Assembly: GCA_947564425.1 (NCBI GenBank)
Contig: CANOBU010000015.1
Span: forward strand, 1-32,831
Reading direction: 5' to 3'
DNA from: an uncultured Eggerthellaceae bacterium
Lineage (GTDB): Bacteria > Actinomycetota > Coriobacteriia > Coriobacteriales > Eggerthellaceae
Length of the DNA stretch: 32,831 nt
Shown here: positions 1 through 32,831 of the stretch, one piece after another
Layout of the letters: every line of letters begins with the position of its first letter
Position numbering within the stretch: the stretch's first letter is position 1
Notes under the pieces: generated by a model
Told to the model about the DNA's origin: nothing
The model's input: the letters and a program-made list of their open reading frames with translations, nothing else
The model's database searches: none
Position numbers and translations under genes: made by a program

Positions 1-1
1 C

Positions 2-817
<816 letters not shown>

Positions 818-902
818 GTATTCGCCGGAAGGCCCTCCGCTTTCACCTGCGGCATGTACGGGGCGAAGCGGATGGGGTTCCCATTCCGATCTGGGAGTTG
901 TA

Positions 903-990
903 CGGGGCGAAGCGGGGGAGGCGCCTGCGTTTGCACTCCTCGCTTCGCTGCGGGGGTTGCAAACTCCGGTGCCTCCCCCGCTTCGCCCCG
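903..990. repeat. 20-bp perfect inverted repeat with an inner 7-bp dyad
   Basis: The arms 903-922 and 971-990 are exact reverse complements (20 of 20, starting CGGGGCGAAGC). Inside them, after a 6-base mismatch, a second pair GTTTGCA (929-935) and TGCAAAC (958-964) extends the pairing, leaving a 22-base loop. The left arm overlaps the second copy of the 856/900 direct repeat. It could act as an eno terminator, although no T-run follows, or be a copy of a dispersed palindromic element. Confidence 0.75.
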
Positions 991-1015
991 ACCTTTCGCG
1001 AGGGGGCGAATGGTT

Positions 1016-1042
1016 CCCTGTCGTTCTTATTTTGCGACAGGG
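1016..1042. repeat. Hairpin with T-rich loop
   Basis: CCCTGTCG (1016-1023) pairs perfectly with CGACAGGG (1035-1042) around an 11-base T-rich loop. It sits about 200 bases after the eno stop. Its wording (CCCTGTC, GTTCTT, TTTTG, GACAGGG) loosely recalls the larger palindrome at 19922-19990, so it may be a decayed relative; this is a tentative comparison. Confidence 0.5.
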
Positions 1043-1055
1043 GTGATTATCTTCC

Positions 1056-1084
1056 TTGGAACATCATTCTGCTTCGGATATAAA
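1056..1084 (+). promoter_or_regulatory. Sigma-70-type promoter for moeA-mogA
   Basis: TTGGAA (1056-1061) and TATAAA (1079-1084) are separated by exactly 17 bases, a good match to the housekeeping consensus. Transcription would begin near 1091, just before the hairpin at 1098-1125 and about 56 bases before the moeA start. Confidence 0.65.
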
Positions 1085-1097
1085 TGCGCTAGAATGG

Positions 1098-1131
1098 GAT
1101 GCACCCTGGGTTTTCAGGGTGCATCTTTCTT
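1098..1131 (+). terminator. Terminator-like hairpin in the moeA leader
   Basis: GATGCACCCTG (1098-1108) and CAGGGTGCATC (1115-1125) form a perfect 11-bp stem with a 6-base loop, followed by TTTCTTT. It has the shape of an intrinsic terminator but lies between the predicted moeA transcription start (about 1091) and its ribosome binding site (GGAAGGAG, 1134-1141). It could stop read-through from eno, protect the 5' end of the moeA message, or attenuate it. Another in-frame ATG at 1099 lies inside the stem and is unlikely to be used. Confidence 0.6.
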
Positions 1132-1146
1132 TCGGAAGGAGAATCC

Positions 1147-2409
1147 ATGGCCGTGCCCGAGATGATATCCCTTGAAGAGGCCCGGGAGCTCGTGCTGTCC
1201 CGGGTGAGCCCGTTGCAACCCGAGATGGTATCCCTGCTGGACCTGATCGGCCGCGTGGCCGCCGAGGATCTGGCCAGCGATATCGAGGTGTCGCCCTTCG
1301 CCCATTCGGCCATGGACGGCTTCGCGATGCGGGCCTCGCAGCTGGCGGGGGCTTCGGAGGATGCCCCGGTGGAGCTCGACGTCATCGCCGAGGTGCCGGC
1401 CGGCGGGTGGTTCGAGGGAACCATCGGCGAAGGGCAGTGCGTGCGCATCATGACCGGCGCCCCGCTGCCGGCCGATGCCGATGCCGTGGTGAAATACGAG
1501 GTGGTGGGCGTGGTGTCCGGCGAGGGCCGCGCGGGCGGCCGGGTCGCCTTCACGGCGCCGGCCCAGGCGGGCGATAACGTGCGCCCGGCGGGCGATGAGG
1601 CCCATGCCGGCGAGGTCATCGTGCATGCCGGCGAGGTCATCCACAGCGCCGGTGTGGGATTTTTGGCCGGTTGCGGCGTGACCGAGGCCGCTACCTACCG
1701 CCGCCCGCAGGTGGGCATCATCGCCACCGGCGCCGAGCTGGTTCCCCCCACGGAAGTCCCCGTACGCGGGCAGATCCGCAACTCCAACAGCTTCATGCTG
1801 GCCGCCGCCTGCATCGATGCCGGCGCCGTGCCCCATATTCTGCCCATCTCGCCCGACGACTACGACGGCCTGCTGGCCGAGGTGTCCGATGCGGCGCGCA
1901 CCTTCGATTTCGTCATAACCAGCGGGGGTGCCGCCAACGGCGATTACGATTTCATAAAGAAGGTGGTGGATGCGGCCGGCGAGCTGCTGATGACCACCGT
2001 GAACATGCGCCCGGGGAAGGCCCAGACCTTCGGCATCGTGCATGGCACGCCGGTCTTCGGGCTGCCGGGCAACCCGGCGGCGGCCTACCTGGGCTTCGAG
2101 ATGATCATCCGCCCGGCCTTAAGGGCCATGCAGGGCTACTCCCATTTCTCACGGCCCACGGTGACCGCGCGCCTGGCAGAGGATATGTGCAAACGCGATC
2201 CCCGGCGCATATTCAACCGCGCCACCCTGTGCAAGGAGGCCGATGGCTCGTACAGCGTCATGCCGGCCAAGAACCAGAGCTCCGGGCTGTTCGGCCCCAT
2301 CCAGCGAGCCAACTGCTTCATGGTGATGCCCGAGGGTACCGGCGAATACCATAAGGGCGATATGCTGGAGTGCGTTTTGCTGGATATTCCCGAGGAGGTG
2401 CTGCTGTAA
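1147..2409 (+). CDS. moeA: Molybdopterin molybdenumtransferase MoeA
   Basis: Inserts molybdate into adenylylated molybdopterin in the last step of molybdenum cofactor synthesis; cytosolic. The 420-residue product has the family layout: an N-terminal region with HSAMDGFAM (near residue 55), RIMTGAPLPADADAVV, then the molybdopterin-binding fold with VGIIATGAELVPP, TSGGAANGDYD and GLPGNPAAAYLGFE, and a C-terminal beta domain. TSGGAANGDYD differs from the commoner TSGGVSxGDYD. The ATG at 1147 is chosen because GGAAGGAG ends 5 bases before it; the upstream ATG at 1099 is buried in a hairpin. The stop codon overlaps the next start, so moeA and mogA are translationally coupled. Their presence fits an anaerobe using molybdopterin oxidoreductases (inference). 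Confidence 0.95.
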   Translation: MAVPEMISLEEARELVLSRVSPLQPEMVSLLDLIGRVAAEDLASDIEVSPFAHSAMDGFAMRASQLAGASEDAPVELDVIAEVPAGGWFEGTIGEGQCVRIMTGAPLPADADAVVKYEVVGVVSGEGRAGGRVAFTAPAQAGDNVRPAGDEAHAGEVIVHAGEVIHSAGVGFLAGCGVTEAATYRRPQVGIIATGAELVPPTEVPVRGQIRNSNSFMLAAACIDAGAVPHILPISPDDYDGLLAEVSDAARTFDFVITSGGAANGDYDFIKKVVDAAGELLMTTVNMRPGKAQTFGIVHGTPVFGLPGNPAAAYLGFEMIIRPALRAMQGYSHFSRPTVTARLAEDMCKRDPRRIFNRATLCKEADGSYSVMPAKNQSSGLFGPIQRANCFMVMPEGTGEYHKGDMLECVLLDIPEEVLL

Positions 2410-2900
2410 TGGGATGCCTATCCGACACCGAGCTCACCTTCGCCATAGTCACCTGCTCGGATACCCGCAGCTTGGATGAGGATACGGCGGGGGCCCTGCT
2501 GGAATCCCTGATTGCCGAGAACGGCTGGAAGTGCCTCGACCGCGCCCTGGTGCGGGACGAGCGGGATGCCATCGCCGCCGCCATCGTGCACGCCTGCGAC
2601 CGATTGGACGCCGATATCGTGCTGACCTGCGGCGGATCCGGGCTGTCCCTGAGGGATGTGACGCCCGAGGCCACCCAGGATGTCTGCGAGCGCAACGTGC
2701 CGGGCATCGCCGAGGCCATGCGGGCCCACAGCCTGGCCATCACGCCCTACGCCATGCTCTCGCGCGCCCTGTGCATGCAGCGGGGGCGCCATATCGTGAT
2801 CAACCTGCCGGGCAGCCAGAAGGCGGCCGGCGAGAACTGGGAGGGCATCGTGAAGGCGCTGCCCCATGCCGCCAAGATGATGGCGGGCTGCGGCCATTAG
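2409..2900 (+). CDS. mogA: Molybdopterin adenylyltransferase, MogA/MoaB family
   Basis: Adenylylates molybdopterin to give the MoeA substrate. The 163-residue single-domain protein shows the MoCF-biosynthesis fold: TCGGSGLSLRDVTPEAT (near residues 76-92; the usual motif reads TGGTGLSPRDxTPEA), GIAEAMRAHSL, AMLSRALCMQRG and INLPGSQKAAGENW. The start ATG shares its A with the moeA stop (TAATG), and AGGAGG lies at 2393-2398 inside the end of moeA. MogA and MoaB are close homologues, and the sequence alone does not settle which name fits; the neighbour moeA supports a role in cofactor maturation. Confidence 0.9.
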   Translation: MGCLSDTELTFAIVTCSDTRSLDEDTAGALLESLIAENGWKCLDRALVRDERDAIAAAIVHACDRLDADIVLTCGGSGLSLRDVTPEATQDVCERNVPGIAEAMRAHSLAITPYAMLSRALCMQRGRHIVINLPGSQKAAGENWEGIVKALPHAAKMMAGCGH

Positions 2901-3017
2901 GCATCCGCATCGCTCGGCGCCGCGAAACGTAGATTCGCTGCGGTGATGCTACCCATCGGCCTCCTTAACACCTAAAATGGTGGGATTGCAACCTGCGGAA
3001 GCGGCGAGGGGGTGAGC

Positions 3018-4466
3018 ATGGCCTTGGATACGTTGCCGAACGGCTTCATAGGGGGGTTCCCGAAGGACCCCGATTTCATCTCGGCGGGAGAGGCCTCGCG
3101 GCGCGCCCGGGAGGCGGCGCGCCGGGCCAGCGCATACCCCCCCAGCGAGGGGTTCGAGCCCAGCAATCCCCTGGATGAGGCGCTGCTGTACGGCGGCCGG
3201 CGCCCCGATGCCGCCCCCGAGGGTTCCTTCCAGTATGCGCGCGACCTCGATTCCGGCCAGCGCCTGGCCGGCGAGCATCCCTTCGAGGATATCCGCCTGG
3301 ATGCTGCGTCCATCCCCGATTACGACCCCCGGGACCTGCGCTGGGCCTGGGTCGAGGTGGACCTGTCGGCCATCCGCCACAACATCGCCGAGACGCGCCG
3401 CTATCTGAACAACCGCAGCCGGCTGATGGCCGTGGTGAAGGCCGATGCCTACGGGCACGGGGCCGTCGAGGTGTCGAAGGCGGCCTTGGCCGCCGGCGCC
3501 GACCGCCTGGCCGTGGCCACGGTGCCCGAGGCCCTGGCGCTGCGCGAGGCGGGTCTGACCGCCCCCATCCAGGTGCTGTCCCAGCCCCCGGCCGCCGCCA
3601 TCCCGCTGCTGGTCGATTTCGCCATCACCCCCTCGGTCTACGAGCCCGATTTCGCCGTGGCCTACGGCGAGGCCGCCGACCGCAAGGGCATGAAGGCGCC
3701 CTTCCATCTGGCGGTGAACACGGGCATGAACCGCATAGGCGTCCACCATCGGGATGTGGTGGAGTTCCTGTACCAGGTGAGCTTCCATCGGGCCCTGCAG
3801 CTCGAGGGCACCTTCACCCACTTCGCCACGGCGGATTGCCCGGAGGAGCTCGAATTCGACCGCCAGCGCCGCCGCTTCGAAGAGGCCATCCTGGCCATCC
3901 GCTCCGCCGGCTTCGACCCCGGCATCGTGCATGCCGCCAACTCGGCGGCCATCTACCGCTTTCCCCATGTGCACTACGATATGGTGCGCCAGGGCATATC
4001 CCTGTACGGCTTCCACCCCTGCAACGAGACGCGGGGCTATGTGGATTTGCGGCCGGCCATGTCGGTGCATGCCCGCATCACGGATGTGCATGCGGTTCCC
4101 ATGAGCGAGGGTGTCTCGTACGGGCTGGACTACCGCAGCCCCGGCTCGGTGAAGATCTGCACGCTGCCCCTGGGCTATGCCGACGGGCTGCGGGTGGGGC
4201 TCTCGGGCAACATGGACGTCATCATGGGGGGTCGCTACTACCGCCAGGTGGGGCGCATATGCATGGACCAGTGCATGTTCGAGGTCGACATGCGCCGCCG
4301 CGCCACGGTGCCCGCAGCCGATCCCCAGGTGGGCGACCATGTTATCGTGGTGGGCACCGAGGGAGCGGCCCAGACCACCATCGACGAGATGGCCGAGCGC
4401 CTGCACACCATCCACTACGAGCTGGCTATCGGCTTCGCCCAGCGCCTGCCCCGCATATATACCTGA
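3018..4466 (+). CDS. alr: Alanine racemase with about 110-residue N-terminal extension
   Basis: PLP enzyme converting L- to D-alanine for peptidoglycan. The catalytic core begins near residue 110 at WAWVEVDLSAIRHNI, where ordinary alanine racemases begin. Lys141 in VVKADAYGHG is the PLP lysine; Tyr368 in SYGLDY is the second catalytic base; RICMDQCMFEVD is a family signature. Residues 1-109 are hydrophilic, rich in Pro, Ala, Arg and Asp, with no visible domain or signal peptide. The 482-residue length compares with about 370-390 normally. ATG 3018 is preferred over the GTG at 3012 because GAGGGGG (3006-3012) is well spaced to it. An internal start just before the core remains possible. The next gene follows 26 bases downstream. 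Confidence 0.92.
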   Translation: MALDTLPNGFIGGFPKDPDFISAGEASRRAREAARRASAYPPSEGFEPSNPLDEALLYGGRRPDAAPEGSFQYARDLDSGQRLAGEHPFEDIRLDAASIPDYDPRDLRWAWVEVDLSAIRHNIAETRRYLNNRSRLMAVVKADAYGHGAVEVSKAALAAGADRLAVATVPEALALREAGLTAPIQVLSQPPAAAIPLLVDFAITPSVYEPDFAVAYGEAADRKGMKAPFHLAVNTGMNRIGVHHRDVVEFLYQVSFHRALQLEGTFTHFATADCPEELEFDRQRRRFEEAILAIRSAGFDPGIVHAANSAAIYRFPHVHYDMVRQGISLYGFHPCNETRGYVDLRPAMSVHARITDVHAVPMSEGVSYGLDYRSPGSVKICTLPLGYADGLRVGLSGNMDVIMGGRYYRQVGRICMDQCMFEVDMRRRATVPAADPQVGDHVIVVGTEGAAQTTIDEMAERLHTIHYELAIGFAQRLPRIYT

Positions 4467-4492
4467 CCCATCCCTTAGACGAGAGGCTGCCC

Positions 4493-5095
4493 ATGGATGC
4501 TGCGAATCCCATCGATCTGGAAGCCCTGAGGGCCGAGGTGCAGGCCTGCCGCGCCTGCCCCCTGTGCGACGGGCGCATCCAAACCGTCTTCGGAGACGGC
4601 AATCCGGCGGCCCGGGTGCTCGTGGTGGGCGAGGCCCCCGGCAAGAACGAGGACGAGCAGGGCATACCCTTCGTGGGCAAGGCCGGCCAGAATCTGAACC
4701 GCCTGTTGGAGATAGCGGGCCTGGAGCGCGAGGACATCTTCATCGCCAACGTGCTGAAGTGCCGGCCCCCGGGCAACCGCGACCCGCGCCCCGAGGAGAT
4801 CCAGGCCTGCGCCCCCTTCCTGCGCCAGCAGACCCGCTCCATCAATCCCGAGTTCATCGTCACCCTGGGCAACTTCGCCACCAAGTTCATCCTGAAGACC
4901 GAAGTGGGCATAACCCGCCTGCACGGGAAGCTGCACCAGGCGGGACGCTTCAAGGTATTTCCCATCTACCATCCCGCCGCCGCCATCTACGACCGCTCGA
5001 AGATGGCGGCCCTCGAGGACGATTTCGTCACATTGGGCCAGCTGCTGGGCACCGTTCCCCAGAATCCGCCTGCGCCGGCGGCAACCGAGGGCTAG
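4493..5095 (+). CDS. Uracil-DNA glycosylase, Fe-S family 4-like
   Basis: Removes uracil arising from cytosine deamination, starting base-excision repair. The 200-residue product has four cysteines with the family-4 pattern for a [4Fe-4S] cluster: Cys19 and Cys22 in CRACPLC, Cys90 in LKCRPPGNRD and Cys106. The catalytic-region motif VVGEAPGKNEDEQG, the FVGKAGQNLNRLLE loop, NVLKCRPP and the C-terminal YHPAAAIY motif are all present. The start at 4493 has GAGAGG 6 bases upstream. It sits between alr and folC in a tight same-strand run, 7 bases before folC, with no functional link to either. Families 4 and 5 are related; GEAPGxxED and the short length favour family 4. Confidence 0.9.
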   Translation: MDAANPIDLEALRAEVQACRACPLCDGRIQTVFGDGNPAARVLVVGEAPGKNEDEQGIPFVGKAGQNLNRLLEIAGLEREDIFIANVLKCRPPGNRDPRPEEIQACAPFLRQQTRSINPEFIVTLGNFATKFILKTEVGITRLHGKLHQAGRFKVFPIYHPAAAIYDRSKMAALEDDFVTLGQLLGTVPQNPPAPAATEG

Positions 5096-5102
5096 CCCGC
5101 CC

Positions 5103-6467
5103 ATGGCCTTCGACCCCGTCGCCTACATCAACGAGCCCCGCTGGCGCCATTCGAAGCTGGGCCTTAAGCGCATGCGGGCGCTGCTGGATGCTCTGGGCAA
5201 CCCCCAGGATTCCCTGCGTTTCGTCCACGTGGCCGGCACCAATGGGAAGGGCTCTGTCTGCGCCTACCTGGCTTCCATCCTGCAGGCGGCGGGCTACCGC
5301 ACGGGCCTGTTCACGTCGCCTTATATCGTGGAATTCGCCGAGCGCATACGGGTGGACGGCGGCAACATCGATGATGCGGCTCTGCTGGAGGCCACCCTGG
5401 CCGTGCGCGATGCCGCCGAGGCGGTAGCGGCCCGGCTGGGGGAGCATCCCACCGAGTTCGAGCTGATGTGCGTCGTTGCGCTGGAACACTTCAAGCGCAG
5501 CGGATGCGATATCGCGGTGATGGAGGTCGGCCTGGGCGGGCGGTTGGATGCCACCAATGCCATCCCGGCACCCGCGGTAGCCGTGATCGGCCGCATCGGA
5601 CTGGACCATACCGAGCTTCTGGGCGATACCCCGGCGGCCATCGCCCGCGAGAAGGCGGGCATCGTGAAGCCGGGGTCGGCGGTCGTCACATGGCCCCAAG
5701 AGGATGCCGGCGCCCTGCAGGCCATCCGCGAGGCCGCAGCCGCAGCCGGCGATCCGCTGACCATAGTGGATTTCTCGTCGTTGGAATGCGGCGCCATCCA
5801 AGCCGGGGCCGATACCCCCGATAGGCATGCGCTCTCGGAAGAGGAGGGGCCTGCGGCAGCGAAGAAGCTTGCGGTCCCTGCTTCGCATCCTGCCGCCTGG
5901 CGCCCGTTCCGGTTCCAAGGCGCCCCGTACCGCACGGCGCTTCTGGGCTCCTACCAGCCCTTCAATGCGGCGGTGGCCCTGGCGGCGGCCGATGCCCTGG
6001 CCGATTGCGGCTTCGCTATCGACGGCGCAGCCAAGCAGCGCGGCATCGCCGCGACCCGCTGGCCCGGCCGCTTCCAGCTGCTGGAAGCCGGCCCCCCGCC
6101 CCTGGTGGCAGATGGCGGCCACAACCCCCAAGGCGCTCGGGCCCTGGCCGACAGCCTGCGGGATGCCTTCCCGGGCCGCAAGGCCGTATTCATCATGGGC
6201 GTGCTGGCCGACAAGGATTACCCCGCCATGATCGACGGGGTAGCGCCGTTGGCGAAGGCATTCATCTGCCTGACACCCCCCAACCCCCGTGCCCTGCCGG
6301 CCGCCGAGCTGGCCGCAGCCATAAGGTCCCGAGCAGGGAATATACCCGTGGAAACAGCCGCCGCCCCCGAAGAGGCCCTGGCAAAGGCCCGTCACCTGGC
6401 AACCCCCGAAGACGTCATAGCAGCCTTCGGCAGCCTCTACACCCTGGGAGCCTTCTTGGGTTGCTAG
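5103..6467 (+). CDS. folC: Dihydrofolate synthase / folylpolyglutamate synthase
   Basis: ATP-dependent ligase that adds glutamate to dihydropteroate and to folates; cytosolic, Mur-ligase-like fold. The 454-residue product shows the nucleotide-binding loop VAGTNGKGS with Lys49, LFTSPYIVEFAERIR, EVGLGGRLDATN, HTELLGDTPAAIAREKAGI (binds and positions the substrates) and DGGHNPQGARAL at the start of the C-terminal domain. The ATG lies 7 bases after the preceding stop. A stretch around residues 230-260 is more variable and Glu/Ala-rich than its surroundings. The gene is the last of the alr-udg-folC run and faces the hibernation-factor gene on the other strand. Confidence 0.95.
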   Translation: MAFDPVAYINEPRWRHSKLGLKRMRALLDALGNPQDSLRFVHVAGTNGKGSVCAYLASILQAAGYRTGLFTSPYIVEFAERIRVDGGNIDDAALLEATLAVRDAAEAVAARLGEHPTEFELMCVVALEHFKRSGCDIAVMEVGLGGRLDATNAIPAPAVAVIGRIGLDHTELLGDTPAAIAREKAGIVKPGSAVVTWPQEDAGALQAIREAAAAAGDPLTIVDFSSLECGAIQAGADTPDRHALSEEEGPAAAKKLAVPASHPAAWRPFRFQGAPYRTALLGSYQPFNAAVALAAADALADCGFAIDGAAKQRGIAATRWPGRFQLLEAGPPPLVADGGHNPQGARALADSLRDAFPGRKAVFIMGVLADKDYPAMIDGVAPLAKAFICLTPPNPRALPAAELAAAIRSRAGNIPVETAAAPEEALAKARHLATPEDVIAAFGSLYTLGAFLGC

Positions 6468-6525
6468 CCCTTCCAGCCTCTGAAAGCCTCTGCTCAACAG
6501 CACGCCCGTCATCGGGTTCCTCGGA

Positions 6526-6628
6526 GCGCATGGCACCGGGGCCCGGTCGAGCGATTCTGCAGGCACAAACTTAAAAATCAATAAATGCTAGCCGAAGCCA
6601 AGCGAGACCGGGCCCCGGCGCCGTGCGC
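6526..6628. repeat. 23-bp inverted repeat around an A/T-rich 57-base loop
   Basis: Arms 6526-6548 and 6606-6628 match at 21 of 23 positions, including an unbroken 13-bp core CCGGGGCCCGGTC. The 57-base interior (6549-6605) is strikingly A/T-rich near AAACTTAAAAATCAATAAATG for this genome. It lies between convergent folC and hpf, so it may end transcription from both sides, but the loop is long for a terminator and no T-run follows. A small non-autonomous mobile element is the alternative. The remaining bases of the 6468-6655 gap hold nothing recognisable. Confidence 0.65.
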
Positions 6629-6655
6629 GCCTCGGGAATCCGATGGCGCCTCGCG

Positions 6656-7243
6656 TCAGTTGGCCTGTTTCAGTATCCCGTAGCCGCCCTGCCCGCGCCG
6701 GTACATAACGCAGGGCACGTTGCTGTCGCGGTCGATATAGGCGAAGAAGTCGTGGCCCAGCAGGTCTATCTGGATCAGCGCCTCTTCTTCGGTCAGCGGC
6801 ATGAAGTCTATCTCCTTCACGCGCACCACCTCGTCTTCGGCCGACAGATCGTCCATCAGGGCATCCAGGTCGAGCTCGCCTCCCTGGGCGTTCAGGCTCT
6901 TCAGGGACTCGCCCTCGTTGCGGGCGCCGGCGCGCACCCGGCGGTCGATCACGCGGGTCTTGTACTTGCGCAGTTGACGCAGCACCTTGGCGGCGGCCAC
7001 ATCGATGGCGGCGTACATGTCGATCTCGTCTTCCTCCACATGGATCACATGGCCCTTCACACGCAGGGTCACCTCGCAACGGCAGGGGGTGGCGATGGCC
7101 GGGTTGCGCTTCACGCTCAGCACCACCTCGCAGGCGATGGGATCGATGTCCATGACTTTCAGGGAGTTGCCGATCTTCTCCTCGGCGTAGTTGCGCAAAG
7201 GCTCCGAAACGCTCATCTGGATGCCGCTGACGTTGATGCTCAT
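6656..7243 (-). CDS. hpf: Long-form ribosome hibernation promoting factor
   Basis: Binds the 30S decoding region and dimerises 70S ribosomes into inactive 100S particles during starvation. The 195-residue product has both domains of the long form: an N-terminal S30AE/YfiA-like domain (from INVSGIQMSVSEPLRNYAEEKI to about residue 100), an acidic linker, and a C-terminal dimerisation domain with EEEALIQIDLLGHDFFAYIDR and VMYRRGQGGYGIL. The start at 7243 has an AAAGAGG site 6 bases upstream; the open frame continues much further upstream but without resemblance to anything. It is a single-gene unit divergent from glmU. The upstream region on this strand contains a small GCTGG/CCAGC hairpin (7319-7333) but no convincing promoter. 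Confidence 0.94.
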   Translation of the reverse strand: MSINVSGIQMSVSEPLRNYAEEKIGNSLKVMDIDPIACEVVLSVKRNPAIATPCRCEVTLRVKGHVIHVEEDEIDMYAAIDVAAAKVLRQLRKYKTRVIDRRVRAGARNEGESLKSLNAQGGELDLDALMDDLSAEDEVVRVKEIDFMPLTEEEALIQIDLLGHDFFAYIDRDSNVPCVMYRRGQGGYGILKQAN

Positions 7244-7385
7244 GATGGACCTCTTTCCCTTATGTAACAAAAAACAGCTTGTCGGGCGGTTGCCTTCAAC
7301 GGGCTCTCCTTCCTCAAGCTGGCTTTTCCAGCATAGCGCATATCGGCCCATTCGGCTGAAGTATTTCTCCTCCGTTGGCGAATCG

Positions 7386-7414
7386 TGAACCTGTGCCGCC
7401 TCCTGGGCTATACT
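7386..7414 (+). promoter_or_regulatory. Probable glmU promoter
   Basis: TATACT at 7409-7414 is a good -10 box 31 bases before the glmU start. The best -35 candidate, TGAACC at 7386-7391 with 17-base spacing, is poor, so activation or an alternative start is possible. Confidence 0.45.
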
Positions 7415-7444
7415 TCTGATTGCAGACGCATGAGGGAGGTTCCC

Positions 7445-8827
7445 ATGAAAACCGCCGCTATCGTGCTGGCCGCCGGGGCCGGCACGCGCATGAAGTCCAA
7501 GAAACCCAAGGTTGCCCACGAGATGATGGGAAAACCGCTGGTCAAGTGGGTGATAGATGCAGCCGCTGCCGCCGGCATGGATAAGATCGTCACCGTGGTG
7601 GGCCACGGGCGCGAGCAGGTGGAGCCGCTGGTAGCGGATTGCACGCAGGTGGTGGTGCAGCCCGAGCGGCGGGGCACCGCCGATGCCGTGGGCGTCTGCC
7701 GCGACGCCTTCGCGGGCTTCGACGGGTCGCTGCTGGTGCTGTCGGGCGATTGCCCCCTTATCACGCCCCAGACCATGGAGGCGCTGCTGGCCATGCGCGC
7801 CGAGAGCAACGCCGCCGTGGTGGTGCTCACCATGCAGCCCGACGACCCCACCGGCTACGGACGCATCATCCGCGACGAGGGCGGCGCGGTGCTGCGCATC
7901 GTGGAGCAGAAGGACGCCTCCCCCGAGGAGGCGGCGGTGACCGAATGCAATTCCGGCGTGTACTGCTTCGATGCCCGGGCGCTCTTCGATGCGCTGGGGA
8001 AGGTGGGCTCCGATAACCGGCAGGGCGAGTTCTACCTTACCGACGTGCTGGAGATATGCCGGCGCGCGGGCCGGGCGGTGCTGGCCCTTCCCGCCCGCGA
8101 TGATACCGAGTGCCTGGGCGTGAACTCCCGCACCCAGCTGGCCGAGGCCACCAAGATCGCCCAGCGGCGCATCAACGAGGCCCATATGGCGGCCGGTGTG
8201 ACCATGCTCGATCCCGACCAGGTGTGGATCGGGCCCGATGTGGCCATCGAGCCCGATGTGGAGCTGATGCCCCAGGTGTTCCTGTTCGGGCATACCGCGG
8301 TGGGGGAGGATAGCGTGATCGGGCCCAATACGCGCCTGACCGATACCGTCGTGGGCTGCAGCTGCGTGGTGGACGAGACGGTGGCCGTCCATGCGCAGAT
8401 CGACGACCATGCCACCTGCGGCCCGCGGGCCTACCTGCGTCCCGGAGCGCATTTGTGCGTGGGGGCCAAGGCCGGCACGCATGTGGAGATAAAGAAATCC
8501 ACCATCGGTCCCGGTTCGAAGGTGCCCCATCTCAGCTATGTAGGCGACACCGATATGGGTGCCGGCGTGAACATGGGGGCCGGCTCCATCACCTGCAACT
8601 ACGATGGCAAGCACAAATTCCCCACGGTTATAGGCGACAACGTCTTCGTCGGCAGCTCCACCATGCTGGTGGCGCCCGTCACCGTGGGCGATGGCGCCGT
8701 GATAGGGGCCGGCTCGGTGATCGCCCGGGACGTGAGCCCCGACGCTTTGGCCCTTACCCGCCCCGACCAGAAGGAATTCGAGGGCTGGGCCCGGAAAAAG
8801 CGCGAAGAGTTCGCCAAGGAAGGGTAA
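7445..8827 (+). CDS. glmU: Bifunctional UDP-GlcNAc pyrophosphorylase / GlcN-1-P acetyltransferase
   Basis: Makes UDP-N-acetylglucosamine for peptidoglycan and glycans by acetylating glucosamine-1-phosphate and then uridylylating it. The 460-residue product has the N-terminal nucleotidyltransferase loop LAAGAGTRM (residues 8-16) with Lys22, PERRGTADAV, and LSGDCPLI; from about residue 250 it becomes a left-handed beta-helix of hexapeptide repeats, with the acetyltransferase stretch GSITCNYDGKHKFPTVIGDNVFVGSS. ATG 7445 is chosen because GAGGGAGG lies just upstream; an in-frame ATG at 7385 precedes the promoter. It begins a same-strand series glmU-prs-pth-MFS. Length and motifs are normal for the family. 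Confidence 0.97.
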   Translation: MKTAAIVLAAGAGTRMKSKKPKVAHEMMGKPLVKWVIDAAAAAGMDKIVTVVGHGREQVEPLVADCTQVVVQPERRGTADAVGVCRDAFAGFDGSLLVLSGDCPLITPQTMEALLAMRAESNAAVVVLTMQPDDPTGYGRIIRDEGGAVLRIVEQKDASPEEAAVTECNSGVYCFDARALFDALGKVGSDNRQGEFYLTDVLEICRRAGRAVLALPARDDTECLGVNSRTQLAEATKIAQRRINEAHMAAGVTMLDPDQVWIGPDVAIEPDVELMPQVFLFGHTAVGEDSVIGPNTRLTDTVVGCSCVVDETVAVHAQIDDHATCGPRAYLRPGAHLCVGAKAGTHVEIKKSTIGPGSKVPHLSYVGDTDMGAGVNMGAGSITCNYDGKHKFPTVIGDNVFVGSSTMLVAPVTVGDGAVIGAGSVIARDVSPDALALTRPDQKEFEGWARKKREEFAKEG

Positions 8828-8848
8828 ACTGGCTGGGTAACCGAAAAG

Positions 8849-8864
8849 CGGGCCTGCGGGCCCG
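8849..8864. repeat. Small GC hairpin between glmU and prs
   Basis: CGGGCC (8849-8854) and GGCCCG (8859-8864) close a TGCG loop, 21 bases after the glmU stop. No T-run follows, so termination would be weak; processing or transcript stabilisation is equally possible. The same GGCC-TGCG-GGCC core recurs at 23228-23245. Confidence 0.5.
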
Positions 8865-8896
8865 GGCCATCGACAAGAGAGGCAGGCAGAGCGCCC

Positions 8897-9868
8897 ATGA
8901 CCGAGATGCAGAAGACCATGGCGGTGTTTTCAGGATCGACCAATCCGGCTTTGGCCGAGGCCATCGCCCGCGAGCTGGGCGTATCCCTGGGCAATGTGAA
9001 GCTGGAGAAGTTCAGCAACGGCGAGATCTATGCCCGCTATCTCGAAAGCGTCCGGGGCGCCGATGTGTTCCTGATCCAGTCGGTGGCCGGCGACCATGTG
9101 AACGACGCCCTGATGGAGCTCCTTATCATGGCCGATGCCGCCAAGCGCGCCAGCGCCCGCAAGATAACCGCCGTGGTATCGCACTACGCCTATGCCCGCC
9201 AGGATCGCAAGGCTGCCGCTCGCGAGCCCATCACGGCGAAGCTGGTGGCCGACCTCATGCAGACCGCCGGCATCGACCGCGTGATGTCCATCGACCTGCA
9301 CCAGGGCCAGATCCAGGGCTTCTTCGATATCCCGGTGGACCACCTGACGGCCCTGCCCATCCTGGCCGATTACTTCAAGGCGAAGAACCTCGATTCCTCG
9401 AAGCTGTGCGTGGTGAGCCCCGATGTGGGTCGCGCCAAGGCCGCCAAGAAGCTCTCCGACATGCTCGATGCCGACCTGGCCATCATGCACAAGGGGCGCC
9501 CGGGCCACAACAAGGCCGAGATAACGGCCCTCATCGGCGATGTGAAGGGCAAGATCTGCATCCTGAACGACGATATGATCGACACCGGCGGCTCGGTGGT
9601 GGCGGCGGTGGACACGCTGCGCAACAACGGTGCCGAAGAGGTGTACGTCTGCACCACCCACCCCGTCTTCAGCGGCCCCGGCCTGGAACGCATGGCCAAC
9701 CTGGATGCGGCCGAGGTGGTGGTGTGCGATACCATCCCCGTGCCCGTGGAGTACCAGACGGGCAAGATCAAGGTGGTCTCGGTGGCGCCGCTGCTGGCCC
9801 GGGGCATGCAGCGCGTTTTCAGCAACGAGTCCGTATCGGACCTGTTCGACCCCGATTTCGCCCTCTAG
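8897..9868 (+). CDS. prs: Ribose-phosphate pyrophosphokinase
   Basis: Makes PRPP from ribose-5-phosphate and ATP for nucleotide, histidine, tryptophan and NAD synthesis. The 323-residue product is full length for class I enzymes. Visible landmarks are FSNGEIYARY near the N terminus, the catalytic flexible loop YARQDRKAAAREP (residues 99-111), the DLHQGQIQGFF region, and the PRPP-binding loop DDMIDTGGS (225-233). The start at 8897 has only a weak upstream site (GGCAGGCAGAG). It lies 69 bases after glmU and 18 before pth, an arrangement common in bacteria (glmU-prs-pth), and is probably co-transcribed with both. Confidence 0.97.
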   Translation: MTEMQKTMAVFSGSTNPALAEAIARELGVSLGNVKLEKFSNGEIYARYLESVRGADVFLIQSVAGDHVNDALMELLIMADAAKRASARKITAVVSHYAYARQDRKAAAREPITAKLVADLMQTAGIDRVMSIDLHQGQIQGFFDIPVDHLTALPILADYFKAKNLDSSKLCVVSPDVGRAKAAKKLSDMLDADLAIMHKGRPGHNKAEITALIGDVKGKICILNDDMIDTGGSVVAAVDTLRNNGAEEVYVCTTHPVFSGPGLERMANLDAAEVVVCDTIPVPVEYQTGKIKVVSVAPLLARGMQRVFSNESVSDLFDPDFAL

Positions 9869-9886
9869 CGGCCGGAAGCGGTGCCT

Positions 9887-10453
9887 ATGGAGCGCTACCT
9901 TATAGCGGGCCTGGGCAACCCGGGGCCGGAATACGAGGCGACGCGCCACAACGCGGGCTTCCGCGCCGTGGACGAGCTGGCCGGCGAGCTGGGAGCCCGC
10001 TATTGGAAGAACGAATGCGGCGCCCTTGCGGCCAAGGCATCCTGCGGCGATACCGAGGCCATCCTGGCCAAGCCCCAGAGCTTCATGAACGTTTCCGGCG
10101 GCCCGGTGAAGAAGCTGCTGGGCACCTACGGCATCGACCCGGGCCATCTGGTGGTCATCCATGACGAATTGGATATCCCGGCCGGTACCGTGCGGGTGAA
10201 GTTCGGCGGCGGCCATGCGGGCCACAACGGATTGCGCTCCATCTGCGACAAGCTGGGCACCCGCGACTGGTTCCGGGTGCGCACGGGCATCGGGCGCCCC
10301 CCCGGCCGCATGGACACGGCCGATTACGTCCTCAGCGCTCCCCGCGGCCAGGCGGCCGATGAGTTCGATGCCGCCGTGCATACCGCGGCGCAGGCGACGG
10401 TCTCGCTGCTGCGTTTCGGGCTGGAGCGCACCCAGAGGGATTTCAATGGCTGA
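9887..10453 (+). CDS. pth: Peptidyl-tRNA hydrolase
   Basis: Cleaves peptidyl-tRNA dropped from ribosomes, recycling tRNA. The 188-residue product has LIAGLGNPGPEYEATRHNAGF with Asn11 and catalytic His21, FMNVSGGPV, and IHDELDIPAG with Asp93, matching family active-site positions. ATG 9887 is preferred over GTG 9881 because GGAAG at 9873-9877 is better spaced to it. The last 8 bases overlap the start of the following MFS gene, so the transporter is translationally coupled although it has no obvious functional link. Confidence 0.96.
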   Translation: MERYLIAGLGNPGPEYEATRHNAGFRAVDELAGELGARYWKNECGALAAKASCGDTEAILAKPQSFMNVSGGPVKKLLGTYGIDPGHLVVIHDELDIPAGTVRVKFGGGHAGHNGLRSICDKLGTRDWFRVRTGIGRPPGRMDTADYVLSAPRGQAADEFDAAVHTAAQATVSLLRFGLERTQRDFNG

Positions 10454-11816
10454 TCGCAAAGGGGTATACGGCCTTTTCGCGCTGGTCACCATAGGGTCGG
10501 CCCTGGGGAACCTCTCCCAGACGGGGCTCAATGCCATGCTGCCCGCCGTCATGGCCGATTTCGGCGTGTCCGTAGCCGACGGCCAATGGCTCACCACGGG
10601 CTATATGCTGGTGATGGGCATCGCCGTGCCCGTGGCCGCCTTCCTCGCCCGCAAGCTGGATGACCGGGGCTATATGCTGCTGAGCTCCGGGCTGTTCGCA
10701 GCGGGCTCCCTCATCGATTGGATGGCGCCGGGGTTCGGCGCCATGCTGGCCGGCCGGCTGGTGCAGGCTGTGGCTGTGGGGCTCATGGTGCCCATGCTGC
10801 AGACGGTGGCCATGACGGGTTTCCCGCCGGGGCACCAGGCCACGGCTATGGGCGTGGCGGGCATCGCCCTGGGATTCGCCCCCAACATAGGCCCCATGGT
10901 GGGCGGCATGATGGATTCCGCCTTCGGCTGGCGCAGCTTCTTCGTGCTGCTGTTCGCGGTGTCGGCGGCGCTGCTCGTCCTTACCCTGCCGCTTGTGGCC
11001 AAGGCATCGCCTGCAGAGCCCGGCGCCCGCTTCGAGACGCTCTCGTTCATCTATTCCGCCCTGGGCTTCGGCGGCGTGCTGCTGGGCCTCTCCCAAGCGT
11101 CCAGCTTCGGTTTCGCAAGCCCCTGGTTCTGGGCGCCCGTGCTGGTGGGCTTGGTGTTCCTGGTGCTGTTCTGCCGTCGCCAGCGCCGCATCCCGGAACC
11201 GCTCATCGATCTGGATATATTCCGCTCGCGCCGCTACGACGACAGCCTTTTGGCATCGGTGTTCCTGTTCGCCAGCTATATGGGCGTCATGCTGGTGATC
11301 CCGCTGTATGTGCAGGATGCAGCGGGGGGCACGTCGTTCGATGCCGGGTTGGTGATCCTGCCCACCACCTTCACGGCTTTGGCGGTGAATCCGCTGGCCG
11401 GCTGGCTGGCCGATAGGATCAGCATCCGTACGGTGTCCCTGATATTCGGCGCCTTCCTGGCCGTGGGATCGGTGCTCTGCGTATTCGTCGGCGACGGTAC
11501 GCCCCTGTGGCTGCTCTCGGTGTACCAGACGGTGAGGGCCATAGGGGTCTCGGGCCTCATCGGGCCGCTGCTCACCTATGCGCTGGCCGGAATGCAGGGG
11601 CCGCTGGTGCCCCATGGCAGCTCGGCATCGGTGATCATCCGCCAAGTGGCGGCCACCTTCGGCACGGCCATCATGGTGCTGTGCGTATCTGCGCTGCAGG
11701 GTGCGGCCGCGGCGGGCGCCCTGCCGGCGGCGGCACCGTACCAGGCTGCCTTCGCCTTCTCGGCCCTCATGGGCTGCCTCTGCTTCGCCATCATCCTGTT
11801 CAGGGTGAAGCGCTAG
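10446..11816 (+). CDS. MFS drug/H+ antiporter-like transporter, DHA2 type
   Basis: Integral membrane exporter of the major facilitator superfamily; substrate unknown. The 456-residue product has about 14 hydrophobic segments, typical of the DHA2 (EmrB/QacA) group. Recognisable motifs are ADGQWLTTGYMLVMGIAVPV near TM2, the loop RKLDDRG where motif A lies (a weak match), and GIALGFAPNIGPMVGGMM, the motif-C antiporter signature in TM5. GAGGG lies 6 bases before the ATG at 10446, inside pth. No transcriptional regulator is adjacent and no membrane-fusion partner is present, so it probably acts alone in the cytoplasmic membrane. Confidence 0.88.
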   Translation: MADRKGVYGLFALVTIGSALGNLSQTGLNAMLPAVMADFGVSVADGQWLTTGYMLVMGIAVPVAAFLARKLDDRGYMLLSSGLFAAGSLIDWMAPGFGAMLAGRLVQAVAVGLMVPMLQTVAMTGFPPGHQATAMGVAGIALGFAPNIGPMVGGMMDSAFGWRSFFVLLFAVSAALLVLTLPLVAKASPAEPGARFETLSFIYSALGFGGVLLGLSQASSFGFASPWFWAPVLVGLVFLVLFCRRQRRIPEPLIDLDIFRSRRYDDSLLASVFLFASYMGVMLVIPLYVQDAAGGTSFDAGLVILPTTFTALAVNPLAGWLADRISIRTVSLIFGAFLAVGSVLCVFVGDGTPLWLLSVYQTVRAIGVSGLIGPLLTYALAGMQGPLVPHGSSASVIIRQVAATFGTAIMVLCVSALQGAAAAGALPAAAPYQAAFAFSALMGCLCFAIILFRVKR

Positions 11817-11838
11817 GGGCCGCATCCCCGGTGGGCGC

Positions 11839-11852
11839 GCGGCCCCGGCCGC
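11839..11852. terminator. GC hairpin between convergent MFS and glutaredoxin genes
   Basis: GCGGCC and GGCCGC flank two cytosines in the 42-base gap between converging genes. It is the only stem-forming sequence there, so it may end both transcripts, but it lacks a T-run and the stem is short. Confidence 0.35.
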
Positions 11853-11858
11853 AGGCGA

Positions 11859-12095
11859 TTAGGAAGCCAGCTCCCCCAGTTTGGCCAGAACGGCATCGTT
11901 GCCCTCGATGAGCTCGCCGTCCACGTACAGGAAGGGGATGTTGTCCGCATTGCCGCCCAAGGCGGTCAGCTCGTCGAACGGCCCCTGCTGCTCGACATCG
12001 CGCAGGTCCAGCTCGATGCCGTTCTCCTGGGCGAAGTGCACCGCCACCGAGCACGTGGGGCACGGGGCCCAGTAGTAAAGGATCGGCTTCTCCAT
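11859..12095 (-). CDS. Glutaredoxin-like thioredoxin-fold protein (CPTC)
   Basis: Small predicted dithiol oxidoreductase, 78 residues, the normal size of a one-domain glutaredoxin. The active site is Cys12-Pro-Thr-Cys15 after YYWAP, and the cis-proline loop appears as NIPFLYVDGELIEGNDAVL. CPxC with Tyr/Trp before it suggests a glutaredoxin or NrdH-like redoxin rather than a thioredoxin (WCGPC); the partner is not evident. The start at 12095 is supported by GGAGGAGG 5 bases upstream. It is a lone gene between a convergent MFS gene and a divergent SDR gene. A TATCAT box on this strand (12133-12128) is a weak promoter candidate without a -35. Confidence 0.85.
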   Translation of the reverse strand: MEKPILYYWAPCPTCSVAVHFAQENGIELDLRDVEQQGPFDELTALGGNADNIPFLYVDGELIEGNDAVLAKLGELAS

Positions 12096-12353
12096 AGGTT
12101 CCTCCTCCGTCGTTGCGTGCATGTCCCATGATACCCTACCGTCTTCGGCCGCCGCTGCCGGGCAGCGTTCCGTTGCGCCATGGAAAACTATCCCGGGGAT
12201 GCCCCGCTGCCCTGTCCGGTTATCTTGGGAGTTGCCCGGTAAGCCGCCCCGGCAGGGCGCGGCCCCCTTCCCGACCGTTCGGCCCCTTTGTCATCGGATG
12301 GAAACAGAGGGCGCCTTCAATCTGGTAGGGTGGAGGGGCAATCGATAGCGCAG

Positions 12354-12370
12354 CCTGCGGGTCCCGCAGG
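12354..12370 (+). repeat. Hairpin just before the SDR ribosome binding site
   Basis: CCTGCGGG and CCCGCAGG form a perfect dyad around one T (a practical loop of 3-5 bases), ending 6 bases before the AAGGAGG site of the SDR gene. It could tune translation. The rest of the 292-base gap (12096-12387) shows no gene and no convincing promoter in this direction. Confidence 0.45.
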
Positions 12371-12387
12371 GGAATCAAGGAGGAACC

Positions 12388-13188
12388 ATGGGTTTTCTGG
12401 AAGGTAAGACAGCCATCATCACCGGCGCGGGCTTCGCGGCCCTCAAGGACGGCTCGGCCGGTTCCATCGGCTACGGCATAGCCACGGCCTATGCCAAGGA
12501 AGGGGCCAACCTGGTTATAACCGGCCGCAACGTGGCGAAGCTCGAGGCAGCCAAGGAGAAGCTCGAGGCCGCCTACGGCATCCGCGTGCTGGCCGTGCAG
12601 GCCGATGTGAATGCCGGCGCCGACAATGCCGCCGTGGTGCAGAACGTGGTGGACCGCGCCATCGCGGAGTTCGGCCGCATCGACGTGCTGGTGAACAACG
12701 CCCAGGCCTCGGCTTCCGGCGTCACCCTGGCCGACCATACCACCGACCAGTTCGACCTGGCCATCTATTCGGGCCTCTACGCCACCTTCTACTATATGCA
12801 GGCTTGCTACCCGCACCTGAAGGAGACCAAGGGGTCCGTCATCAACTTCGCCAGCGGCGCGGGCCTCTTCGGCAACTACGGCCAGTGCGCCTATGCGGCC
12901 GCCAAGGAGGGCATCCGCGGCATGAGCCGCGTAGCCGCCACCGAGTGGGGCCCCGACGGCATCAACGTGAATGTGGTGTGCCCCCTGGCCTGGACCGCCG
13001 CCCTCGAGAACTTCCAGGAGCAGTACCCCGACGCCTTCGAGGCCAACGTGCACATGCCCCCCATGGGCCACTACGGCAATGTGGAGACCGAAATCGGCCG
13101 CGTGGTAGTGCAGCTGGCCAACCCCGACTTCAAGTTCATGAGCGGCGAGACGATCACCCTGGAAGGCGGTATGGGCCAGCGCCCCTAG
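12388..13188 (+). CDS. SDR-family NAD(P)-dependent oxidoreductase
   Basis: Rossmann-fold dehydrogenase of 266 residues; substrate unknown. The catalytic tetrad is complete: Asn103/104 in VNNAQ, Ser156 in NFASGAG, Tyr169 and Lys173 in YAAAKEG. The cofactor loop is unusual: TGAG (12-15) is separated from SIGYGIA (26-32) by about eleven extra residues (FAALKDGSAGS). The SIxxGIA ending recalls the divergent enoyl-ACP reductases (FabI), while the active site is classical. An Asp after the second strand is absent; TGRN there suits NADP(H). AAGGAGG precedes the ATG by 4 bases. Gut Coriobacteriia use SDRs on steroids and bile acids, but nothing here shows that substrate. Confidence 0.85.
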   Translation: MGFLEGKTAIITGAGFAALKDGSAGSIGYGIATAYAKEGANLVITGRNVAKLEAAKEKLEAAYGIRVLAVQADVNAGADNAAVVQNVVDRAIAEFGRIDVLVNNAQASASGVTLADHTTDQFDLAIYSGLYATFYYMQACYPHLKETKGSVINFASGAGLFGNYGQCAYAAAKEGIRGMSRVAATEWGPDGINVNVVCPLAWTAALENFQEQYPDAFEANVHMPPMGHYGNVETEIGRVVVQLANPDFKFMSGETITLEGGMGQRP

Positions 13189-13229
13189 AGCGCGCTCTAG
13201 GGAGCACTGGGGCGCTCGCATGTTGTGCG

Positions 13230-13345
13230 CTCGCATGCTGCGCATGCATTGCGGACGGCTCGCATGCTGCGCATGCATTGCGGACGGCTCGCATGCTGCG
13301 CATGCATTGCGGATGGCTCGCATGCTGCGCATGCATCGCTGATGG
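13230..13345. repeat. Four tandem 29-bp repeats with internal dyads
   Basis: Units start at 13230, 13259, 13288 and 13317, each opening CTCGCATGCTGCGCATGC. The first two are identical, the third differs by one base, and the fourth diverges in its last third; a partial copy (GCTCGCATGTTGTG) sits just upstream from 13215. Each unit holds the dyad GCATGC-TGC-GCATGC, so every copy can form a hairpin or bind a dimer. The array occupies most of the gap between the SDR stop and the metal-ATPase promoter. There are no spacers between units. Confidence 0.9.
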
Positions 13346-13364
13346 GTTACGGGTTGCTTTCTGT

Positions 13365-13395
13365 TTGAGGGGGGCAGTCGGAATTGTACTATAAT
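13365..13395 (+). promoter_or_regulatory. Promoter of the copper-type ATPase gene
   Basis: A consensus TATAAT (13390-13395) is preceded at 19 bases by TTGAGG (13365-13370). A 19-base spacer is longer than optimal; MerR-family metal activators such as CueR use such promoters, though no dyad is visible in this spacer. The start would be near 13402. A second TATAAT at 13419-13424 has no -35. The surrounding 13381-13425 stretch is very A/T-rich. Confidence 0.6.
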
Positions 13396-13402
13396 ATATA
13401 CG

Positions 13403-13420
13403 TATGAGCATATGTTCATA
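13403..13420 (+). promoter_or_regulatory. ArsR/SmtB-like operator dyad
   Basis: TATGAGCA-TA-TGTTCATA is an 8-2-8 dyad with 15 of 16 arm bases symmetric in pairs (one mismatched pair). ArsR/SmtB metal-sensor repressors recognise sites centred on TGAACA and TGTTCA halves, often overlapping the start of metal-efflux genes. Its position immediately after the -10 box fits repression released by metal. No sensor gene is present in the window, so the assignment rests on the motif and context. Confidence 0.45.
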
Positions 13421-13447
13421 TAATAGGTAATCCCAGGAGGAGCGGGC

Positions 13448-15706
13448 ATGGAGAAGAAGATACGCCTGGCCATCGAGGGCATGCATTGCGCGAACTGCGC
13501 GATGAACATCGAGAAGCACTACCGCGAGACCCCCGGCGTGGTGGATGTGGCGGTGAACCTGGCAAACAACACCGGCACCGTCACCTTCGATGCCGATGCC
13601 GCCACGATCGACGACATGCTGCACGTGTTCGATGACCTGTCCTTCACGGCCGAGGTCATCCCCGAGGATGCCCCCTTGGTCGATGAGGGGCGCCGGGCCA
13701 AGGAGGCGGCCCGTACCCGCCGGGATATCCGCGTGTTCGCCGCCGCGGCCGTGCTCACGGTGCTCATCGTGGCCATCGGCATGGTGCCCGGTTGGCATAT
13801 GGCGGTGGGAGGCACCCTGGCGAGCCTGTTCACCGACGGCCACCCCACCCACGTGCAGGCCATGTTCGCAGGCAATATCGCGCTGCTGGTGCTCACGGTG
13901 CCGGTGCAGTTCTGCTGCGGCGCCCGGTTCTACAAGGGGGCCTGGGGTTCCCTGAAGGGCGGCAGCGCCAACATGGACGTGCTGGTGGCGCTCGGCACCA
14001 GCATCGCCTTCCTGTTCTCGCTGTGGATCACCTTCCTGCCGGTGCTGCGCAACGAATGGACCGATGCCGAGGTGGCCCTGGCCATAAACGACGGCATGCC
14101 CTATTTCGAGACCTGCGCCATGCTGATCACCTTCGTGCTGCTGGGCAAGATCCTGGAGGCCCGGGCCAAAGGGGCCACCAACCAGGCCATCGAGGCGCTG
14201 ATGAACCTTGCGCCGCCCACGGCCCTGGTGGTACGCGGCGGCCGGCAGCAGGAGGTGCCCCTGGCCCAGGTGATGGCCGGCGATACGGTGCTGGTGCGGC
14301 CCGGCGAGAAGATCCCCGTGGACGCCGTGGTGGCCGAGGGCTCCTCGGAGGTCGATGAATCCATGCTGACAGGGGAGTCGCTGCCCGTGGTGAAGGGCCC
14401 CGGCGACGAGGTGACCGGCGGCACGGTGAACGCCACCGGGTCGCTCACCCTGAAGGCCCTGCGCGTGGGGGCCGATTCCACCCTGGCCCGCATCGTGCGG
14501 GCCGTGGAGGATGCCCAGGGCTCGAAGGCGCCCGTGCAGCGCATGGCCGACAGGATAGCCTCGGTCTTCGTGCCGGTCATTCTGCTGATAGCCCTGGCCA
14601 CGTTCCTTGTATGGTTCTTCTTCATCCCGCCCGAGGGCGTGAACTCCCTGCTCACCCAATCGCTCATGCCGGCTATCGCGGTGATATGCGTTGCCTGCCC
14701 CTGCGCCCTGGGCCTGGCCACGCCCACGGCCCTCATGGTGGGCATGGGCAAGGGCGCCCAGCTGGGTATCCTGATAAAGGACGGCGAGGTTATGGAGCGC
14801 CTGGGCAAGCTGGACGCCGCCGTCTTCGACAAGACGGGCACCATCACTGCGGGCACCCCTGCGGTTGTTGCCTGCGATGTGCCCGATGATGCCCTGCGCC
14901 TGGCCGCTGCGCTGGAGGCCCGCAGCGAGCATCCTCTGGCCCGGGCCGTCTGCGCCTATGCCGAGCAGCGGGGGGTGCTGGGCACCTCCCAGCCGGGAAG
15001 CGGCGATGCCTGCGGGTTGCCCGTGGAAGATTTCCAGGCCGTGGTGGGCAAGGGCGTGCGGGGCATCGTGGAGGGCCATGAGGTGTTCGTGGGCTCGCGC
15101 GTGGCGGTGGACGGCGTCGATAAGGGCGGTTTCTCCTTCCGCGACGAGCCCAAGCCCGATGCCCGGGCGGCCATCGCCGAGCTGGAGGGCTCCTACGGCA
15201 TCGGCTGCTATATGGTGACCGGCGACGAAGCCGAGACGGCCGCCGCCGTGGCCGCCGAGGTGGGCATCCCCGCCGACCACGTGTTCGCCGGAGTGCTGCC
15301 CCTGGCCAAGGCCGAGCGCGTCGGGGAGGTGCGCGACGGGCTGTCATCGGGCAGCGGTTCCGGCCGGGCCGTCGTGGCCTTCGCCGGCGACGGCATAAAC
15401 GATGCGCCAGCCCTGGCCGCGGCCGACATCGGCATCGTCATGGCCAGCGGCACCGATGTGGCCATCGACGCCGGCCAGATGGTGCTCATGCGCAACCGCC
15501 TGTCCGATATGGTGGTGGCCCTGCGCTTGTCGCGGGCCATCATGCGCAAGATAAAGCAGAACCTGTTCTGGGCCCTCATCTACAACTGCATCATGATCCC
15601 TCTGGCGGCGGTGGGTATCCTGGCACCGGCCCTGGCCGGGGCGGCCATGGCCCTGAGCAGCGTGACGGTGGTTTGCAATTCGCTGCTTTTGAAGCGGTTC
15701 CGCTGA
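13448..15706 (+). CDS. Copper-type P1B ATPase (heavy-metal translocating)
   Basis: Membrane pump exporting Cu+ (probably) with ATP. The 752-residue product opens with one HMA domain (GMHCANC, Cys14 and Cys17), then eight expected membrane helices, an actuator domain with LTGESLPV, the metal-site CPC (Cys417-Pro-Cys419 in [11 protein letters not shown]), the phosphorylation motif DKTGT with Asp461, the SEHPLA nucleotide-binding motif and [10 protein letters not shown]. The last helices carry [10 protein letters not shown] and [12 protein letters not shown], as in Cu+ pumps of the CopA group. AGGAGG lies 7 bases before the ATG. No chaperone or sensor gene is adjacent. Silver transport is also possible; Zn/Cd pumps lack the YN and MxxSS signatures. 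Confidence 0.93.
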
Positions 15707-15732
15707 AACGCCTGTGACTCTTGCGCTACAAT
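15703..15732 (+). promoter_or_regulatory. Probable aspS promoter
   Basis: CTGAAA (15703-15708), overlapping the ATPase stop codon, is followed after 18 bases by TACAAT (15727-15732). The start would fall near 15739, about 37 bases before aspS. Confidence 0.5.
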
Positions 15733-15775
15733 GTTGCGGTTTGCGGAATGAGAGCCCGAGGAGCGGAAGAACACC

Positions 15776-17554
15776 ATGATGGACTTCGAGAACCGGTATT
15801 GCATGCATACGGCCACCTGCGGCGAGCTTCGCGCCGCCGATTGCGGCGAGGAAGTGACGCTGGCCGGCTGGGCCTGGCACACCCGCGACCACGGCGGCCT
15901 GATATTCGTGGATTTGCGCGACCGAACCGGCTACACCCAGATCGTGGTGGATCCCGATTGCGTGACCCCCGATGAGTTCCGCGAGGCCGAGCATTTCGGC
16001 CGCGAGGACGTGCTGAAGGTGACGGGCACCGTGCGCAGGCGCGACGACGAGGCTGTGAACCCGAATATGGCGACGGGCGAGATAGAGGTGCTGGCCCGCA
16101 GCCTGGAGGTGCTGAACAAGTCGAAGACGCCCCCGTTCTCCATCGAGGACGGCATCGAGACCGACGAGACCACCCGTATGAAGTGGCGCTACCTGGATCT
16201 GCGCCGTCCCGAGATGTACGGCAACCTGAGGCTGCGCCACGAGGTGGCGGCCGCCATGCGCAAGGCCCTGAACGAGCGGGGCTTCATCGAGGTGGAAACC
16301 CCCATCCTGGCGAATTCCACCCCCGAGGGCGCCCGCGACTACATCGTGCCCAGCCGCCCCAATCCCGGTCGCTTCTACGCCCTGCCCCAGAGCCCCCAGC
16401 AGTTCAAGCAGATGCTGATGGCCGCCGGGGTTGAGCGCTACTACCAGATAGCCCGCTGCTTCCGCGACGAGGACCTCCGCGCCGACCGCCAACCCGAGTT
16501 CACCCAGGTGGATATCGAGATGTCCTTCGTCGAGGGCGACGATGTGATGGATATGATGGAAGGCGTGATGCAGGAGACCCTCGAGGCGGTGGGGGTGCAT
16601 CAGGAATTCCCGCTGCAGCGCATGCCCTATGCCGAGGCCATGGACCGCTTCGGCTGCGACCGGCCCGATACCCGCTTCGGCATGGAGCTGGTTGACCTCA
16701 CCGATATCGTGCGCGGCTGCGGCTTCGGCGTATTCTCGAAGGCGGTGGAGGCCGGCGGCGTGGTGAAGGCCATCAACGCCAAGGGTGCCGGCAATTGGTC
16801 GCGCGGCGATGTGGAGAAGCTGGGCGACATCGCGGCCGAGAACGGGGCCAAGGGCATGGCCTGGATCGCCTTCACCGACGACGGCCAGGAGAAGAGCCCC
16901 ATCATCAAGTTCTTCGAACCCGAGGTCTACGAGCGCCTGAAGGAGGCCATGGACGCCCAGCCCGGCGACCTGCTGCTGTTCGCGGCCGATAAGCCGGCTG
17001 TGGCCAATGCGGTACTGTCGGCCCTGCGCCTGGCGATGGCCGACGCCCTGGATATCCCCCGCGAGGGCCATGCCCTGCTGTGGGTGGTGAACTTCCCCAT
17101 GTTCAAGTACGACGAGGACGAGAAGAAGTATGCGGCCGAGCACCATCCCTTCACCATGGTGCGCGCCGAGGACCTCGACAAGATAGAGGATGCCCCCTTG
17201 GAGTGCGGAAGCTATTCCTACGACCTCATCATGGATGGCTTCGAGGTGGGGGGCGGCACCATACGTATCCACACCTCTGACCTGCAGCGCCGGGTCTTGC
17301 GCCGCCTGGGCCTTTCCGATGAGCAGATCGATGAGAAGTTCGGACACCTGATCAATGCGCTCGACCTCGGGGCGCCGCCCCATGGCGGCATCGCCTTGGG
17401 CCTCGACCGCCTGGTCATGCTTTTGGCTGGCAAGGATTCCATCCGCGATGTCATCGCGTTCCCCAAGACCAGCTCGGCGGCCGATCCCATGACCGGGGCC
17501 CCCTCGGAGGTGACGGCGCGTCAGCTGAAAGAGGTGTCGCTGCGGCTGCTCTAG
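15776..17554 (+). CDS. aspS: Aspartyl-tRNA synthetase, bacterial type, probably non-discriminating
   Basis: Charges tRNA-Asp. The 592-residue length and the large GAD insertion identify the bacterial form. An N-terminal OB-fold anticodon domain (to about 115) is followed by the class II core: motif 2 around RCFRDEDLRADRQPEFTQVD, the insertion (about 300-430), and motif 3 in GIALGLDRLVMLL. His39 in TRDHGG aligns with the His that in non-discriminating enzymes replaces the Leu of discriminating ones, so it may also charge tRNA-Asn for GatCAB. Two adjacent ATGs (15776, 15779) are possible starts, with GAGGAG about 12 bases upstream. The usual actinobacterial neighbour hisS is not beside it. Confidence 0.96.
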   Translation: MMDFENRYCMHTATCGELRAADCGEEVTLAGWAWHTRDHGGLIFVDLRDRTGYTQIVVDPDCVTPDEFREAEHFGREDVLKVTGTVRRRDDEAVNPNMATGEIEVLARSLEVLNKSKTPPFSIEDGIETDETTRMKWRYLDLRRPEMYGNLRLRHEVAAAMRKALNERGFIEVETPILANSTPEGARDYIVPSRPNPGRFYALPQSPQQFKQMLMAAGVERYYQIARCFRDEDLRADRQPEFTQVDIEMSFVEGDDVMDMMEGVMQETLEAVGVHQEFPLQRMPYAEAMDRFGCDRPDTRFGMELVDLTDIVRGCGFGVFSKAVEAGGVVKAINAKGAGNWSRGDVEKLGDIAAENGAKGMAWIAFTDDGQEKSPIIKFFEPEVYERLKEAMDAQPGDLLLFAADKPAVANAVLSALRLAMADALDIPREGHALLWVVNFPMFKYDEDEKKYAAEHHPFTMVRAEDLDKIEDAPLECGSYSYDLIMDGFEVGGGTIRIHTSDLQRRVLRRLGLSDEQIDEKFGHLINALDLGAPPHGGIALGLDRLVMLLAGKDSIRDVIAFPKTSSAADPMTGAPSEVTARQLKEVSLRLL

Positions 17555-17586
17555 GCTGCCTTCCAGCTTGCATCGGGTGAATCGGC

Positions 17587-17612
17587 TGCGGCCCTGCTTC
17601 GGCGGGGCCGCA
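17587..17612. terminator. Strong hairpin with TTCG tetraloop, shared by convergent genes
   Basis: Bases 17587-17597 and 17602-17612 pair along 11 positions (one G-T wobble) around the very stable loop C(TTCG)G. It lies 32 bases after the aspS stop and directly abuts the stop codon of the gene on the other strand, so it can serve both directions. No T-run follows on either side. Confidence 0.6.
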
Positions 17613-18227
17613 TCAGTCTACGATGACGTAGGCGCTGTTGTCGGCATCATCGAGGATGAGGCCGGGATCGTTCCACTCCCAGCGGGTCATCGTGCCGTCG
17701 GCGAGCATCACATCGAGTTCCCGGGCTGCCTCGGAGCCGATATCAACCGCATCGAAATCGAGCGGCGAGGAGTGCCAGATGGGCTGGATCGCGCCATCGG
17801 CGTAGTTGAATACGTAGATATACTGCGAGAAGCCGGGGAGGAAGCCGGCCACGGGCAGCCGGTAGGTCCCGCCATCGTTCTCCTTGGCCCACAGCAGGGC
17901 CACCACCTCGGGGGTGCCATCGCCCACCATATCGCCTATATTCACATCGGAGACGAGCCAGTCGTTGGGTGTGACGTAGTGGTTTCCCTCGGAATCGATG
18001 ATGGTCAGATGCCTATTCGACAGGATGACGTTCTCGATTTCCTTGTTGCCGTTGGTGTCGACTTTCAAGGTGGTGGTGTTCCACTGCACCCAACGGGGGA
18101 GGAAGGCGCCGTTGCTCCAGAGCGCTGCGCCGACGGTTGCGGCCACGATGATGATGCAGGCTGCAACGACGGCGACGAGGGCGGGGCTGAACATGCGGTT
18201 CTCGGCCGCTTCCGCACGTGATGGCAT
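17613..18227 (-). CDS. Membrane-anchored protein of unknown function
   Basis: I do not recognise a named family. The 204-residue product has a short charged N terminus, one hydrophobic helix (about 15-36, ALVAVVAACIIIVAATVGAAL) and then a mainly extracytoplasmic region. That region contains Asp/Asn/Gly-rich segments, DTNGNKEIENV and NIGDMVGDGTPEVVALLW, resembling Ca2+-binding turns of FG-GAP/VCBS-type beta-propeller blades, followed by IWHSSPLDFDAVDIG. It is too short for a full propeller. The start at 18227 is supported by AGAGGGG 5 bases upstream; an earlier in-frame ATG lacks a site. It is a lone gene divergent from the symporter and convergent with aspS. A membrane-tethered sensor or binding protein is conceivable only. 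Confidence 0.75.
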   Translation of the reverse strand: MPSRAEAAENRMFSPALVAVVAACIIIVAATVGAALWSNGAFLPRWVQWNTTTLKVDTNGNKEIENVILSNRHLTIIDSEGNHYVTPNDWLVSDVNIGDMVGDGTPEVVALLWAKENDGGTYRLPVAGFLPGFSQYIYVFNYADGAIQPIWHSSPLDFDAVDIGSEAARELDVMLADGTMTRWEWNDPGLILDDADNSAYVIVD

Positions 18228-18323
18228 CGTTGCCCCTCTCTGCGATATTGCTTTCGGAATCCTGTGTTCGCCTGGTTGAATTTCCCAAGGTTGCACGGTT
18301 CGGGAGACGCGACCGGCAGGGGG

Positions 18324-18354
18324 AGTATATCAGGGTTCCAAAGGCACCTGTCAT
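18324..18354 (-). promoter_or_regulatory. Probable promoter of the 17613-18227 gene
   Basis: On the minus strand ATGACA (18354-18349) precedes TATACT (18329-18324) with a 19-base spacer. The -35 box overlaps that of the divergent symporter promoter, so the two may interfere or share a regulator. Confidence 0.4.
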
Positions 18355-18376
18355 TTTGGCGCCGATTTGTAATAAT
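18348..18376 (+). promoter_or_regulatory. Probable symporter promoter
   Basis: CTGTCA (18348-18353), then 17 bases, then AATAAT (18371-18376), giving a start near 18383 and a leader of about 60 bases. No operator is recognisable in it. Confidence 0.45.
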
Positions 18377-18443
18377 CCGACCGCGGGGAGCGCTGTCTTG
18401 TGCGATTGGGCAGAGGGGATATCGGCTATCATGGAGGATGGCA

Positions 18444-19919
18444 ATGGATGGGGAGGGGATGCAAACCATGGAAGATGGAAGAGCGGCAAAGGCGGGTATC
18501 GGTCCGAGGTGGAGGCGCAAGCCATCCCTCACCGCCTGGATACTCATCTCGCTTGCTGCAGGTATGGTCATCGGAATCGCATGTTCCATCGCCGTTCCCG
18601 CGGATTCGGCCTTCGATGCCTATGTCATAGAGGGTGTGCTCTATGTGCTGGGCCAGTGGTTCATCCGCCTGATGCAGATGCTCGTGGTGCCGTTGGTGTT
18701 CTGCTCCATCGTGTGCGGCGCCGCCTCGATGAGCGATCCGAAGATGCTCGGAAAGGTGGGTGCGGGCACTATCCTGCTGTACTTGTGCACCACGGCCCTG
18801 GCGGTCATCATAGCCATCTTGCTGGCCCAGGCCGTCTCGCCCGGCATCGGCCTTGACATGAATGCCATCGTGAAGGTCGACCCCGCAGCCACTGCCACCG
18901 ATCAGACCATGGCCGACATGCTTATCAACATCATCCCCACCAATATCGTCTCGGCTATGGGTAACGGTACGATGCTGCAGATCATCTTCTTCGCCCTGGT
19001 GCTGGGATTCATCTTAGGGCGCCTGGGTACGAAGGTCGCCACGGTGAACCGCTTCTTCACCCAGTTCAACGCCATCATGATGTATATGATCGGCCTGGTG
19101 CTGAAGGTGGCGCCGCTGGGTATCTTCTGCCTCATCACGCGCACGTTCGCCAATCTGGGCCTCGAGGGCATCCTGCCCATGGTGAAGTTCATCGGTACCG
19201 TGTATCTGGGCCTCCTTACCCAGCTGCTGGTGGTGTATATGCTCATCCTGTTCCTGTTCACGCGTTTGAATCCCTTCCATTTCCTGCGCAAGATGCTGCC
19301 GGTCATGCTGTTCGCGTTCTCCACGAGCTCATCCAATGCGACCATCCCCCTGAATATGGAGACGCTGGAGGCCAAATGCGGCGTCGATCCGAAGGTCGTC
19401 TCGTTCACCATTCCCTTGGGTGCCACCATCAACATGGACGGCACCGCCATCATGCAGGGCGTGGCGGTGATATTCGTGGCCCAAGCCTTCGGCATCGACC
19501 TTTCCCTCGCAGCCCTTGCCACGGTGGTGGTCACAGCGGTAACGGCCTCCATCGGCACGGCCGGCGTACCCGGGGTGGGCACCATCATGCTGGCCATGGT
19601 GTTCGCCTCGGTGGGGCTTCCGGCCGAGGGGGTGGCCATGATCATGGGCATCGACCGTCTGCTGGATATGGGCCGTACTGCGATAAACATCACCGGCGAT
19701 GCCGTGGTTACCATGGTCATGGCGAAGCTGACGGGGCTGCTGGATACGGCGGTGTTCAGGAACCGTGATTACGCGGCTGTGAGCACGGCGGACCTCGGCG
19801 AGAGCGCCGAGCCCGTCACCGTGGGCGATTTCACATCCCACGGCGAGCCCACCGAGATAGGCGAGGAGGGCGCCCCGGACAAGTTCGCCGCCATCGAGGA
19901 ACCAAGACCCCAACGGTAG
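18444..19919 (+). CDS. Dicarboxylate/amino acid:cation symporter (DAACS family)
   Basis: Na+- or H+-coupled uptake of glutamate, aspartate or C4-dicarboxylates. The 491-residue product has the family fold of eight helices and two re-entrant loops: FSTSSSNATIPLNME (first loop), IPLGATINMDGTAIM (NMDGT motif in TM7), GTAGVPGVGTIM (second loop) and GIDRLLDMGRTAINITGD (TM8). A roughly 40-residue acidic hydrophilic tail follows. Starts at 18444 (GGAGG 6 bases upstream) and 18468 (GGGGAGGGG 9 upstream) are both plausible and differ by eight residues; I chose the better-spaced one. Uptake of a dicarboxylate would suit the oxaloacetate decarboxylase pump encoded further along, but the genes are not adjacent. 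Confidence 0.92.
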   Translation: MDGEGMQTMEDGRAAKAGIGPRWRRKPSLTAWILISLAAGMVIGIACSIAVPADSAFDAYVIEGVLYVLGQWFIRLMQMLVVPLVFCSIVCGAASMSDPKMLGKVGAGTILLYLCTTALAVIIAILLAQAVSPGIGLDMNAIVKVDPAATATDQTMADMLINIIPTNIVSAMGNGTMLQIIFFALVLGFILGRLGTKVATVNRFFTQFNAIMMYMIGLVLKVAPLGIFCLITRTFANLGLEGILPMVKFIGTVYLGLLTQLLVVYMLILFLFTRLNPFHFLRKMLPVMLFAFSTSSSNATIPLNMETLEAKCGVDPKVVSFTIPLGATINMDGTAIMQGVAVIFVAQAFGIDLSLAALATVVVTAVTASIGTAGVPGVGTIMLAMVFASVGLPAEGVAMIMGIDRLLDMGRTAINITGDAVVTMVMAKLTGLLDTAVFRNRDYAAVSTADLGESAEPVTVGDFTSHGEPTEIGEEGAPDKFAAIEEPRPQR

Positions 19920-19921
19920 CA

Positions 19922-19990
19922 GGGTGACAGGGGGACGCTCACTTTTGACACATCTCGGATGTGTCAAAAGTGAGCGTCCCCCTGTCACCC
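19922..19990. repeat. 69-base perfect palindrome (33-bp arms, 3-base loop)
   Basis: Arms 19922-19954 and 19958-19990 are exact reverse complements across all 33 bases, separated by TCG. The left arm begins GGGTGACAGGGGGACGCTC and ends TTTTGACACATC. It starts two bases after the symporter stop. As RNA it would be an extremely stable hairpin and probably ends the transcript, though only weak pyrimidine follows. The GGTGACAGGGGGACG start is, from memory, a wording of REP-like palindromes mobilised by IS200-like (RAYT) transposases in diverse bacteria; none is encoded here. Confidence 0.92.
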
Positions 19991-20062
19991 CCCCCGCCTT
20001 GTCGCCTGTGTGGATTTAGGTGCGCTTTACAGAAGCTTTACCCAAGCTGCCGGCTCATGGCG

Positions 20063-20068
20063 TATACT
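20063..20068 (+). promoter_or_regulatory. -10 box for SRP RNA
   Basis: TATACT lies 20 bases before the predicted paired 5' end of the SRP RNA. The nearest -35-like sequence, TTTACC (20037-20042), is 20 bases away, which is long. A short direct repeat of CTTTAC (20025-20030 and 20036-20041) sits just upstream. Confidence 0.5.
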
Positions 20069-20087
20069 TTTATCCTGAAGGCACGGA

Positions 20088-20192
20088 GTGCCTCGAAAGG
20101 ACTGGGACGGCGCCACGTTCCGAACCTGGTCAGGTCCGGGAGGAAGCAGCCATAAGGGACCGCTGACGAGCGTCCCGGTCTTTTCGGGGCAC
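20088..20192 (+). ncRNA. ffs: Small (4.5S-type) signal recognition particle RNA
   Basis: Scaffold that binds Ffh and FtsY for co-translational membrane targeting. The diagnostic apical region is present at 20128-20158: GGTCAGGTCC, a GGGA tetraloop of the GNRA class, then GGAAGCAGCC ATAAGGG. The closing helix pairs 20088-20109 (GTGCCTCGAAAGG onward) with 20171-20192 (to CGGGGCAC) with a few G-U wobbles. A T-run (TTTTTCTTT) follows at 20193-20201 and would end transcription. It lacks the Alu domain, as expected for a small bacterial SRP RNA. Being just upstream of dnaX-ybaB-recR is a common bacterial placement. Exact ends are estimated from pairing. Confidence 0.95.
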
Positions 20193-20201
20193 TTTTTCTT
20201 T
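20193..20201 (+). terminator. T-run ending the SRP RNA
   Basis: TTTTTCTTT follows directly on the closing helix of the SRP RNA, so the RNA's own long stem plus this tract form its intrinsic terminator. Confidence 0.7.
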
Positions 20202-20224
20202 GTCCACGCGAACGTTGGGAAGCT

Positions 20225-20914
20225 ATGGGATTCATCGAATTCATCATCGGGTTCCTGAAGGACCCGCGCACCTATATCGCCGGTTGGATCTTGGCCTTGG
20301 GGCCGGTCTTCGTGTATGCGCCGCTGTTCCTGGTGGTGTTCATCGAGACCGGGGTGGTGTTCTTCCCCTTCCTGCCGGGCGACTCGTTGCTGTTCGCCTG
20401 CGGCGTCTTCTCGGCCGATGGCTGGGGGCTCAACCTCTTCGTCACTCTTGCCGTCTTCTATGCGGCGGCCATCCTGGGCAATACCTCCAACTATTGGATC
20501 GCCCGCTTCTTCGGCAGCCGCATCATCGATTCGGGCAAGGTGAAGGCGCTCACGGCTGAGCGCATGGCCAAGCTCGACCATTTCTTCGCCAAATACGGCG
20601 GCCTCACCATCGTGATAACGCGCTTCATGCCGTTCTTCCGCACGTTTGCGCCGTTCATCGCCGGAACAGGCCATATGAATTTCGGCAAATTCACTTTCTA
20701 TAACTGCATCGGGGGTATAAGCTGGGTGACCGTCTTCGTGCTGGCCGGTTACTTCTTCGGCGGCGTTCCCTTCGTGCAAGAGCATTTCAGCACCATCGTC
20801 ATGGGCATCATCCTCATATCGGTGCTGCCCGCCATCATCGGCGCTGTGAAAGGCGCCCTGGCATCGCGCCGGCGCCCCGTCCCCGACGAAGGGGAAGGCA
20901 GCCCGCGTTCGTAA
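20225..20914 (+). CDS. DedA family membrane protein (VTT domain)
   Basis: Polytopic membrane protein of the DedA/SNARE-associated family, whose members act in lipid (undecaprenyl or phospholipid) movement across the membrane and in proton-dependent envelope homeostasis. The 229-residue product has the conserved acidic pair Glu41 and Asp53 in FIETGVVFFPFLPGDSLLF, the GNTSNYWIARFFG segment, and the arginine-bearing RFMPFFRTFAPFIAGTGHM loop, followed by GISWV and C-terminal helices. The tail is charged and cytosolic. Only a modest GGGAAG site precedes the ATG. It lies between the SRP RNA and dnaX, 18 bases before the latter. Confidence 0.92.
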   Translation: MGFIEFIIGFLKDPRTYIAGWILALGPVFVYAPLFLVVFIETGVVFFPFLPGDSLLFACGVFSADGWGLNLFVTLAVFYAAAILGNTSNYWIARFFGSRIIDSGKVKALTAERMAKLDHFFAKYGGLTIVITRFMPFFRTFAPFIAGTGHMNFGKFTFYNCIGGISWVTVFVLAGYFFGGVPFVQEHFSTIVMGIILISVLPAIIGAVKGALASRRRPVPDEGEGSPRS

Positions 20915-20932
20915 CTCGAAGAAGGAGCTTCC

Positions 20933-23221
20933 ATGCCCGAGGCTTTGTATCGGAAATACCGCCCCCAGGTCTTCGCCGACGTGGTGGGCCAGGAGCCCAT
21001 CGAGCGCACGCTGAAGAACGCCCTCGAGCAGGGCAAGGTGTCCCACGCCTATCTGTTCACGGGGCCCCGGGGCACCGGCAAGACCACCACGGCCCGGCTT
21101 CTGGCAAAGGCGCTGCTGTGCCAGAACGGCCCTACCGCCGACCCCGATGGATCCTGCGAGGATTGCCGCCTCATCGCCGAGGGCGGTCACCCTGATGTCT
21201 ACGAGCTCGATGCCGCTAGCCGCACCGGCGTCGAGAACGTGCGCGAGGAGATCATCAGCCGCGTGCAGTACGCCCCCACGCGGGGTCGTTCGAAGGTCTA
21301 TATCATCGATGAGGTGCACATGCTGTCCACGGCGGCCTTCAATGCGCTGTTGAAGACGCTGGAGGAGCCCCCGGGCCATGTGGTGTTCATCCTGTGCACC
21401 ACCGATCCCCAGAAGGTGCCCGAGACCATCCATTCCCGCTGCCAGCGTTTCGATTTCCGCCGTATCGCGCCCGAATCGATCGTGACGCGCCTAGGCGCTA
21501 TCTGCGTGGCCGAGGGCGTTGGGTTCGAGGGCGAGGCGCTGGACCTCATCGCCCAGCGGGCCGAAGGCGGCCTGCGCAATGCGCTGACCTCGCTGGAGCA
21601 GATCATCGCCTTCGAGAACGGTTCTATCACCCTGGCCGGGGCCGAGCGGCTGCTGGGGTCTATCGACAGCAACGATATGGCCGAGGTCATGGCCCTTATC
21701 GGTCGCCGCGATATCGCGGGCTGCTTCCGCTGGGTATCCGATTATGCAGAGACGGGTGCCGACCTCGCCCAGTTCGTGCGCGATATGGCCCAGCATGCAC
21801 GCGATCTGTACATCCTGGCGCTTTCGGGTGACGATGCCGCCATCGATGTGCCCGAGACCACCCGCGCCTCCCTGACGGCCGAGCTGCAGTGGTTCGGCCC
21901 CGACCGGGCCAGCCGGCTGCTGGGGGTGCTGGGCGATCTGGCTGCCGAGCTGAAGACATCCTCGAACCCGCGGCTGTCCTTCGAGATAGCCCTCACGCGC
22001 ATGGTGCGGCCCGATTCCGATATAACCCTGGAGGCGCTGGCCGAGCGCGTGGAGGCGCTGGAAGGCGGGTATTCCGCTGTGGCGCACCGGCTGCCCGATG
22101 AACGGGAGGGCGCTGCAGCTGCCGCTTCGGCGGCGACGGCGGCCCCTGCGGCGATGCAGGCGCTCGCAACGGAGGCCGCGGTGCCCCCTGGGCCAGCGGC
22201 GGCGCAGGCGCCCCTTGCGGATGCCGCACCTGCGGCCCAGCCTGCGGCGGCTGCTTCCCCGGCTGCGCAGCCGTCGGAGCCGTCTTCTGCGTCTGGCGCC
22301 CAAGCTGCCCCCGCTCCAGCGGATGCTGTGGCCGGACAATACCCGGCAGCCGATGTTCCGGAGGCTCCGGCTGCCGCAGTGCAGCCCCAGCCTGCAGCCG
22401 AACCGGCGGTTGCAGGGTCTCCGAGAGCCGCCTCCCTGGCCAATCCCGCTGCGCTCCAGCGCATCTGGCAGGCCGCCTTCGCCGAGATAAAGAAGATGAA
22501 GCAGGCCCATGCGGTGCTGTTCATGAATGTCAAAGCCACCTATGACGAGGCTTCCGGCGGGATCCGCCTCGTGTTTCCCCCCGAGGCCACCTTCGCCTAC
22601 AGCAACGTGCAGAAACCCGAGGTGCAGCGTACCGTGGCCGAGGCGCTGCTGAAGGCCGTGGGCGAGGGGGTGCCCTTCAGCTTCGCCCAGGGCGCGGACG
22701 GGCAGCAGGCCGCCTCGGTTGCGGTGCCTGCCGCCGAACCCGTGCCCGCTGCAGCTCCTGCGGCTGCGCAGCAGGCCCAAACGGCATCCGGGGGCGCCCC
22801 GTCCGGCTCGAACGCCGCCCAGCCGACAGCCCCTGCCGCCGAGGCCGCTGCATCCCCTGCGGCCCAAGCGCCCTCCGGCGCGCCGGAGGCTCCTGCCGCA
22901 GGGTCTGCCCCGAGCACCGAACCGACAACCGCTTCCCGGCAGGAGGCACCGCTTCCGGCTGACGATCTGCCTCCCTACGATGATGAGCCCCCGGTTTCCG
23001 TCTATGAGGACTATGCGGCCTCCTACGATGCTGCGCCGTCCGAACCGGCGGTCGCAGAACCGACATCTGCCGAGCCGGTCCGATGCCAGCCTGCGTCCCG
23101 GCCCCAGCCCGGCTTCGCCGCGGCCGATGTCCCGGAAGGCGATGCCGGCTTGGATGACGTGCAGGCCCTGTTGCAGAATGGCTTCGGAGGCGGCATAGTA
23201 TTCGAAGAAGTGGACGAATAG
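20933..23221 (+). CDS. dnaX: DNA polymerase III subunits gamma/tau
   Basis: AAA+ clamp-loader motor of the replicative polymerase. The 762-residue product has Walker A GPRGTGKTT (44-52), Walker B IIDEVHML, sensor CTTDPQKVPETI and the SRC arginine finger (HSRCQRF). The zinc module shows Cys63, Cys75 and Cys78, but the expected fourth ligand is Asp72. After domain III (about 370) come two Ala/Pro-rich, probably disordered linkers (about 390-500 and 600-735) flanking a folded segment (LQRIWQAAFAEIKKMKQAHAVLF). No A-rich slippery site was seen, so a frameshifted short form is not indicated. GAAGGAG lies 7 bases before the ATG. It leads ybaB and recR. Confidence 0.96.
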   Translation: MPEALYRKYRPQVFADVVGQEPIERTLKNALEQGKVSHAYLFTGPRGTGKTTTARLLAKALLCQNGPTADPDGSCEDCRLIAEGGHPDVYELDAASRTGVENVREEIISRVQYAPTRGRSKVYIIDEVHMLSTAAFNALLKTLEEPPGHVVFILCTTDPQKVPETIHSRCQRFDFRRIAPESIVTRLGAICVAEGVGFEGEALDLIAQRAEGGLRNALTSLEQIIAFENGSITLAGAERLLGSIDSNDMAEVMALIGRRDIAGCFRWVSDYAETGADLAQFVRDMAQHARDLYILALSGDDAAIDVPETTRASLTAELQWFGPDRASRLLGVLGDLAAELKTSSNPRLSFEIALTRMVRPDSDITLEALAERVEALEGGYSAVAHRLPDEREGAAAAASAATAAPAAMQALATEAAVPPGPAAAQAPLADAAPAAQPAAAASPAAQPSEPSSASGAQAAPAPADAVAGQYPAADVPEAPAAAVQPQPAAEPAVAGSPRAASLANPAALQRIWQAAFAEIKKMKQAHAVLFMNVKATYDEASGGIRLVFPPEATFAYSNVQKPEVQRTVAEALLKAVGEGVPFSFAQGADGQQAASVAVPAAEPVPAAAPAAAQQAQTASGGAPSGSNAAQPTAPAAEAAASPAAQAPSGAPEAPAAGSAPSTEPTTASRQEAPLPADDLPPYDDEPPVSVYEDYAASYDAAPSEPAVAEPTSAEPVRCQPASRPQPGFAAADVPEGDAGLDDVQALLQNGFGGGIVFEEVDE

Positions 23222-23227
23222 CGGTTC

Positions 23228-23245
23228 TGCGGCCTGCGGGCCGCA
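23228..23245. repeat. GC hairpin between dnaX and ybaB
   Basis: TGCGGCC (23228-23234) and GGCCGCA (23239-23245) close a TGCG loop 6 bases after the dnaX stop. No T-run follows; partial termination or RNA processing is possible. It shares its GGCC-TGCG-GGCC core with 8849-8864. Confidence 0.5.
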
Positions 23246-23266
23246 ATGCGAAAGGATGGCGCCCCT

Positions 23267-23581
23267 ATGGCCATGGATATGAACAAGATGATGAAGCAGG
23301 CCCAGAAGATGCAGCTGGAGCTGGCCCGCGCCCAGGAGGAGATCCGGGAATTCACCTACACCGCCGCTGCCGGCGGCGGCATGGTGGAGGCCACGGCCAA
23401 AGGTGACGGCACCTTGGCTGCGCTGAGGATCGACCCCGAGGCGGTCGACCCCGATGACGTGGAGATGCTCGAGGACATGGTGACCGCCGCCGTGAACGAG
23501 GCCCTGCGCGGAATCGCAGCCGAAAGCGAGGAGCGCTTGGGCTCCGTCACCGGCGGCATGGGCATCCCCGGCCTGTTCTAG
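23267..23581 (+). CDS. YbaB/EbfC family nucleoid-associated protein
   Basis: Small DNA-binding dimer of the family widely encoded between dnaX and recR; thought to organise nucleoid DNA and influence recombination. The 104-residue product opens with MNKMMKQAQKMQLELARAQEEI, a long amphipathic helix rich in Met, Lys and Gln, followed by a beta region (VEATAKGDGTLAALRIDPEAV) and a second helix ending in a Gly/Met-rich tail. The ATG at 23267 is chosen because AAAGGA lies 11 bases upstream and the family usually starts near MDMNKMMKQ; ATGs at 23246 and 23273 are alternatives. It lies 5 bases before recR. Confidence 0.93.
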   Translation: MAMDMNKMMKQAQKMQLELARAQEEIREFTYTAAAGGGMVEATAKGDGTLAALRIDPEAVDPDDVEMLEDMVTAAVNEALRGIAAESEERLGSVTGGMGIPGLF

Positions 23582-23586
23582 CGCCT

Positions 23587-24183
23587 ATGAATACCGCCCC
23601 CGCATTGCAGAAGCTCCTCGATGAGCTGGAGCGCCTGCCCGGCATCGGCGCGAAGTCGGCCCAGCGCATCGCCTACTGGATGATGAATACCGATAGCGCC
23701 ACGGTGCTGCGGCTGGCCGAGGCCATCACCGAGGTGAAGTCGTCGGTGCATTTCTGCAAGCGCTGTTTCAACTATGCCGAGGACGAGCTGTGCGAGTTGT
23801 GCCGCTCGGACCGCCGCGACCCCTCGGTTATCTGCGTGGTGGCCGAGCCCCGCGACATCGCCGCCATCGAGCGCACGGCCGCCTACCAGGGCCTGTACCA
23901 CGTGCTGGGAGGCGAACTGGCCCCCATGGACGGCATCGGTCCCAACGAGCTGCACATAGCCGAGCTCATGAGCCGCCTTGCCTCGGAAGGCGTGGACGAG
24001 CTCATCCTGGCCACCAACCCCAATGTGGAGGGCGAGACTACCGCCGCCTATATCGCGCGCCTGGTGAAACCCCTGGGCGTGCAGGTGTCGCGCCTGGCCA
24101 GCGGCATGCCCGTAGGCGGCGAGCTCGATTTCATCGACGAGGTAACCCTGGCCCGCGCCATAGAGGCCCGCCGCGAGGTATAG
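23587..24183 (+). CDS. recR: Recombination protein RecR
   Basis: Works with RecO/RecF to load RecA at gaps. The 198-residue product has the N-terminal helix-hairpin-helix (LERLPGIGAKSAQRIAYWM), a C4 zinc finger (Cys57, Cys60, Cys69, Cys72 in FCKRCFNYAEDELCELC), the Toprim domain from VICVVAEPRDIAAIE, and the C-terminal GLYHVLGGELAPMDGIGP and ASGMPVGGELDFIDEVT motifs. There is no strong ribosome binding site; coupling to ybaB five bases upstream probably drives translation. It closes the dnaX-ybaB-recR unit, and an intrinsic terminator follows. Confidence 0.97.
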   Translation: MNTAPALQKLLDELERLPGIGAKSAQRIAYWMMNTDSATVLRLAEAITEVKSSVHFCKRCFNYAEDELCELCRSDRRDPSVICVVAEPRDIAAIERTAAYQGLYHVLGGELAPMDGIGPNELHIAELMSRLASEGVDELILATNPNVEGETTAAYIARLVKPLGVQVSRLASGMPVGGELDFIDEVTLARAIEARREV

Positions 24184-24196
24184 GCCCGGATGAAAA

Positions 24197-24238
24197 GAAG
24201 CGCCGATATGCCCTGTGGGTATATCGGCGCTTCCTCTC
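24197..24238 (+). terminator. Intrinsic terminator after recR
   Basis: GAAGCGCCGATAT (24197-24209) pairs perfectly with ATATCGGCGCTTC (24221-24233); an inner G-T wobble and CCC/GGG lengthen the stem to 17 bp around a TGT loop. A pyrimidine tract (TTCCTCTCC) follows. It starts 13 bases after the recR stop. Confidence 0.8.
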
Positions 24239-24302
24239 CAAGATGGACAGAGTACCCGGCCCCTCCAAAAAACCGGATTCCCGTCATCGTTGAAGGCGTT
24301 TT

Positions 24303-24316
24303 CGGCCTTTCGGCCG
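24303..24316 (-). terminator. Hairpin after the 24331-24741 gene
   Basis: On the minus strand CGGCC-GAAA-GGCCG forms a 5-bp stem with a GNRA-type loop, 14 bases after that gene's stop, followed by AAAACGCC rather than a T-run. A weak terminator at best. Confidence 0.35.
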
Positions 24317-24330
24317 CAACTATTATACCA

Positions 24331-24741
24331 TCAACCGCCGTCGCCGAAAAGACCCGAGTACATGGTGTTGTCATCGCTGCCGAATTCGCCGCGCCCTCCG
24401 GCCATCATGTACTCGTGCGAGCTCTTCTCGCCCCCTGCCGCTCCGGACAGCCGCGTGCCGAACACCTCGACCTTCCCGCCGTCGGTCTCGAAGGCTATGC
24501 TGACCGAATTGCCCCACACATCGCCCTTGGCGGTATATGCCACCTGCTCCAACCCCGGGAAGTCCCCGATGCCCTGGAAGGCGAAGTCCTTCTCGGCCAA
24601 GGGCCCGCTGAATTCCAGCGGCTCGTCCTCGCCGATCCTCAGCTGGGCGGCAACGGTATCGCCCGTCCCCGAAAGCAAGAGCACCCCCCGCCGATGGAAC
24701 CGCGGAGTATCGATAGAAACATCATAGGTCCCCGAAACCAT
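24331..24741 (-). CDS. Hypothetical 136-residue soluble protein
   Basis: I do not recognise a family. The product begins MVSGTYDVSIDTPRFHRRG and continues with alternating hydrophobic strands (GVLLLSG, TVAAQLRIG, NSVSIAFET, KVEVFGTRL) separated by Gly/Asp turns, suggesting a small all-beta fold. The C-terminal 30 residues are Gly/Ser/Asp-rich and probably disordered. No signal peptide, membrane helix or metal motif is visible. The start at 24741 has AAGGAG 4 bases upstream; an in-frame double ATG at 24786 has none. It lies downstream of the Oad operon on the same strand but is separated by a 241-base gap holding a large palindromic element, so it is probably a separate unit. Confidence 0.6.
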   Translation of the reverse strand: MVSGTYDVSIDTPRFHRRGVLLLSGTGDTVAAQLRIGEDEPLEFSGPLAEKDFAFQGIGDFPGLEQVAYTAKGDVWGNSVSIAFETDGGKVEVFGTRLSGAAGGEKSSHEYMMAGGRGEFGSDDNTMYSGLFGDGG

Positions 24742-24786
24742 ACCTCTCCTTCCCCTTAGAAACCTCTCCCGCCTGCAGACCATCAT

Positions 24787-24802
24787 CGCGCAGAAATGCG
24801 CG
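24787..24802. repeat. Hairpin with GAAA loop upstream of the hypothetical gene
   Basis: CGCGCA and TGCGCG form a perfect 6-bp stem around GAAA on the plus strand (TTTC on the minus strand). It lies 45 bases upstream of the 24741 start and may be in its leader. Confidence 0.4.
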
Positions 24803-24832
24803 GCATTGCCTCATGAGCGAACAGGCCGCAAC

Positions 24833-24952
24833 GCCGGAAGATCGGAAGGGGGCATGCACAAAGCGAGTTCCGCACGACGCGAAAAGCCCAGTGGGCTTTT
24901 CGCCAAAGCAGGACTGTCCGAGCGACTGCATGTCCCCTTCCGATCTTCCGGC
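24833..24952. repeat. 120-base nested inverted-repeat element
   Basis: The terminal arms 24833-24858 and 24927-24952 match at 25 of 26 positions, beginning GCCGGAAGATCGGAAGGGG. Between them, 24879-24889 and 24893-24903 form a perfect 11-bp hairpin (GCGAAAAGCCC, loop AGT). This long-arm, central-hairpin plan resembles a MITE or a folded non-coding RNA. It lies after the last Oad gene, and the central hairpin with its GGGCTTTTCGC side could terminate that operon. No target-site duplication is apparent at its edges and no open frame lies within. Confidence 0.8.
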
Positions 24953-24982
24953 CTAGCAACTTGCATTCGCTATATTCCGAAG

Positions 24983-26170
24983 CTAGATCCCGAAGATGGC
25001 CAGCAGGAACCCCGCCGCCACCGCCGATCCGATAACCCCCGCCACATTGGGCCCCATGGCATGCATCAGCAGGAAGTTCGAAGGGTTGGCCTTCTGCCCC
25101 TCCTTCTGGGCCACGCGGGCCGCCATGGGCACCGCCGACACGCCGGCCGAGCCGATCAGCGGGTTAATCTTGCCTCCGGAAAGCCGGTACATCAGCTTGC
25201 CCAGCAGAAGGCCGCCGATGGTGGCCATCTCGAAGGCCAGAAGCCCCAGCACGATGATGGCCAGCGTCTCGGGGGTCAGGAAGCGGTAGTACAGCGCCGT
25301 GCCTCCCACGGATACGGCCAGGAAGATGGTGACGATGTTCATCAGCGCATTCTGGGCGGTGTCGGACAGGCGGTCGGTCACGCCGGTCTCGCGGAACAGG
25401 TTGCCCAGCATCAGGCAGCCCAGAAGCGACGCCACCGAGGGGAGCAGCAGCACCACCACGATGGTCACCACGATGGGGAATATGATCTTCTGCCGTTTGC
25501 TCACGGGCCGCAGCTGCTCCATCTTGCACTCCCGTTCGGCCTTGGTGGTGAGCAGACGCATGACCGGCGGCTGGATCAGCGGGATCAAGGCCATGTAGGA
25601 GTAGGCGGCGATGGCGATGGGGGCCAGGTAGTCCGGAGCCAGCTGGGTGGTCAGCCAGATGGCCGTGGGCCCGTCGGCGCCGCCGATGATGCCGATGGAG
25701 GCCGCCACGTTGGCATCGAAGCCGATGGCGCCGGCCAGCAGGAAGGCGCCGAATATGCCCAGCTGGGCCGCAGCGCCCAGAAGCAGGCTCTTGGGATTGG
25801 CCAGCAGGGGCCCGAAATCGGTCATGGCGCCCACGCCCAGGAAGATGAGCGAGGGGTACAGCCCCGATTTCACGCCGATGTACAGGATATCCAGCATGCC
25901 GCCGTTATGGAATATATCGGTGATGGTTACGGTGCCGGCGGCGTATTCGTCCCACATCTCGGGATGGAACATCTGCGAGCCCGGCATGTTGGCCAGAAGC
26001 ATGCCGAAGGCTATGCCCACCAGCAGCAGGGGTTCGAACTTCTTGGCTATCCCCAGGTACAGCAGCAGGCAGGCCAGGGCTATCATGACCGGCTGGCGCC
26101 AGTCCGAGAACAGCAGGAACAGGCCGGAGGTCTCCCACAGCCTGAGCAGGATATCGGTCAGATTCTCCAT
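24983..26170 (-). CDS. oadB: Sodium-pumping decarboxylase beta subunit (OadB type)
   Basis: Membrane subunit that decarboxylates carboxybiotin and exports Na+. The 395-residue product has about nine hydrophobic helices; the family signatures GIIGGADGPTAIW (central Na+ site region, Asp in GGADGPT) and NFLLMHAMGPNVAGVIGSAVAAG at the C terminus are present. It is the last gene of the set, 22 bases after the biotin carrier, with only a weak ribosome binding site. Glutaconyl-CoA and methylmalonyl-CoA decarboxylases use the same subunit; the OadA-type partner in this operon points to oxaloacetate. Confidence 0.94.
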   Translation of the reverse strand: MENLTDILLRLWETSGLFLLFSDWRQPVMIALACLLLYLGIAKKFEPLLLVGIAFGMLLANMPGSQMFHPEMWDEYAAGTVTITDIFHNGGMLDILYIGVKSGLYPSLIFLGVGAMTDFGPLLANPKSLLLGAAAQLGIFGAFLLAGAIGFDANVAASIGIIGGADGPTAIWLTTQLAPDYLAPIAIAAYSYMALIPLIQPPVMRLLTTKAERECKMEQLRPVSKRQKIIFPIVVTIVVVLLLPSVASLLGCLMLGNLFRETGVTDRLSDTAQNALMNIVTIFLAVSVGGTALYYRFLTPETLAIIVLGLLAFEMATIGGLLLGKLMYRLSGGKINPLIGSAGVSAVPMAARVAQKEGQKANPSNFLLMHAMGPNVAGVIGSAVAAGFLLAIFGI

Positions 26171-26192
26171 CGTCGTCCGCTTCGCCTCTCGC

Positions 26193-26585
26193 CTAGATCA
26201 CGGCCAGCGTGTCGCCGGTGTTCACCATCTGCCCTGCGCTCACCGCGATCTTCTGCACGATGCCGTCGCAGGGGGCCACCACCTCGTTTTCCATCTTCAT
26301 GGCCTCGATCAGCAGCAGCACATCCCCCTCCTTCACCGTTTGGCCGGCCGTGACGTTCACGGACAGCACATTGCCCGGAAGCGGGGCGGCAACCACCGTG
26401 CCGTCGGTCGGGTGGGGGTGCGCAGGTGCCACGGTGCTGGGGCCGCCCGAGGCGGAATCGTGGGAGGCGGGCATGACCGGATGCTTCACGGGGGCCAGGG
26501 CCTCGTATTCGTCCAGGATGAGGGCCTGGCCCTCCTCGACCTCCACCTCGTAGGTGCGGTCGCGCAGCGTTACGATGTATTTCAT
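26193..26585 (-). CDS. Biotin carboxyl carrier subunit of the decarboxylase
   Basis: Carries CO2 on biotin between the carboxyltransferase and the membrane pump. The 130-residue protein has a short N-terminal beta segment (MKYIVTLRDRTYEVEVEEG), a Pro/Ala/His-rich flexible linker (about 33-62), and a biotinyl domain with EAMKMEN, in which Lys97 is the biotinylated residue 33 residues from the end. Its ATG overlaps the OadG stop in an ATGA arrangement. In many species this domain is the C terminus of OadA; here it is a separate gene. Confidence 0.95.
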   Translation of the reverse strand: MKYIVTLRDRTYEVEVEEGQALILDEYEALAPVKHPVMPASHDSASGGPSTVAPAHPHPTDGTVVAAPLPGNVLSVNVTAGQTVKEGDVLLLIEAMKMENEVVAPCDGIVQKIAVSAGQMVNTGDTLAVI

Positions 26586-26902
26586 TTCCTAACCTCCCTG
26601 ATGGAGATGAACCTCAGCTCGTTCAAGGGCTTCTTCAGCTCGTCCGCCACGATGGCCATGATGAGGGCCGCATCGCGGGGGTCGGTGTCGTAGAGCTTCA
26701 CATCGCCGGCGCTGCCGGGCGCCAGGGGCACGGGCGGGGCCGGAGCTTCCGCGGGGGCCGGAGCGGCGCCTTCCGGGATCGGCTCCCCCTTGGCCCGGGG
26801 TTCGTACATCATGATCTTTATCACCGCCATCAGCAGCAGCAGGACGCAGAACACCACGCAGATGCCCACGAAGGAATAGAAGAGGTAATCGCCTATGCTC
26901 AT
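26582..26902 (-). CDS. oadG: Small membrane subunit, OadG-like gamma chain
   Basis: Assembles the decarboxylase complex by linking alpha to the membrane beta subunit. The 106-residue product has one N-terminal membrane helix (about 8-30, FYSFVGICVVFCVLLLLMAVI), a Pro/Ala-rich linker, and a C-terminal soluble tail. The start at 26902 overlaps the alpha-subunit stop (ATGA) and the stop overlaps the next start the same way, so the three genes are translationally coupled. Members of this family diverge strongly in sequence; identity rests on topology, size and position between the alpha and biotin subunits. Confidence 0.85.
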   Translation of the reverse strand: MSIGDYLFYSFVGICVVFCVLLLLMAVIKIMMYEPRAKGEPIPEGAAPAPAEAPAPPVPLAPGSAGDVKLYDTDPRDAALIMAIVADELKKPLNELRFISIREVRK

Positions 26903-28293
26903 TCGTCCACCCGCCGGATGCTGTAGGATGCCCGCTTCTCCTCTTGGGTGCGGCGCTTCTCGAAGAAGGCCTCGGCCACGGGCGGGAAGGCTATGTAGGA
27001 CAGCACGTCCTCTTCGCAGCGGGCCCTGTCGCCCAGCTCCCTTTCCGCCTGCTCGAAGGCATCGGCGGGCAGGGTGTCGGCATAGCGGCCCTGTATGGGG
27101 GCCTCGCCCTTCAGGATCTTCTCGCGCACGGCCGGGTCGATGGGGGCGGGGGTGGTGCCGTATTCGCCGCGGCAGTAGGCCCGCACCTCCTGGCCCACGT
27201 TCTTGTAGCGCTCGCCGGCAAGCACGTTCTGCACCGCTTGGGTGCCCACCAGCTGCGAGGTGGGGGTGACCAGGGGCGGGTAGCCCAGGTCGGCCCGTAC
27301 GCGGGGCGTTTCGGCCAGGGCCTCCTCGTATTTGTCCAGGGCCCCCAGCATCTCCAGCTGCGACAGCAGGTTCGACAGCATGCCGCCGGGGATCTGGTGT
27401 TCCAGGCATTGCGTGTCGGTCATCAGCGAGATGGGGTTCAGGGTGCCGTCCTCCACGTATTCCTTGCGCACGCCCTTGAAGTACTCGGCCAGCTCGAAGA
27501 GCTTCGCCTGGTCCAGATGCACCCCGTAGCCGAGCTCTTCCAGGGCAACCGCCATGGTCTCGGTGGCCGGCTGGGAGGTGCCGCCGGCCAAGGGCGACAG
27601 CGCCGTATCGATCACATCGGCGCCGGCCTCGATGCCCTTCAGGTAGGTGAGGTAGGCCATGCCCGTGGTGCAGTGGGTGTGCAGCACCAGGGGCAGGTCG
27701 ACCGCATCCTTGATGGCCGAGACCAGCTCGTAGGCCGCCTGGGGCGTCAGGATGCCCGCCATATCCTTGATGCAGATGGAATGGGCGCCCATGGCCCGCA
27801 GCTCGCGGGCCAGCTTCTCATAGGATTCCCGGGTGTGCACGGGGCTCACCGTGTAGGACAGCGCCCCCTGCACCTCGGCGCCGGCTTCTACGGCCGCCGC
27901 CGTGGCCACCCGCAGGTTCTCCACGTCGTTCAAGGCGTCGAACAAGCGGATCACATCGATGCCGTTGCGCACCGAGGCGCGTACGAAGCGCCGTACGATA
28001 TCGTCGGGGTAGTGCTTGTAGCCCAGGATGTTCTGGCCGCGGAAGAGCATCTGCAGCTTGGTGGAGGGCATGGCGGCCTTCAGCTTGCGCAGGCGCTCCC
28101 AGGGGTCCTCGTCCAGGAAGCGCAGGCACACGTCGAAGGTGGCGCCGCCCCAGCATTCGATGGAATGGTAGCCGACGGAATCGAGCAGGCCCAATATGGG
28201 CTGCATCTTATCGAATGGCAGGCGGGTGGCGATGAGGCTCTGGCTGGCATCGCGCAGCACCGTCTCGGTGAATCCGATCGTTCTCTGGCTCAT
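26899..28293 (-). CDS. oadA: Oxaloacetate decarboxylase alpha subunit (carboxyltransferase)
   Basis: Transfers the carboxyl group from oxaloacetate to biotin. The 464-residue product is the TIM-barrel carboxyltransferase without a biotin domain. Metal and catalytic residues are present: Asp15 in RDASQSLIATR, Lys176 in CIKDMAGILTP (carbamylated in relatives), and His205 and His207 in LHTHCTTGMAYL. The usual RDAHQSL reads RDASQSL here, a substitution of a non-ligand His. The C-terminal conserved barrel-cap domain contains QIPGGMLSNL and GYPPLVTPTSQLVG. The start at 28293 has GGAGGAG 5 bases upstream. It leads the four-gene operon. A pyruvate- or other keto-acid-specific relative cannot be excluded. 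Confidence 0.94.
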   Translation of the reverse strand: MSQRTIGFTETVLRDASQSLIATRLPFDKMQPILGLLDSVGYHSIECWGGATFDVCLRFLDEDPWERLRKLKAAMPSTKLQMLFRGQNILGYKHYPDDIVRRFVRASVRNGIDVIRLFDALNDVENLRVATAAAVEAGAEVQGALSYTVSPVHTRESYEKLARELRAMGAHSICIKDMAGILTPQAAYELVSAIKDAVDLPLVLHTHCTTGMAYLTYLKGIEAGADVIDTALSPLAGGTSQPATETMAVALEELGYGVHLDQAKLFELAEYFKGVRKEYVEDGTLNPISLMTDTQCLEHQIPGGMLSNLLSQLEMLGALDKYEEALAETPRVRADLGYPPLVTPTSQLVGTQAVQNVLAGERYKNVGQEVRAYCRGEYGTTPAPIDPAVREKILKGEAPIQGRYADTLPADAFEQAERELGDRARCEEDVLSYIAFPPVAEAFFEKRRTQEEKRASYSIRRVDE

Positions 28294-28310
28294 AGGACTC
28301 CTCCGGCGCA

Positions 28311-28325
28311 GGGGGCCGTGCCCCC
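28311..28325 (-). repeat. GC hairpin in the oadA leader
   Basis: GGGGGC (28311-28316) and GCCCCC (28320-28325) pair around a 3-base loop, about 17 bases upstream of the oadA start and close to its ribosome binding site. It may influence translation initiation. Confidence 0.4.
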
Positions 28326-28366
28326 TTGTTTCCCTATGGTGTAAGGATTTCCGTGCAACGGAAGAG

Positions 28367-28372
28367 ATTATA
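28367..28372 (-). promoter_or_regulatory. -10 box of the Oad operon
   Basis: A consensus TATAAT on the minus strand, 74 bases upstream of oadA. No -35 of quality lies at 15-19 bases, so an activator may be needed. Confidence 0.5.
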
Positions 28373-28482
28373 GACCAAGGGGGCGGGAATTCCCCGGCGC
28401 GGCGGCAGGGGCGGTGAAATGGGCGTTCTGCGGCTTTCCGCTGGTGTTTTACCGCAGCTGCCCCCCGGTGCACGCCCCACGC

Positions 28483-28488
28483 TATAAT
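28483..28488 (+). promoter_or_regulatory. -10 box of the cyclophilin gene
   Basis: TATAAT, 49 bases before the start codon; no recognisable -35 at normal spacing (the region is C-rich). Confidence 0.5.
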
Positions 28489-28536
28489 GTCTTGCGATTC
28501 CGGAAAGCCCAGCGGGCACCCCGATGGAAAGGACCG

Positions 28537-29268
28537 ATGATGGAACAAGCTCAGAAGAAATCCCTGTTCGCCGTTTTGGCCGCGGCGTTGCTGATCGGAG
28601 CCCTGGCCCTGGCGGGCTGCAGCTCGTCTTCGACGGCCGCCTCCTCTTCCGAGGCATCCGACCTGCCGCCCCAGCCCTCCGAGGCGGGGGCTTCCTACAC
28701 CACCGCGGTGGATAGCTCCGACCCCTACGGCACGGGGACCCATCATGCGGTCATGACCATCGAGGGCTACGGCCCCGTCACCATCGAGCTCGATGCCGAT
28801 GCGGCACCCGTCACCGTTGCCAACTTCTGCAAGCTGGCGAACGACGGCTTCTACGATGGCCTGAACTTCTACCGCTTCGTCGACGGGTTCTGCATGCAGG
28901 GCGGCTCCTCGAACAACTCGGCTTCGCCGGCCGACGACGGCCTGACGCCCATCATCGGCGAGTTCTCCCTGAACGGCGTGCAGAACCCCTTGGCCGATGA
29001 CTTCAAGAAGGGCACCGTGGCCATGGCCCGCAACAGCAATCCCAACAGCGCCGGCTCCACCTTCTTCGTAACCCTGGACACCAGCTCCGGCGTATCCCAG
29101 AGCCTCAATGGCCAATACGCCGCCTTCGGTACCATCGACCCCGACGGCATGGCCGTGATCGACCAGGTGGTGGCAGACTACCTGCCCAACGTGGTGGACG
29201 TGCAGATGGGTTCCATCGACGATGAGTCCCAGCAGGCGAAGATAGAGTCCATCCGCATAGTGGATTAG
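28537..29268 (+). CDS. Lipoprotein peptidyl-prolyl cis-trans isomerase, cyclophilin type
   Basis: Predicted membrane-anchored foldase outside the cytoplasm. The 243-residue product has a lipoprotein signal: basic start, hydrophobic stretch and lipobox LALAGC with Cys28 as lipidation site, then a Ser-rich linker. The cyclophilin domain (about 65-243) shows PVTVANFCKLANDGFYDGLNFYRFVDGFCMQGG, including the catalytic Arg and Gln, NSAGSTFFVTL and AAFGTIDPDGM. GAAAGGA lies 5 bases before the ATG at 28537; ATG 28540 is equally possible. The stop codon overlaps the end of ahcY on the other strand by 4 bases. Confidence 0.93.
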   Translation: MMEQAQKKSLFAVLAAALLIGALALAGCSSSSTAASSSEASDLPPQPSEAGASYTTAVDSSDPYGTGTHHAVMTIEGYGPVTIELDADAAPVTVANFCKLANDGFYDGLNFYRFVDGFCMQGGSSNNSASPADDGLTPIIGEFSLNGVQNPLADDFKKGTVAMARNSNPNSAGSTFFVTLDTSSGVSQSLNGQYAAFGTIDPDGMAVIDQVVADYLPNVVDVQMGSIDDESQQAKIESIRIVD

Positions 29269-30515
29269 AACTTCCAGCTGCTCATGTATTCGATCTGCTC
29301 CGGGGTGAGCGTGTCGATGCTCACCCCGAGGGTTTCCAGCTTCACCCGCGCCACATCGTCGTCGATGGCCGCCGGCACATCGTAGACCTCGTTCTGCAGC
29401 TCATCGGCATGCTGGTACAGGTACTCCGCCGCCAGCGCCTGGTTGGCGAAGCTCATGTCCATCACGCTGGCCGGGTGCCCTTCGGCGCAGGCCAGGTTCA
29501 CCAGGCGCCCCTGGGCCAGCAGCACGATGGTGCGGCCGTCTTCCAGCGTGTATTCCTCCACCAGGGGCTTCAGCTCCTGCTTCTTCACGCTGTGGTCTTC
29601 CAGCCAGTCGATGTTTATCTCCGAGTCGAAATGCCCCGAGTTGCACAGGATGGCGCCGTCTTTCATGTTCTCGAAGGCCGGCGCGTCGATGACGTTGCAA
29701 TCGCCCGTCACCGTGACCCACACATCGGCGAAGCGGGCGGCGTCGGCGGCCTTCATCACGCGGTAGCCCTCCATATAGGCTTCGAGCGCCTTCAGCGGGT
29801 CCACCTCGCATACGATCACATCCATGCCCATGCCCTTGGCCCGCAGGGCCAGGCCGCTTCCGCAGTAGCCGAAGCCCGACACCACCAGGGTGCGCCCGCA
29901 CATCAGGCGGTTGGTGGCGCGGATGATGCCGTCCAGGGTGGACTGCCCGGTGCCGAAGTGGTTGTCGAAGCAATGCTTCGTGTTGGCGTCGTTGATGTTG
30001 AAGACGGGGTACCCCAGGGTTCCGTCGGCAGCCATGGCGGCCAGCCGCACCACGCCGGTGGTGGTCTCCTCGGTGCCGCCTATCACCCCGGCCAGCTTGT
30101 CGGTGAAGCGCGTGTGCAGGGCGGTGTCCAGGTCGGCGCCGTCGTCCATGATTATCTGGGGGTCGGTGGCCGCCACCGCGTCGATATGCGCGTTGTAGGT
30201 GGCGTCGTCCTCGCCGGCGATGGCATACACGTCTATGCCGAAGTCGCGCACCAGCGAGGCGGCGGTGTCGTCCTGCGTCGACAGGGGGTTCGAGGCGCAC
30301 AGCGTGACCGATGCCCCCGCGGCGGCCAGGGCGCGCATCAGGTTGGCCGTCTCGGTGGTCACATGCATGCAGGCGCCGATGCGCACGCCTTCCAACGGCC
30401 TCTCGCGGGCGAAGCGCTCGCGGATGCGTTCCAGCACGGGCATGTCGCGGGCCGCCCATTCTATACGCGCCAAGCCCTCGTCGGCGAGGGCGATGTCCTT
30501 GATGTCGTAGGCCAT
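29265..30515 (-). CDS. ahcY: Adenosylhomocysteinase
   Basis: Splits S-adenosylhomocysteine into adenosine and homocysteine, relieving product inhibition of methyltransferases. The 416-residue product is the shorter bacterial/archaeal form without the eukaryotic insertion. Visible motifs include MHVTTETANL, ASNPLSTQDDTAA, NDANTKHCFDNHFGTGQS with Lys180 and Asp184, the NAD-binding loop SGFGYCGSGLA, and GHFDSEINIDWL. The C terminus ends SSWKF rather than the KPDHYRY typical of long forms, which is normal in the short group. AAGGAG precedes the start by 5 bases. It overlaps the cyclophilin gene tail-to-tail by four bases. Confidence 0.96.
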   Translation of the reverse strand: MAYDIKDIALADEGLARIEWAARDMPVLERIRERFARERPLEGVRIGACMHVTTETANLMRALAAAGASVTLCASNPLSTQDDTAASLVRDFGIDVYAIAGEDDATYNAHIDAVAATDPQIIMDDGADLDTALHTRFTDKLAGVIGGTEETTTGVVRLAAMAADGTLGYPVFNINDANTKHCFDNHFGTGQSTLDGIIRATNRLMCGRTLVVSGFGYCGSGLALRAKGMGMDVIVCEVDPLKALEAYMEGYRVMKAADAARFADVWVTVTGDCNVIDAPAFENMKDGAILCNSGHFDSEINIDWLEDHSVKKQELKPLVEEYTLEDGRTIVLLAQGRLVNLACAEGHPASVMDMSFANQALAAEYLYQHADELQNEVYDVPAAIDDDVARVKLETLGVSIDTLTPEQIEYMSSWKF

Positions 30516-30735
30516 GAAGGCTCCTTCCCATGGAATGTGTTACGGGAAGAGGGTAGCACAAGCGGCGGTACCCGGATGCCCGGGCGCAGCCGGCTTCGGG
30601 CGCCCCTGGCGGCGAATGTGTGGGGAAGGTGGAGAATATTAACTTTCCCATGGCATCTGAGCAGGGGATATCCCTTTCAGGAAACCGTTGGGCACCTTAT
30701 GGGGAAATTCACGCGCAGAGGGGGTGCGGGGCGGC
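30516..30735. other. Divergent intergenic region, ahcY to glycosyltransferase promoter
   Basis: No gene is visible. The region contains a GC-rich dyad (GGGCGC near 30577 with GCGCCC near 30600) upstream of ahcY and an A/T-richer stretch near 30636-30655 (AATATTAACTTTCCCATGG). I looked for the SAH riboswitch expected ahead of some ahcY genes and did not recognise it. No confident ahcY promoter was found. Confidence 0.5.
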
Positions 30736-30741
30736 TATAAT
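30736..30741 (+). promoter_or_regulatory. -10 box of the glycosyltransferase gene
   Basis: A consensus TATAAT with a likely start near 30748. No clear -35 is visible. This placement means the in-frame open region upstream of 30853 is mostly leader rather than coding. Confidence 0.5.
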
Positions 30742-30747
30742 TCTGTA

Positions 30748-30852
30748 GATTCGCCAAGAGGCGGGTTGCGCGCCTGCGGGTGCGGCAGGGGAGGCCGGCT
30801 CCCCCGGTACAAGCCGGTAGTCGCGCAGGCGGCGCCTAAGAAGAAGGAAGTT
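30748..30852 (+). promoter_or_regulatory. Structured 5' leader of the glycosyltransferase gene
   Basis: About 105 bases between the predicted start and the GTG start codon. It can form CGCC-AAGA-GGCG (30754-30765), an outer stem of CGCCTGCG (30771-30778) with CGCAGGCG (30824-30831), and within it GGGGAG (30789-30794) with CTCCCC (30800-30805). The pairing extent suggests a structured regulatory RNA; I do not recognise a known riboswitch class. Positions are read by eye and approximate to a base or two. Confidence 0.35.
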
Positions 30853-32175
30853 GTGGTAGACCAGTTCTTCTCGCAGATATCGTTCGTGGATATCTTCAAT
30901 TTCAGCGTGTTCCTCGCATTCACCGTCTGCTATGCCTATCAATTGTTCTATATATTGAAGGTGCTCGTGACCAAGCCCAAGGCGCTCACGGCGAAGAAGA
31001 ACCACCGCTATGCGGTGCTCATCAGCGCCCGCAACGAGGAGAAGGTCATCGGCAACCTGATACATTCCATCAAGGTGCAGAACTATCCCGCCGAGCTCAT
31101 CGATGTGTTCGTGGTGGCCGACAACTGCACCGACGACACCGCCAAGATCGCCGAGGAGGCGGGGGCCATCGTGTTCCGCCGCCATAATACCGAGCTCATC
31201 GGCAAGGGCTATGCCCTGGATTTCTGCATCAAGGCCATCCGCGCCCAGTACGCCGACCGCGGCTACGAGGCCTATTTCGTCTTCGACGCCGACAACGTGC
31301 TGGACGTGAACTACTTCCGCGAGATGAACAAGACCTTCGACAACGGCGCTCTGGCCTCCACGAGCTACCGCAACTCCAAGAACTACGATTCGAACTGGAT
31401 CTCGGCCGGCTATGCCACCTGGTTCATCCGCGAGGCGAAGTTCCTCTCGCAGGCCCGCCTGGAGCTGAATACCAGCTGCGCCATATCCGGCACCGGCTTC
31501 TTCATCTCGGCGGAGATCCTCGACAAGGTGGGCGGTTGGAAATGGCACCTGCTGACCGAGGACATCGAGTTCTCCACCAGCTCCATCATCGATGGCGTGC
31601 GCATCTCCTATTGCCCCACGGCCGTGCTGTACGACGAACAGCCCATCACGTTCCGCGATTCCTGGAACCAGCGCTTCCGGTGGGCCAAGGGCTTCTACCA
31701 GGTGTTCGGCCGCTATGCCGGCCAGCTGGTGAAGGGCATCTTCACGCAGAAGCCGGGCCATCGCTTCGCCTGCTACGACATGCTGATGACCATCTCGCCG
31801 GCTATGCTGCTGACCATCATATCGGTGCTGTTCAACGCCGTCATACTGGTGCTGGGCCTCACGGGCGTCATGTCCACGGGCGTCATGGTGGCCTCGTCGC
31901 TGTCGTCCATGGCCTTCTGCCTGATGAGCTACATCATGTTCATGTTCGTGCTGGGCGTTATCACCACGTTCGTGGAATGGGATTCCATCCACTCGACGCC
32001 CGCCCGGAAGATCCGCTATATGTTCACGTTCCCGTTCTTCATGATCACCTACATACCCATCGCCCTGGTGGCCCTGGTGAAGAAGGCGGAGTGGAAGCCC
32101 ATCACCCATTCCATCGCCATGAGCGTGGAGGATTTCGAGGAAGTGCCCCAGAAGGGCGTCGGGACCATCGATTAG
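30853..32175 (+). CDS. Membrane glycosyltransferase, GT2 family
   Basis: Processive-type family-2 glycosyltransferase probably building or exporting a surface polysaccharide; donor unknown. With a GTG start the product is 440 residues: an N-terminal membrane helix (about 12-35), a GT-A catalytic domain with VLISARNEEKVIGNLI, VVADNCTDDT, the Asp145-Ala-Asp147 metal motif in VFDADNVLD, the TEDIEF acceptor-site acid, and Gln273-Arg-Phe-Arg-Trp277 (QxxRW), then four C-terminal membrane helices. GTG 30853 is chosen because AAGGA lies 4 bases upstream and a promoter lies inside the longer reading frame, which could start at 30688. It resembles BcsA/HasA-like and NodC-like enzymes in layout. No partner genes are adjacent. 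Confidence 0.88.
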   Translation: MVDQFFSQISFVDIFNFSVFLAFTVCYAYQLFYILKVLVTKPKALTAKKNHRYAVLISARNEEKVIGNLIHSIKVQNYPAELIDVFVVADNCTDDTAKIAEEAGAIVFRRHNTELIGKGYALDFCIKAIRAQYADRGYEAYFVFDADNVLDVNYFREMNKTFDNGALASTSYRNSKNYDSNWISAGYATWFIREAKFLSQARLELNTSCAISGTGFFISAEILDKVGGWKWHLLTEDIEFSTSSIIDGVRISYCPTAVLYDEQPITFRDSWNQRFRWAKGFYQVFGRYAGQLVKGIFTQKPGHRFACYDMLMTISPAMLLTIISVLFNAVILVLGLTGVMSTGVMVASSLSSMAFCLMSYIMFMFVLGVITTFVEWDSIHSTPARKIRYMFTFPFFMITYIPIALVALVKKAEWKPITHSIAMSVEDFEEVPQKGVGTID

Positions 32176-32385
32176 CTTCGCAGCCATCGGACCTGCGCTG
32201 CACCGGTGCTGCCGGCCGGGCCTTCAGGCGTATTCCCGGATGCATCGGGGCGGCCGTTCTGCTTAAACGGAGGGACGGCGGTCGGAAAATCCGTTTGATC
32301 CGGCGGCGTTTCCGTTGGGAATCTGCCCGGTCCGTGCTGCATGGCGCAGGGCGGAATGGCCAGACGGCCCTGCTAGGCTGCAGCC
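32176..32385. other. Intergenic region before comF
   Basis: No gene, clear terminator or clear promoter is visible in these 210 bases. They are GC-rich with several short CCGG dyads (for instance near 32200-32220) and a single A/T-richer spot near 32260. Confidence 0.4.
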
Positions 32386-32831
32386 ATGGATGCCCGCAAC
32401 CCCGATACCCCCTTCGCCCGGCGTTTGGCCCGCTTCGCGGGCGAGGTGCTGTGCGAGACCCTCTGGCCCACCCGCTGCGCCCTGTGCGACCGGCCGGGCG
32501 ATGTGCTGTGCCCGCGCTGCGAGGCCGCCCTGCCCTATAACGACTACTGGCGGGCCTGCCCCCGATGCGGGTCGCCCTACGGCGCCCGCCAATGCGATTT
32601 CTGCAATCCCGTCATGATGCAGCGCATCGGCTTGGCCGAGCTGCCCTTCGACGGCTGCGCCAGCGCCACGCGCTTCGCCGGCGGCACCGGTCAGCTGGTG
32701 CGCCTGTTCAAGGACCAGGGCGAGCAGCGCCTGGCCGGCGTGCTGGCGCGCCTTATGGTGCAGGTGCTGCCGCCGGGGTGGCCCCTGGAGGCGGTGGCCT
32801 ACGTGCCCGCCAGCCGGGCGGCTGTACGGCG
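32386..32831 (+). CDS. ComF family phosphoribosyltransferase-like protein, 5' part
   Basis: Homologue of the competence protein ComF/GntX, predicted to have a PRTase fold; in transformable species it helps single-stranded DNA handling, elsewhere the role is unclear. The visible 148 residues run off the window end with no stop. They contain an N-terminal zinc module: CALCDRPG, LCPRCEAAL, CPRCGSPYG and CDFC, followed by the FDGCASATRFAGGTGQLVRLFKDQGE segment and YVPASRAAVRR, the start of the region leading to the PRPP loop. The ATG at 32386 has a weak upstream site; no better start is evident. The PRTase loop itself lies outside the window. Confidence 0.85.
   Translation, partial: MDARNPDTPFARRLARFAGEVLCETLWPTRCALCDRPGDVLCPRCEAALPYNDYWRACPRCGSPYGARQCDFCNPVMMQRIGLAELPFDGCASATRFAGGTGQLVRLFKDQGEQRLAGVLARLMVQVLPPGWPLEAVAYVPASRAAVR

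Follow-up and report, generated by a model that had tools for sequence, protein, structure and literature searches.

The window analysed here is a 32,831-nt contig (C15) from the draft genome of an uncultured Eggerthellaceae bacterium (GCA_947564425.1), and it carries a perfect palindrome directly behind a transporter gene. The question is whether this palindrome is a local signal of that gene, such as a terminator, or one copy of a mobile repeat. An earlier account based on the letters of the window (the sequence-only reading) saw a likeness to REP-like palindromes linked to IS200-like RAYT transposases and proposed that, if dispersed, the palindrome would be a recently active mobile or regulatory element.

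A perfect palindrome behind the transporter gene

The palindrome consists of two 33-nt arms, 100% complementary, around the loop TCG (19922-19990). The left arm (19922-19954) reads GGGTGACAGGGGGACGCTCACTTTTGACACATC, the right arm is its exact reverse complement, and the element starts 2 nt 3' of the stop codon TAG (19917-19919) of the SDF transporter gene. The sequence-only reading had described this 69-base structure, and its sequence and coordinates are exact. The single-stranded DNA folds at -43.5 kcal/mol, compared with -9.1 (sd 2.1) for dinucleotide shuffles (z = -16.7), and as RNA the palindrome forms a 33-bp hairpin. The view that such arms are not maintained by chance holds as well: a scan of 1.57 Mb for perfect hairpins with loops no longer than 12 nt and arms no shorter than 18 nt gave only 17 that do not overlap. 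Both strands carry the reading MSKVSVPLSP (GTG TCA AAA GTG AGC GTC CCC CTG TCA CCC, with a GTG start); the arithmetic is correct, and nothing suggests that this reading is translated.

Each arm contains a 28-nt REP unit, GTGACAGGGGGACGCTCACTTTTGACAC. A single unit from the window forms a 6-bp stem with a mismatch and hardly folds by itself. Several other short-loop palindromes likewise have a mismatch in the single-unit stem, and only the whole doublet folds well. The features of the window and the family members are listed in Table 1.

Table 1. Features around the window palindrome and members of its family in the draft genome
Feature	Location	Strand	Description
Left arm, 33 nt	window 19922..19954	+	REP unit at 19924-19951, with GG outside and ATC inside
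Loop TCG, 3 nt	window 19955..19957	none	
Right arm	window 19958..19990	-	inverted copy of the REP unit, at 19961-19988 on the - strand
Sodium:dicarboxylate symporter gene (PF00375)	window 18264..19919	+	context; ends in the stop codon before the palindrome
Bacterial small SRP RNA gene (RF00169)	window 20094..20189	+	context; ~100 nt downstream, outside the element
VTT-domain (DedA-like) membrane protein gene (PF09335)	window 20225..20914	+	context
Inverted pair	C2:48724-48790		
Inverted pair	C2:52747-52813		
Inverted pair	C12:12492-12545		
Inverted pair	C12:21467-21550		
Inverted pair	C14:4032-4111		
Inverted pair	C15:19922-19990		window copy
Inverted pair	C16:23317-23386		
Inverted pair	C26:8113-8181		one arm decayed
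Inverted pair	C55:1-62		at contig end
Inverted pair	C80		63-nt spacer
Inverted pair	C24		inside assembly artefact
Single or tandem-single units	C3, C8, C9, C28 (two), C35, C68		

A dispersed family in the draft genome

The draft genome comprises 1.67 Mb in 116 contigs and is 85.9% complete; 90 contigs including the window (1.572 Mb, 94% of the draft) were analysed directly. The exact 33-nt arm occurs as a single copy in the draft at up to 3 mismatches, and none of the genome contig records searched contains the 26-nt core of this copy in exact form. Taken alone, the arm search would wrongly suggest a single-copy feature. With up to 3 mismatches allowed, the core GGGGACGYTCRCTTTYGNCAC matched at 30 places, 14 of them forward and 16 reverse, and its reversed-pattern control gave 0; among the 30, the match at C2:50318 (3 mismatches) looks coding and may be due to chance. 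The family is laid out as about 11 inverted pairs plus single units, and it accounts for 10 of the 17 perfect hairpins in the scanned 1.57 Mb. A sister core, GGGACGGGTACTTTGACACATT, is found in three more of these hairpins (C49, C26 and C4) and has 8 units in the draft.

Members of the family are thus scattered over the genome. Most are inverted pairs with precise ends and unrelated flanks, and most lie shortly after a stop codon. This supports the sequence-only reading in that the palindrome is REP-like and belongs to a dispersed family. A single copy conserved in place across relatives, in a genome with no RAYT gene, had been named as the sign of a local terminator; this is not what the genome holds, even though the exact 33-mer is single-copy.

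Some contigs end in or at palindromes of the window or sister families (C4:57405-57452, C18:1-40 and C55:1), so the draft undercounts these families; C4 and C18 probably adjoin. Short palindromes of this kind can also flip a draft assembly, as seen in contig C24 (C24:1-21042; loci L223, L224 and L110): all of its 21,042 bp are identical to their own reverse complement, with a family palindrome at the centre. The assembly almost certainly switched strands at this hairpin. That contig lends some substance to the suspicion that the window palindrome itself arose from a strand switch in the draft, but the two flanks of the window copy are unrelated to each other and the assembly of the Parvibacter caecicola type strain has the same type of palindrome, which makes this explanation highly improbable.

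Position relative to genes

Ten of 17 elements start close to the end of an ORF of 150 codons or more, at -6 to +12 nt relative to its stop codon, with about 5% expected for each; the binomial probability was computed on 10/16 (8e-10) and would be similar for 17. In the C16 element, the outer GGTGA provides the TGA stop codon of a uracil-DNA-glycosylase-superfamily gene.

These positions, together with the 2-nt distance from the transporter stop codon and the 33-bp RNA hairpin in the window, could be read as a local signal of the transporter gene, either a transcription terminator or a hairpin stabilizing the mRNA 3' end. Selection would have acted on it in place, and it would insulate the SRP RNA gene as well. 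However, no T-tract follows the window palindrome, the terminator scan made no call there, and the palindrome is absent from the other same-genus genomes searched. Related copies exist elsewhere, and one of them (C12:21467-21550), with divergent ORFs on either side, precedes the start of a ThiF-family gene by 19 nt. Perfect arms of 33-42 bp are also longer than termination needs, as the sequence-only reading had pointed out. The window element therefore resembles intrinsic terminators in being a stem-loop right behind a stop codon, but differs from them in the missing U-tract, the far longer arms, the dispersed related copies and the one copy upstream of a gene. An intrinsic terminator was rejected on the missing U-tract and the copy before a start codon, a terminator-only role does not fit, and selection of the hairpin in place as a local signal is quite unlikely. 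The element may affect mRNA ends in a secondary way.

The two arms of each copy change together

The REP unit follows roughly the pattern GTGWCR-G3to5-ACG-TTCRCTTTY-GNCAC. In its basic form, represented by the single units and those of P. caecicola, a 6-bp stem encloses a G-rich loop, and the stem is kept by paired changes (GTGACA/TGTCAC, GTGTCA/TGACAC, GTGTCG/CGACAC and GTGACG/CGTCAC). Between copies, several positions, the length of the G-run and the centre vary; the centres include ATC-TCG, GTT-GTTA, ATTCGGGCAGGC, ACCGCAGGGA-ACCC, ATTTA and ATCGCT-G. Within copies the units are far more alike: the mean edit distance between 28-nt units was 1.1 within pairs and 4.2 between pairs, and only 2 of 200,000 random re-pairings in a permutation did as well as the real pairs. 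The inner arm sequences and the G-run length are also mirrored within copies, while the inner arms are unrelated between copies.

On C2, one 67-bp element occurs twice (48724-48790 and 52747-52813) between flanks that are unrelated, a sign of copying. When these two copies are oriented alike, their sole difference is one transition, and it is present on both arms. The CTCAC variant is common to the C15 and C55 copies, which lie at different loci and have nearly identical centres; C55 has GACGGGGG where C15 has GACAGGGGG, and its two arms agree in this. A comparison of seven loci revealed no similarity between their flanks, and no target-site duplication was seen.

The unit has thus been copied with precise GTG...CAC ends, and the arms of each copy co-evolve. 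The co-evolution would be caused by template switching between the arms, which is documented as a route to homogenized inverted repeats (PMC8794818, PMC8604942), or alternatively by selection on the hairpin during transposition. The family is a small, clean set of copies whose arms changed together, and it offers a way to find out if REP doublets replicate as a single hairpin or if template switching repairs them.

Y1 transposase genes and their repeats

The search for a Y1/IS200-like transposase that the sequence-only reading had called for found one Y1_Tnp (IS200-like) gene in the draft, at C41:2883-3776 (L004). Its product (277-aa frame; PF01797, E 1.1e-12) contains the motifs ENHAHLLV (HAH) and VRYIHMNP (YIHMNP), and the Y1_Tnp domain, the HUH motif and a downstream tyrosine place it among RAYT/TIRYT proteins. 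The gene is bracketed by inverted 27-nt copies of another repeat, REP2 (GCAGGACGGGGATAATGTCATCA, core GGACGGGGATAATGTCATCA), which has two more copies in the draft; the upstream copy overlaps the start of the Y1 open frame. No window-family unit was seen bracketing a Y1 gene in the draft (86% complete). The earlier proposal of a RAYT link thus stands for the REP-like dispersed palindrome and for the presence of a Y1/IS200-like gene of RAYT type, but not for the pairing of the two, as that gene is bracketed by REP2 and not by the window family.

Several Y1 genes in genomes of the same genus have near-perfect palindromes with other sequences beside them, in some cases on both sides (L073, L075, L076, L078, L079, L081, L082 and L086); the hairpin background for this comparison, 0.054 per kb, was measured in the window's genome only. 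At L086 (1133-1167 and 2256-2290) and L078 (1078-1112 and 1980-2016), near-perfect palindromes with a 1-nt loop enclose Y1 genes of sister species, and each genome has its own palindrome sequence. One Y1 gene of Desulfosporosinus is bracketed by GGGGACGGTTCT repeats that resemble the doublets of that genome, and this bracketing repeat (GGGGACGGTTC) is related to the window family. A second repeat of P. caecicola, CCTGACAGGGGACGGGGTTAATGTCAGG, is similar to REP2 and by eye shares TGACA..GGACG..TGTCA with it; the P. caecicola record gave no Y1_Tnp match. By analogy with these arrangements, the window family may be tied to a Y1 enzyme.

Comparison with known repeat systems

REPINs are replicative doublets in which compensatory changes are common (PMC3116915). 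The window family resembles RAYT-linked REPINs/BIMEs (PMC3116915) in its short palindromic unit arranged in inverted doublets that form one hairpin, in its dispersal (30 units against 0 in the control, 10 of 17 elements by stop codons), in the compensatory arm changes and in the RAYT-type gene of the genome. It differs from them in carrying no GTAG tag at either element edge, which also separates it from the GTAG-tagged REP superfamily, and in having mostly 0-4 nt loops instead of long spacers, whole arms that are perfect up to 42 nt, only about 30 units, and no gene found bracketed by its unit.

In genomes without GTAG REPs, G-rich inverted repeats (TIRYT repeats, TIRtrons) bracket Y1 genes, and the repeats associated with TIRYTs are moderately abundant, often dimers and in some cases self-complementary (PMC3733652). 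The C41 Y1 gene with its REP2 bracket corresponds to this arrangement. The window family differs in not being seen to bracket a Y1 gene in the draft and in matching the motif GGGGWSAS (PMC3733652) at 7 of 8 positions (GGGGACGC), one base off. Like the CGTC-tagged REPs (PMC3733652), it contains CGTC, apparently without a dedicated transposase; in the window doublet, however, GACG/CGTC is internal and paired and is not an unpaired end tag, which sets it apart from that superfamily. The assignment as a REPIN/BIME-like REP doublet of a RAYT/TIRYT-type family is strong. The literature searched held no description of REP families in Coriobacteriia.

Distribution in other genomes

Among 396 genomes of the class, two carry multiple copies of the core when up to 1 mismatch is allowed, this one (22) and G095 (44), and three others have a lone one-mismatch match each. 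Two contig positions of G095 match P. caecicola DSM 22242 loci (L038/L041) in sequence and spacing, from which we infer that G095 is P. caecicola, a species of the class Coriobacteriia; G095 is placed in the same family as the genome of the window. The 28-nt pattern is absent from all 14 other genomes of the same genus, three of which have lone, unpaired matches to a looser pattern. Related units were also found in one Desulfosporosinus draft and one Propionibacteriaceae draft, and there was no match in plasmids or, for a search with the core, in viral contigs. The distribution of the family is patchy. For the empty-site comparison, relatives have the SRP RNA/VTT side without the adjoining transporter gene; at the C16 locus only the glycosylase side aligns with relatives, and synteny beside the elements is broken.

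Origin and spread of the palindrome

We consider it probable, at roughly 75%, that the palindrome, with its two inverted 28-nt REP units, belongs to a non-autonomous mobile family of the REPIN/BIME type in this species that a Y1 enzyme would mobilize. When single-stranded, the doublet would fold into a single long hairpin. The folded repeat would be recognized by a Y1 HUH transposase of RAYT/TIRYT type, and copies would spread via a single-stranded DNA intermediate. Fold-back template switching, or conversion between the arms, would keep the two arms identical. Sites just 3' of genes would be tolerated, and an effect on mRNA ends there would be secondary and not the reason the element exists. 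Several observations speak against this reading: the sole Y1 gene found in the genome is bracketed by a different repeat, the window unit with its mismatched stem barely folds alone, neither a GTAG foot nor a target-site duplication was seen, and the broken synteny in relatives kept any clean empty site from being shown. In addition, G095, taken as P. caecicola, has 44 units, yet the P. caecicola record has no Y1_Tnp match.

The same record also fits another explanation, in which no dedicated transposase takes part: template switching during replication, together with recombination between copies, would turn single REPs into perfect palindromes and also spread them. Inner arms that are unrelated between copies and mirrored within them agree with it, and template switching is reported to create and maintain hairpins (PMC8794818). 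Nevertheless, these processes alone do not explain the precise-ended dispersal to unrelated flanks seen in the C2 pair, and we regard this explanation as unlikely. It would mean, with the same low probability, that REP doublets without a cognate Y1 transposase keep making and maintaining perfect palindromes by fold-back copying and need nothing but host replication and recombination to persist and spread.

Other repeats

The window holds two further inverted repeats, one of 41 nt soon after its first gene (903-990; 85% complementary, 6-nt loop) and one of 31 nt with 68 nt between the arms (24828-24957; 90% complementary), as well as a 29-bp unit, GCTCGCATGCTGCGCATGCATTGCGGACG, in about 4 head-to-tail copies (13200-13344). 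Elsewhere in the draft, a third repeat, ATGACAAATGAAACGACCCCTGTCAT, occurs as an inverted pair and in more copies, with 4 units on C2 (C2:7481-7680 and C2:15362), and contig C19 starts with a 13-bp tandem repeat, CCCCCCTGGCACG (C19:1-65).
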